Below are positions 1 to 43,679 of a stretch of DNA of 43,679 nt, one piece after another. Positions within the stretch are counted from its first letter, which is position 1, and every line of letters starts with the position of its first letter. The notes beneath the pieces are model-generated. The model searched no databases. It saw nothing but the letters and a program-made list of their open reading frames with translations, and was not told the origin of the DNA. The stretch comes from Halorubrum lipolyticum DSM 21995 (GTDB lineage: Archaea > Halobacteriota > Halobacteria > Halobacteriales > Haloferacaceae): the NCBI RefSeq assembly GCF_000337375.1, contig NZ_AOJG01000030.1, positions 230,804-274,482 of the forward strand. Direction: 5' to 3'. The position numbers and the translations under genes were made by a program.

Positions 1-178
1 TGTTCACTGTAGAATCACTAATCACTTATAAATAGACGACAGCAACACCGCGATTCAATTTATAAACAACCGCTCAGCCGATCTGATTCACCTACTCCCG
101 TAATCGCTCACCGCTACCTCTGTACTGACCGAAGCCAGATCGAGAACCGCCGCTCGTCGGGGATTTTGACGGGGAGAT
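1..178. other. Left-edge non-coding stretch with TATA-like boxes
   Basis: No credible gene is visible here. The first 70 bases are much more AT-rich than the rest of the window and carry two TATA-like boxes (around 24-34 and 58-66), which suggests the promoter of a gene lying to the left or a short regulatory region. The 3' end of the leftward prepilin peptidase gene follows directly, with a TTTAAAC just before its stop. Confidence 0.5.
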
Positions 179-1159
179 TTAAACCAACCCGACCGCGCCC
201 AGCACCGCGAACAGCGCGTCGCCGAAGGTCAACGAGACGATCAGCCCGATCGCCATCGGCACGACGAACGGCATCCCCGGCGACACCAACACGCGGTCCG
301 CCCGGGCGACGAGCGCCAGCCCGCCGCGGAGCGTCTCGGCGTCGGTGCCGTACGCGCCGTGGTCGATCTCGTCGAGGAAGCGCTCGGCGGCCCAGGGGTC
401 GGCCGCGACCGGTTCGCCCTCGGCTCCGGTCGCGGTCCCCCCGTCGGTCCGCGGGCCGACGTGCGTCCCGCCGTCGGTCGGGTCGTGCGTCTCGCCGACG
501 GTGTCGGGGTCGCGGAGGCGGTCCGGGTCCCCGCGAAGGTCCGCGAGCGTCGCCCCCCGCCAGCGCAGGTACATCCGGAGCGCGTCCAGATCGAGGCCGT
601 TCCGGGTCGTCCCCGCGTCGTCCTCGAACAGGCGCCCGTGGCGGTCCGGCAGCGAGTCGGTCGCCACCGGCCGCGCGAAGAACATCGTCGCCGAGTACTC
701 CCCGCGGCGGAGGTTGCTCAGGGCGAGCCCGAGGGGGTACGCGAGCGCGAGCAGGACCGTGTTCGTGAGCACCGTCAGCGAGAACACGCCGAGCTGGGTG
801 TCGACGAGCGGGAGGGTCAGCCCGGCGACGGCGTACTCCGGGAACGTCGGAAAGAGGATCGCGATCGCGATCAGCGCCTTCGCGTCGGCCCCGCCGAACG
901 CGCCGAGGTACCAGAACGCGTAGCCCAGCGGCGCGACGAACAGCAGGCTGAGCGCGGCCCGCACGGCGAACCGCGTCCCTTCGAACCCCGCGAGCGGCCA
1001 TATCGCCGCGAGCTCCCAGACCAACAGCAGCGCCCCGAACGCGTACAGCGGCGGCCAAAGGCGGTTCGGGAGGCGTCGGGTCCGAACGTCCCGCAGGGCC
1101 GCCCACGCGAAGACGGGGACGACGAACAGGCGGAGGGCGTCCGGCAGCGTCGCGAACAT
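179..1159 (-). CDS. pibD: Prepilin/preflagellin peptidase (A24 aspartyl protease)
   Basis: This is an integral-membrane aspartic protease that cleaves class III signal peptides of type IV pilins and archaellins on the cytoplasmic side of the membrane. The 326-residue product has a hydrophobic N-terminal segment followed by the first catalytic Asp (D24, in the RDVRTRRLPN context) and, after two more membrane helices, a GGAD motif at residues 89-92 with the second catalytic Asp (D92). These are the two invariant positions of the A24/TPPK family. A hydrophilic, Gly/Asp/Thr-rich stretch around residues 195-255 precedes a final membrane segment, an extension seen in haloarchaeal members. It is transcribed divergently from the HPP gene, with no pilin genes in the window. 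The function call is strong; the symbol is by family. Confidence 0.88.
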   Translation of the reverse strand: MFATLPDALRLFVVPVFAWAALRDVRTRRLPNRLWPPLYAFGALLLVWELAAIWPLAGFEGTRFAVRAALSLLFVAPLGYAFWYLGAFGGADAKALIAIAILFPTFPEYAVAGLTLPLVDTQLGVFSLTVLTNTVLLALAYPLGLALSNLRRGEYSATMFFARPVATDSLPDRHGRLFEDDAGTTRNGLDLDALRMYLRWRGATLADLRGDPDRLRDPDTVGETHDPTDGGTHVGPRTDGGTATGAEGEPVAADPWAAERFLDEIDHGAYGTDAETLRGGLALVARADRVLVSPGMPFVVPMAIGLIVSLTFGDALFAVLGAVGLV

Positions 1160-1296
1160 GTCATCACGGGCGGCGCGGGCGCAATTAGGCGTTCGGGTTC
1201 GCGTATCGCGATCGATAGCGCGGGGGACGCGGTCGCGGCCAACGAGGGAGAGCCGAACCGCCGGCGCTTTGTGGGCCAGTCTCCGACCGCCCGGTA

Positions 1297-1818
1297 ATGC
1301 GTCGCCGCCTCGGAACCAGCCTGTACGCCGGGCTCCTCTTCACCGTCCTCGGCGCGATCGCGTGGGGGACCGGCCAGCCGTTCGTCTTCCCGAGCCTCGG
1401 GCCGTCGGCGTTCCTGCTCGCGTTCGACCGCCGGAGCGAGCGCGGGCGGGCCGCCCGGATCGTCGGGAGCCACCTCATCGGCGGCGTCGCCGGGCTCGCG
1501 GCGTGGTGGCTGATCGCGGCCGGCGCGACGCTCACCGCGACCCCGCCCGCGTTCTCCCCTGCGGGGTTCCGGCTCGCGGCGAGCGCGACCGCCTCGCTCG
1601 TGGCGACGAGCTGGGCGATGATCGCGACCGACGCGGTCCACGCGCCCGCCTGCGCGACGACGCTCATCGTGTCGCTCGGCCTCCTCTCTACCCCGACCGA
1701 GGTGGCGATCATCGTCGCGAGCGTGAGCGTGCTCGTCGGGTTTCACGCCGGCGTCATCCGGGTGTTCAAGCGGATCGTCGGCGACGCACACCCACTCTAT
1801 CGAGCCGAGAAGAGCTGA
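1297..1818 (+). CDS. HPP-family integral membrane protein
   Basis: The 173-residue product has four predicted membrane segments and the hallmarks of the HPP family: SLGPSAFLL in the first third and a VHAPACATTLIVSLG segment near residue 112, where the family usually has His-Pro-Pro and this protein has His-Ala-Pro. HPP proteins are membrane proteins of uncertain role; a chloroplast member has been linked to nitrite transport, but I would not transfer that here. The gene starts 137 bases from the divergent prepilin peptidase gene and converges on the next gene with a 37-base gap. The family assignment is good; the function is unknown. Confidence 0.82.
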   Translation: MRRRLGTSLYAGLLFTVLGAIAWGTGQPFVFPSLGPSAFLLAFDRRSERGRAARIVGSHLIGGVAGLAAWWLIAAGATLTATPPAFSPAGFRLAASATASLVATSWAMIATDAVHAPACATTLIVSLGLLSTPTEVAIIVASVSVLVGFHAGVIRVFKRIVGDAHPLYRAEKS

Positions 1819-1855
1819 CCGTCTGATCGTCGCGCGCAGTCGGCCGACCGCTCGG

Positions 1856-3133
1856 TCAGCCGTCCGGCCGTTCCGCCCGGCGGTCGAAGACGTCGAGGAC
1901 CGGATCGGGGTCGGCCAGCCCCGGAATTCGGTACTCCTCGTCGCGGAGTTCGATCACGACCGTCTCGGTGCCGAGCCGCCGGTCGAGCCATCCCCGCCTC
2001 ACCCGCAGGTCGGTCTCGTCCCACGGCTCGACGCGCCAGAGGGCCGCCTCGGACAGCCGGTCGTAGGCGACGAGCGCGTCGTCGCCGGCGCGGTACTCCA
2101 CGGTTCCGTACCGCAGCCAGTGGTCGATCCCGAGGAGCAGCGCGGGGAGCGCGACGCCAGCCGCGAGCAGGAGCGAGGCGACCGACCACAGCCGACCGGT
2201 CGCGAACAGGAGCCCCCCGAGCAGACACAGAAGGCCGATGTACCCGACGCCCGGGTGTTGCGGGGCGCTCGCGAGCCCGCCGAGCAGCCGGCTGCGGAGG
2301 GTCGGGCGCACCCGGCACCGCGCGTCCGGGAGCGGGTCCTCGACCGGGTCGTCGGCGGGCGGGTCGTACGCCCACCCGATCTCCAGCGCCGACGACTCGT
2401 CGAAGGCCGCGAGTCGGTCGCGGTACAGCCCGGCGAGGTCGAAGGCGGCCTTGACGCCGACGACCCCGACGAGCAGCGGGAGGCCGACCGCGCCGGGATC
2501 GACCGCCGACAGCTCGGCGTCGGTCTCCAGCGTCGCCGCGCCGATCAGCGTGACGGCGAAGATCCCGCCGACCGCCACCGCGCCGGCCCTGAAAAAGACG
2601 CCCCGAATCGCGGTCTGCGCGCTGTGCTCGCGGTACGTCCCTTTATAAATGTAATCGACGAGCGTCGTCGCGCCCTCGGTCGCGAAGATCACGAGCACCG
2701 CGAGCGTCACCGAGTCGAGCGCGTCGGGAGCGAGCCCGCCGTCGACGGCGACGCCGACGGTGACCGTCCCGGCGACGAACCACACGCCCGCGAGGACCGG
2801 GACGACGACCGGGAGCACGAGGAGCGTCGAGAGCCGGACCCGGAGGTCGGTTCCCGGGACGGGGAGCGCCGCCCGCCTCGCCGCGAGCGGGCCGACGATC
2901 AGCCCGTCGCGCCCGATCTCGGACGGGCGCCCGGCGAACAGCGCGCGGACGACCGCCCAGAAGGACGCGATCCCGAGTTCGAACCAGTAGAGGAACACCA
3001 GCGCGCCCGCGTTCCAGCCGAGCGCGACGACGCCGACGAGCGGGAGGAAGTTCGAGACGAGGAACCCGATCGCCCGCGGACGGCGACCCCGAGCGAGGGC
3101 TCCCAGTCGGGGAGCGCGGTCGGTGGAGGGCAT
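1856..3133 (-). CDS. DUF6498-like multi-pass membrane protein
   Basis: The 425-residue haloarchaeal membrane protein has about seven hydrophobic segments (roughly residues 21-70, 103-130, 145-160, 190-215, 220-240 and 300-345). They are followed by a soluble C-terminal region of about 80 residues rich in beta-type sequence (EYRAGDDALVAYDRLSEAALWRVEPWDETDLRV), which looks like a PH-like or bPH domain. The N-terminal half resembles DUF6498 proteins; that name is from memory of the family. A TATA box at 3158-3167 lies about 25 bases before the ATG, so the message is probably leaderless. No enzymatic motif is visible. Confidence 0.72.
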   Translation of the reverse strand: MPSTDRAPRLGALARGRRPRAIGFLVSNFLPLVGVVALGWNAGALVFLYWFELGIASFWAVVRALFAGRPSEIGRDGLIVGPLAARRAALPVPGTDLRVRLSTLLVLPVVVPVLAGVWFVAGTVTVGVAVDGGLAPDALDSVTLAVLVIFATEGATTLVDYIYKGTYREHSAQTAIRGVFFRAGAVAVGGIFAVTLIGAATLETDAELSAVDPGAVGLPLLVGVVGVKAAFDLAGLYRDRLAAFDESSALEIGWAYDPPADDPVEDPLPDARCRVRPTLRSRLLGGLASAPQHPGVGYIGLLCLLGGLLFATGRLWSVASLLLAAGVALPALLLGIDHWLRYGTVEYRAGDDALVAYDRLSEAALWRVEPWDETDLRVRRGWLDRRLGTETVVIELRDEEYRIPGLADPDPVLDVFDRRAERPDG

Positions 3134-3157
3134 GCGTTCGAGCGATCCGAGTTCGGA

Positions 3158-3167
3158 GTTTATAAGC
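3158..3167 (-). promoter_or_regulatory. TATA box of the membrane protein gene ending at 1856
   Basis: Read on the minus strand the box is GCTTATAAAC preceded by CGACC. It sits about 25 bases upstream of the ATG at 3133, the spacing expected for a leaderless haloarchaeal transcript. It also lies just beyond the 3' end of the small membrane protein gene (stop at 3180), separating the two transcription units. Confidence 0.65.
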
Positions 3168-3179
3168 GGTCGGTGCGCG

Positions 3180-3392
3180 TCACCGCGCCGGTCCCGCGTC
3201 GCGGTGGAGGTAGAGGTACGCGAGCACCGGCACGATCGTGAACGCGAGCGTCGAGAGCGCCCAGAGGACCGCGTAGCGGCTCCCGCGCGCCCTCGCGTCG
3301 CGGTAGATCCACACCGCGGCGGCGACGACGACGCCGTAGATCACGAGCGTGAGCGGGAGCGACCACGGGAGGGCGACGCCGAAGAGGCTCAT
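3180..3392 (-). CDS. Small two-helix membrane protein (70 aa)
   Basis: The 70-residue product has two hydrophobic helices (about residues 8-29 and 42-62) joined by a basic loop RDARARGSRYA, and ends in HRDAGPAR. The loop contains the WIYRDARARG-type motif common in small haloarchaeal membrane proteins (phospholipase D nuclease N-terminal-like). The start is fixed by coupling: its ATG overlaps the stop of the upstream GNAT gene in a four-base ATGA. It is therefore the last gene of the gatD-GNAT operon. Function is unknown; the operon position suggests nothing specific beyond co-expression. Confidence 0.75.
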   Translation of the reverse strand: MSLFGVALPWSLPLTLVIYGVVVAAAVWIYRDARARGSRYAVLWALSTLAFTIVPVLAYLYLHRDAGPAR

Positions 3393-4450
3393 GGCGCCCC
3401 GGTGAGGTCGGCGGCCATCACGAAGTCCGGTTCGGCCGCGACCGGAACGCGGTTCGCGCCCGTGTCGCTCACGTGCTCGACCGTCTCGGGGATCAGCACG
3501 CGTGCCGCGTCGGCGTCGACCGCGTCGGCGTCGGCGGCGATCGCGTCGTACAGCGCGCCGGCCGCCTCGACGCCGCGCCACGCGGCGACGCCGTAGGTCG
3601 CGATCCGGGTCGCCTCGCCGTCTTCCTCGCGCTCCGTCACGCGCGTTCTGACCGCGAACCCGGCGAGCGCGTCGGCGTCGGCGACCGCGAGCAGTCGGCC
3701 CCCGTCCGCGGCGTCCCGGAGTCGCTCGCGGGTGAGTTCGGAGCAGGCCCACGACTCGTCGGGGTCGAGCGCGAGCCCGCGCAGGTGATCGCGGGCGTCG
3801 CTGTCGCCCCAGAACGCCCACGTCGCGTTCGGGTCGGGGTCGGCGAGGGCGTCGAAATCGGTCGTATTTAACCCAGACGCGTCCGGCGCCGGCTCCGCGA
3901 ACCGGAACTCCGTCGCGGGCTCGAAGCCGACCGCGCGCGACTGGCCGAGCCCCATGACGTTCCACGAGAAGACCATGTTGCGGCAGACGGTCGCGCCGCG
4001 GTCGCGCGCCCAGTCGAGCGCGGCCGCCGAGAGCGCGGTCCCGACGCCGTGACCCCGGGCCGCGGGGTCGACGCGGATCCCCTGTCCCCACGCCTCCCAC
4101 TCGGAGAGCAGGACGCCCTGGATGCAGCCGACGACCGCTTCCGGCTCGCCCGGGGCGGCCGCGCCCGCGCCGTCGCCCTCGACGAGGGTGTCGCCCGGAT
4201 CGCGGCCGTCGCGTTCCGTGACCCCGCCGGTCTCGGCGACCGCGGCCGGCGGCAGCGTCGCCACGAGGGTCCGGCTGTCGGGGTCGTCTGACTCGGCCCA
4301 CTCGGGGAACACGCGCGGGATGTAGTCGTCGTGACGCTCACCCCACGTGTCCCGCGCGAAGGCGGCGACCGCGTCGGCGTCGGCGGGGCGGGCCTCGCGG
4401 ACGACGACGCGGTCGGCGGCGGCGGCCCCGTCGGACTCCCGCTCGGTCAT
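3389..4450 (-). CDS. GNAT-family N-acetyltransferase (353 aa, probably two GNAT units)
   Basis: The N-terminal half (residues 15-165) is a recognisable GNAT fold. It begins [21 protein letters not shown] and has the acetyl-CoA loop in [26 protein letters not shown] (R/Q-x-x-G-x-G/A motif). The C-terminal half (about 195-353) has a second, weaker GNAT-like sequence, giving double the normal family length. The first half contains a Gly/Asp-rich insert (about residues 85-105). The ATG at 4450 overlaps the gatD stop in ATGA. An upstream in-frame start at 4537 is rejected because it would lie inside gatD. The substrate is unknown. Confidence 0.83.
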
Positions 4451-5745
4451 CGCCAGGGCTGGGACTCCTCGGTCAGTTCGCCGGCGAGGTCGCGTCCCAT
4501 CGCCTCGGCGGGGTCGGACAGGTTCGCGAGCGCCCACAGCAGCTTCACCTTCGCGGTGCCGGGGAGGGTGTCGCCCGCCTCGACGACGCCGGCGTCGAGG
4601 AGGTCACGGCCGGTGTCGTACACGCGGTCGCAGACGCGGCCGGAGAGACACTGGCTCGTCATCGCGACGACGGTCCCGCTCTCGACCAGCTCCTCGATCC
4701 GCGGGATGAGGTCGGTGTGGACGTGACCGAGTCCGGTCCCCTCGATCACGACGCCGTCTTTGCCGTCGAGGTAGTCCCACGCCGCCGGATCCATGCCGGG
4801 CGTGAACTTCACCAGCTCCACCTCGGCGTCGAGGTCGGTCGCGGTCGAGAGGCCGTCCCCGCCCGCGCCGTCTCCCCGCGGAAGCGGCTCACGGGCCCAT
4901 TCGATGGCATCGTCGGCCGCGTCGCCGTCGGCTCCCGCCTCGGCGGCGGCCTCGTAGTCGATGCGGCCGAGGGGCGCGGCGCCGACCGTCTCGAAGGCAT
5001 CTCGGCGGGACGTGTGGTTCTTCCGGACGCGGGTGCCGCGGTGGAGCGCGCAGGCGTCGTCGGACTGGCTCGCGTGCATGCAGACGAGCGTCTCGGCGTG
5101 GTCGGCCTTCGCGGCCTCGACGGCGCACACCGCGTTCATCACGTTGTCGGAGGAGGGCCGGTCCGCGGAGCGCTGGCTCCCGGTGAACACGACCGGCACC
5201 GGCGAGTCGAGCATGAAGGAGAGCGCGGACGCGGAGTACTGCATCGTGTCGGTGCCGTGCATCACGACGACGCCGTCGGCGCCGGCCTCGATCTCCTCGC
5301 GGACGGCCGCGGCGAGCTCGCGCCAGATCGGCGGCTCCATGTTCTCGGAGAGGATGTTGGCGACGACGCGCCCGCGGTAGTTCGCGCGGCCGGCCAGGTC
5401 GGGGACCGCTCGGAGCACGTCCTCCGCGTCGAACTGGGCGGTGACCGCGCCGGTCCGGTAGTCGACGGTGGAGGCGATGGTGCCGCCCGTCGAGATGAGC
5501 GAGACCGTCGGCAGGTCGTCGTCGAAGGTGATCTCGGAGGCCTCGCCGCCGCCGGCGTCGGCGCCCTCGTCGACGTCGCGGGCGCCGGATTCGAGCACGT
5601 CCACGTCCGCCTCGTCGCGGTCGACGCCGACGTTGTACCCCCCGTCGAGCTTGACGACGAGGTGGTCGCGAGTCGTCGAGGGGAGCAGTACGCCCTCGTT
5701 CGTGACGTCCCCGCGGTCGACGCGGACGCGATCTCCCGGTTGCAT
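4447..5745 (-). CDS. gatD: Glutamyl-tRNA(Gln) amidotransferase subunit D
   Basis: GatD is the glutaminase subunit of the archaeal GatDE complex, which turns Glu-tRNA(Gln) into Gln-tRNA(Gln). The 432-residue product has an N-terminal SH3-like barrel (residues 1-55, [12 protein letters not shown]...), an acidic linker, then an L-asparaginase-like domain. The latter has the catalytic threonine motif STGGTIAS near residue 90, [20 protein letters not shown] near 160-180 with the second Thr-Asp pair, and a conserved Lys in [11 protein letters not shown]. Length and order match archaeal GatD. GatE is not in the window, which is usual for haloarchaea. It is the first gene of a three-gene overlapping operon. 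Confidence 0.95.
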
Positions 5746-5874
5746 ACCACCCGGTTCCCCTCCGGCGGACTTGAATCCAACCGTTCGGCGGTCCGGGGCG
5801 GACCCAGTGGCGGATCGAATTCGGTCCCGAACCGGACCCAGTACGTCTTTTACCTACGCCCCCACCGTGAGCGC

Positions 5875-6528
5875 ATGGACCGCGACGAGTTCGCCGCCAG
5901 CATCGATCACACCGTGCTCGGCCCGGAGACGACGTGGGGCGACGTCGAGACCGTGCTCGACGAGGCCGCCGACCACGGGATGAACGCCTGCATTCCGCCC
6001 TGTTACCTCCCTGAGGCGGCCGAGCACGGGAACGCGCCGGAGACGGTCGCGACCGTGGTCGGGTTCCCGCACGGCCAGCACGCGCCCGAGGCGAAACGCG
6101 ACGAGGCGGTCGCCGCGTGGGACGCCGGCGCCGACGAGATCGACCTCGTGATCAACGTCGGTCGGCTGAAGGCGGGCGAGGACGACGCCGTCGCGGCCGA
6201 GGTCTCGGACGTGGTCGCCGCGGTGCCGGTCCCGGTGAAGGTGATCATCGAGACCGCGCTCCTGAGCGACGACGAGAAGCGCCGCGCCTGCGAGGCCGCC
6301 GTCGACGCCGACGCCGACATGGTGAAGACCTCCACCGGCTTCGCCGACGGCGGCGCCACCGTCCCGGACGTGGAGCTGATGAGCGAGTACCTCCCGGTGA
6401 AGGCGTCGGGCGGCGTCGGCTCCTACGACGAGGCGGTGGCCATGCTCGAGGCGGGCGCGGTCCGGATCGGCGCCTCCTCCGGCGTCGCTATCGTCGAGGG
6501 CCACCCGGAGAGCGGGACGGGCGAGTAG
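5875..6528 (+). CDS. deoC: Deoxyribose-phosphate aldolase
   Basis: DeoC cleaves 2-deoxyribose 5-phosphate to acetaldehyde and glyceraldehyde 3-phosphate in deoxynucleoside catabolism. The 217-residue product carries [11 protein letters not shown] at the N-terminus, [13 protein letters not shown] near residue 90, [11 protein letters not shown] with the partner lysine K122, and the Schiff-base lysine K151 in DMVKTSTGF. The phosphate-binding [10 protein letters not shown] and RIGASSG close the TIM barrel. It is a single gene, divergent from gatD, with a TTTTAC box about 28 bases upstream of the ATG. A longer open frame running into it from 4717 is antisense to gatD and is not real. Confidence 0.96.
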
Positions 6529-6623
6529 CGCCCGAGCGACGCCGACCGGGACGAGAACGAGCGTCCCGGGAACGGCGGACCCCGCCGATCGCGTTCTCTC
6601 GCCGTGGGAACGCCGTCGTATCC

Positions 6624-6652
6624 ATTTATATACTGAACCCCTATCGGGGGGT
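6624..6652 (+). promoter_or_regulatory. TATA box and inverted repeat abutting a start codon
   Basis: ATTTATATA at 6624-6632 is a strong TATA box 21 bases before the ATG at 6653. Between it and the ATG is an inverted repeat with arms ACCCC (6637-6641) and GGGGT (6648-6652), ending exactly at the start codon. It covers the expected transcription start, so it could be an operator or a 5'-end hairpin; which one cannot be decided from sequence. Confidence 0.55.
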
Positions 6653-6883
6653 ATGAGTCATTCGACCGGACCGGAATCGACGGGAGTGGACCTCGACGCG
6701 GCGTTCAAAGCGTTCGGCGCGGTGGGCATCCTCATCTCCGTCGCGCTCATCGTCGGCGTGCTCGCGCTGACGGACCCGTTCGGCGAGTACGTCACGACGT
6801 CGCCGGCGGTGTTCGGGAGCCTGCTGTCGGCGGGGCTGCTCGTCGCCGTCGGCTACGCGACCTACGCGCTGCGGCGGCGCTGA
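6653..6883 (+). CDS. Small two-helix membrane protein (76 aa)
   Basis: The 76-residue protein has a short acidic N-terminus and two hydrophobic helices (about residues 20-42 and 50-70), ending in the positive stop-transfer LRRR. I do not recognise a named family, but the arrangement is typical of small haloarchaeal membrane proteins. The start is well supported by the TATA box 21 bases upstream. It is a single gene; the neighbour to the right is convergent. Function is unknown. Confidence 0.72.
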   Translation: MSHSTGPESTGVDLDAAFKAFGAVGILISVALIVGVLALTDPFGEYVTTSPAVFGSLLSAGLLVAVGYATYALRRR

Positions 6884-7024
6884 GGAGATACGCCGGGCGA
6901 TCGGCGGAAAACGGGAAAACCGAACAGCGAGAAGGAGAGAGAACGGAACAGCGAGAGGCGCGGGCGCAGAGTCGGAACCAGCAGCGGGAGCGGAACCGAA
7001 ACGGATCGACGACAGAGCGTCCGA

Positions 7025-7429
7025 TCAGCTCGACGCGGTCGCGGACTCGGCCTCCGACCGGTCGTACTTCTCTTCGAACTCCTGGATGAGCTGGCCCATC
7101 TTCGCGTACCAGTCGTTGAGCATGCGCTGCATCTCGTCGGTGATCTTCTCGGGATCGGTCGGCGAGTAGACGTGGTAGTAGCCGCCCTGGTCGTAGTTGA
7201 TCTGCTCTTTGGTGATGAACCCGGTCTGAAGGAGGCGCTGGACCGACCGGTAGGCCGTCGAGCGCTCGCGGTCGACGGCCTCGGCGACCGCGTCGATGGT
7301 CATGGGCTCGTCGCTGTCGACGAGCACCCTGAAACACTCGCGGTCGAGCGGCTTGAGCCCGTGGAAACACTCGAGTAGCCCCTCGCATTGCATATCGCTC
7401 TGGAGCTGTTCGGACAGGGAATCCGGCAT
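7025..7429 (-). CDS. TrmB/ArsR-type winged-helix transcriptional regulator
   Basis: The 134-residue protein begins MPDSLSEQLQSDMQCEGLLECFHGL. Its winged-helix domain is at about residues 28-85 (LDRECFRVLVDSDEPMTIDAVAEAVDRERSTAYRSVQRLLQTGFITKEQ), with the recognition helix in RSTAYRSVQRLLQ. The C-terminal helix (about 95-125) is amphipathic and likely dimerises. Two cysteines (C14, C20) lie before the domain, so a redox or metal response is possible. The ATG at 7429 is chosen because a palindrome (7443-7457) and a TTTTAC box lie just upstream; a further start at 7486 would include both. It is probably autoregulated. The ligand is unknown. Confidence 0.82.
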   Translation of the reverse strand: MPDSLSEQLQSDMQCEGLLECFHGLKPLDRECFRVLVDSDEPMTIDAVAEAVDRERSTAYRSVQRLLQTGFITKEQINYDQGGYYHVYSPTDPEKITDEMQRMLNDWYAKMGQLIQEFEEKYDRSEAESATASS

Positions 7430-7442
7430 GGTATTACCCGCG

Positions 7443-7457
7443 GATACGACGCGTATC
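7443..7457. promoter_or_regulatory. Candidate operator GATACG-N3-CGTATC
   Basis: A perfect 6-bp inverted repeat with a 3-base spacer lies 14-28 bases before the ATG of the winged-helix regulator gene. A TTTTAC box (minus strand, about 7459-7467) is immediately upstream. Its position over the transcription start fits repression by a dimeric HTH protein, most simply the regulator it precedes. Binding is inferred, not shown. Confidence 0.5.
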
Positions 7458-7576
7458 GGTAAAAGGCTTGTGTGTAGATAATACAATCTTGCGATATCCT
7501 GCTAACGGAAACGGGCGACCCACCGGTCGCGGGGCAGGGCGGCGGGGTGGAGATCGGCTACACGGAGCGGCGGCGC

Positions 7577-7634
7577 GGAGGGCAGCGACGGTGGCGGAGC
7601 GGCGGCGGCACGGAGGGCAGCGACGGTGGCGGAG
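7577..7634. repeat. 23-bp direct repeat, two copies 35 bp apart
   Basis: The 23-base sequence at 7577-7599 recurs exactly at 7612-7634; the spacer between them is a GGCGGC-rich run. The repeats lie in the 232-base gap between the regulator gene and the 3' end of the universal stress protein gene, where I see no gene. They could be replication slippage products or binding sites. Confidence 0.7.
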
Positions 7635-7661
7635 ACCGGCCGTCCCGGAACGGACTCGCCC

Positions 7662-8546
7662 TCAGGCCGTTCGTGGCGGGGGAACGAGGAAGACGTTCCC
7701 GGTCGCGCGGGCGACGACCTCCTCGGAGACGCTCCCCAACAGGAGCCGGCGGAGTCGGCTGCGCCCGCGAGAGCCGACGAGCAGGGTGCTCGGGTCGTAC
7801 TCCGCCTCGGCCGCGAGGATCTCCTCGGCGGGGTCACCGCGGCGCACGTCCGTCCTGGCGTCGAGCCCCCAGTCGCCGAGCCGGTCGGCGAGGTCGGCGA
7901 GGCGGTCGGCGGGGTCGGCGTCGCCGCCCGCGTCGTCCTTCGGCGACTCGACGTGGACGAGCGTCACCTCCTCCGTCGCGTGCCGCAGGTACTCGAACGC
8001 CCGGAAGGCCCGCTCGGCGTTCTCCGAGAAGTCGGTCGCGAACAGCGTCCGCTTAAACAGGTGCCGTCGGATCGGGTCCGGGTCGTCGACGCCGCGCTCG
8101 ATGCGGTCGACGAGCAGCGGGACGACGGTCGTGCGGGCGAGGTTGCGCGCGGTCGACCCGATCACGCGGTTCTCGAGCGGGCTCTTCCCGCGGGAACCGA
8201 CCAGGATCAGGTCGGCCGCGACCGACTCGGCGATCCCGTTGATCCGGCGGTGCGGCGTCCCGCGGACGACGTGGGTCTCGACCCCGAAACCGGCGCTCTC
8301 GATCGTCGACCGGTAGGTCCGAAGCGTCTCCTTCCGGCGCTTCTGGAAGTTCATCCCCGGCATCCCCGAGTGGACGTTCGAGGGGACGACCGTCACGAGG
8401 TGGACCCGGTCGACGCCGATCCGGCCGAGACAGGAGAGCCCCGTCTCGGACTCGACCATCGTCTCGCTCGCCGCGGACAGGTCGGTCGCGATCACCGCGG
8501 ACTTCCCCTTCGGAGCCGAGTCGCCGGCCCCCGCGCCTCCGGTCAT
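7662..8546 (-). CDS. Universal stress protein, tandem two-domain (294 aa)
   Basis: Two UspA units are fused. The first (residues 15-148) has AVIATDLSAASE, HLVTVVP and the ATP-binding-type LILVGSRGKSPLENRVIGSTARNLARTTVVPLLV. The second (165-292) has TLFATDFSENAERAF, VTLVHVE and TLLVGSRGRSRLRRLLLGSVSEEVVARATGNVFLV. The G-x2-G-x9-G(S/T) nucleotide-binding pattern appears to be kept in both. It is a cytoplasmic protein, probably nucleotide-binding, of the tandem type common in haloarchaea. The ATG at 8546 is preceded 50 bases upstream by a palindrome (8596-8612). No partner gene is linked. Confidence 0.9.
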   Translation of the reverse strand: MTGGAGAGDSAPKGKSAVIATDLSAASETMVESETGLSCLGRIGVDRVHLVTVVPSNVHSGMPGMNFQKRRKETLRTYRSTIESAGFGVETHVVRGTPHRRINGIAESVAADLILVGSRGKSPLENRVIGSTARNLARTTVVPLLVDRIERGVDDPDPIRRHLFKRTLFATDFSENAERAFRAFEYLRHATEEVTLVHVESPKDDAGGDADPADRLADLADRLGDWGLDARTDVRRGDPAEEILAAEAEYDPSTLLVGSRGRSRLRRLLLGSVSEEVVARATGNVFLVPPPRTA

Positions 8547-8595
8547 CGTCGCCCCTCGACGCCGATCGGTCCCCGAGCGGCCCTCTCTCCCCCGT

Positions 8596-8612
8596 CAGTA
8601 TTTTTCATACTG
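8596..8612. promoter_or_regulatory. Palindrome between the stress protein gene and the 55-aa gene
   Basis: CAGTAT-TTTTC-ATACTG is a perfect 6-bp inverted repeat in the divergent intergenic region, 50 bases before the stress protein ATG. It is AT-rich and overlaps TATA-like sequence (TATTTTTCATA), with another AT-rich run (ACAATATT) beside it. It may be an operator controlling stress protein expression. Confidence 0.45.
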
Positions 8613-8721
8613 CACAATATTCACCCACAAGCGATAAAACTCCCGGTCGGAACGCGGCCGGACAGAGGCGGCCGGACGGAGGCGGCGAGGGATATAACCC
8701 GGCGGCGGCCGAACGGCGGCC

Positions 8722-8889
8722 ATGAGCGACGAGCCGATCGAGGCCGCGGTCGAGCGCTTCCTCGACGAGACCGAGTCCTCGCTGGACAGCTACGATCAGG
8801 GGTACGCGGACGCAGACGCGACGATATCGGTGATCCGGACGCACATCGACGAGCTGGCCGCCGCGGTCGACGACGCGGAATCGGAGTGA
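8722..8889 (+). CDS. Small acidic protein (55 aa), unknown function
   Basis: The 55-residue acidic protein begins MSDEPIEAAVERFLDETESSLDSYDQGY and is predicted to be two helices with a YADADATISVIRTHIDELAAAV segment, possibly a helical hairpin. A GATATAACC box at 8690-8698 lies about 27 bases before the ATG, a good leaderless promoter position, which is the main reason to call it real. It has no cysteines or membrane segment. I do not recognise the family. Its stop codon lies inside a 15-base tandem repeat (8886-8930), and the next gene is convergent. Confidence 0.65.
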   Translation: MSDEPIEAAVERFLDETESSLDSYDQGYADADATISVIRTHIDELAAAVDDAESE

Positions 8890-8930
8890 GCGAGGCCGGA
8901 GTAGGCGAGGGCGAAGTGAGCGAGGGCGAA
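8886..8930. repeat. Three tandem 15-base units at a convergent gene end
   Basis: Three contiguous 15-base units at 8886-8900, 8901-8915 and 8916-8930 differ from one another at only a few positions (consensus GTGAGCGAGGGCGAA). The first contains the TGA of the 55-residue gene. They sit between convergent stops (8889 and 8944), probably a slippage expansion. Confidence 0.7.
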
Positions 8931-8943
8931 GCGGCGTCGGCGC

Positions 8944-9756
8944 TCAGGGCCCCGCGCCGATCAGCTCCCTGACGCGGGCGACGTGCTCGCCGAAGGCGGG
9001 GTCGCCGCGCTCGCGCGGCCGCGGCACGTCGACGTCGACGATCTCGGCGACGCGGCCGGGCTCGGCCGCCATCACGACGATCCGGTCCGCGAGGGTCACC
9101 GCCTCGGCCACGTCGTGGGTGACGAACAGGACGGTCTTGCCGGTCGACGCCCACACGTCGAGCAGCTCGCGCTGCAGCATCTCCCGAGTCTGGGCGTCGA
9201 CCGCGCCGAACGGCTCGTCCATGAGGAGCAGCTCGGGGTCGACCGCGAGCGACCGCGCGATGGCGACGCGCTGTTTCATCCCGCCCGAGAGCGACTTGGG
9301 GTACGAGTCGCGGAACTCGGTGAGTCCGACGAGGTCGAGCATCTCGTCGACCCGGCGCTCGCGCTCCCCCTGAGGGCGGTCGCTCCGCTCCAGCCCGAAC
9401 CCGACGTTCTCCTCGACCGTGAGCCACGGGAACAGGTGGTACTCCTGGAAGACGACGCCCATGTCTGTCGTGGGGGCGGTGACGGGCGCGCCGGCGACCC
9501 GGACCGATCCGTCCGTGGCGCCCGTGAGCCCGGCGATGACCCGGAACAGGGTGGTCTTCCCGCAGCCGGACGGGCCGACGACGCAGACGAACTCGCCCGA
9601 CTCGACCGCGAAGGACACGTCGTCGAGCGCCCGGACCGGGCCCCCGCCGTCGTCGTACGTCTTGCCGACCCCGTCGACGGCGACGCCGGTGTCGGCGCCT
9701 CCGTATCTGTCCGCCGACTCGTCTCCCGCCTCGGAGTCGCGGTTCACGCCTGCCAT
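8944..9756 (-). CDS. ABC transporter ATPase, nitrate/sulfonate/taurine type
   Basis: The 270-residue cytoplasmic ATPase energises the adjacent importer. It has Walker A GPSGCGKTT (residues 61-69), the Q-loop in VVFQEYHLFPWLTV (about 101-114), signature LSGGMKQR (156-163), Walker B PELLLMDEP (175-183) and the H-loop in VLFVTHDVAEAV. The FQEYHLFPW Q-loop and DAQTREMLQREL D-loop are typical of the SsuB/TauB/NrtD group. The ATG at 9756 overlaps the permease 3' end by 13 bases, so the two are translationally coupled. A continuous longer frame from 10245 runs antisense to nothing useful through the permease and is rejected. The substrate is not readable. Confidence 0.92.
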   Translation of the reverse strand: MAGVNRDSEAGDESADRYGGADTGVAVDGVGKTYDDGGGPVRALDDVSFAVESGEFVCVVGPSGCGKTTLFRVIAGLTGATDGSVRVAGAPVTAPTTDMGVVFQEYHLFPWLTVEENVGFGLERSDRPQGERERRVDEMLDLVGLTEFRDSYPKSLSGGMKQRVAIARSLAVDPELLLMDEPFGAVDAQTREMLQRELLDVWASTGKTVLFVTHDVAEAVTLADRIVVMAAEPGRVAEIVDVDVPRPRERGDPAFGEHVARVRELIGAGP

Positions 9757-10547
9757 GCTAACACCCGACGTTGGACCGCGCGGAACGCCACGTCGACGAC
9801 GAGGTACATCAGGCTCAACACGAGGATGTACGCGATGGCCCGGTCGACGCGGAGGTTGTTGCTCGCGCGCAGGATCTCGCGCCCGACGCCCGGCACGGAG
9901 AAGATCTCGGCGGCGATCACGAGCATCCAGCACCGGCCGAGCCCGGTGCGGATCCCCGTCGTGATCCCCGGCAGCGACGCCGGGAGGACGACCGACCGGA
10001 TCATGTCGAGGTCGCCGCGCACGCCCAACGTCCGCCCCACGTCGACCAGGTCCTCGGAGACTCCCTCGACGGCGCCGTAGGTCGCGTAGAAGTTGATCCA
10101 GAAGCCGCCCACCGCGATGATGAACGCCGCGCCGGCGTGGTTGAGGCCGAACCACGCGATCGCGAAGCCGATCAGCGCCAGCGGCGGCACGGGGCGGAGC
10201 ACTCGCACCAGCGGGGCCGTCACGTCGTCGAGCAGGCCGCTCCACGCGAACGCGACGCCCGCCCCCACGCCGAGCCCCGTGCCGGCGATCGTGCCGGGGA
10301 CCCAGTGCCGGACACTCGACGCCAGCGCCTCGAGCATCGTCCCCGAGACGAGCTGGCCGCGGAACTCCGCCGCGACCGCGACCGGTGACGGCAACACGAT
10401 CGCCGGCTGCGTGAGCGAGACGAGGTACCAGAGCGCGACGAACCCGATCAGCCCCGCGGTCCCGCGGAACAGCCGCCGCGGGTCGTCGAGGCCGAGGCCG
10501 GTCCGCAGCCCGCTCCCGTCGAACTTCCCTCCGGTGTCGGTGGCCAT
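9744..10547 (-). CDS. ABC transporter permease (SsuC/TauC/NrtB type)
   Basis: The 267-residue inner-membrane permease has about six helices and the cytoplasmic EAA loop around residues 160-185 (YATYGAVEGVSEDLVDVGRTLGVRGDLDMIRSVVLPASLPGITTGIR) that docks with the ATPase. The segment AEIFSVPGVGREILRASNNL is characteristic of the taurine/sulfonate/nitrate permease family. Its ATG shares one base with the stop of the binding-protein gene (TGATG), and its end overlaps the ATPase start by 13 bases. The three genes therefore form one operon in the order binding protein, permease, ATPase. Confidence 0.92.
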   Translation of the reverse strand: MATDTGGKFDGSGLRTGLGLDDPRRLFRGTAGLIGFVALWYLVSLTQPAIVLPSPVAVAAEFRGQLVSGTMLEALASSVRHWVPGTIAGTGLGVGAGVAFAWSGLLDDVTAPLVRVLRPVPPLALIGFAIAWFGLNHAGAAFIIAVGGFWINFYATYGAVEGVSEDLVDVGRTLGVRGDLDMIRSVVLPASLPGITTGIRTGLGRCWMLVIAAEIFSVPGVGREILRASNNLRVDRAIAYILVLSLMYLVVDVAFRAVQRRVLAWQA

Positions 10548-11584
10548 CAGAGCGAGTCGTAGACGTCGAAGTCGAAGATCTGGTCGTTCGTGAGCTGCTC
10601 GCCGATCTGCCCGTTATCCGCGGCGAACTCCGAGAACACGGGGGTGGCCTCGTTGATGGACGCGGGGTCGGTGACGAAGTTCGACAGCGGCGAGTCGAGG
10701 GCCGTCCGCGCCCGGTCGGCCGGCATCCCGATCCCCGACTCGACGTGCTGGGCCGTTGCGTCCGGGCTCTTACCGATGAACTCGGTGGCGCGAACGTGCT
10801 GTTCGAGGAACTGGGTCGCGAGCGGCGAGTCGCGGACCGCGTCGCTCATCAGCGTCACCGCGGCCGGCTGACCGGGGAGGATCTCGGCGGCTGTCCGGAG
10901 CATCGTGACGGACGAGCCCTCCTCCTGTGCGATCGTCGGCACGGGTTCCATGATCGAGGTCCCGTCGATGTCGCCGCCGTTGATAGCCTGCCAGACCGAG
11001 TTGGCGCCGTTTATCTCCCGGATCTCGACGCTGTCGTTCGCCTCGGGGTCGACGCCGATCTCCCGGAGCCAGTACCGGAGCAGCACGTCTGGGACGCTCC
11101 CCTGCGGGAACGTGCCGAACCGGAAGGGGCGCCCCCGCTCGTCCTCCCACATCGCGAACGCGTCTCCGCCGTGCTCCTCGAAGGTGTCGCGGAACGACTC
11201 CTTGGCCATGATCCCCATCGGCTCGCGGATGTTCGCCGCGGTCACCTGCGCGGCGATGCCCTTGTCGATCACGATCATCGCCGGCACGATCCCGAACATG
11301 GCGATATCGATGTCGCCGCCGGCGAACGCCTGCACGATCGCCGGCCCGTCGGTGAACTCCCGGCCGTCGATCTCGGCGTCGATCTCGGAGAAGTACCCCT
11401 CGCCCTCCATCACGTACCACTGGAGGTCGGGGTAGATCGGCATATGCGCGACCGTCAGCTCGTCGAGGCCACCGCCACCGCTGCCGCTGCCACCGCCGAG
11501 ACAGCCGGCCAGACCGACCGCCGCCGTCCCGCCCGCGGCCGCAAGAAATGACCGCCGCGAGGCTCCCGCGTTTCGCTCGTACAT
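10547..11584 (-). CDS. ABC transporter substrate-binding lipoprotein (NrtA/TauA/THI5-like)
   Basis: The 345-residue exported binding protein has a Tat-type twin-arginine segment (SRRSFLAAAGG, R10-R11) followed by lipobox LAGC with C28 as the lipid-anchored residue and a Gly/Ser linker. The mature part has the NMT1/THI5-like pattern: HMPIYPDLQWYVMEGEGYFSE, DIDIAMFGIVPAMIVIDKGI and GTFPQGSVPDVLLRYWL. That superfamily binds nitrate, sulfonates, taurine, bicarbonate or pyrimidine precursors of thiamine. The nearby thiL (2 kb away, separate unit) makes a thiamine-related ligand conceivable but is weak evidence. It is first in its operon. Confidence 0.9.
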   Translation of the reverse strand: MYERNAGASRRSFLAAAGGTAAVGLAGCLGGGSGSGGGGLDELTVAHMPIYPDLQWYVMEGEGYFSEIDAEIDGREFTDGPAIVQAFAGGDIDIAMFGIVPAMIVIDKGIAAQVTAANIREPMGIMAKESFRDTFEEHGGDAFAMWEDERGRPFRFGTFPQGSVPDVLLRYWLREIGVDPEANDSVEIREINGANSVWQAINGGDIDGTSIMEPVPTIAQEEGSSVTMLRTAAEILPGQPAAVTLMSDAVRDSPLATQFLEQHVRATEFIGKSPDATAQHVESGIGMPADRARTALDSPLSNFVTDPASINEATPVFSEFAADNGQIGEQLTNDQIFDFDVYDSL

Positions 11585-11833
11585 ACCGATTACAGGGGCG
11601 GAGCGTGCAATACACCCGCGCCACCAGCAACTGGAGCGTATACCGGTGACGACCGATATCGCCCCGAGAGACCGATCCGCGGGGTCCGCGGTCGACTTCC
11701 GCGGCGATCCCCCCTCAAGGTCTCGTCCCCGCTAGACGCAATACTTGCGGGCGCGATCGGGGGCGTCGCTCTCGCGATCGGTCCTCGGCGTCGACCCGCC
11801 GTCGTTTATGAGGGCGCCCGCCAACACGCGCGT

Positions 11834-12745
11834 ATGGTCTCGGAGATCTTCGACCCCGACGCGTGGGAGCCGGTCACGGACGAGTTCGACGACGTCACCT
11901 ACCACCGGGGCGTCGACGTGCCGGTCGTCCGGATCGCGTTCGACCGCCCCGAGGTCCGGAACGCGTTCCGGCCCGGCACCGTCGACGAGCTGTACGCCGC
12001 GCTCGACCACGCGCGCAAACAGGCCGACGTGGGCTGCGTGCTGCTCACGGGCAACGGCCCCTCTCCTGATGACGGCGGCTGGGCGTTCTGCTCCGGCGGC
12101 GACCAGTCGGTGCGCGGCGGCTCCGGCTACGAGTACCGCGACGACGACGAGGCGGGCGACGAGGACGACCCGCTCGTCAGGGAGGCGCGCGCCGGCCGGC
12201 TCCACATCTTAGAGGTCCAGCGGCTGATCCGCTTCATGCCGAAGCCCGTGGTCGCGGTCGTCCCCGGCTGGGCGGTCGGCGGCGGCCACTCGCTGCACGT
12301 GGTCTGCGACCTCACGCTCGCGAGCGAGGAGCACGCGAAGTTCCTCCAGACCGACCCCGACGTGGCCTCCTTCGACGGCGGGTTCGGCTCCGCCTACCTC
12401 GCGAAGCAGATCGGCCAGAAGAAGGCCCGCGAGGTGTTCTTCCGCGGGAAGACCTACTCCGCCGAGGAGGCCGCGGACATGGGGATGGTCAACGAGGCGA
12501 TCCCGCACGAGGAGCTCGAAACCGTGGCGATCGAGTGGGCCGACGAGATGACGGAGAAGTCGCCGACCGCGATGCGCATGCTGAAGTACGCGTTCAACAT
12601 GACCGACGACGGGATGGTCGGCCAGCAGGTGTTCGCGGGGGAGGCGACCCGCCTGGCGTACATGACCGACGAGGCGCAGGAGGGCCGCGACGCGTTCCTA
12701 GAGAAGCGGGAGCCGCAGTTCCGCGACTACCCGTGGCACTACTGA
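11834..12745 (+). CDS. menB: 1,4-dihydroxy-2-naphthoyl-CoA synthase
   Basis: MenB closes the naphthoquinone ring from O-succinylbenzoyl-CoA in menaquinone synthesis, a cytoplasmic crotonase-fold enzyme. The 303-residue product has the diagnostic WAFCSGGDQSVRG (oxyanion loop), VAVVPGWAVGGGHSLHVVCDLTLAS, QTDPDVASFDGGFGSAYLAKQIGQKKAREVFF with the MenB-specific SFDGG, and the C-terminal FLEKREPQFRDYPWHY. All are MenB rather than general enoyl-CoA hydratase. There is an acidic insert (GYEYRDDDEAGDEDD) at about residues 98-113, a haloarchaeal trait. TTTATGA about 27 bases before the ATG is the likely box. No other men gene is present. Confidence 0.96.
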   Translation: MVSEIFDPDAWEPVTDEFDDVTYHRGVDVPVVRIAFDRPEVRNAFRPGTVDELYAALDHARKQADVGCVLLTGNGPSPDDGGWAFCSGGDQSVRGGSGYEYRDDDEAGDEDDPLVREARAGRLHILEVQRLIRFMPKPVVAVVPGWAVGGGHSLHVVCDLTLASEEHAKFLQTDPDVASFDGGFGSAYLAKQIGQKKAREVFFRGKTYSAEEAADMGMVNEAIPHEELETVAIEWADEMTEKSPTAMRMLKYAFNMTDDGMVGQQVFAGEATRLAYMTDEAQEGRDAFLEKREPQFRDYPWHY

Positions 12746-12786
12746 AGGACCGAGGCTACTGAGCGCGGAGTGCCCACGGCCGACCG

Positions 12787-13683
12787 CTACCCGTGCGTGT
12801 ACCCGCGGTCGGGGAGCGGGTCGCCGTCGGCGGTGACCCCTCCCGCGGCGTCGACGACCCGCCCGACGCGGGTCAGCCCGCCCGGACACGCCTCGCGGGC
12901 GGGCTCGACCGCCTCGTCGGGGAGCGCGCAGACGAGCTCGAAGTCCTCGCCGAAGTGCGCGGCCAGCTCGAAGCGCTCGGCCTCGTCGCCCTCGGCGACC
13001 GCGTCGACGGCGGGATGGACGGGGAGGCGGTCGGGGTCGAGTTCGAACCCGACCTCGCTCGCCTCCGCGAGCTGGTGGAGCGAGCGCGCGAGCCCGTCCG
13101 AGGAGTCCATCATCGCGGTCGCCCGGCCCGCGAGCGCGAGCCCGTCGGCGACGCGGGGCGTGAACCGGAAGAGGTCGTTGGCGCGCTCGACCGCCTCGCC
13201 GCTGTCCTTTTTAAATAGTCGGAGCGCGGCCGCGGAACGGCCCCACTCGCCGGTGACGCAGAGCGCGTCGCCGGGGCGCGCGCCCGACCGCGTGACGGCG
13301 CCCGCGTCGGGCGCGTCCCCGATCGCGGTCGAGGCCGTGGTGAACTCGTCGTGGGTGTCGAGGTCGCCGCCGACGTACTCGGCGTCCACCGCCTCGCAGA
13401 CGTCGACAGCGCCGGCGACGAACCGATCGAGGTCACCCTCGTCGAAGGCGGCGTCGGCGTACACCGCGACCGCGGCGGTCGCCGCCGCCCCCATCGCCGC
13501 CACGTCCGAGAGCGACGCGCCGACCGCGCGCCACCCGGCGGTGTACCGCGTCGTCCCGGGCGGGAAGTCGGTCCGCTCGTGGAGCATGTCGGTCGTGATC
13601 ACGGTGTCGCCCACGACGGCGGCGTCGTCGCCGGCGTGCGGGAGGTCGACCGCGAGCGCCCGGAGCGCGTCTCGCTCGTTCAC
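12787..13683 (-). CDS. thiL: Thiamine-phosphate kinase
   Basis: ThiL phosphorylates thiamine phosphate to thiamine diphosphate with ATP. The 298-residue PurM/AIR-synthetase-fold protein has GDDAAVVGDTVITTDMLHERTDFPP near the N-terminus, ASLSDVAAMGA, the nucleotide-binding GEWGRSAAALRLF and the late MMDSSDGLARSLHQLAEAS with catalytic acids. The start is GTG (13683-13681), supported by a TATA box about 25-30 bases upstream (CTTATAAAT on the minus strand). A 6-bp inverted repeat (13681-13699) covers the start. Within the gene LFKK is written TTTAAAAAG, an unusually AT-rich patch. Confidence 0.95.
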   Translation of the reverse strand: MNERDALRALAVDLPHAGDDAAVVGDTVITTDMLHERTDFPPGTTRYTAGWRAVGASLSDVAAMGAAATAAVAVYADAAFDEGDLDRFVAGAVDVCEAVDAEYVGGDLDTHDEFTTASTAIGDAPDAGAVTRSGARPGDALCVTGEWGRSAAALRLFKKDSGEAVERANDLFRFTPRVADGLALAGRATAMMDSSDGLARSLHQLAEASEVGFELDPDRLPVHPAVDAVAEGDEAERFELAAHFGEDFELVCALPDEAVEPAREACPGGLTRVGRVVDAAGGVTADGDPLPDRGYTHG

Positions 13684-13723
13684 GATACGGCGGATCGTGT
13701 CGGAGCGATTTATAAGCGATCGA
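13681..13723 (-). promoter_or_regulatory. thiL promoter with inverted repeat at the GTG start
   Basis: On the minus strand, TCGATCGCTTATAAA (13723-13709) is a TATA box with upstream BRE-like flank, about 25 bases before the GTG start. Downstream, arms CACGAT and ATCGTG (13681-13686 and 13694-13699) form a palindrome covering the first codon. The same 15-base box occurs at 20789-20803, and with one change at 30191-30205. Confidence 0.55.
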
Positions 13724-13869
13724 TCCGGGAGGCGCGGGGTTACGTCTCGGTCGCCCGCCGATCTTGTTGGTTGTTATCAAGAACCATTTAAAGGAGTAAT
13801 ACACATTAACGAATATTATCATTATCAATCATTATGTTTATTACCAACCTCCCGCACCTACCGAGTGCA
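13724..13869. promoter_or_regulatory. AT-rich intergenic region upstream of the isocitrate-lyase unit
   Basis: From about 13765 to 13855 the sequence is strikingly AT-rich for this genome. It contains CATTTAAAG, the iterated ATTATCATTATCAATCATTATG and GTTTATTACC. It is the only plausible promoter for the rightward frames that lead to the lyase gene. No open frame of note starts inside it. It probably holds the TATA box and regulator sites, but none matches a motif I can name. Confidence 0.5.
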
Positions 13870-13971
13870 ATGACAGTATCCGTACGCGGACACGCAGCAG
13901 CCCGACCCGCCGATAGCACGATCACTATACGACCGCCGCAACCGCCCACACGACCCGATGACGACACCTGA
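13870..13971 (+). CDS. Possible 33-codon leader peptide
   Basis: An ATG frame of 33 codons ([16 protein letters not shown]...RPDDDT) starts 15 bases after the AT-rich region and overlaps the next small frame by 14 bases. It is low-complexity and Pro/Arg-rich, with no domain. It is listed because three such frames are chained without gap up to the lyase gene, which would suit a translated leader. It may equally be chance in GC-rich DNA. Confidence 0.2.
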
Positions 13972-14287
13972 CGACACCACATCCACGGACGACCCGACGA
14001 ATCAGACGACGACCGACCGACCGACCGATCGGACGCCGACCGATCGACGCGGCACCGATCGAACGCCGACCGATCCTTCTCCCCGGACGATCCCCGGGCG
14101 CACGCCGATCACCGAGGAGGCGGGCGCCCCGATCGTTCCGACGACCCGTCCGACGAGCGCGGGGCCGACCCCGACCGACGCCCCGCGACGCCCGAGTCCG
14201 CCGCCGACCGACGGCGAGCGGGACGCCCCGCTGGTCCCCGACCTGCGACCGACGCGTCGCCCGCGGACCGCCGGGGGGTCGCGATGA
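13958..14287 (+). CDS. Possible Thr/Pro/Asp-rich low-complexity protein (109 aa)
   Basis: The 109-codon frame is unusually biased: the first half is dominated by Thr, Asp, Arg and Pro ([20 protein letters not shown]), from a 15-base DNA repeat (14024-14083), and the second half is Pro/Arg-rich. There is no signal peptide, membrane segment or fold. It overlaps the previous frame by 14 bases and the next by four (ATGA). The repeat keeps the frame because its unit is a multiple of three. Either this is a disordered peptide in the lyase leader or non-coding leader DNA; I cannot separate these. Confidence 0.25.
14024..14075. repeat. Period-15 tandem repeat, about 3.5 units
   Basis: Units beginning ACCGATCG lie at 14024, 14039 and 14054, with a partial unit at 14069. 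They differ by a few bases (ACCGATCGGACGCCG, ACCGATCGACGCGGC, ACCGATCGAACGCCG). The period preserves reading frame. It lies in the leader upstream of the isocitrate-lyase gene. Confidence 0.7.
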
Positions 14288-14397
14288 GCGCCGTCCCCAT
14301 GGCGGGGACCGGGCGCGGACCGCGGCCGGACCCGACGACGTTCACGCGGCGCGCGACCGATCGGACAGAGCGGCCCGACCACGCGACCACGGAGTGA
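14284..14397 (+). CDS. Possible 37-codon leader peptide
   Basis: The third chained frame starts in a four-base ATGA overlap with the 109-codon frame and ends six bases before the lyase ATG at 14403. The sequence ([16 protein letters not shown]...) is Arg/Pro/Thr-rich with no domain. The precise overlap and tight spacing suggest coupling to the lyase gene, but the composition does not look like a folded protein. Confidence 0.22.
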
Positions 14398-14402
14398 CAT
14401 CA

Positions 14403-15446
14403 ATGCATCCCAACGAACTCGACGACGACGTCTTCACGAGAGATATCGACAACCCGGCCGGCCGGAAGCTCCGCGAGCTGTTCGCGGAGCAGGACTACAC
14501 GTTCGCGCCCGGGATCTACCACGCGCTCGACGCCCGCCTCGCGGAGATGGCCGGGCTCGACGCGGCCTACATGAGCGGCTACTCGACCGTCCTCGGCCAG
14601 TTCGGTTTCCCCGACCTGGAGATGGTCACGATGAGCGAGATGGTCGAGAACGCGAAGCGGATGGTCGAGGCGACGAACCTCCCCGTCGTCGCCGACTGCG
14701 ACACCGGCTACGGGGGCGTCCACAACGTCCGGCGCGCGGTCCGCGAGTACGAGAAGGCCGGCGTCGCCGCGATCCACATCGAGGACCAGACATCGCCGAA
14801 GCGCTGCGGTCACATCGCGGGCAAGCAGATCGTCTCCCGCGAGCAGGCGCGGTCGCGGTTCGAGGCCGCCGTCGACGCCAAGCAGAGCGAGGACACGGTC
14901 ATCATCGCGCGGACCGACGCGTACGGCTCCGCCAACGGCGACTGGGAGGAGCACCTGGAGCGCGGCCGGATCTACGCCGACGCCGGCGTCGACCTCGTCT
15001 GGCCCGAGATGCCCGACCCGTCGCGCGAGGACGCGGTCGAGTACGCCGAGACGATCCACGAGACCCACCCGGACCTGGATCTGGCCTTCAACTACTCCTC
15101 CTCGTTCGAGTGGGGCGCCCAGGAGGACCCGCTCACCTTCCAGGAGCTGGGCGACCTGGGTTATCAGTACATCTTCATCACGCTGTACGGGCTCCACTCG
15201 GGCGCGCACGCCGTCTACGAGGACCTCTCGAACATCGCCGAGAACGACGAGGAGGCGCAGTTCGACCTCGAAGAGCGGTACATCGGCCACGAGACCGAGA
15301 GCCACCACGAGCTCTCCTTCGTCCCGCGGTACCAGGACATCGAGGCCGAGTTCGACCCCGAGGCGCGAAAGCGGCAGGAGGAGTCGGCCGGTTTCACCGA
15401 CGAGGAGAGCGACCCGATCACGGCCGAGAGCAACGACGACGACTGA
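14403..15446 (+). CDS. aceA: Isocitrate lyase (ICL/PEP-mutase superfamily)
   Basis: This 347-residue TIM-barrel lyase probably cleaves isocitrate to glyoxylate and succinate. It has the metal-binding [11 protein letters not shown] (D98, D100), the catalytic loop signature [11 protein letters not shown] with C135, [17 protein letters not shown] and FNYSSSFEW. The KRCGH loop is shared by isocitrate and 2-methylisocitrate lyases; the short length and acidic tail match haloarchaeal AceA. Malate synthase is not adjacent and not in the window, whereas aceB-aceA pairs occur in some haloarchaea, so substrate remains open. The ATG at 14403 is taken rather than the GTG at 14394. Confidence 0.85.
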
Positions 15447-15530
15447 TCGCGTCGGCCGCCGGCTGATTCCGGCGGTCGACGGCCGGCCGCGTCGCCCGGC
15501 GCTCGACCGGCGGACCGCGTCGGCCTTCGG

Positions 15531-16826
15531 TCAGCGATCCGGAATCGCGCCCCGTTTTTTCAGCTCGGCGATGTCGCCGTCGCCGTAGCCGTACTCGCCG
15601 AGGACCGCCTCCGTGTGCTCGCCGAGCGACGGCGGGTGCCGGCGGACCGTCGTCGGCGTCCGCGAGAAGTGCATCGGCGAGCCCGGTACCCGCATCGGTC
15701 CGGCGGTCGGGTGGTCGAACTCGGCGACCATGTCCCGCGCGGCCAGCTGCGGGTCGTCGAACACCTCCGCCATGTCGCGGACGGCGCTCGCGGGGACGCC
15801 GCCCTCCTCGAGCCGGTCGAGCGCGTCCTCGGTCGCGAGCTCCGCGAAGGCGGCGTCGAGCGCGGGGTCGAGCGCGTCGCGGTTCCGCACGCGCTTCTCG
15901 TTGGTCTCGAACCGCTCGTCGGCCAGCAGGTCGGGGCGGTCAAGCGCCTCGCAGAGCCGGGGCCAAAACGGGTCGGAGGCGCAGGCGACGACGACGTAGC
16001 CGTCGCGCGTCTCGAACGCCTGATACGGAGCGATGTTCGGGTGTTTGCTCCCCATCCGCCCCGGCGGCTCGCCGCTCGCGAAGTAGTTCGCCGCCATGTA
16101 GCTGGTCCACGCGGCCTGCCCGTCGAGCAGGCTCACGTCGATCTTCTGGCCCGTGCCGTCGCCGAGTTCGCGCTCCAAGAGCGCCGCGAGGACCGCCTGC
16201 GTCGCGTACATCCCGGCGCCGACGTCGGCGAGCGCGACGCCGATCCGGACCGGCGCGCCGCCCTCGACGCCCGTGATCGACATGAAGCCGCCGCGCGCCT
16301 GCATCATGATGTCGTAGGCCGGCTTGTCGCGGTCGGGCCCCCACTCGCCGTACCCGGAGATACCGCAGTAGATCAGCTCGGGGTTCTCCTCCGCGAGGTC
16401 CGGGTAATCGAGGTTCCACTCGGCCATCTTCCCGACCCGAAAGTTCTCGACGAGCACGTCGGCCTCGCAGGCGAGGTCGCGGAACACCGCCCGCCCGGCC
16501 TCGCTCGCGAGGTTCAGCTCGACGGAGCGCTTGTTGCGGTTGACGCTCGCGTAGTAGGCGCTCTGGGCGCCGTCGTTCTCTCCCGTGCCGTCGTTCCTGT
16601 CCGCTCCGTCGCCCACGTCGCCGGCGTCGCCCTCGCCGAACGCGGGCGGGCGCCACGTCCGCGTCTGGTCGCCCTCGCCCGGGCGCTCGACCTTGATCAC
16701 CTCGGCGCCGAGGTCGCCGAGCTGCATGGTGCAGAAGGGCCCCACCAGCACCCGCGAGGCGTCGAGCACGGTGAGCCCGTCGAGCGGTCCCGTCTCGCCG
16801 GCGGGGTCGCGCGCCTCACCGACCAC
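15531..16826 (-). CDS. Class III (CaiB/BaiF) CoA-transferase
   Basis: The 431-residue enzyme moves CoA between carboxylic acids through an aspartyl-CoA intermediate. Family marks are LDGLTVLDASRVLVGPFCTMQLGDLGAEVIKVERPGEGD, NRNKRSVELNL, DVLVENFRVGKM and the catalytic Asp D172 in KPAYDIMMQARGG, then ETRDGYVVVACASDPFW. A Gly/Asp-rich insert at about residues 62-87 is not usual in the family. It converges on the lyase gene. Substrates cannot be read; haloarchaeal relatives include succinyl-CoA:mesaconate CoA-transferase, but that is not established here. Confidence 0.9.
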   Translation of the reverse strand: MVGEARDPAGETGPLDGLTVLDASRVLVGPFCTMQLGDLGAEVIKVERPGEGDQTRTWRPPAFGEGDAGDVGDGADRNDGTGENDGAQSAYYASVNRNKRSVELNLASEAGRAVFRDLACEADVLVENFRVGKMAEWNLDYPDLAEENPELIYCGISGYGEWGPDRDKPAYDIMMQARGGFMSITGVEGGAPVRIGVALADVGAGMYATQAVLAALLERELGDGTGQKIDVSLLDGQAAWTSYMAANYFASGEPPGRMGSKHPNIAPYQAFETRDGYVVVACASDPFWPRLCEALDRPDLLADERFETNEKRVRNRDALDPALDAAFAELATEDALDRLEEGGVPASAVRDMAEVFDDPQLAARDMVAEFDHPTAGPMRVPGSPMHFSRTPTTVRRHPPSLGEHTEAVLGEYGYGDGDIAELKKRGAIPDR

Positions 16827-17002
16827 GCGGGATCACCCTCGAGCTCCGTCGCCGTGTCGCGTCCATGTCCCCAGACTCGCACGGGCGGGTTATGAGCCTC
16901 CCGGCGAGGCCGGGCGCCTCCGCTCGGTCGATCCCCGGTTCCCCGCCGGCGACGCACGCCGCGTCGCCAACGGTTAAACCGCACCGCGCCGATCGGCCCC
17001 GT

Positions 17003-17797
17003 ATGGATCTCGACATCGAGGGCAACGTCGCGCTGACGACGGCATCGAGCAGCGGCCTCGGCTTCGCGTCCGCCCGGGCGCTCGTCCGCGAGGGCGCGAA
17101 CGTGGTCGTCAACGGCCGCGACGCCGACCGCCTCGCGGAGGCGAAGGCGGACCTAGAGGACGAAGCGGCCGGCGACGCCCGCGTCGTCGCCGTCGAGGGC
17201 GACATCACGGAACCGGACGACCTCGACCGGCTCGTCGAGACGACCCTCGACGAGTTCGGGCGGCTCGACCACCTCGTCACGTCGGCGGGGGGACCGCCCT
17301 CGGGCGCGTTCCTCGACACCGACGACGAGGACTGGGAGGAGGCCTACGAGCTGCTCGTGATGAGCGTCGTCCGGCTCGCGCGGACGTGCGCCGAGCCCCT
17401 CGCCGACGGCGACGGCGGCACCATCGTCACCATCGCCTCGCGGTCGGTGAAGGAGGCGATCGACGGGCTGGTGCTCTCGAACTCGGTGCGGATGAGCGTC
17501 GTCGGCTTGGAGAAGACGCTCTCGAAGGAGCTCGGGCCGGACGTGCGCGCGAACGCGGTGTTACCCGGCTCTCACGAGACGAGCCGGATCCGAGAGCTGA
17601 TCGACCAGGCGATCGAGCGCGGCGAGTACGACTCCTACGAGGAGGGGCTCGCCGACTGGGTCGACAACCCGCTCGACCGCATCGGCGACCCGATCGAGCT
17701 CGGGAACACGGTCGCGTTCCTCTCCTCGCCGCGCTCCGGGTACGTGAACGGGCAGGCCGTCGTCATCGACGGCGGCGGCGGGAGTTCCAACCTGTAG
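17003..17797 (+). CDS. SDR-family protein with altered catalytic dyad
   Basis: The 264-residue protein has a Rossmann fold with a variant nucleotide loop TTASSSGLGFASA, VVVNGRD, a DIT motif at about residues 67-69 and HLVTSAGGPPSG. The C-terminal GNTVAFLSSPRSGYVNGQAVVIDGG is typical of 3-oxoacyl-ACP-reductase-like SDRs. The usual Tyr-x3-Lys is missing: the aligned segment is LVLSNSVRMSVVGLEKTL, with Ser159 and Arg163 at the expected places. This matches a recognised divergent SDR group with an SN-x2-R motif, whose chemistry is unclear. The ATG at 17003 is chosen to begin at the fold; it is 176 bases from the divergent CoA-transferase gene. Confidence 0.88.
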   Translation: MDLDIEGNVALTTASSSGLGFASARALVREGANVVVNGRDADRLAEAKADLEDEAAGDARVVAVEGDITEPDDLDRLVETTLDEFGRLDHLVTSAGGPPSGAFLDTDDEDWEEAYELLVMSVVRLARTCAEPLADGDGGTIVTIASRSVKEAIDGLVLSNSVRMSVVGLEKTLSKELGPDVRANAVLPGSHETSRIRELIDQAIERGEYDSYEEGLADWVDNPLDRIGDPIELGNTVAFLSSPRSGYVNGQAVVIDGGGGSSNL

Positions 17798-17898
17798 TCG
17801 ACGTGTCCCCGCCTCGGCCCGGGGGATCGCCTCCGCGCCCCGCGCCACCCGCCCGCTACCGCAACCGTCAACCGGCGGGCTCGCCACGGTCCGCGTAG

Positions 17899-18822
17899 AT
17901 GGAGGTCCTCCTCCGGCTGTCGGGGTTGCTCGCGCTGCTCCTCGCGGGGACCGGCCTCCGGCGCGTCGGCGTCCTCGACGCGGACCGCACGGAGCTGCTC
18001 AACCGGACCGCGTACTACGTCGCGCTCCCGGCGCTGGTGTTCGTCGCGACCTACGACCAGGCGATCGGCGACGTGGTCTCGTGGGAACTGCTCGTCGCCG
18101 TGATGGCCACGCTGCTCGGGACCGTGCTCGTCGCGTCCGTCGTCCACCGGAACCGCTCGCCGAGCGCGCGCCGCAGCGTCGCGGTCGTCCAGTCGTACCA
18201 CTCGAACCTGGGCTACCTCGGCGTCCCGCTCGTCGCGGCGACGTTCGACGCCGAGGTGACCGCGATCGCGAGCGTCATCCTGGGGATCGGCGCGCTGGTG
18301 CAGGTGCCGCTGACGGTACTCCTGTTGGTGTCGATGAACGGGGCGAGCGCCGAGGGCGCGCTGGGGCGGCACCTCCGGTCGCTCGCGGGCAACCCCGTCC
18401 TCATCGCGCTCGTCGCCGGCATGGCGATCGGCGGGTTCGAGCTCGGCGTGCCGACCGCGGCCGCGACCGCCCTCGACTGGGTCGGGTCGCTGGCGCTCCC
18501 GCTCGCGCTGCTCTGCGTCGGCGCAACACTCCAGGTCGACTCCTCGACGATCGACCGGAGGGCGACCGCGTCGGTCGTCGCGCTCAAGGTGGCGTGTATG
18601 CCCGCGATCGCGTGGGGCGCCTTCGCGCTGCTCGGCGTCGACGCCGCGACGCTCACCGCCGGCGTCGTGATGCTCGGGACGCCGACCGCGGTGTCGACGT
18701 ACGTGTTCGCGACCGAGCTCGGCGGCGACGCCGGGTTCGCCTCGCTGAACGTGTTCGTCACGACGGTCGCGTCGGTCGCGTCGCTGACCCTGCTGATCGA
18801 GCTGGTCGGGACGGCGGTGTGA
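17899..18822 (+). CDS. AEC-family (auxin efflux carrier-like) transporter
   Basis: The 307-residue membrane protein has about ten helices in two inverted five-helix halves. AEC marks include the early LLLAGTGLRRVGVLDADRTELLNRTAYYVALPALVFVATYD, the QSYHSNLGYLGVPL segment near residues 98-111 and LPLALLCVGATLQ near 200. Characterised bacterial AEC proteins move malate, malonate or other small organic acids, or are exporters of unknown cargo. With the CoA-transferase, lyase, cupin and FAH genes around it, an organic-acid cargo is a reasonable inference. Confidence 0.9.
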   Translation: MEVLLRLSGLLALLLAGTGLRRVGVLDADRTELLNRTAYYVALPALVFVATYDQAIGDVVSWELLVAVMATLLGTVLVASVVHRNRSPSARRSVAVVQSYHSNLGYLGVPLVAATFDAEVTAIASVILGIGALVQVPLTVLLLVSMNGASAEGALGRHLRSLAGNPVLIALVAGMAIGGFELGVPTAAATALDWVGSLALPLALLCVGATLQVDSSTIDRRATASVVALKVACMPAIAWGAFALLGVDAATLTAGVVMLGTPTAVSTYVFATELGGDAGFASLNVFVTTVASVASLTLLIELVGTAV

Positions 18823-18907
18823 GCGGCGGAGGCGGGAGCGACCGGAACGCGAGGCGTGTCCCGCCGCGACCCGAACGGATTTGCTCCGGGGCGCTCACGG
18901 ACGACCC

Positions 18908-19255
18908 ATGGAACACGTCGCGTTCGACGACGCGGAGACGTACGAGCCGGACGACGGGTGGGCGCGCGCCGCGCTGGCGGGAAGCGACCGCTTCTCCTTC
19001 GAGTGGTTCGAGAAACCGGCGGGCCACTCCTCGCCGATGCACGACCACGAGAACGAGCAGGTGTGCGTCTGTCTGGAGGGCGAGCTCGTCGTCCACACCG
19101 AGGCGGAGTCCGTCGCGTTGGAGACGTACGACTCGGTGCACCTCGACGCGTGGGAGTCGCACCGCGTCGAGAACCGGACCGACGAACGCGCGGTCGGCCT
19201 CGACGTGTTCGCGCCGGGCCGGGGCTTCGACTTCTGGACGGACCGGGAGGAGTGA
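18908..19255 (+). CDS. Cupin-domain protein (115 aa)
   Basis: This single-domain cupin has motif 1 in GHSSPMHDHENEQVCVCLEGEL, giving putative metal ligands H45, H47 and E50, and motif 2 around YDSVHLDAWESHRVEN (H85). A CVC pair sits in the barrel strand. Small cupins of this type are metal-dependent isomerases, decarboxylases or sensors; the actual reaction is not readable. Its stop shares one base with the ATG of the FAH-family gene (TGATG), so the two are coupled and probably act in one pathway. Confidence 0.88.
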   Translation: MEHVAFDDAETYEPDDGWARAALAGSDRFSFEWFEKPAGHSSPMHDHENEQVCVCLEGELVVHTEAESVALETYDSVHLDAWESHRVENRTDERAVGLDVFAPGRGFDFWTDREE

Positions 19256-20175
19256 TGTCGGGAGACGCGTCGCGGTCGGGAGCGGGCGCGGAGGCGAACG
19301 ATGCAGAGGCGCTCCGGCTCGCTCGGACCGTCGAGGGGCGACCCCTGCTCGGCGACGAGGGCGGCTTCGTCCCGCTCGGAGCGACCGGGATCGACGGGGT
19401 CGACGACGCGCTCGGGGCGGCGACCGGAGCGGCGGCGTCCGGAACGGCGGCGTCCGGAACGGCGGCGTCCGGAGCGTCGACGCTCCCGTCGATCGACGAC
19501 CTGCCCGCGACGCGGACGCCGGCGGAGCGCCTCTCGTTCGGCGTCCCGTTCGACCCCGGGAAGCTGTGGGGGATCGGGCTCAACTACGCCGACCACGCGA
19601 CCGACCTCGACGCGGTCCGGCCCGCGGAGCCCGCGAGCTTCATGCAGCCGTCGACGGCGCTGACCGCGCCCGGCGGCCCGATCCGGCTGCCGCCGACCGA
19701 GGAGACGTCTCGGGTCACGGCGGAGGCGGAGCTGGGGCTCGTGATCGGTCGGACCTGCACCGACGTCGACGAGGCCGACTTCGGCGACGTGGTCGCCGGA
19801 GTCGTCCCCGTCATCGACGTGACAGCCGAGGACGTGCTCCAGCGCAACCCGCGGTTCCTCACCCGCGCGAAGAGCTACGACACGTTCCTCCTCGTCGGCC
19901 CGTGGGTGTCGGTCCCGGTCAGCGTCGACCGCCTCGCAGGAACGACCGTTCGGACCGTGATCAACGGCGTGACGGTCGCGGAGAACACCGTCGACCGGAT
20001 GCTGTTCCCGCCTGAAGAGCTCGTGAGCGTCCACTCGCGCGTGATGACGCTGGAGCGCGGGGACCTCATCTCGACGGGAACGCCCGGCGCGGGCGTGATC
20101 GAGGCCGGCGACACGGTCCGCGCTGAGGTCGACGGCGTGGGAGCGCTGGCGGCCGACGTGGTCGGCGGCGAGTGA
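19255..20175 (+). CDS. Fumarylacetoacetate hydrolase-family protein
   Basis: This 306-residue cytoplasmic enzyme has the FAH fold in residues 85-306. GIGLNYADHATD precedes the metal ligands E157 and E159 in TAEAELGLVIG, then VIDVTAEDVLQRNPRFLTRAKSYDTFLLVGPW and DLISTGTPGAG. Family members hydrolyse or decarboxylate 2-oxo diacids and acylpyruvates (acylpyruvase, oxaloacetate decarboxylase, homoprotocatechuate isomerase). The N-terminal 80 residues form a weak domain containing a threefold AASGT repeat (residues 60-75, repeated at DNA level around 19432-19470). It is coupled to the cupin gene by a one-base overlap. Confidence 0.88.
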   Translation: MSGDASRSGAGAEANDAEALRLARTVEGRPLLGDEGGFVPLGATGIDGVDDALGAATGAAASGTAASGTAASGASTLPSIDDLPATRTPAERLSFGVPFDPGKLWGIGLNYADHATDLDAVRPAEPASFMQPSTALTAPGGPIRLPPTEETSRVTAEAELGLVIGRTCTDVDEADFGDVVAGVVPVIDVTAEDVLQRNPRFLTRAKSYDTFLLVGPWVSVPVSVDRLAGTTVRTVINGVTVAENTVDRMLFPPEELVSVHSRVMTLERGDLISTGTPGAGVIEAGDTVRAEVDGVGALAADVVGGE

Positions 20176-20237
20176 AGAGTAAAGGGTGAGCGAGGGGTTC
20201 GGAAGTGAACGGGGCGGGACGAAGCGGTGCCCGATTG

Positions 20238-20402
20238 TCAGGCCGGCAGCGTGTCGATCCCGTTGATCTCGACGTAGCCGTAGCCGCACTCGGGGCAGCG
20301 CCACTTCGTCTTCTCGCCGAGGTGGAGCGTCATCGCCGCGGTCCGGTAGAACGACTGCGTCTCTCCGCACGAGGGACAGTCCACGTCCTTTTCGAGCGCC
20401 AT
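20238..20402 (-). CDS. Zinc-ribbon microprotein with two CPxCG motifs (54 aa)
   Basis: The 54-residue protein contains CPSCG (C9, C12) and CPECG (C36, C39), a perfect Cys4 zinc-ribbon layout, with a short basic middle (LHLGEKTKWR) and the ending YGYVEINGIDTLPA. Haloarchaea have many such CPxCG microproteins; one in Haloferax volcanii has been studied structurally, and phenotypes in biofilm formation and swarming are reported for the group. The role here is unknown. The ATG at 20402 is the only start giving both motifs. It lies between the convergent FAH gene and the repeat element. Confidence 0.82.
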   Translation of the reverse strand: MALEKDVDCPSCGETQSFYRTAAMTLHLGEKTKWRCPECGYGYVEINGIDTLPA

Positions 20403-20456
20403 GTGCGCGGATCCGTCCGGCGCGGTTTTGAAGCTACTGATCCGCCGGTTGTACCC

Positions 20457-20803
20457 GGTTGATCGTTTTTAAACCGTTACTGACGGAGCGGCGGTGAACG
20501 CCTCCAAATCCCCACCCGCAACCGCTGGAAGACGTTCCTGCTCGCTTCGCTGCGCGGGCTGCGACTTCCATGGTCCCGCTCGCTCCCTCCGGTCGCTCGC
20601 GAGACCGCAGCCTCACGCCTCCCCAGCCTCGCGGCGACCGAAGGGAGCCGCGTCCCTCGCGCGGTCGGTTCGCGGCCCTGCGGGCCGCTCACCGGCACGC
20701 AGGGAGGCGCGTCGCACCTCTTGCAGCCGGCGGCAAGCCGCCGGCGACGCCACCGCAGATTTATTTATAAATAGTCGTTTCCGTCCTCTCGATCGCTTAT
20801 AAA
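20457..20803 (-). repeat. Structured intergenic element, copy A
   Basis: Read on the minus strand, this gene-free stretch has conserved blocks: CCGCGCGAGGGA (20664-20653), GAGGCTGGGGAGGCGTGAGG (20630-20611), GGAGGGAGCGAGC (20590-20578), CGCGCAGCGA (20556-20547), TGGGGATTTGGAGG (20514-20501) and CGATCAACC (20465-20457). All recur in the same order in copy B at 30191-30573. Hairpins include 20726-20745 (9-bp arms), 20672-20688 (7-bp arms) and 20630-20635 with 20647-20652. Two TATA-like boxes lie at 20760-20774 and 20789-20803. No convincing protein is encoded; the open frames across it are low-complexity. It may be a multicopy structured RNA or a small non-autonomous mobile element. Confidence 0.7.
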
Positions 20804-20821
20804 TAACTCTCGCCGCGATCC

Positions 20822-22624
20822 CTACTTTTCGTCCACGTGCCGGACCTCGCTGGCGACGCCGCGCGTCGACTCGACCATCTCCGGGCCGGACATCTCCGCG
20901 CGGCCGACCGCGAACGCCTTCGGCCCCTCGATGACGACCTCGTCGCCGACGCGGATGTCGTCGTCCGCGTCGACGACGCCGGGCGCCAAGACGGAGCCGT
21001 GCGGGACGAACGGGTCGATCTGAACGCGCTTGGTGGGCGCGTCGCTCGCGAGCCAGCGGCGCGCGCCGGCGAGGGTAAAGGAGAGCGTGCCGTACTGCGG
21101 CACCATCGTCGCGAGCTGCTCGCCCGGCTCGCCCTCGCGGCCGGCGTCGGGGTCGTCGCCCCACACCTGTAGTTTGGGGTAGCGCCCGGTGGTCCGAATG
21201 TCGGCCTCGCCCGGCCCGCCGAACAGGTCGTCGCCCGCGCCGTCGCCGAGCAGGTAATCGGCGAGGGCGCGGACCGTGTTGTGCTCGCGCTCGCGCTTGC
21301 TGTAGGCGGGCTCGCCCTGTAAGGCGGCGTTCAGCTCCCCGAGCGACTCGTCGCTCGTCGGGTGACCGACGCAGGTGTACTCGAAGGGCACGTCGATCGC
21401 GGGGTCGCGCTCGACGCGCTCGCAGATCTCGCGGTAGCCGTCCTCGGGGACGTGCGCGACGACGCGGGAGTAGTCGGTCCGCTCCAGGTACCGGCGGAGC
21501 ACCTCGGCGACGAAGCCGATCTCGTCCTCGCTCCAGTCGCCGGTGACGACCGCGTCGTAGTGCTGTGCCGGGTAGGTCGTCTCCAGCTCCTGGGGCACCA
21601 CGCCGATCGGCGAGGTCATCGAGACGGTGTGGCCGCGCCACTGGATCGCGTCGTGGAACTGGCCGTGGCTCTGGGAGTCGCTGTACGGCTTCGTGGCCGA
21701 GCAGGGCACGAGGACGAGCGGCTGGTCGGAAAAGCGGTTCCGGTACCGGCTCGTCACCCGGTCGGCGAACCGCCGGATCTCGACGCGGTCCAGCGTCTCC
21801 GCGGTCGCCGCGGTCACCTCGGCGTCGCGCATCAGGGGCGTCCGCTGTTCGAGGTACCCCCACTGATCGTCGAACTCGCGGAACGCCGCCGTGAGCCACT
21901 GCTCGTGGCGCGTCTGCCCCTCGATGTAGTCCCGGAGGCGACCCGCCCGAACGCGCTCACGGACCCGCCGGAGCTCGGCCCGGAGCGCGTTGACGTTGTG
22001 CTCGGCGCAGTCGGCGCGCGTGAACTCCTCGCGGGGCCCCGCGCAGGCGGGACAGGCGCACGGCAGCTCGTCGAGGTCCTCGAGGAAGTGCTCAGCGTCG
22101 GCGGTGCAGTACATCCCTTCCGTCCCCTTCGTCCGCGCGAGCGTCGCGTCCACGAGGTCGACGCCGGCGTACGCGAGGAGCGCGACGTTACGGGGCGTGG
22201 CGACGCCCGACAGCGTGAGTGCGGTGTCGGCCGGGAGGGTTTCTTTCGCCGCCACGACCGCGTCGCGGAACGCCTCGCCGTGGCCGACGAACCCGGAGGC
22301 GTCCGCGAGGACGTACGCGTCGGCGCCCACGTCGCGGGCGCTCTCGCTGTCGACGACCGCGGCGGCGGGGAAGTCGGGATCGGGGTGGTCGACCGCGAAC
22401 GACTCGCGGACCTCCTCCCGGGTGCCCGCGGGAAACGCCCGGTGCGGCAGGACGGTGAGCGACGCCTCGTCGCCGTCCGGGACCTCGCGGTCGCCGGCCC
22501 AGAGGCTGCCCGCGTCCGCCAAGAACGGGTCCGCGAGCGCCGGCGTCGTCACCGGGTCGGCGAGTCGGAGCTCGCCGAGCCGGGCGGCACCGTCGCGCTC
22601 GTGGACCTCGAAGTACTCGGTCAT
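20822..22624 (-). CDS. arcS: Archaeosine synthase (TgtA2/ArcS)
   Basis: ArcS acts after TgtA on preQ0-modified tRNA at position 15 of the D-loop to form archaeosine. The 600-residue product has an N-terminal TGT-like barrel that lacks the transglycosylase catalytic residues, a Cys cluster (LPCACPACAGP) near residue 195, the ArcS-specific PCSATKPYSDSQSHGQF motif at about 305-325 and a C-terminal PUA domain (about 515-595, KRVQIDPFVPHGSVLAPGVV...KAFAVGRAEM). The ATG at 22624 starts the barrel sequence MTEYFEVHERDG; an upstream in-frame ATG at 22714 adds a basic tail and is rejected. tgtA lies one gene away on the same strand. Confidence 0.95.
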   Translation of the reverse strand: MTEYFEVHERDGAARLGELRLADPVTTPALADPFLADAGSLWAGDREVPDGDEASLTVLPHRAFPAGTREEVRESFAVDHPDPDFPAAAVVDSESARDVGADAYVLADASGFVGHGEAFRDAVVAAKETLPADTALTLSGVATPRNVALLAYAGVDLVDATLARTKGTEGMYCTADAEHFLEDLDELPCACPACAGPREEFTRADCAEHNVNALRAELRRVRERVRAGRLRDYIEGQTRHEQWLTAAFREFDDQWGYLEQRTPLMRDAEVTAATAETLDRVEIRRFADRVTSRYRNRFSDQPLVLVPCSATKPYSDSQSHGQFHDAIQWRGHTVSMTSPIGVVPQELETTYPAQHYDAVVTGDWSEDEIGFVAEVLRRYLERTDYSRVVAHVPEDGYREICERVERDPAIDVPFEYTCVGHPTSDESLGELNAALQGEPAYSKREREHNTVRALADYLLGDGAGDDLFGGPGEADIRTTGRYPKLQVWGDDPDAGREGEPGEQLATMVPQYGTLSFTLAGARRWLASDAPTKRVQIDPFVPHGSVLAPGVVDADDDIRVGDEVVIEGPKAFAVGRAEMSGPEMVESTRGVASEVRHVDEK

Positions 22625-22748
22625 ACTCCTCCTCGCGGGGGGACGGTCAATTCTCTTGTGTTCCGCGACCGCGGGGGAAGGACCCTCGTCGCCCCGCCGT
22701 CGGTCGCGCGGCACCTACTGTTTAGGTCCCCCACGCCCTACGATCCGC

Positions 22749-23201
22749 ATGGAGATCACCGGCCCGTGGGACCGCGAGCGCGTCGACGAGTTCCTCGACG
22801 GGGCGAAGATTCCGGTCCGCATCGGCTGTCGCACCCCGAGCGACGCCCCGTGGATCGTCTCGCTGTGGTTCTCGTGGGACGGCGCGGTCAACTGCGCGAC
22901 GAGCGCGAGCGCCGACCTCGCCGACTTCCTCGCGCACGACGACCGCGTCTCGTTCGAGGTGTCGACGAACGATCCCCCGTATAAAGGGGTGAGGGGCCGG
23001 GGGCGCGCGACGGTGACGCCGGACGCCGACAAGGAACAGCTTCGCGCGCTGTTGGAGCGGTATCTCGGCGGCGTCGACAACCCGACCGGCGACCGGCTCC
23101 TCCGACCGGAACGCGAGGAGGTCCGGGTGCGGATCGAGCCGGAGCGGCTGCACTCGTGGGACTACAGCGAGCGGATGGACCCGAAAGAGAAAGACCGCTG
23201 A
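22749..23201 (+). CDS. Pyridoxamine 5'-phosphate oxidase-family (split-barrel flavoprotein) protein
   Basis: The 150-residue product is a PPOX-type split barrel: IPVRIGCRTPSDAPWIVSLWFSWDGAVNCATSASADLADFLAHDDRVSFEVSTND, then a strand GRGRATVTP and a C-terminal helix-strand pair. The family binds FMN, F420 or heme; short haloarchaeal members have no assigned substrate. A TGTTTAGG box lies about 28 bases before the ATG. It sits between arcS and tgtA but on the opposite strand, so it is not in the archaeosine operon. PPYK is written with an AT-rich TATAAA. Confidence 0.85.
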   Translation: MEITGPWDRERVDEFLDGAKIPVRIGCRTPSDAPWIVSLWFSWDGAVNCATSASADLADFLAHDDRVSFEVSTNDPPYKGVRGRGRATVTPDADKEQLRALLERYLGGVDNPTGDRLLRPEREEVRVRIEPERLHSWDYSERMDPKEKDR

Positions 23202-23218
23202 CCGCCGCCCCCGCGTTC

Positions 23219-24706
23219 TCAGCGACCGAGGTGCCGCAGGTTCTCCGTCTCGACGCGCTCCGGCACCGCGTCGACCGCGCGCGGCACCCAGTCGTCGTGG
23301 CCGAGCGTGATCTCGGTCTCCGGGTTTGCGTCGGCGAGGCTCGCGACGCCCTCGGCGGCCGCGACCTGCGCCGCGCCGTCGACCCGCTCGGGGACCTCCG
23401 CGGTGAGCGGGTACGTCTCGGAGAGCGCCCGCGGGAAGGGGCCGAACGGGGGTTTCACGCGCCACACCGCGTCGTAGTCGTGGTTCGAGGGCGCGTCGGA
23501 CTCGGTGAGGAGGAGGCGGTCGGGGACCGCGAGCCGCGAGAGCCGGTCGTGGTGCCGCCGGACCTCGGGGCGGCGGGCCGACTCGTGGGAGGTGTAGAAG
23601 AACGCGTCCTTCGAGGCCGGGTCCGTGCGCTCCAGCTCGTCGGCGTGATCGAGGAGGGTCCGGAGCCCGTCGAGCATCGCGGGGTGGCCGCGGGCGCGGC
23701 GGTCGACGAGCTGGAGGAGGTTTCCGGACCGGATCGCGGCCTTCACGCGTCGCAGCTCCTCGAACGTGACGTGGAGGTTGTGCTCGGCGAGGAGCTGCTC
23801 GGTGTCGCCGTCGTTTCCGTCCAGCTCCCGGAGCTCCGCGGGCGTGTGCGCGGCGCAGACGGGACACGAGCAGGGGAAGTACTCCATCTCCTCGAGGTGC
23901 TCGGTCCCCGAGACCGTCAGGTACCGGCCGTCGCGGGCCATCAGCGCGTAGGCGGCCGAATCGAACAGGTCACAGCCCGCGGCGACCGCCAGCGCGAGCA
24001 TCATCGGGTGGCCCGCGCCGAACAGGTGGACCGGGGCGTCGGGGTCGAGTCCGCGCTTCGCGGCGCGCACCGCCTCGACGACCTCGGCGTAGCGGTAGGA
24101 GTTCAGGAGGGGGACCATCGCGCCGACCGGGAATACGTCCAGGTCGGTCGCGCTCGCGTGGCGGCCCGCCCCCTCGCGGAGGTCCGGGAACGTCGACCCC
24201 TGCACGGGAGCGTTGACGAGCATCTCGCCGGTCTCCGCGGCCTCCGCGTCGGCGAGCGCCCGCTTCGTCGTCTCCAGTTCCCGCTCCGCGCGCTCGCGGT
24301 CGACGTCCGGGGGCGTGGGCACGTCGACCGGGGTGGCCACGTCGCTCCCGATCCGCCGCTGGAACTCGATGATCTCCTCGGTGGTCACGTCGATGTCGCC
24401 GTACTCGGCGAGCTGGAAGGAGCCGGAGTCGGTCATGATTGCACCGTCGAACCCGAGGAAGTCGTGGAGCCCCTCCTCCAGCACGCGGTCGCGGATCCGG
24501 TCGGTGCTCCGGATGATGTAGGAGTTGGTGATCAGCATCTCCGCGCCGAACTCCTCGGCCAGCCGCCGCGGCTCGACCGTGAGGACGTTGGGGTTGACGA
24601 CCGGCAGGAGCGCCGGCGTCTCGACGGTCACCCCGGCGCGGGGGACCTCCAGCCGCCCGATCCGCCCGGCGGCGTCGTGGTCCCGGATCTCGAAGTGATC
24701 GCGCAT
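23219..24706 (-). CDS. tgtA: Archaeosine tRNA-guanine transglycosylase
   Basis: TgtA exchanges guanine-15 of tRNA for preQ0, the first step of archaeosine synthesis on tRNA. The 495-residue product has the catalytic Asp D93 in [11 protein letters not shown] and the nucleophile D249 in [17 protein letters not shown] (same numbering as the Pyrococcus enzyme). The zinc ligands are C279, C281 and C284 (FPCSCPVC) with a His near 308. The N-terminal barrel (residues 1-350) is followed by archaeal C-domains, but I see no final PUA domain, unlike the longer thermococcal enzymes; ArcS here carries one. Confidence 0.96.
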
Positions 24707-24814
24707 ACCCGGAGTCCGGGGACGCGGGCGGTAAGGGTTGCGTTCGGGGGCGACGGGGCGGCGTCGGCGACGCCGTCGCCCTCGGCGTCGACCGCGTCGG
24801 CGAGCGCCCCCGAC

Positions 24815-25603
24815 TCAGAGCCCGGTCGGGTGGCTCACGTACGTCGTCTCCAGTCCCCACTCCTCGGTCAGCGCCTGCAGCGACCGAACGCCGAACGTCT
24901 CGGTCGCGTAGTGGCCCGCGAGGAAGACGGAGATCCCGGCCTCGCGCGCGTCGTGGTAGACCTGCCCCTTCCCCTCGCCCGTGACCAGCGCGTCGGCGCC
25001 CGCCTCGACCGCCTCGTCGAGCCAGTCGGTCCCGGAGCCGGTGACGACCGCGACGCGTTCGATCTCGTCGGGGCCGAAGTCGACCACCCGCGTCGGGGAC
25101 TCCTCGCCATCGTCCTCACCGCCCGGCTGGCCCTCGAACCCGTCGAGCGTCTCGCGGATCGACGCCGTCGACCGCGGCGCGTCCGTCTCGCCGACCGTCC
25201 CGATCGTGACCGGCCCGATCTCGCCGAACGGCTCCCGGTCGCCGAGGCCGAGCTCCGCCGCGACGCCCGCGGCGTTGCCGAGGTCGGGGTGGCCGTCGAG
25301 CGGGAGATGGGAGACGTAGAGGGCGATGTCGTGCTCCGCGAGCGTCGCGACTCGGTCGTAGGTCCGGTCCGTGACGCGGTCGATCCCGCCCCACGAGATC
25401 CCGTGGTGGACGACGAGCGCGTCGGCGCCCGCGTCGGCCGCGGCCTCGATCGTCGCGTCCGCGGCGTCGACCGCGAACGCGACGCGCTCGATCTCCCCCC
25501 GGTCCGACCCCACCTGTAACCCGTTCGCGCTGGCGTCGACGTCGGCGTACGCGGCCGTGTCGAGCCTATCGTCGAGTCGTCGAACGTACTCGGAGCGCTC
25601 CAT
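24815..25603 (-). CDS. Nif3-like dinuclear metal-centre protein
   Basis: The 262-residue Nif3/YqfO-YbgI family protein has VVHHGISWGG with a His pair around residue 66-68, YVSHLPLDGHPDLGNA, the intermediate domain GPVTIGTVGE, VTGSGTDWLDEAVEAGADALVTGEGKGQVYHDA and C-terminal FLAGHYATETFGVRSL. These give the His/Asp/Glu set that binds two metals. Family members form toroidal hexamers; a GTP cyclohydrolase I type 2 label used for some relatives is doubtful. It is followed by no coupled gene; the PfkB gene upstream ends 50 bases before its start, so they may be co-transcribed. Confidence 0.92.
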   Translation of the reverse strand: MERSEYVRRLDDRLDTAAYADVDASANGLQVGSDRGEIERVAFAVDAADATIEAAADAGADALVVHHGISWGGIDRVTDRTYDRVATLAEHDIALYVSHLPLDGHPDLGNAAGVAAELGLGDREPFGEIGPVTIGTVGETDAPRSTASIRETLDGFEGQPGGEDDGEESPTRVVDFGPDEIERVAVVTGSGTDWLDEAVEAGADALVTGEGKGQVYHDAREAGISVFLAGHYATETFGVRSLQALTEEWGLETTYVSHPTGL

Positions 25604-25653
25604 ACGGACGCGTGCCCCGGGCGGGAGATAAAGCGCGCGGCTCCGAGCGGTGG

Positions 25654-26643
25654 TTACGCTCTCTCCGCGAGGAAGGCCTCGACGGCCTCCCGGTCGGGAA
25701 GCGCCGTCATCCCGCCGCGGTCCTGCACGGAGAGCGCGGCCGTCGCGTTGGCGAACGCGAGCGCGTCGCCGAGGTCGGACGCGTCGCCGGAACCGGTGGC
25801 GTCGCCCGTCTCCGACGCCAACCGGCGTATCAGGCCGGACGTGAACGCGTCGCCGGCGCCGGTGGCGTCGACCGCCTCGACCGCGAATCCCCCGTGACGC
25901 GCGGTCGTCTCGCCCCACGGCGCCGCGTCCATGCTCGCCGCGACCGCGCCCGCGGAGCCGAGGGTGACGACCGCCGTGTGCGGGCCGAGCTCCAGCAGGT
26001 CCCGCGCCAGCTCCTCGCCCTCGTGCGAGGAGATGCCGGTCGCCGCCACGTCCTCGTCGCTGGCGAACGCCACGTCGGTGTCTCCGAGGATGTCGCGGAT
26101 CGCCTCGACCACCGCGTCCCGCTCGCCCTCCGGAACCAGGTCCGGACGGTAGTTCACGTCGAAGGAGACCGTGCAGCCGCGCTCGTCGGCGGCCGCCGCC
26201 AGCTTGCGCATCGCCGCCCGGCCCGTCGGGTGGGTCAGGGCGACGCCGCCGACGTGGACCCACGAGGCGGACGCCAGCGCGTCGACCGGGACCGCGTCGG
26301 GCTCGAACCCGAACGTCACGTCCCGCGAGCCGTAAAAGCGGAACCGCCGGCCGTCGACGCCCGGGGGAGAGACCACCGCGAGAGTGGTGTTGCCGCCGAC
26401 CCGTCGAGAGAGCGCATCCGGGACGCCCTCCTCGTCGAGGGCCTCCCGCAGGAAGTCGCCGAAGGGGTCGTCGCCGAGCCGAGTCCAGAACGCCGGGGGC
26501 GTCCCGAGCCGCGAGAGTCCGACCGCGACGTTGGCCGGCGCGCCCCCCGGGCGGTGCGTGAAGCCGTCCACGTCGCGCAGCGTCTCGCCCTCCCCGGGAA
26601 GCAGGTCGACGAGCGTCTCTCCGGCCACGAGGATGTCCGTCAT
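25654..26643 (-). CDS. PfkB-family carbohydrate kinase
   Basis: The 329-residue ribokinase-fold sugar kinase has the N-terminal sugar-binding pair VAGETLVDLLPG and RPGGAPANVAVGLSRLG, a mid-barrel FDVNYRPDLVP and the catalytic/anion-hole VDATGAGDAFTSGLIRRL near residue 255-272. RPGGAPANVA and NYRP are typical of fructokinases and 2-keto-3-deoxygluconate kinases rather than of nucleoside or tagatose kinases. A variable insert (ETGDATGSGDASDL) lies at about 275-290. The substrate is not certain. The ATG at 26643 is the start of the fold; the frame extends upstream into non-coding sequence. Confidence 0.9.
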   Translation of the reverse strand: MTDILVAGETLVDLLPGEGETLRDVDGFTHRPGGAPANVAVGLSRLGTPPAFWTRLGDDPFGDFLREALDEEGVPDALSRRVGGNTTLAVVSPPGVDGRRFRFYGSRDVTFGFEPDAVPVDALASASWVHVGGVALTHPTGRAAMRKLAAAADERGCTVSFDVNYRPDLVPEGERDAVVEAIRDILGDTDVAFASDEDVAATGISSHEGEELARDLLELGPHTAVVTLGSAGAVAASMDAAPWGETTARHGGFAVEAVDATGAGDAFTSGLIRRLASETGDATGSGDASDLGDALAFANATAALSVQDRGGMTALPDREAVEAFLAERA

Positions 26644-26979
26644 ACCTGGAAGGAGCGGTGCCGGTCGGTATGAAAGTACCCGGTTCGTCGCCGCAGCGGA
26701 CCCGACCAGCAGGGGCCGGGGGAGGGCGTGGTAACAACCGCAGCGGCGGCAAAAGAAACGGTAAGCGATTCGGCACCGAAATCTGAAGTACCGGCTCACG
26801 TTGCTTCTCGTGACCACACGTATGATATTCTAATTCCGCTCGGGAGCTATAGAATTTGTATTTAAAGAGTACAATCTGTCAAAATAGTAGGAACATTATC
26901 ACAAATTTATATAAATACAATATAAGTAATGTATGATAATAAATGTTATTAGGTGGAGAGGTGAACAGCCAACTGCACC
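26644..26979. promoter_or_regulatory. AT-rich intergenic region before the M14 peptidase gene
   Basis: There is no gene in this 336-base gap. From about 26810 to 26950 the sequence becomes very AT-rich, with the TATA-like ATTTATATAAAT at 26906-26917 and more TATAAG runs. AGGTGA at 26959-26964 matches the archaeal anti-Shine-Dalgarno and is 15 bases from the peptidase ATG, so that transcript is probably leadered, unlike most neighbours. The composition suggests imported DNA. Confidence 0.6.
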
Positions 26980-28143
26980 ATGCGACGACGTGACACACTC
27001 AAGGCCGTTGGTGGTATCGCAGGAGCGAGCGTTATCGGGTCGGGTACTGGCAGCGCGAAAGAGTGCACCGGAGATTTCATTCGACCGGGCGGACCGTTCG
27101 TGCCGGAAACGGCGAATATCAACTACAATTCGTTCACGAGCAACGAGAAGCTCTACAAGACGCTCGAAGCGCTCGACGACCGGAGTAATCTCGTATACGA
27201 GCCGATCGGCGAAACGTGGGAGGGGCGCCCCGTTCCGTACGTCCGCGTCGATGGCGGCGACACTGACGTGTTCTACACCGCCCAACAGCACGGGGACGAG
27301 AATCACGTCGCAGAGGCCGCCCTGCAACTCCTCCGACGATTTGCCGCCGGTGGTCGGCGAGTCGATTCGATTCTCGACGAGCTGACTCTGCACGTCGTTC
27401 CGCGGCACAACCCCGACGGTTGGGCGCCCGCGGATGACAACGAGACGCCGCAACGGCGGAACGGGCGACCGGACGACGTCTGTCACGATGGACCGTACTT
27501 CGGACCGAACCAATGTGGTCCGGTCGACCCGAATCGCCAGCATTACTTCGGCATTGATCCCGATATTCTCGAGGCCGTTGACGGAATCGACCCGGATCTG
27601 ATTCCGGACGAGAACCCGTCGCCGGAAACCCAAGCGATGCTGGACAAAGCCGAGGAAGTCGGCGCTGACATGGTGATGGACTTCCACCACCAGTTCACCC
27701 TCCGAAACGACGACTGTGAGCTGATCAACGCGTCGACGCTCTGGCCGCTCAACGAAGCTGCACCCGAGGAGGCGGTGGATCTCTCCCGACAAATCTCTGC
27801 GTACTCCTACCAGCAGACCAAGGACCTCGGGCACACGACCTGGGACACCTATCCAGGCGGAACGACCGCCAATATCGCCCGAAACGGTCATGGCGTTCGC
27901 GGTCGCGGAAGCGTCCTCTTTGAGTTCCGCGGGCAGGCATCCGACCTCGGTAACGCCTCCAAGGGGAGGCTCGTAACGGTCATTAACACGGTTATGAACG
28001 AGCTGCTCGAAGGGATCGGGTCTGGCGAGCTCTATGACGTCGACCCCGCCGACGCCGACGATATTCCGCCCCGCGGCGATTACTTCTGGAAAGAGCTTCC
28101 GCGAAGCGAATGGGGACCGGAACACGAAGCCTACCGCGAGTGA
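26980..28143 (+). CDS. Exported M14-family zinc carboxypeptidase
   Basis: The 387-residue peptidase begins with a Tat-type signal (MRRRDTLKAVGGIAGASVIGSGTGSA). Zinc ligands are H104 and E107 in QQHGDEN and a later His in DFHHQF (H236 or H237). VPRHNPDGW and DPNRQ match the M14 NPDG and D-x-NR substrate-binding motifs, and E315 in SVLFEFRGQ is the likely catalytic glutamate. It is probably secreted folded, with the product cleaving C-terminal residues of peptides. Codon use (AAT, ATT, CAA) is noticeably less GC-biased than neighbours and the upstream region is AT-rich, so recent transfer is likely. Confidence 0.9.
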   Translation: MRRRDTLKAVGGIAGASVIGSGTGSAKECTGDFIRPGGPFVPETANINYNSFTSNEKLYKTLEALDDRSNLVYEPIGETWEGRPVPYVRVDGGDTDVFYTAQQHGDENHVAEAALQLLRRFAAGGRRVDSILDELTLHVVPRHNPDGWAPADDNETPQRRNGRPDDVCHDGPYFGPNQCGPVDPNRQHYFGIDPDILEAVDGIDPDLIPDENPSPETQAMLDKAEEVGADMVMDFHHQFTLRNDDCELINASTLWPLNEAAPEEAVDLSRQISAYSYQQTKDLGHTTWDTYPGGTTANIARNGHGVRGRGSVLFEFRGQASDLGNASKGRLVTVINTVMNELLEGIGSGELYDVDPADADDIPPRGDYFWKELPRSEWGPEHEAYRE

Positions 28144-28263
28144 GTCACGCACAGACGAGACCCGCTCGCGATTTTTCGAAGGGATATGCCCGTCGGCGTA
28201 CCCCTCCGAGAGTGTGTTCCGGTCGGCAAGCTCCCTCGTCAGCGTACTTCTCTGAGCGGCGCG

Positions 28264-29538
28264 CTATCCGTCGTCATCCATCTCGTCTCCAGCTTCGCCG
28301 TCTTCGTCACTACCCTCCTCAGCCGCCGCGACCTCGTCCGCCACCGCCTCGAACGCCGCGAGAATGACCCGCTTGCAGGCCTGTCCCTCGGTCGTCCAGT
28401 GGTGCGCGTAGTCGAGCATGTCGTCGTAGATGTCGGGCTTGCAGCCGGCCGCCTGCGGGTGCCCGCCGCCGTTCACCCTCCCGGCGACCTCGTGGGCGTG
28501 TCGGAAGCCCTCGGAGCCGCGGATCGACGCGGAGCCGGCGGGCTTGACGATCACCGCGGCGTCGGCGCCCTCGCCGCGCAGCGTCTCGGCGACCTCGTTC
28601 TGCGAGCAGCGGCCGTACGTGACCGCGACGGTCCACTCGCCGACCTCGTGGGTGACCGCGCGGTCGACGGCGGCGTCGATCCGGGCCTCCTTCTCGACGC
28701 GCCGGTCGGCGACGTACTCCCGGACCGTCTCGGGGAGGTCGGCGCCGTACGCGCCCACGATCGTCGCGTACTCCTCGCTTCCCGCCCAGTAGGAGTAGTC
28801 GGCCAGGTCGTCGGAGCGGGGGTCCTCCTTGATCCAGAGGTCGTGGTCCCGCGTCACGACCGCCAGCTCGGCCCAGCGCTCGTCGAACTCGTGGTCGAGC
28901 GAGCGGAGCGCCACGTCGGCGGTGCACTCCTCGTCGGACTCGCCGACCACGAGGTCGACGCCGAGGTCGCGGACGGCCGCGGCGGTCGACTCGTCCCACT
29001 GGTGGTGGTCGAACCAGCGGATCGAAGCGGTCGACTCCGCGAGCGCCTCCAAGGGCTCGGCGATCCACTCGTAGTCGTCGGGACAGAGGTCGCAGACGAA
29101 CAGGTCCACGTCGTCGGCGGCGTACGCGAGCACGCGTTCGAGCGACGCGTCGATGGAGTACGGTCCGGCGGCGACCAGCCCGACCGGCGACTCGGCGTGG
29201 GCGTCCTCGGTGGGGTCGTCGGCGTCGGACTCGTCGCCTTCGGCGTCGGACTCGTCGCGCTCCTCGTCCTCCCCGTCGTCGAGCCGCGCCGCGATGGCCG
29301 CCTCGAAGTCCGCGGCGTCGAGCGCGGCGTCGTACGTCTCCCGGACCATCGCCGCGCAGGCGAGCCCGTCGGCGTCGCCGTCGGCGATGACGACCGCCTC
29401 GCTCCCCTCGATCGCCTCCTTCGCGCGCCGCTCGGCGCGCTCCTCGTCCAGCGAGTCCGGGTAGAAGAAGCCCTTGCCGGGCAGTCGGGTGTACCGCGAG
29501 CGGGGGATGTCCCCCTCGTCGATGAGTTCGTCGTCCAT
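28264..29538 (-). CDS. DHH/DHHA1-family phosphoesterase
   Basis: The 424-residue protein has DHH motif I VVIADGDADGLA (D53, D55, D57), CDLCPDD, the DHH triad D177-H178-H179 in RWFDHHQW and the C-terminal DHHA1 motif GRVNGGGHPQAAGC. This is the RecJ/NrnA superfamily, Mn-dependent phosphodiesterases acting on single-stranded DNA, nanoRNA or cyclic dinucleotides; which one is not clear. An acidic insert of about 30 residues (88-116) and an acidic C-terminal tail are haloarchaeal. The ATG at 29538 begins MDDELIDEGD. It converges on the M14 gene. Confidence 0.92.
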   Translation of the reverse strand: MDDELIDEGDIPRSRYTRLPGKGFFYPDSLDEERAERRAKEAIEGSEAVVIADGDADGLACAAMVRETYDAALDAADFEAAIAARLDDGEDEERDESDAEGDESDADDPTEDAHAESPVGLVAAGPYSIDASLERVLAYAADDVDLFVCDLCPDDYEWIAEPLEALAESTASIRWFDHHQWDESTAAAVRDLGVDLVVGESDEECTADVALRSLDHEFDERWAELAVVTRDHDLWIKEDPRSDDLADYSYWAGSEEYATIVGAYGADLPETVREYVADRRVEKEARIDAAVDRAVTHEVGEWTVAVTYGRCSQNEVAETLRGEGADAAVIVKPAGSASIRGSEGFRHAHEVAGRVNGGGHPQAAGCKPDIYDDMLDYAHHWTTEGQACKRVILAAFEAVADEVAAAEEGSDEDGEAGDEMDDDG

Positions 29539-29636
29539 ACCGTCGCGCCGGGCGGGAGCGGGAAAACTCCGCCGTTCTCGGGCGGGTCGGGCCGTCTGGC
29601 CGTCTGGCCGCTCCGGCGCGAACCGCCCCCCGCCCC

Positions 29637-30101
29637 TCAGATCGTCGTCCGCCGCGGGTCCTCCTCGGTGAGCTGGCGGACGGTGAGCACGGGGATCGGG
29701 CACGTCCGGACGACGCGCTCGGCCACCGAGCCGATGAGGAACCGGTTCTCCCCGTGTCGCCCGCGCGTTCCCATCGCGACCACGTCGGCGTCGACCTCGC
29801 GCGCGTACCCGGAGATCTCGGGGGCGGGGCGGCCCTCCCGCACCTCAGCGGTGATGTCGAGGTCGGCGTCGCGGGCGGTCGCGGCGTCGGTCACCTGGTC
29901 GAGCGCGGCCTCGCCGTGGTCGTCGAGCGCCTCGCGGAGGTCGTCTCGGACCTCGTCCGGGGTGGACTCGACCTCGCCGCTGTCGACGACGTAGACGGCG
30001 TGGACCTCGGCGTCGAACCGCGCGGCCACGTCGACCGCGACGTCGACGGCCCGGCGGACGCTGTCGGAGCCGTCGGTCGCGACCACGATCGTGTCGAACA
30101 T
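29637..30101 (-). CDS. Universal stress protein, single domain
   Basis: The 154-residue UspA protein begins MFDTIVVATDGSDSVRRAVDVAVDVAARF and has AVYVVDS, ADVVAMGTRGRHGENRFLIGSVAERVVRTCPIPVLTV, the G-x2-G-x9-GS ATP-binding motif of the family. It is a cytoplasmic, probably dimeric nucleotide-binding protein. A GTGTTTTTAAC box on the minus strand (30125-30135) is about 25 bases before the ATG and gives a leaderless promoter. The structured element copy B begins 90 bases beyond its start. Confidence 0.92.
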   Translation of the reverse strand: MFDTIVVATDGSDSVRRAVDVAVDVAARFDAEVHAVYVVDSGEVESTPDEVRDDLREALDDHGEAALDQVTDAATARDADLDITAEVREGRPAPEISGYAREVDADVVAMGTRGRHGENRFLIGSVAERVVRTCPIPVLTVRQLTEEDPRRTTI

Positions 30102-30124
30102 ACCACCCCGTTCGCCGAGGCGGT

Positions 30125-30135
30125 AGTTAAAAACA
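30125..30135 (-). promoter_or_regulatory. TATA box of the single-domain stress protein gene
   Basis: The minus-strand GTGTTTTTAAC is about 25 bases upstream of the ATG at 30101. A second box, at the edge of copy B (30191-30205), also points toward this gene when judged by its BRE-like flank, so the gene may have two promoters. Confidence 0.55.
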
Positions 30136-30190
30136 CGCGGTCGGCTCCGGACACACGGCGATCGATAACGCGAGCGCGGCGGAGACGTGT

Positions 30191-30573
30191 TTTATAAGTG
30201 ATCGAAGCGGTGCGGCGGCGCGCGCCTCCGAGTAGCCGCCATCGGCGGCTACGAGGAGCGCCGCGCGAGGGAGTCGGTGGTCCGGAGCAACGCGGAGGGC
30301 CACCGACGAGGCTGGGGAGGCGTGAGGTGCGGTGCTGAGCGGTGCGGGGTGGGACTCAAAGGGGCAGTCGCCGGCGGCAACGCCGCCGGCTTCCAGAGGC
30401 GCGAAGCGCCTCGCTGCCGCGAGGACGGCGCAGGCGACGTAAGCACTGGAAGGAGCGAGCAACGCGAGCGACTGAAGCGCGCAGCGAGCGTGCGCCGTCC
30501 TCGCGGCTGGGGCTTTGGGGTGTCCGTCTCGTCACTCGCGGGATCCGTGATAGGCGCGTATAACCGATCAACC
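30191..30573 (+). repeat. Structured intergenic element, copy B
   Basis: On the plus strand the blocks are: TTTATAAGTGATCGA (30191-30205), CCGCGCGAGGGA (30261-30272), GAGGCTGGGGAGGCGTGAGG (30308-30327), GGAAGGAGCGAGC (30448-30460), CGCGCAGCGA (30478-30487), TGGGGCTTTGGGG (30508-30520) and CGATCAACC (30565-30573), the same order as copy A. Hairpins: 30232-30252 (9-bp arms, loop ATC); 30273-30283 with 30297-30307 (11 bp, one G-U); 30370-30390 (9-bp arms); 30396-30412 (7-bp arms); and a perfect 17-bp pair, 30416-30432 with 30491-30507. About 100 bases between blocks 2 and 3 are extra relative to copy A. No credible protein is present in the 517-base gap. Confidence 0.7.
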
Positions 30574-30618
30574 ACCCCGAAAACCACTTATAAACCCCCG
30601 ATCCGCGTACTACCCCAC

Positions 30619-32241
30619 TTACGCCAGGAAGACGTGCCGCGGCCGATCCGCTAACACCTCGCGGCCCCACTGGACCGTCTCGCGGAACTCCTCGGAGCCG
30701 AAGAAGGCCATCGCGTCCTCCTTCGCGTGCCACTGGCTGGCGATGAACATGTCGTTCTCGTCTTCGACGTTCAGCATCAGGTCGGTTTCGACGTGACCGT
30801 CCATCTCCGCGAGGATCTCCCCCACGTCGTCGAACGTGTCGGTGAAGTCACCCTGGTGCTCCGGTTTGACCGTGTAGAACATCCCCATTGTGCCGAAGCC
30901 GGACTCCTCGCCGGCGCGGGCGACGACCTCCGGCAGCTCCGAGAGGAAGCCCGCCGCGGTCTCGGCCGCCGACGCCGTGTCCCAGATGGAGACGACCGCG
31001 GCGCGGTCGGTGACGCGCCCCTCGTAGACGGCCGTCTTCACGTGGGTGCCGTAGTGGTCGAAGTTGCCGCGGAGCCCCTCGACCTCGTCGAACAGCTCGT
31101 CCACGTCGGCCTCGCTGTAGAGCACGGTCGCGTACACGTCCTCGCCGCTGGGCTTCCCGGCGTAGATGTTGAGGTCCGCGAGCTCGCCGCGGATGTCGGC
31201 GTCCGAGGCGTCGTCGCCGGCTTCGCCGGTCTCCCCGCCCTCGTCGCCCGCGTGCGGGTGGTCGCCCTCCCCGCTCGCCTCCCCCTCGCCGTGGGGGTGG
31301 TCGCCGTGCGCCGATCCGCCGCCGGAGCCGGCGTGGTCGTGGCCCCCGCCGCGGCCGTGACCGTCGTCGCCCTCGCCGTGGTGGCCACCGTGGCCCTCGT
31401 CGCCGTGGTGACCGCCCTCGTCGTGCCCGTGCCCGTGCTCGCCGTCGTCCCCGCCGCCCTCCGGCGTCGGCACCGTCTCGCCCGCGAGGTACGCGCCCAG
31501 GTCCGCGGGCGGGAACCGGCGACCGATGTAGAACTCGCCGAACTCGCCGTACCGCGAGGAGGCGGGGTCGAAGCGCATCTCGTAGACGATGTCCTTGATG
31601 TCCGTCGGGTCCGAGCCGAACAGCGTGACGCCCCACTCGTGGCTGTCGAAGCCGACCGAAGAGGCGATCACCTGCTTGATCTTCCCGGCGTACTCCCGTC
31701 CCACGTCGCCGTGGTCGGCCATGAGGTCGGCGCGGTCCTCGAAGGAGAGGTCGTACCAGTTGTACTCCTCGCCGCGCCGCTTGCTCATCGGGTAGAAGCA
31801 GACGTACTCGTCGTCGGGGATCTCCGGCGTCAGCTTCCCCTCGATGTAGCGTTTGAGGCCCGCGTCGACGGACTCCGGATCCTCGAAGTACTCGTCGGAG
31901 ACGTAGCCGGAGACCTCGGTGACCGAGACGTAGGAGGTCGTGCGCTCCGTGAACGCCGCGAGCGCCGTGTCCTCGAACCGGCGCTCGATCGACGACAGGT
32001 CGTCGAGCGAGGGGCGGAAGTGGACGAACAGCAGGTCGGCCTTGTGCCCGAGCACGGAGAACAGCCCGGAGTTCCCCGCCTCTGCGTCGGCGACCAGCTC
32101 CCGGTGTTTCAGGAAGGCCTCCCCCTCCTCGATCGCCCGTTCCCGCTCTCGTTCGGGGGCGTCGCGCCACGCGTCCCAGTCGATGGACCGGAAGTCGTGC
32201 AGCGCGAACCACCCCTCCTCGGTCTGTGGTGCCTCGACCAT
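30619..32241 (-). CDS. pitA: PitA: chlorite-dismutase/HemQ-like domain fused to ABM domain
   Basis: This is a 540-residue haloarchaeal fusion. Residues 1-250 are a chlorite-dismutase-family heme domain of HemQ type: YPMSKRRGEEYNWYDL carries Y150, where coproheme decarboxylases have their catalytic Tyr, and H177 in LMADHGDVGREYAG is the likely proximal heme ligand. Residues about 261-350 are a His/Gly/Asp-rich linker. The rest is an antibiotic-biosynthesis-monooxygenase-like region (about 425-540, GMFYTVKPEHQGDFTDTFDDVGEIL). The architecture is that of Haloferax PitA. A role in heme formation or heme turnover is inferred. It is divergent from a PadR gene; the ATG at 32241 is chosen over frames reaching into the regulator. 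Confidence 0.93.
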   Translation of the reverse strand: MVEAPQTEEGWFALHDFRSIDWDAWRDAPERERERAIEEGEAFLKHRELVADAEAGNSGLFSVLGHKADLLFVHFRPSLDDLSSIERRFEDTALAAFTERTTSYVSVTEVSGYVSDEYFEDPESVDAGLKRYIEGKLTPEIPDDEYVCFYPMSKRRGEEYNWYDLSFEDRADLMADHGDVGREYAGKIKQVIASSVGFDSHEWGVTLFGSDPTDIKDIVYEMRFDPASSRYGEFGEFYIGRRFPPADLGAYLAGETVPTPEGGGDDGEHGHGHDEGGHHGDEGHGGHHGEGDDGHGRGGGHDHAGSGGGSAHGDHPHGEGEASGEGDHPHAGDEGGETGEAGDDASDADIRGELADLNIYAGKPSGEDVYATVLYSEADVDELFDEVEGLRGNFDHYGTHVKTAVYEGRVTDRAAVVSIWDTASAAETAAGFLSELPEVVARAGEESGFGTMGMFYTVKPEHQGDFTDTFDDVGEILAEMDGHVETDLMLNVEDENDMFIASQWHAKEDAMAFFGSEEFRETVQWGREVLADRPRHVFLA

Positions 32242-32370
32242 ACGCCGACTTGGGTCGCCGGGACTTAGGGGTTTGCGAGTCGCCTCAGTCGCTGGGAGCC
32301 GTCGACGCCGCATCGACCGCCCCTGCCGACGCCGAACCGCGACGCCTCGGGCCGATGTCGCGACCGAAAC

Positions 32371-32393
32371 CCTTTCACGACGACTCAGAAAGG
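32371..32393. promoter_or_regulatory. Inverted repeat CCTTTC-N11-GAAAGG before the PadR gene
   Basis: Arms at 32371-32376 and 32388-32393 are perfect 6-bp inverted repeats with an 11-base spacer, ending 8 bases before the PadR ATG at 32402. PadR dimers typically bind such spaced palindromes and often repress their own gene and a divergent neighbour, here pitA. Binding is inferred. Confidence 0.45.
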
Positions 32394-32401
32394 TAGGGAC
32401 G

Positions 32402-32935
32402 ATGCGGAAGAGCGGGCCGCCCAAGGGGCTGATCTCGTATCTCGTGTTGGAGCTGCTCGACGAGCGCCCCCGGTACGGCTACGAGCTGCTGGGCGAGATC
32501 ACGGAGATCAGCGGCGGCCACTGGGAGCCCTCGTACGGCTCCGTCTACCCGATCCTCTACAAGTTCGAGGAGGAGGGCGTCGCCGAGCGCGTCGAGCGCG
32601 CCGACGAGCCCGACCGCAAGTACTTCGCGCTCACCGACGCGGGCCGCGAGGAACTCGCCGAGAAGCGCCGCGAGATCGGCGCCGAGGCGAGGGACTTCGG
32701 CGACGTGGTGCTCGGCTTCTACCACGTGTACGCCGCGCTCGCTACCGACGGCCGCTTCGAGGTCGACGACGACGAGGGCGACTGGGCGTACTCCGAGCGC
32801 TACAGCGCGTGGATCGTCGAACAGACGATCCGCCACCACGAGCGCGACTTCGGGGAGTTCGAGCGGATCGACGCCACGCCGGAGGAGTTCTACGCGGAGG
32901 CGGCCGACGAGAGCGAGGACGACTCGGCGGAGTGA
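32402..32935 (+). CDS. PadR-family transcriptional regulator
   Basis: The 177-residue protein has the PadR winged helix at residues 8-85: GLISYLVLELLDERPRYGYELLGEI, SYGSVYPILYKFEEEGVAERV, and RKYFALTDAGREELAEKRREI. A C-terminal helical dimerisation domain ends in an acidic tail. The GSVYPIL and Y-x-LT-x-x-G motifs are PadR hallmarks. It starts 160 bases from pitA in the opposite direction, with a palindrome just before its ATG. Regulation of pitA and of itself is the simplest inference. The inducer is unknown. Confidence 0.92.
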   Translation: MRKSGPPKGLISYLVLELLDERPRYGYELLGEITEISGGHWEPSYGSVYPILYKFEEEGVAERVERADEPDRKYFALTDAGREELAEKRREIGAEARDFGDVVLGFYHVYAALATDGRFEVDDDEGDWAYSERYSAWIVEQTIRHHERDFGEFERIDATPEEFYAEAADESEDDSAE

Positions 32936-32971
32936 GTCGACGGAGCGCGGCCGGACCGACTCGACCCGCCG

Positions 32972-33781
32972 CTACCGGTCGATGAGCCGCCCGAGTATCC
33001 CGCCCGGGAGCCCGGCGCGGACCAGTCGGTCGGCCAGCCGATCGGGGAGCGCCGCGACGATTCGCGGGAGCCAGCGCGCGCGGGGGCTCACCCGGTAGAC
33101 GGCCCGCGGTCGGTCCGCCGTGACCGCGGCGACGACGCGCTCGACCACGGTCTCCACGTCGGTCGCGGCGGGCGCGTACCCCTCGAACGCCCGGTAGGCG
33201 TCGGCGTAGGGGCCCTCGGGGTCCGCGTTCCGCTCCGCGACCCCGGCGGCCGCGCGCTCGTTGAACCCGGTCGGGACCGGTCCGGGTTCGACGAACGCGA
33301 CGGTCACGCCGTGGGGCTCGATCTCGCGGCGGAGGGCGTCGACGTACCCGCGCAGCCCGGCCTTCGCGGCGCTGTAGGCGCCGTGGTAGGGGAGCGCGGT
33401 CGACCCGACCATCGACCCGACCACGACGATCCGACCGCCGCGCTTACGGAGCGACGGGAGGGCGGCCCGGACGACGGTGTGGACCGCGGTCAGGTTCGTG
33501 TCGAGCTGGCGGCGGAACGAGTCGACCGCGGTGTCCTCGACCGCCGCGATCTCGTACCCGCCGACGCAGGAGACGACGCGGTCCAACTCGCGGTCGGCGA
33601 GCAGCGCCGCGACCGCGTCGCCGTCGCGCAGGTCGAGGGCGTGCGTCGACACGGTCTCGGGGAGCGTGGCCAGTCCCGCGGCGTCGCGGTCGACGCCGAT
33701 CACGTCGTGACCGGCGGCTGCGAGCGCTCGCGCGACGCCGCCGCCGATCCCGCCGGCCGCCCCGGTTACGAGGACGCGCAT
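32972..33781 (-). CDS. Short-chain dehydrogenase/reductase
   Basis: The 269-residue classical SDR has the cofactor loop TGAAGGIGGG (residues 6-15), an acidic residue after strand 2 (GVDRDAAG, suggesting NAD preference), CVGGYE in place of the usual NAG, the catalytic Ser in VVVGSMVGSTALPYHGAYSAAKAG with Tyr and Lys in the YSAAK motif, and PGPVPTGF. The C-terminal part ends RWLPRIVAALPDRLADRLVRAGLPGGILGRL, resembling the amphipathic tail of membrane-associated SDRs acting on lipids. The ATG at 33781 is at the start of the fold. The substrate is unknown. Confidence 0.9.
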   Translation of the reverse strand: MRVLVTGAAGGIGGGVARALAAAGHDVIGVDRDAAGLATLPETVSTHALDLRDGDAVAALLADRELDRVVSCVGGYEIAAVEDTAVDSFRRQLDTNLTAVHTVVRAALPSLRKRGGRIVVVGSMVGSTALPYHGAYSAAKAGLRGYVDALRREIEPHGVTVAFVEPGPVPTGFNERAAAGVAERNADPEGPYADAYRAFEGYAPAATDVETVVERVVAAVTADRPRAVYRVSPRARWLPRIVAALPDRLADRLVRAGLPGGILGRLIDR

Positions 33782-33917
33782 GAGGACGGGTAGCACCCGA
33801 GAAGGGGTGACGCTGGCGGTTCGGGGCGGACGCGGGCGCCGGAACGCGCGGGCCGCGAGGGTCACCCCGAAGTCCACCCCCGAAGGCATATACCGCCGAC
33901 CCGCGACTACCCGACGT

Positions 33918-34124
33918 ATGTCCACCGACGAACCGTCCGTCCCGATCGTGTGCACCGAGTGCGAGACGGAGACGAGCGTCCCGCTGTCCGACGTGGCGGA
34001 CGCGCTCACCAGACACAACGACGGGAAACACGACGGGGAGGAGATCGCGGAGGTCGACCCCGCGCTGAAAGACCGACTCGCCGACCTCGTCGCCGAGGAC
34101 CTCGGCCTCTTCGACGAGGCCTAG
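33918..34124 (+). CDS. C2H2-like zinc-binding microprotein (68 aa)
   Basis: The 68-residue acidic protein has CTEC (C12, C15) followed by H33 and H38 (RHNDGKH), a C-x2-C-x17-H-x4-H arrangement like a C2H2 zinc finger, then an acidic helix ending LGLFDEA. A GCATATACC box at 33886-33894 lies about 26 bases before the ATG. The family is not one I can name; similar zinc microproteins abound in haloarchaea. Its last codons sit in a hairpin that is duplicated just after the stop (34104-34142). Confidence 0.75.
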   Translation: MSTDEPSVPIVCTECETETSVPLSDVADALTRHNDGKHDGEEIAEVDPALKDRLADLVAEDLGLFDEA

Positions 34125-34142
34125 CGGCTCTTCGACGAGGCC
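34104..34142. repeat. Duplicated hairpin across a gene end
   Basis: GGCCTCTTCGACGAGGCC (34104-34121) is a hairpin with 6-bp arms and encodes the end of the 68-residue protein. It is repeated with one base missing at 34126-34142, just after the TAG. The remaining gap to 34302 holds no gene I can support. The pair may act in transcript ending, or be a simple duplication. Confidence 0.6.
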
Positions 34143-34302
34143 GAAGGAGAGAACGCGCGGACTCGCGAACGCGACCTCGTCACCTCGGGGTCGCGAGGAG
34201 TTCGTCACCCGTCAGTCGTCGCGAGACCGCGAGACGCCGATCGCCGGGAGCCGGTCCCAGCCGCGGACGCGGGTCCCGCGGGCGATCCGCTCGCGGGCGC
34301 GG

Positions 34303-34533
34303 TCAGTCGTCCTGCGCGAGCGCACCCTTCGGATGCCCCTTGTGCTGGAGGTTCCGGTTGTCGCGCTTTCGCGTCGCCGTCGCGGGAATGACCGTCTCGA
34401 CCTCGTCGCGCGGGCGCCCGGTGTAGCCGTGGTCCGGGTGCTCGGCGCAGTGCGCCATCGCGTCGTGAGACCCTTCCCACGGCCCTTCGTCGCAGCCGTC
34501 CGCCGTGCAGACGAACACTATGTCATCGGACAT
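34303..34533 (-). CDS. C2H2-like zinc-binding microprotein (76 aa)
   Basis: The 76-residue protein has C9, C14, H28 and H32 (CTADGCDEGPWEG...AMAHCAEHPDH), a C-x4-C-x13-H-x3-H finger, then a basic tail RKRDNRNLQHKGHPKGALAQDD. The basic tail could bind nucleic acid. A TTTTTATAG box on the minus strand (34557-34567) is about 26 bases before the ATG, supporting a leaderless start. I do not recognise a named family. It lies convergent with the 68-residue zinc protein. Confidence 0.75.
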   Translation of the reverse strand: MSDDIVFVCTADGCDEGPWEGSHDAMAHCAEHPDHGYTGRPRDEVETVIPATATRKRDNRNLQHKGHPKGALAQDD

Positions 34534-34556
34534 GTTGCCCGACTGTTCAGAGCGGG

Positions 34557-34567
34557 CCTATAAAAAC
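34557..34567 (-). promoter_or_regulatory. TATA box of the 76-aa zinc protein gene
   Basis: The minus-strand GTTTTTATAGG is about 26 bases before the ATG at 34533. The 76 bases from here to the end of the GTP cyclohydrolase gene hold no other feature. Confidence 0.6.
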
Positions 34568-34642
34568 GTCACAGCCAAATTATCGATGTCGATAACCGTG
34601 GGCGTCCCCGGGCGAACGGACGGCTTCTCCCCGTCCTCGCGG

Positions 34643-35416
34643 TCAGTCGCTGGCGATCGGCACGCCGGACAGCTCGACGCTCGTCCCGTCGTCGCGGCAG
34701 GCCTCGAGCGCGTGTTTGGCCGCGAAGCCCGCCTCGTGGGCGGAGGCGCCGTGGCCGACCCCGACCTGAAGCTCGATGCCGGCGTCGTCGGCGACGTGCG
34801 CCACCGTGTCCGCGAACGCCCGCTCGGGGAGGTCCGGACAGACGGCGATGACGTTGTCGCCGCCGACGAAAAACGAGAGGGCGCCGTGGCTCTCGCGGAG
34901 GTACCGCGTCAGCGAGCCGTAGGCGCGCTCGACGTTCAGGAACGTGTCGAACTCGTTGAGGTGGTCGGTGTACTTCCCCGTCACGTCCACCACGTCGAAG
35001 TGGGCGATCTGGAGGTCCGACGGGGCGGTCTCGGTGAGGTAGTCGCCGGCGAGCACCTCGGTTCGGCCCTCGTCTTGCGCGCTCCCGGCCGTCTGGAGCA
35101 GGCGGTTCGCCGACTCCAGGGCGTCGATCGGCCGCTCGGCGACACCGGTTCCGAGGCTGACGCTCACGGGGTACCGGTTCCCGATCGACTCCTGAAGCGC
35201 CGCGTGGGCCGCGCCGTCGAGGCCGTTCGTCACGGCGATCATGTTGTCGTAGCGGGTGGAGAAGACGTACGCGTCCCGCGGACCCATGAACTGAGCCACG
35301 TCGGCGAAGAGCCGCGACTGAAGCGTCTGGAGGTCCATCTCCCGTCGGGGCTCCGGGGTCACCGTCCACGGCCCGTAGTTGTCGATCTGGACCAGCGTCA
35401 CCTGAGTCGTCGTCAC
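34643..35416 (-). CDS. gch3: GTP cyclohydrolase III (archaeal IIa type)
   Basis: The enzyme opens the GTP imidazole ring to give the formamidopyrimidine FAPy product, used in archaea for riboflavin and coenzyme F420 synthesis. The 257-residue product begins TTTQVTLVQIDNYGPWTVTPEPRREMDLQTLQSRLFADVAQF and has STRYDNMIAVTNG, VSVSLGTGVAERPIDALESANRLLQ, AHFDVVDVTG and LSFFVGGDNVIAVCP, two ferredoxin-like palm domains related to nucleotidyl cyclases. The length equals archaeal GCH III. Other riboflavin genes are absent from the window. It is divergent from the HAD phosphatase gene. Confidence 0.95.
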   Translation of the reverse strand: MTTTQVTLVQIDNYGPWTVTPEPRREMDLQTLQSRLFADVAQFMGPRDAYVFSTRYDNMIAVTNGLDGAAHAALQESIGNRYPVSVSLGTGVAERPIDALESANRLLQTAGSAQDEGRTEVLAGDYLTETAPSDLQIAHFDVVDVTGKYTDHLNEFDTFLNVERAYGSLTRYLRESHGALSFFVGGDNVIAVCPDLPERAFADTVAHVADDAGIELQVGVGHGASAHEAGFAAKHALEACRDDGTSVELSGVPIASD

Positions 35417-35567
35417 AGTGACCGCAGGTTAGGAACGGCCCCGCTTTACGCTTCCGTTATCCCGAAGCTGAAACGGGTACCGGATATGGAACGGCAGGGT
35501 CGAAGCGGGACGGAGCACGGAGGCGAGGCGGCGCAACCCCTACGGCCGTGGCGCCCCGAACGCGTCC

Positions 35568-36347
35568 ATGAAGTTCAGCGGCGCCGTCCTCGACGTGGAC
35601 GGCACGGTCGTGCGAGGCGACGAGCCGATTCCCGGCGCGCCGGCGGGCTACCGACGGCTCCGAGCGGCCGGGATCGAGACGCTGTTCGTCTCGAACAACC
35701 CGACGAAGGCGCCGCCGGCGTACGTCGACCGGCTCGGCGCCGCTGGCTACGAGGTCGACGCGGACCAGGTGTTCACCGCCGGCGCCGTGACGACGCGGTA
35801 CCTGCGCGAGCGCCACGCGGACGACGAGCTGCTGTGTATCGGCGCCCCGGGACTGGTCGATCAGTTCGAGGCGGCCGAGCTCGCGACGACCGACGACGTC
35901 GACGCCGCGGACGCGCTGGTCGCCTCGATCGACCGGGAGTTCGACTACGACGACCTCTGTACGGCGCTGTGGGCGCTGGAGCGCGACATCCCCTTCATCG
36001 GCACCGACCCCGACGTGGTCATCCCGGCCCCCGAACGCGACGTGCCGGGCTCGGGGGCCGTGATCAACGCGATCGCGGGCGTCGCCGAGCGGGAGCCGGA
36101 CGCGGTCCTCGGGAAGCCCTCGGACACGGCGATCGAGATGGTCCGCGAGCGGCTGGCGTACCCTCCGGAGGAGTGCCTCGTCGTCGGCGACCGGCTGAAC
36201 ACCGACATCGCGCTCGGCGAGCGCGCCGGGATGACCACCGCCCTCGTGCTCTCGGGCGTCACCGACGAGGCGGCCGTCGCGGACGCGAGCGTCTCGCCGG
36301 ACTACGTGCTCGACGATCTCGGCGACGTCGGCCGGATCATCGACTGA
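35568..36347 (+). CDS. HAD-IIA family hydrolase
   Basis: The 259-residue phosphatase has motif I LDVDGTVV (nucleophile D9, D11), motif II FVSNNPTK, a C2-type cap (residues about 75-170, IGTDPDVVIPAPERDVPGSGAVINAI), motif III Lys in LGKPSDTAIEM and motif IV VVGDRLNTDIALGERAGM. This is the NagD/AraL/PGP group, which removes phosphate from sugar or glycolytic side-product phosphates; the substrate is unknown. It is divergent from gch3, with 151 bases between the start codons, so a flavin-related link is possible but unproven. Confidence 0.93.
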   Translation: MKFSGAVLDVDGTVVRGDEPIPGAPAGYRRLRAAGIETLFVSNNPTKAPPAYVDRLGAAGYEVDADQVFTAGAVTTRYLRERHADDELLCIGAPGLVDQFEAAELATTDDVDAADALVASIDREFDYDDLCTALWALERDIPFIGTDPDVVIPAPERDVPGSGAVINAIAGVAEREPDAVLGKPSDTAIEMVRERLAYPPEECLVVGDRLNTDIALGERAGMTTALVLSGVTDEAAVADASVSPDYVLDDLGDVGRIID

Positions 36348-36404
36348 CGACGCGACCGATCGCCGAGCGGCGATCCCGTGCGCGACCACTTCCGCCCTGT
36401 GGAA

Positions 36405-36417
36405 TATATTTATAAAC
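36405..36417 (+). promoter_or_regulatory. Strong TATA box before the 37-aa gene
   Basis: TATATTTATAAAC ends 21 bases before the ATG at 36439. It is one of the most AT-rich, canonical promoters in the window and has no other gene to serve. Confidence 0.65.
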
Positions 36418-36438
36418 CGGAGCGCCTTCCGAGCGAAC

Positions 36439-36552
36439 ATGAGAGAGGTTGCCTCGCACGAGGACGGGACGGGCGACGACGAGGAGGACCCGGAGGGGGC
36501 CGTTCGCGTGATCGAGGGGCACGCGGTGCAGTTCAACGAGTACCGCTACTGA
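36439..36552 (+). CDS. Acidic 37-residue microprotein
   Basis: An ATG frame (MREVASHEDGTGDDEED...VQFNEYRY) of 37 codons lies directly behind a strong TATA box and ends before the DUF92 gene. The N-terminal half is acidic and probably disordered; the C-terminal VRVIEGHAVQFNEYRY may form a strand or motif. It has no cysteines or membrane segment. The promoter spacing and the absence of another gene are the evidence for it; I do not know a family. Confidence 0.5.
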   Translation: MREVASHEDGTGDDEEDPEGAVRVIEGHAVQFNEYRY

Positions 36553-36654
36553 GGCCCCGAGCGGGCTCGCGACCGCGTGACCGCGGCGAGCGTCCGCCGA
36601 CGGCGACGGTGCGCTGTCGGGAGCGTTAAGTGCGCGTCCCGGGTATCCGAGGGT

Positions 36655-37986
36655 GTGATACGGAGGCTACGACGGGCGAGCGTCTTCGCCGCGGTGGCCG
36701 CGGTCGCCGTCCTCGCGCCGGCGCTCGGCGACGCCGCCGCCGTGCCGTTCCTCGCCGCCGCCGGCCTCGCCTTCTTCGGGGTCCGCGACGGCGAGTGGTT
36801 CGAGACCCTCGCCCTGCCCGGTGACCGCGAGGAGGAACGCCTCTACGGCTTCGTCGCGTTCGCGCTCGCCGCCGCCGGCCTCGCGCTGTTCGCCTCCCTC
36901 CCCCGCGCGCCGCTCCCGTACGAGGCGTTCGCCGCGGCGGCGCTCGCGGTGGGCTTCGGTCGCCTCGGCCGCGCGGTCGTCGCCGGCCGCTCGACCGACG
37001 AGTTCCCCCTCGTGGCGGGCTACGTCGCCGGCGGGACGCTCGGCGCCCTCGCCGGACAGGTCGGCGTGCTGCTCCAGATCGGCGGGTCGAGCCTCGTCGA
37101 CGGCCTCCCCGGAGTCGTCTTCCTCGCGGCCGTGGCCGCGCTCACGGCCGCGCTCGTCAGGTCGCTCGTCTTCGACCGGGACGCGCACATCACGGTCATC
37201 CTCGTCGCGTTCGCCGTCTGGGGGTTCGTCGCGGTGGACCCGACCGTCACCGTCCCGCTCGTCGCCTTCGGGCTGGCGGTGACCGGCGGGCTCGGCTACG
37301 TCTCGTTCGCGCTCGGCACGGCCTCCGTCCCCGGCATGCTGACCGGGGTGTTGTCCGCGCTGCTGGCCGTCGTCCTCGGCGGCGTCGGCTGGTTCGCCAC
37401 GCTCATCTCCTTTTACGCGATCGGCGGGCTGGCCTCGAAGTACCGCTTCGACGAGAAGGCGAACCGAGGCGTCGCACAGGAGAACGAGGGCGCCCGCGGC
37501 ACCGGGAACGTGCTGGCGAACTCCGCGGTCGCGCTCGTCGCCGTCGTCGGCTACGCGGCGACCGCCCAGGTCGGCGTGCCGGGCCCGCTCTTCGGCTTCG
37601 CGTTCGCCGGCGCGACCGCGACCGCGATGGCGGACACGCTCTCCTCGGAGATCGGCGGGCTCTTCGACGACCCCCGGCTGGTGACGACCCTGCGCCGCGT
37701 CGAGCCCGGCACCGACGGCGCGGTGACGTGGCAGGGCGAGCTGGCCGGGCTCGCGGGCGCGCTCCTCGTCGCCGGCCTCGCGGCGGTCGGGATGCCGATC
37801 GGCGACCCGGTCGTCGGCGGGGGGGTCGTCGTCCTCGCCGGCGTCGCGGGAATGACCGCCGACAGCCTCCTCGGCGCGCTGATCGAGGGCGAGCGGATCG
37901 GGAATCAGGCGGTGAACTTCCTCGCGACGCTGTCGGGGGCGACCGTCGCCGTCGCCGCCGCCGTCGCGCTCGGGGTGGGCGCGTGA
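36655..37986 (+). CDS. DUF92 (TMEM19/VTE6-like) membrane protein
   Basis: The 443-residue protein has about a dozen hydrophobic segments. The C-terminal 240 residues form the DUF92 domain: TGGLGYVSFALGTASVPGMLTG, FYAIGGLASKYRFDEKANRG, NVLANSAVALVAV, FAFAGATATAMADTLSSEIG and VAGMTADSLLGALIEG. The plant VTE6 relative phosphorylates phytyl phosphate, so a polyprenyl-phosphate kinase role is conceivable. The start is taken as GTG at 36655 (IRRLRRASVFAAV follows), with a GTTAAG box about 27 bases earlier; an ATG-less basic extension from 36577 is rejected. The next gene begins one base after its stop. Confidence 0.86.
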   Translation: MIRRLRRASVFAAVAAVAVLAPALGDAAAVPFLAAAGLAFFGVRDGEWFETLALPGDREEERLYGFVAFALAAAGLALFASLPRAPLPYEAFAAAALAVGFGRLGRAVVAGRSTDEFPLVAGYVAGGTLGALAGQVGVLLQIGGSSLVDGLPGVVFLAAVAALTAALVRSLVFDRDAHITVILVAFAVWGFVAVDPTVTVPLVAFGLAVTGGLGYVSFALGTASVPGMLTGVLSALLAVVLGGVGWFATLISFYAIGGLASKYRFDEKANRGVAQENEGARGTGNVLANSAVALVAVVGYAATAQVGVPGPLFGFAFAGATATAMADTLSSEIGGLFDDPRLVTTLRRVEPGTDGAVTWQGELAGLAGALLVAGLAAVGMPIGDPVVGGGVVVLAGVAGMTADSLLGALIEGERIGNQAVNFLATLSGATVAVAAAVALGVGA

Positions 37987-37987
37987 G

Positions 37988-38467
37988 ATGACGGGTGAGC
38001 CGTCGGGGGACCGCCGCGACGCCGCCGATCGCCCCGCGGGCGACCGGCTCGCCCCCGATCCCAGGGTCCGCGCCGCCCGGCCGGCCGACGCCGACCGGAT
38101 CCGGGAGCTACAGGACCACCTCCGACAGCCCAACCCCGACCTGCTGGAGTACGGGCTCGCGGTCGGGTCCGCGCTCGTCAGCGTCGCCGACGGGCGGGCG
38201 GTCGGCTACCTGCTCCCGGTCGACGCCGCGAACCGTCCCGGGGTCCACCTCGCCGAACTCGTCGTCGAGCCCGCCCGGCGCCGGGAGGGTCGCGCCCGCG
38301 GGTTGCTCTCGGCGGTCGTCGGGGACGCGACCGGCCCCGTGACGCTGCAGGCGCACCCCGACAACGACGCCGCGCTGGCGCTGTACGAGGGGGTGGGGTT
38401 CGAGGTCGTCGACCGGCGCGCCGACGCGTACGCCGACGGCGACGCGCTGGTGTTGCGCCGGGAGTAG
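37988..38467 (+). CDS. GNAT-family N-acetyltransferase
   Basis: The 159-residue GNAT protein has a disordered 25-residue N-terminus, then VRAARPADADRIRELQDHL, AVGYLLPVDA, LAELVVEPARRREGRARGLLSAVVG (the acetyl-CoA binding loop, with R-x-x-G-R-A replacing the usual G-x-G/A) and LQAHPDNDAALALYEGVGFEVVDRR. It starts one base after the DUF92 stop, so the two are co-translated. The substrate is unknown; a RimI-type protein acetyltransferase is possible. Confidence 0.88.
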   Translation: MTGEPSGDRRDAADRPAGDRLAPDPRVRAARPADADRIRELQDHLRQPNPDLLEYGLAVGSALVSVADGRAVGYLLPVDAANRPGVHLAELVVEPARRREGRARGLLSAVVGDATGPVTLQAHPDNDAALALYEGVGFEVVDRRADAYADGDALVLRRE

Positions 38468-38528
38468 GAGCCGGTGACGAGTGGGAACAGACAAAAGGAC
38501 TATTCGAGCCCCACGCGTCCGGCGAGAC

Positions 38529-38912
38529 ATGACCGACGCCGACGCGGGAGAGGGAGCGATCGAGGTCGACTTCGGCGACGACGGGCTCGTCCCGGCGGTC
38601 GCGCAGGACGCCGACTCGGGCGAGGTGCTGATGCTCGCGTACGTCTCGCCGGAGGCGCTCGAACGGACCCGCGAGACGGGCGAGGCGCACTACTACTCGC
38701 GGTCGCGCGACGAGCTGTGGCACAAGGGCGGCTCCTCGGGGCACACCCAGGCGGTCCGCGAGGTCCGCGTCGACTGCGACGCCGACACCCTGCTCTACGT
38801 CGTCGACCAGAACGTGGGGGCGTGTCACACGGGCCACCGCTCCTGTTTCCACCGGACGATCGACGGCGAGCACGTCGGCGAGCGCGTCTTCGACCCGGAC
38901 GAGGTGTACTGA
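38529..38912 (+). CDS. hisI: Phosphoribosyl-AMP cyclohydrolase
   Basis: HisI catalyses the third step of histidine biosynthesis, opening the adenine ring of phosphoribosyl-AMP. The 127-residue protein has [45 protein letters not shown], the Mg site [11 protein letters not shown] and zinc motif [11 protein letters not shown]. The length is that of stand-alone archaeal HisI without the HisE domain. The ATG at 38529 starts MTDADAGEG. Other his genes are not in the window. The next gene begins immediately after its stop. Confidence 0.96.
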
Positions 38913-40079
38913 ATGAGCGGCGCGGGAGCGACGGCCGACGGGGACGACGCCGACCCCGTCCGCGAGGCGGGCGAGGCGGCCGCGGCGCTGCGCGAGCGGT
39001 ACGACGAGCTCGCCCGGATCGAGGGGCGGATCGCCGACCTCGGGCGGGACCGAATCGAGGCCGCCGTCGACGCCTACCGCCGGGCGCACCGCGTGCTCGA
39101 CGGGTACGAGGAGGACGCGGTCGGCACCGGCGACTTCGGCTCCTACGTCCAGTTCCGGGGGGAGTTCGGGGAGGCGGTCGACGTCGACGACGACGCGCTC
39201 GCGGCGGACGCGTTCGCCGCCGCGGACGAGGCGGTCGACAAGCGCCGCCTCTCGGAGTCGGACTTCGCCGCCGCGCGGGAGGCGCTGGAGCCGGCCGGCG
39301 AGTACGTCGACCTGCTCGCCGACCGAGACGCGGCGGTCGACGACTACCGGGCCGCGCGCAAGGCCGCGCGAGAGGCGCGAAAGGCGCTCGACGCCCGGCT
39401 CGACGAGCTGCGCGAGGTCGCCGAGATGGCCGACGCCGACCTCGACGCCGACGTGGACCGGCTCCGGGGGCCGATCGAGTCGTACAACGACGCGGTCCGC
39501 GAGGGGTTCGACTCCTTTTATAAATCCGCGTCGGCCCGAGAGGCCTTCGCCTTCCTCGACCGCGCCGACGGCACCCCGTTCGTCGACGCGGACGTGCCGC
39601 CGACCGACTTACGCGAGTACGTCGACGAGTACGAGGCAGGCGAGGAACCCCTGCCGACGCTGTTGAAGTACGCGGACTACTCGAACTCGAAGCTGGAGCA
39701 CTACGTCGACGACCCCGGCGCCCTCCGGACCGCGGTCGCGGTCCATCGGACCTACATCGAACGGCTCGACGCCGAGCCGCTGACGCTCGACTGGCCGCCG
39801 GCCGGCGGCGACGAGCTGGCCTACGAGATCGACGAGCTGATCCCGCTCGTCTCGCGGGTCGCCGACGACGAGACGGTGGCGACGCTCCGCTCGGTCCGCG
39901 AGCTCGCCCGCGACGACGACTACGAGCGGCTCCGTCGCGCGGCCGCGGTGCGCGACGCGCTCGACGAGCCGAAGCTGGACCTTTTAAAAAAGGGCGTCGT
40001 CGACGACCGGGTGCGCGAGGCCGAGCGGACCCTGTCGATCGTCGGGGACGTGCTGGCGGAGACGGAGCGGGACGCGTAG
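38913..40079 (+). CDS. Coiled-coil haloarchaeal protein of unknown function
   Basis: The 388-residue acidic protein is almost all helix. Residues 15-60 and 130-175 are Ala/Arg/Glu-rich coiled coil (AAREALEPAGEYVDLLADRDAAVDDYRAARKAAREARKALDARLDEL). A central part has YNDAVREGFDSFYKSASAREAFAFLDRA, then PLPTLLKYADYSNSKLEHYVDDP. I recall such a family (DUF7118) but am not sure of the number. It follows hisI with adjacent stop and start codons. FYK and LLKKG are encoded by AT-rich runs (39516-39526, 39980-39991). No function can be assigned. Confidence 0.8.
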   Translation: MSGAGATADGDDADPVREAGEAAAALRERYDELARIEGRIADLGRDRIEAAVDAYRRAHRVLDGYEEDAVGTGDFGSYVQFRGEFGEAVDVDDDALAADAFAAADEAVDKRRLSESDFAAAREALEPAGEYVDLLADRDAAVDDYRAARKAAREARKALDARLDELREVAEMADADLDADVDRLRGPIESYNDAVREGFDSFYKSASAREAFAFLDRADGTPFVDADVPPTDLREYVDEYEAGEEPLPTLLKYADYSNSKLEHYVDDPGALRTAVAVHRTYIERLDAEPLTLDWPPAGGDELAYEIDELIPLVSRVADDETVATLRSVRELARDDDYERLRRAAAVRDALDEPKLDLLKKGVVDDRVREAERTLSIVGDVLAETERDA

Positions 40080-40114
40080 CGAGAGCGCGGCGAGCCGTCG
40101 TCACCGCGACCGCG

Positions 40115-41617
40115 TCACCCCCGGATCCCGTCGCTGATCATCCGCAGGTTGCGCTCGATCCCCCAGTCGAACCGCCGCTCGAGCAGGAACGCGACCGCGA
40201 AGTACACCACCGCGCCCGACGGAACCAACACGAGGAACTCGACGAGCGGGGTCAGCTCCGTCGCGGCCGCCGCGTACCACAGGGTGCCGAACATGACCGA
40301 GGCGGCGACGAACGGGTAGAGGTACTCGGCGTACAGCTGTCTCTGTCGGGCCTTGACCATCCGCGCCGAGAGGTACACGTCCAGCGGAAGCATCGGGAAG
40401 ACGTACACCCCGACGACGACCAGCGCGGTCCCCTCTATCCCCCATCTCGCCGTCGCCGGCCAGATGAACGCGGCGATACACGCCACGCGGAGCAGCCCGG
40501 TCTTGACGATGTAGTCCGGGCGGTCGAGCGCCTTCCAGATGGCGCCGAAGTTCCGCGTTATCGAGTGCAACAGCCCGTACAACGCGAGTATCTGCATCGC
40601 CGTGATCATCGGGCGCCACTCGTCGCCGAGGACGGCGGGGACGAAGCTCGGCGCCACGAGCGCGATGCCGAACGACAGCGGAAACGCGACGAACGCGGTC
40701 AGCCGGGTCGTCTGGAGCAACGCCCCGCGGAGCTCGTCGATGTCGCCCTGGAGCCGGGAGTACGCCGGGAACGTGATCTCGGAGATGATCCCGGAGGCCT
40801 CGGACGCCGGCATGTCCGCGATCCGGTACGCGTACTGGTAGAACCCGAGGGCGGTCGCGGAGAGGAACCACCCGACGAAGGCGTCGTCGCCCTCGCTGTA
40901 CACGAACCCGATGATCGACGCGCCGGTGATCCACTTGCCGTAGTCGATGAGCCGCCGCGCGACGGCGACCTCGAAGGCCGGCCGCGGGCGGTAGTCGTGG
41001 AGGACGTACGAGAGGATGAACTTGAAAAAGGACTTGCTCACGGTCGCGAAGACGAGCGCCCAGACGGTCGGGGAGTAGAGCGCGTAGCCGACGCCGACGA
41101 CGAACTGCACGACCGACCCGCTCGACTTGAAGACGAAGTCCTTGTGAAAGGAGAGGTCCTTCTGGAAGTAGACGATAGCGGGGTTGCGAAACCCGTACAG
41201 CAGCGGGCTCAGGCCCAGCACGCGGATGAGGTTCGTCGCACCGGGCTCGTCGAAGACCCCGGCGATGAACGGCGCCGCGACGGCCAACACGCCGAAGATG
41301 AGGACGCCCCGCGCGGCCTCCAGCGTCCACGTCGTGTTGAGGTACTCGTCGATGTTCTCCTGTTTGTCCTGGATGAGGGCCGCGTTGATCCCGATGTCGG
41401 TGAAACGCCTGATCCCGGAGAGAACGAGCAGGGCGATCCCCATCAGCCCGAAGGCGCGCGGGGAGAGCAGCCGCGCGAGCACCAGCAGCATCAGGAGCTG
41501 TGACAGCCGGACCGCCATCTTCGTCGCCGTCACCCAGATCCCGCTCTTGACGGTTCGCTGGACGACGGACCCCGACGGGACGGCGCGCTCGACGAGTTCT
41601 CGGAGGCGGTCCTTCAT
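40115..41617 (-). CDS. MOP-superfamily polysaccharide flippase
   Basis: The 500-residue membrane protein has about twelve to fourteen helices and the Wzx/RfbX-like pattern VVQRTVKSGIWVTATKMAVRLSQLLMLLVLARLLSPRAFGLMGIA, FTDIGINAALIQDKQ, FFKFILSYVLHDYRPRPAF and ITGASIIGFVYSEGDDAFVGWFLSATALGFYQYAYRIA. Such proteins flip lipid-linked sugars across the membrane for S-layer glycan or exopolysaccharide assembly; haloarchaeal AglR is a relative. It is divergent from the GT4 gene and probably part of the same glycan locus. Confidence 0.92.
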   Translation of the reverse strand: MKDRLRELVERAVPSGSVVQRTVKSGIWVTATKMAVRLSQLLMLLVLARLLSPRAFGLMGIALLVLSGIRRFTDIGINAALIQDKQENIDEYLNTTWTLEAARGVLIFGVLAVAAPFIAGVFDEPGATNLIRVLGLSPLLYGFRNPAIVYFQKDLSFHKDFVFKSSGSVVQFVVGVGYALYSPTVWALVFATVSKSFFKFILSYVLHDYRPRPAFEVAVARRLIDYGKWITGASIIGFVYSEGDDAFVGWFLSATALGFYQYAYRIADMPASEASGIISEITFPAYSRLQGDIDELRGALLQTTRLTAFVAFPLSFGIALVAPSFVPAVLGDEWRPMITAMQILALYGLLHSITRNFGAIWKALDRPDYIVKTGLLRVACIAAFIWPATARWGIEGTALVVVGVYVFPMLPLDVYLSARMVKARQRQLYAEYLYPFVAASVMFGTLWYAAAATELTPLVEFLVLVPSGAVVYFAVAFLLERRFDWGIERNLRMISDGIRG

Positions 41618-41900
41618 GGACTGCCGCGCCCGGACGGCCCGAGACGCCCGCCGCCTTTGCTGGAACGGTTCATGGCCCGGACTCCGGGCGACGAGGGGAT
41701 TGTTATGCCGCTCGTAACGCCGGGACGCGAGCGGGTCGGGCGTCCCGTCCCGGCTCGGACTCCGGTATCCCGTTTATACTTATTCGGGCGGACGGCCTGC
41801 ACCGACACGTCGTGACCCACCGACGGAGCGGCCGGCGCGCGTCGCAGCTCACCACCGGCGGGGCGTCCGCCGGGAAGCCACGCGGTCGATCCCGGGGCCG
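41618..41900. promoter_or_regulatory. Divergent intergenic region in the glycan locus
   Basis: There is no gene in this 283-base region between flippase and glycosyltransferase. TTTATACTTA at 41773-41782, set between CCCG and CGGG, is the only clear TATA-like box; it is 120-160 bases from either start, so one or both transcripts would have a leader. Nothing else stands out. Confidence 0.4.
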
Positions 41901-43046
41901 ATGACCGACGCCGACGACCTCACGCTGCTGTTGATGAGCGGGAGCTGGTACCCGGAGAACGCGTACATGACCCTGCTCGCGGACGCGCTCTGCGAGGCGG
42001 GCGTCGAGGTCCGGACGCCGCCCCTCCCGCTGTTCTTCCCGCTCACGCGCGCGGTCCTTGCGAATCCCGACGCCGACGCGATGCAGCTCGACTGGATCTA
42101 CGACTACTACGTGACGACCGGGACGGGGGTCGGCCCCGCGAACGCGCTGGTCTCGTTCCTGCGGGCGGCCGCGTTCCTCGTCGACGTCGCGCTCGTCTCG
42201 CTGCTCGGCGTCGGCGTCGTCCGGACCGTTCACAACGAGCGCCACCACGAGGGGTTGTACCCCCGCACGGAGCGGCTCGTCAACGAGTGCGTGTTCGCCG
42301 TCGCCGACGCGATCACGGTCAAGTGCGGCGCCGCGGCCGACGCGGTCGCCGCGGCGTACCGCGTCCCGGAGGCCGACGAGATCACGGTGGTCCCCGACGG
42401 GAACTTCGTCGCCGCGTACGAGAACGACGTGTCCCGCGAGGCGGCTAGACGCGACCTCGGGATCGACGACGACGCCTTCGTGGTCCTCTTTTTCGGGCTG
42501 ATCCGCGAGTACAAGGGGGTCCCGGACCTCGTCGAGGCGTTCGCTGGCCTCGACGCGCCGGACGCGGAGCTGTGGCTGGTCGGGAACCCGCACGACGACC
42601 GGACCGAGGCGCAGGTCGCGGCGCTCGCCCGGAGCGACCCGCGGATCGAGACCCGCCTCGAGTTCGTGCCGGACGAGCGGATCCAGTACTTCCTGAACGC
42701 CGCCGACGCCCTCGCGTTACCGTACCGCCGGATACTCAACTCGGGGACGGCGCACCTCGGGATCTCGTACGGCCGCCCGGTGATCGCGCCCGCGATCGGC
42801 TGTCTCCCGGAGACGGTGCCGCCGGAGAACGAGTTCCTCTACGACCCGAGCGACGGCGACGGCCTCGCGGAGGCCCTTCGGGGGGCGTACGACCACCCGG
42901 ACCTCGAGTCGATCGGGCGAGCGAACCACCGGCACGCGCGGTCGCAGCGCTGGGCGGAAGCGGCGGCGTCGCTGAGTCGGATCTACCGAGAGGCGGCCGA
43001 CGGCGATGGGCGTCTCGACCGCTCGGTCGGCGCGACCGAGCCGTAG
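41901..43046 (+). CDS. GT4-family glycosyltransferase
   Basis: The 381-residue GT-B glycosyltransferase has an N-terminal Rossmann half (LLLMSGSWYPENAYMTLLADALCEAGVEV, VVRTVHNERHHEG) and a C-terminal Glycos_transf_1 half with VVLFFGLIREYKGVPDLVEAFAGL, ELWLVGNPHDD, ADALALPYRRILNSGTAHLGISYGRPVIAPAIGCLPETV. The last segment covers the nucleotide-sugar site; it keeps the LPY and GRPVIAP core, though the usual E-x7-E is altered. It probably adds a sugar to a lipid-linked or surface glycan. The next gene is in the same direction. Confidence 0.9.
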   Translation: MTDADDLTLLLMSGSWYPENAYMTLLADALCEAGVEVRTPPLPLFFPLTRAVLANPDADAMQLDWIYDYYVTTGTGVGPANALVSFLRAAAFLVDVALVSLLGVGVVRTVHNERHHEGLYPRTERLVNECVFAVADAITVKCGAAADAVAAAYRVPEADEITVVPDGNFVAAYENDVSREAARRDLGIDDDAFVVLFFGLIREYKGVPDLVEAFAGLDAPDAELWLVGNPHDDRTEAQVAALARSDPRIETRLEFVPDERIQYFLNAADALALPYRRILNSGTAHLGISYGRPVIAPAIGCLPETVPPENEFLYDPSDGDGLAEALRGAYDHPDLESIGRANHRHARSQRWAEAAASLSRIYREAADGDGRLDRSVGATEP

Positions 43047-43124
43047 ACGGCTCTGTGAGAGGCGCCGATCGGCGACGACCCCCGCCGTTTCGGGGCCTTC
43101 CCGCTCGGTTAATTATGAGACTAA

Positions 43125-43134
43125 CTATATATTT
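43125..43134 (+). promoter_or_regulatory. TATA box of the truncated right-edge gene
   Basis: CTATATATTT lies about 26 bases before the ATG at 43160 in a local AT-rich patch. This spacing decides the start of the gene, because an in-frame ATG at 43115 would lie upstream of the box. Confidence 0.6.
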
Positions 43135-43159
43135 CAATGACATATTGGGCTCCGTCTTG

Positions 43160-43679
43160 ATGTCTCGCATCCTCTCCTCGGTCAAACGGCGGCCCGTCGT
43201 CGTCCGGACGGCCTGGTGGGCCGGCAAGGTCGTCAACCACCGGATTCCGAGGCTGATCTCGCGGCTGTCGAACGGGGAGGGGCGGGCGAAGGCGGGGATA
43301 CGCCCGCCGGTCCGCGAGAGCGACATCCTCTCGGACGGCGGCGAGCACGAACTCCCCGGGCCGGAGGAGATAACGGAGACGGGGTATAACCCGGTGTTAG
43401 TCGCAGAGGACGTGACGGACTTCGGCGCGGTCGACTTCGTCGCGGACCCGTTTCTCCTCCCCGGAGCGGACCGCTGGCACCTCTTCTTCGAGGTGTGTAA
43501 CTACGCCCGCGACCCGGACGCCGCGATCGGCCACGCGACGAGTCCCGACGGGCTCCGCTGGGAGTACGACCGCGTCGTCCTGCGAACGGACGAACACCTC
43601 TCGTTCCCGTACGTGTTCGAGTGGGAGGGCACCCGGTACATGGTGCCCGAGGAGGGCGGAGCAGACGGGCGAGCGGTCC
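43160..43679 (+). CDS. GINT1-like beta-propeller protein, truncated by the window edge
   Basis: At least 173 residues are present and the frame runs off the window. The basic N-terminus (MSRILSSVKRRPVVVRTAWW) precedes a repeat-like beta-rich region: GYNPVLVAEDVTDFGAVDFVADPFLLPGADRWHLFFEV, AIGHATSPDGLRWEYDRVVLRTDEHLSFPYVFEWEGTRYMVPEEGG. This resembles the N-terminal five-bladed propeller of glucosamine inositolphosphorylceramide transferase-like and GH43-like proteins, which occur in glycan gene clusters, including haloarchaeal ones. It lies behind the GT4 gene with its own TATA box. Confidence 0.75.
   Translation, partial: MSRILSSVKRRPVVVRTAWWAGKVVNHRIPRLISRLSNGEGRAKAGIRPPVRESDILSDGGEHELPGPEEITETGYNPVLVAEDVTDFGAVDFVADPFLLPGADRWHLFFEVCNYARDPDAAIGHATSPDGLRWEYDRVVLRTDEHLSFPYVFEWEGTRYMVPEEGGADGRAV

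Follow-up and report, generated by a model that had tools for sequence, protein, structure and literature searches.

The window, that is, the whole stretch of 43,679 nucleotides of Halorubrum lipolyticum DSM 21995 DNA that was analysed, carries two copies of a repeat element, each lying between protein genes (Table 1). Copy A is on the minus strand and copy B on the plus strand. In order, the element consists of a TATA-like box, the start block GCGGTGGCG, hairpin P1 with a tandem GA/GA internal loop, the linker GAGGGA, hairpin P2, a core block, a variable GC-rich lead, the block GGGACTCAAAGGGGCAG, the long hairpin P3 and the end block GGCTGGGGCTTTGGAGG. P2 ranges from 21 to >80 nt and may have extra hairpins inside it. 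The middle block GGGACTCAAAGGGGCAG is absent from copy A, and this copy therefore looks partly decayed.

Table 1. Features of the two element copies and their surroundings (positions in the window unless stated otherwise)
Feature	Position	Strand	Basis or remark
Copy B neighbour, Usp	29637-30101	-	
TATA-like box TTATAA, upstream of copy B	30192..30197	+	sequence
Copy B start block GCGGCGGCG (family consensus GCGGTGGCG)	30212..30220	+	covariance-model match 30212-30327, E 3.7e-20
Copy B hairpin P1, tandem GA/GA internal loop	30221..30266	+	fold and alignment
Copy B linker GAGGGA	30267..30272	+	P1-P2 linker conserved in copies of the same genome
Copy B hairpin P2 (hairpin under study)	30273..30307	+	11 pairs, GGA/GGA internal loop, 2 pairs, triloop
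Copy B core block GAGGCTGGGGAGGCGTGAGG	30308..30327	+	21-mer starting one base earlier has 111 matches in the same genome
Copy B block GGGACTCAAAGGGGCAG	30351..30367	+	in most copies, downstream of core
Copy B P3 region	30370..30504	+	inverted repeats and fold
Copy B P3 region, inserted hairpins, then arms	30370-30390, ~30393-30409; arms 30416-30435 / 30488-30507		
Copy B end block GGCTGGGGCTTTGGGG	30505..30520	+	in 88/95 collected copies at <=7 mismatches
Copy B neighbour, chlorite dismutase-ABM fusion	30619-32424	-	
Copy A neighbour, tRNA-guanine transglycosylase-like protein with PUA	20822-22714	-	
TATA-like box TTTATAAAT, upstream of copy A	20763..20771	-	sequence
Copy A start block GCGGTGGCG	20748..20756	-	followed by inserted hairpin 20726-20745
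Copy A hairpin P1	20659..20699	-	covariance-model match 20611-20708, E 8.4e-9; fold
Copy A linker GAGGGA	20653..20658	-	sequence
Copy A hairpin P2 (hairpin under study), inverted form of cassette CGCGGCGACCGAAGGGAGCCGC	20630..20652	-	upright form in L037
Copy A core block CGAGGCTGGGGAGGCGTGAGG	20611..20631	-	core-block match
Copy A end block	20491..20517	-	sequence
Copy A neighbour, DUF7838 small zinc protein	20241-20402	-	
MITE-enclosed copies of genome G021	170709, 222361, 233044, 260462 of the 400-kb stretch		L309-L328

The hairpin under study is P2, one apparently interchangeable part of a dispersed structured DNA/RNA element. It is flanked by two blocks common to A and B, GAGGGA and GAGGCTGGGGAGGCGTGAGG. 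The arms that a sequence-only reading had placed here, CGCGGC (20630-20635) and GCCGCG (20647-20652) in copy A, and GTCGGTGGTCC (30273-30283) and GGGCCACCGAC (30297-30307) in copy B, are exact, with one G-T pair included in copy B. Taken alone, the copy B hairpin folds better than shuffled sequence (z -2.73, 1/200 shuffles at least as good). The 38-nt hairpin segment of copy A folds at chance level when taken alone (z +0.84, 166/200 shuffles at least as good).

The end block is often trailed by tandem units of ~57 bp. These units (e.g. L003, L029, L058) have the form GGCTGGGGCTTTGGAGGTGTTCACCG...TTTATAAGCGAGC with a TATA-like motif in each, and a comparison with phage records gave no match to them. 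Two other pairings, GCGGTG/CACCGC (outer) and CTCAAAG/CTTTGGAG, are sightings by eye only and are not claimed.

Size and distribution of the repeat family

The core 21-mer has 111 matches in the H. lipolyticum genome at <=3 mismatches, 50 forward and 61 reverse; the reversed-sequence control gave 0 and 1 matches. Within the genus, 52/52 genomes are positive for the core block, with 9-195 matches per genome. In a class-wide sample the distribution is patchy: a core match is found in 69/391 genomes, distant genera among them, and a covariance-model search of a haloarchaeal class sample found 66/242 genomes positive. Named contigs with family matches are mostly from Halorubrum, with others from Haloparvum, Halobellus and Halorussus, and partial matches are found on plasmids from several haloarchaeal genera. 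That A and B are members of a dispersed structured family is near certain. The repeat, apparently a new one, was present in all Halorubrum-type genomes examined and reaches ~195 copies.

The family resembles structured RNAs in Rfam in its covarying helices, conserved unpaired blocks and tandem GA internal loops. On the other hand, no described Rfam family matches the window at gathering scores, and allowing E values up to 1 yields two chance-level hits only. Literature searches among open-licence papers, by topic and by literal block sequences, found no description of the element, and the repeat appears to be undescribed so far. A viral origin was sought in IMG/VR and phage records, and was dropped as neither has a match. 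In the same draft genome a single N is found in or beside tandem core copies at L004, L007, L009, L020, L039 and L084; the apparent tandem duplications at N-bearing copies probably arose during scaffolding of a draft rich in repeats.

Pairing, covariation and the mode of helix change

Pairing of the P2 arms was assessed with 66 distinct spacers of the H. lipolyticum genome that are long enough for 10 pairs. Watson-Crick pairs are formed at 501/660 arm positions vs 386.5 when arms are swapped between copies (z 12.1; 2,000 swaps, maximum 421). A covariance model was built from five copies, a seed of equal length, and was then used to align two copy sets; a mixed-length MAFFT alignment was unsuitable because gaps fell in stems. 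In the model alignments 97.2% of cells pair in 92 copies of the same genome and 97.1% in 82 copies of other species, vs 76.8% and 73.5% in shuffled controls and 18-51% with slid partners. Two-sided changes are present in 24 (same genome) and 25 (other species) of 27 model pairs, and the covariation scores are 0.404 and 0.442 vs 0.119 and 0.114 for shuffled alignments. Both of these alignments were made to fit the structure; independent support comes from the arm-swap test, for which no such fitting is required.

The proposal that pairing is kept while sequence changes is thus borne out well beyond chance expectation, both here and in many other genomes, and the further copies do not show the loss of pairing that would have counted against it. 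Chance pairing in GC-rich sequence, a reading to which the chance-level fold of copy A alone lends some support, is refuted by the z of 12 vs swapped arms and by the poorer pairing of shuffles and slid partners, and retains a negligible probability. The helices of the element are supported by covariation, although for P2 an exchange of hairpin cassettes can mimic covariation.

An RNA helix that changes by compensation commonly has G-U pairs and one-sided states. In the SRP RNA of 30 genomes of the genus, 14% of cells are G-U and the one-sided to two-sided ratio is 81:24. P2 has ~1% G-U cells, and its one-sided to two-sided ratios are 10:164 and 8:203 in the two alignments. The P1c helix resembles P2 in being almost purely Watson-Crick (G-U ~1%), and in P1c and P2 two-sided changes are 10-25x commoner than one-sided changes. 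The P2 helix therefore passes from one Watson-Crick state to another almost without intermediates, which suggests replacement of whole palindromes.

Strand-specific tolerance of G-U is found at other helices of the element. P1a, the outer helix of P1, resembles SRP RNA in this respect, with G-U to A-C counts of 44:3 and 53:0 in the two alignments, and the P3 closing pair is C-G in 43 copies, U-A in 16, U-G in 11 and C-A in 0. P2 does not display this tolerance: its G-U to A-C counts are 10:3 and 12:6, with no clear excess. The P1a and P2 counts were made on the model alignments, as a raw-position G-T:A-C count (20:17) is uninformative owing to register slips. The outer helices, with G-U common and A-C rare and a TATA-like box at fixed spacing, look like RNA.

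Of the sequence-only reading, which had taken the two copies as a mark of selection on structure, the conservation of pairing is upheld. The change, however, is mostly not stepwise compensation, and covariation of P2 alone is weak evidence for selection on RNA structure because exchange of whole palindromes also yields covariation. A constrained RNA is better supported by the base helices, where G-U pairs are many and A-C pairs few, by the orientation bias of the hairpins and by the promoter-like box.

Hairpin cassettes at orthologous sites

The site of copy A is occupied by the element in the same orientation in seven species, with different P2 hairpins. In comparison with the closest species, 17 sites of the H. 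lipolyticum genome are filled in the same orientation; the P2 similarity of orthologs is 0.496 vs 0.507 +/- 0.027 for random pairing, and of the 32 distinct P2 cassettes in that species, 10 have an exact counterpart in H. lipolyticum.

A second comparison involves the genomes of two other species, G021 and G048, in which N-free 400-kb stretches of single contigs were chosen to exclude misassembly. The element is present at 21/25 alignable sites and flank identity is 92.8%. Scorable ortholog pairs are few (13-20 per cassette), and among these identical cassettes are found in 1/14 pairs for P2, 1/13 for P1 and 0/20 for P3. Similarity is 0.656 vs 0.599 random (sd 0.035) for P2 and 0.721 vs 0.679 random (sd 0.023) for P1; as the similarity of orthologous cassettes is a little above the random level, turnover between these genomes is incomplete. 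The P1 and P3 hairpins behave like P2 at orthologous sites. In some ortholog pairs one cassette is kept and the others differ, and in one pair P1 and P2 are identical and P3 is inverted. Where two copies share the same P2, their P1 hairpins are also a little more alike (0.689 vs 0.592), which is not the case for P3 (0.623 vs 0.611).

Identical cassettes are found again at other sites and in other species. Orthologs with different cassettes, together with exact cassettes in other genomes, lead to the conclusion that turnover is by cassette and partly complete, with cassettes drawn from a shared repertoire. Misjoining of hairpin modules in draft genomes might give such a picture, and the H. lipolyticum draft assembly consists of 41 contigs, several of its element copies containing N; yet the pattern is also found in N-free stretches of single 3.0 and 2.8 Mb contigs, and an assembly artefact is very improbable.

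These orthologous sites also bear on divergence of P2 by stepwise compensatory substitution in an ordinary structured RNA family, as the sequence-only reading implied. Strong covariation in two copy sets is consistent with this, as are families of 35-nt P2 hairpins whose members differ by single paired changes. It does not account for different P2 types at orthologous sites whose flanks are ~93% identical, for the recurrence of identical cassettes in other species and at unrelated sites, or for the scarcity of G-U and one-sided states relative to SRP RNA. This alternative is already disfavoured and must be considered quite unlikely. Exchange of hairpin cassettes is likely; each hairpin, a near-perfect palindrome, is probably replaced as a unit and not remodelled pair by pair.

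Inverted cassettes other than that of copy A are present at L003 and L029 (P2) and at L052 (P3). Among classifiable copies, upright and inverted forms number 108:2 for P2 and 184:2 for P3, the short cassette of copy A belonging to an unclassified group in this count. The upright bias fits a strand-specific role, or rare inversion.

The likeliest route of exchange is ectopic gene conversion in which the conserved blocks (~6-20 bp) would serve as homology. It is suggested by the efficient intermolecular gene conversion documented in polyploid haloarchaea (PMC8223754, PMC11276520). Exchange of whole palindromes between copies, as opposed to compensatory mutation, represents a route to RNA-like covariation and calls for caution when covariation statistics are applied to repeat families. 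In addition, the element provides natural sites at which ectopic recombination in polyploid haloarchaea could be measured.

Spread, promoter-like box and related repeats

Presence or absence at orthologous sites points to mobility. Four sites are filled in G021 and lack the element in G048, and further sites display the reverse. The four G021-only copies (Table 1) sit in 590-660 bp MITEs with IS5-type ends like GGCTCTGTTGAAATCC; terminal inverted repeats shared with an IS are found in 4 G021 copies and 1 G048 copy. In H. lipolyticum 0/95 copies passed the test for IS5-type ends, and ~20 copies keep the subterminal motifs GATAGCGGGAGTGGGTAT / ATACCTACTCCCGCTATC, repeats that are also present in the G021 MITEs. 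The MITE flanks examined have no consistent target-site duplication. The H. lipolyticum genome has an IS5-family element encoding a DDE_Tnp_1 transposase, with an end that matches the MITE ends (L354 1591-3016, contig C39 63751-65372); it is related to ISHxa2-type elements in other haloarchaea. MITEs probably explain part of the element's spread.

The sequence TTATAA is found <=34 nt upstream of the element start in 56/80 copies of the H. lipolyticum genome vs 1% of background windows, and 45/56 of these boxes begin 22-24 nt before the first base of P1 (P1a). Haloarchaeal TATA boxes lie ~26 nt before the transcription start (PMC8707807), and this distance, combined with the TTATAA spacing, would place the start of a transcript at P1 or slightly within it. 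The chances of an RNA-level role of the element are slightly better than even.

We favour, with moderate confidence, the interpretation that the hairpin under study, P2, belongs to a dispersed structured-RNA element which is probably transcribed and whose cassettes are exchanged between copies at fixed sites. According to this proposal, hairpins P1, P2 and P3 are interspersed with conserved blocks in Halorubrum and certain other haloarchaea; copies would have spread initially in part inside IS5-type MITEs and then stayed at fixed sites, where the hairpins would act as interchangeable, near-perfect palindromic cassettes swapped singly between copies. The computational evidence consists of the family, its covariation, orthologous occupancy with different hairpins, occasional inversion and the spacing of the promoter-like box; from it we infer transcription, an RNA function, and the mechanism and rate of exchange.

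A parasitic origin is possible, if doubtful: a MITE-derived repeat with no RNA role, in which template switching between arms, conversion of one arm by the other or processing of cruciforms would maintain the pairing in the DNA itself. The nearly complete Watson-Crick pairing and predominance of two-sided changes in P1c and P2, the inversions between arms and the MITE ends of some copies all agree with DNA palindromes. So does the gene 3' of the element, antiparallel in 42/62 copies (G021 and G048 stretches; crude GC3-based gene call), as expected if insertions behind genes survive best. Palindromes of this kind would not be expected to favour G-U over A-C in a strand-specific manner at P1a and the P3 closing pair, nor to have a strong hairpin orientation bias, a fixed promoter-like spacing or long conserved unpaired blocks.

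A more far-reaching form of the RNA interpretation envisages ~100 promoter-bearing RNA loci with a constant scaffold, whose hairpin domains would be reshuffled between loci, each independently, and inverted in place. This is rather unlikely; if true, genome-wide exchange of hairpin cassettes would maintain diversity among the structured RNAs of each genome.

The element has likenesses to several known repeats. Prokaryotic MITEs mobilised by IS5-family transposases (PMC10969869) compare with the minority of copies in 590-660 bp units with ISHxa2-like ends; unlike these MITEs, most copies have no such ends and the structured core occurs alone. The intergenic repeats of halovirus HF2, 56-58 bp in length and shown to be promoters, are also from a Halorubrum system and have a TATA-like motif, but they are without hairpin cassettes, and the element has no nucleotide match to phage records (PMC8707807 for the HF2 repeats).

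The element displays, like REP/BIME, a mosaic of palindromes and linkers in many intergenic copies. In the REP/BIME mosaics of enterobacteria, palindromes are joined by linkers and the REP palindrome is the conserved part; here the palindromes vary and the linkers are conserved, and there is no conserved palindromic unit. BOX elements vary in their number of boxB modules. By description, the BOX repeats of Streptococcus pneumoniae are similar in being modular, intergenic, present at ~100 per genome, predicted to form RNA secondary structure, enriched between convergent genes and probably mobilised in trans (PMC3049150). In contrast to BOX, hairpins unrelated in sequence replace one another here between constant blocks, at fixed sites and beside a promoter-like box.
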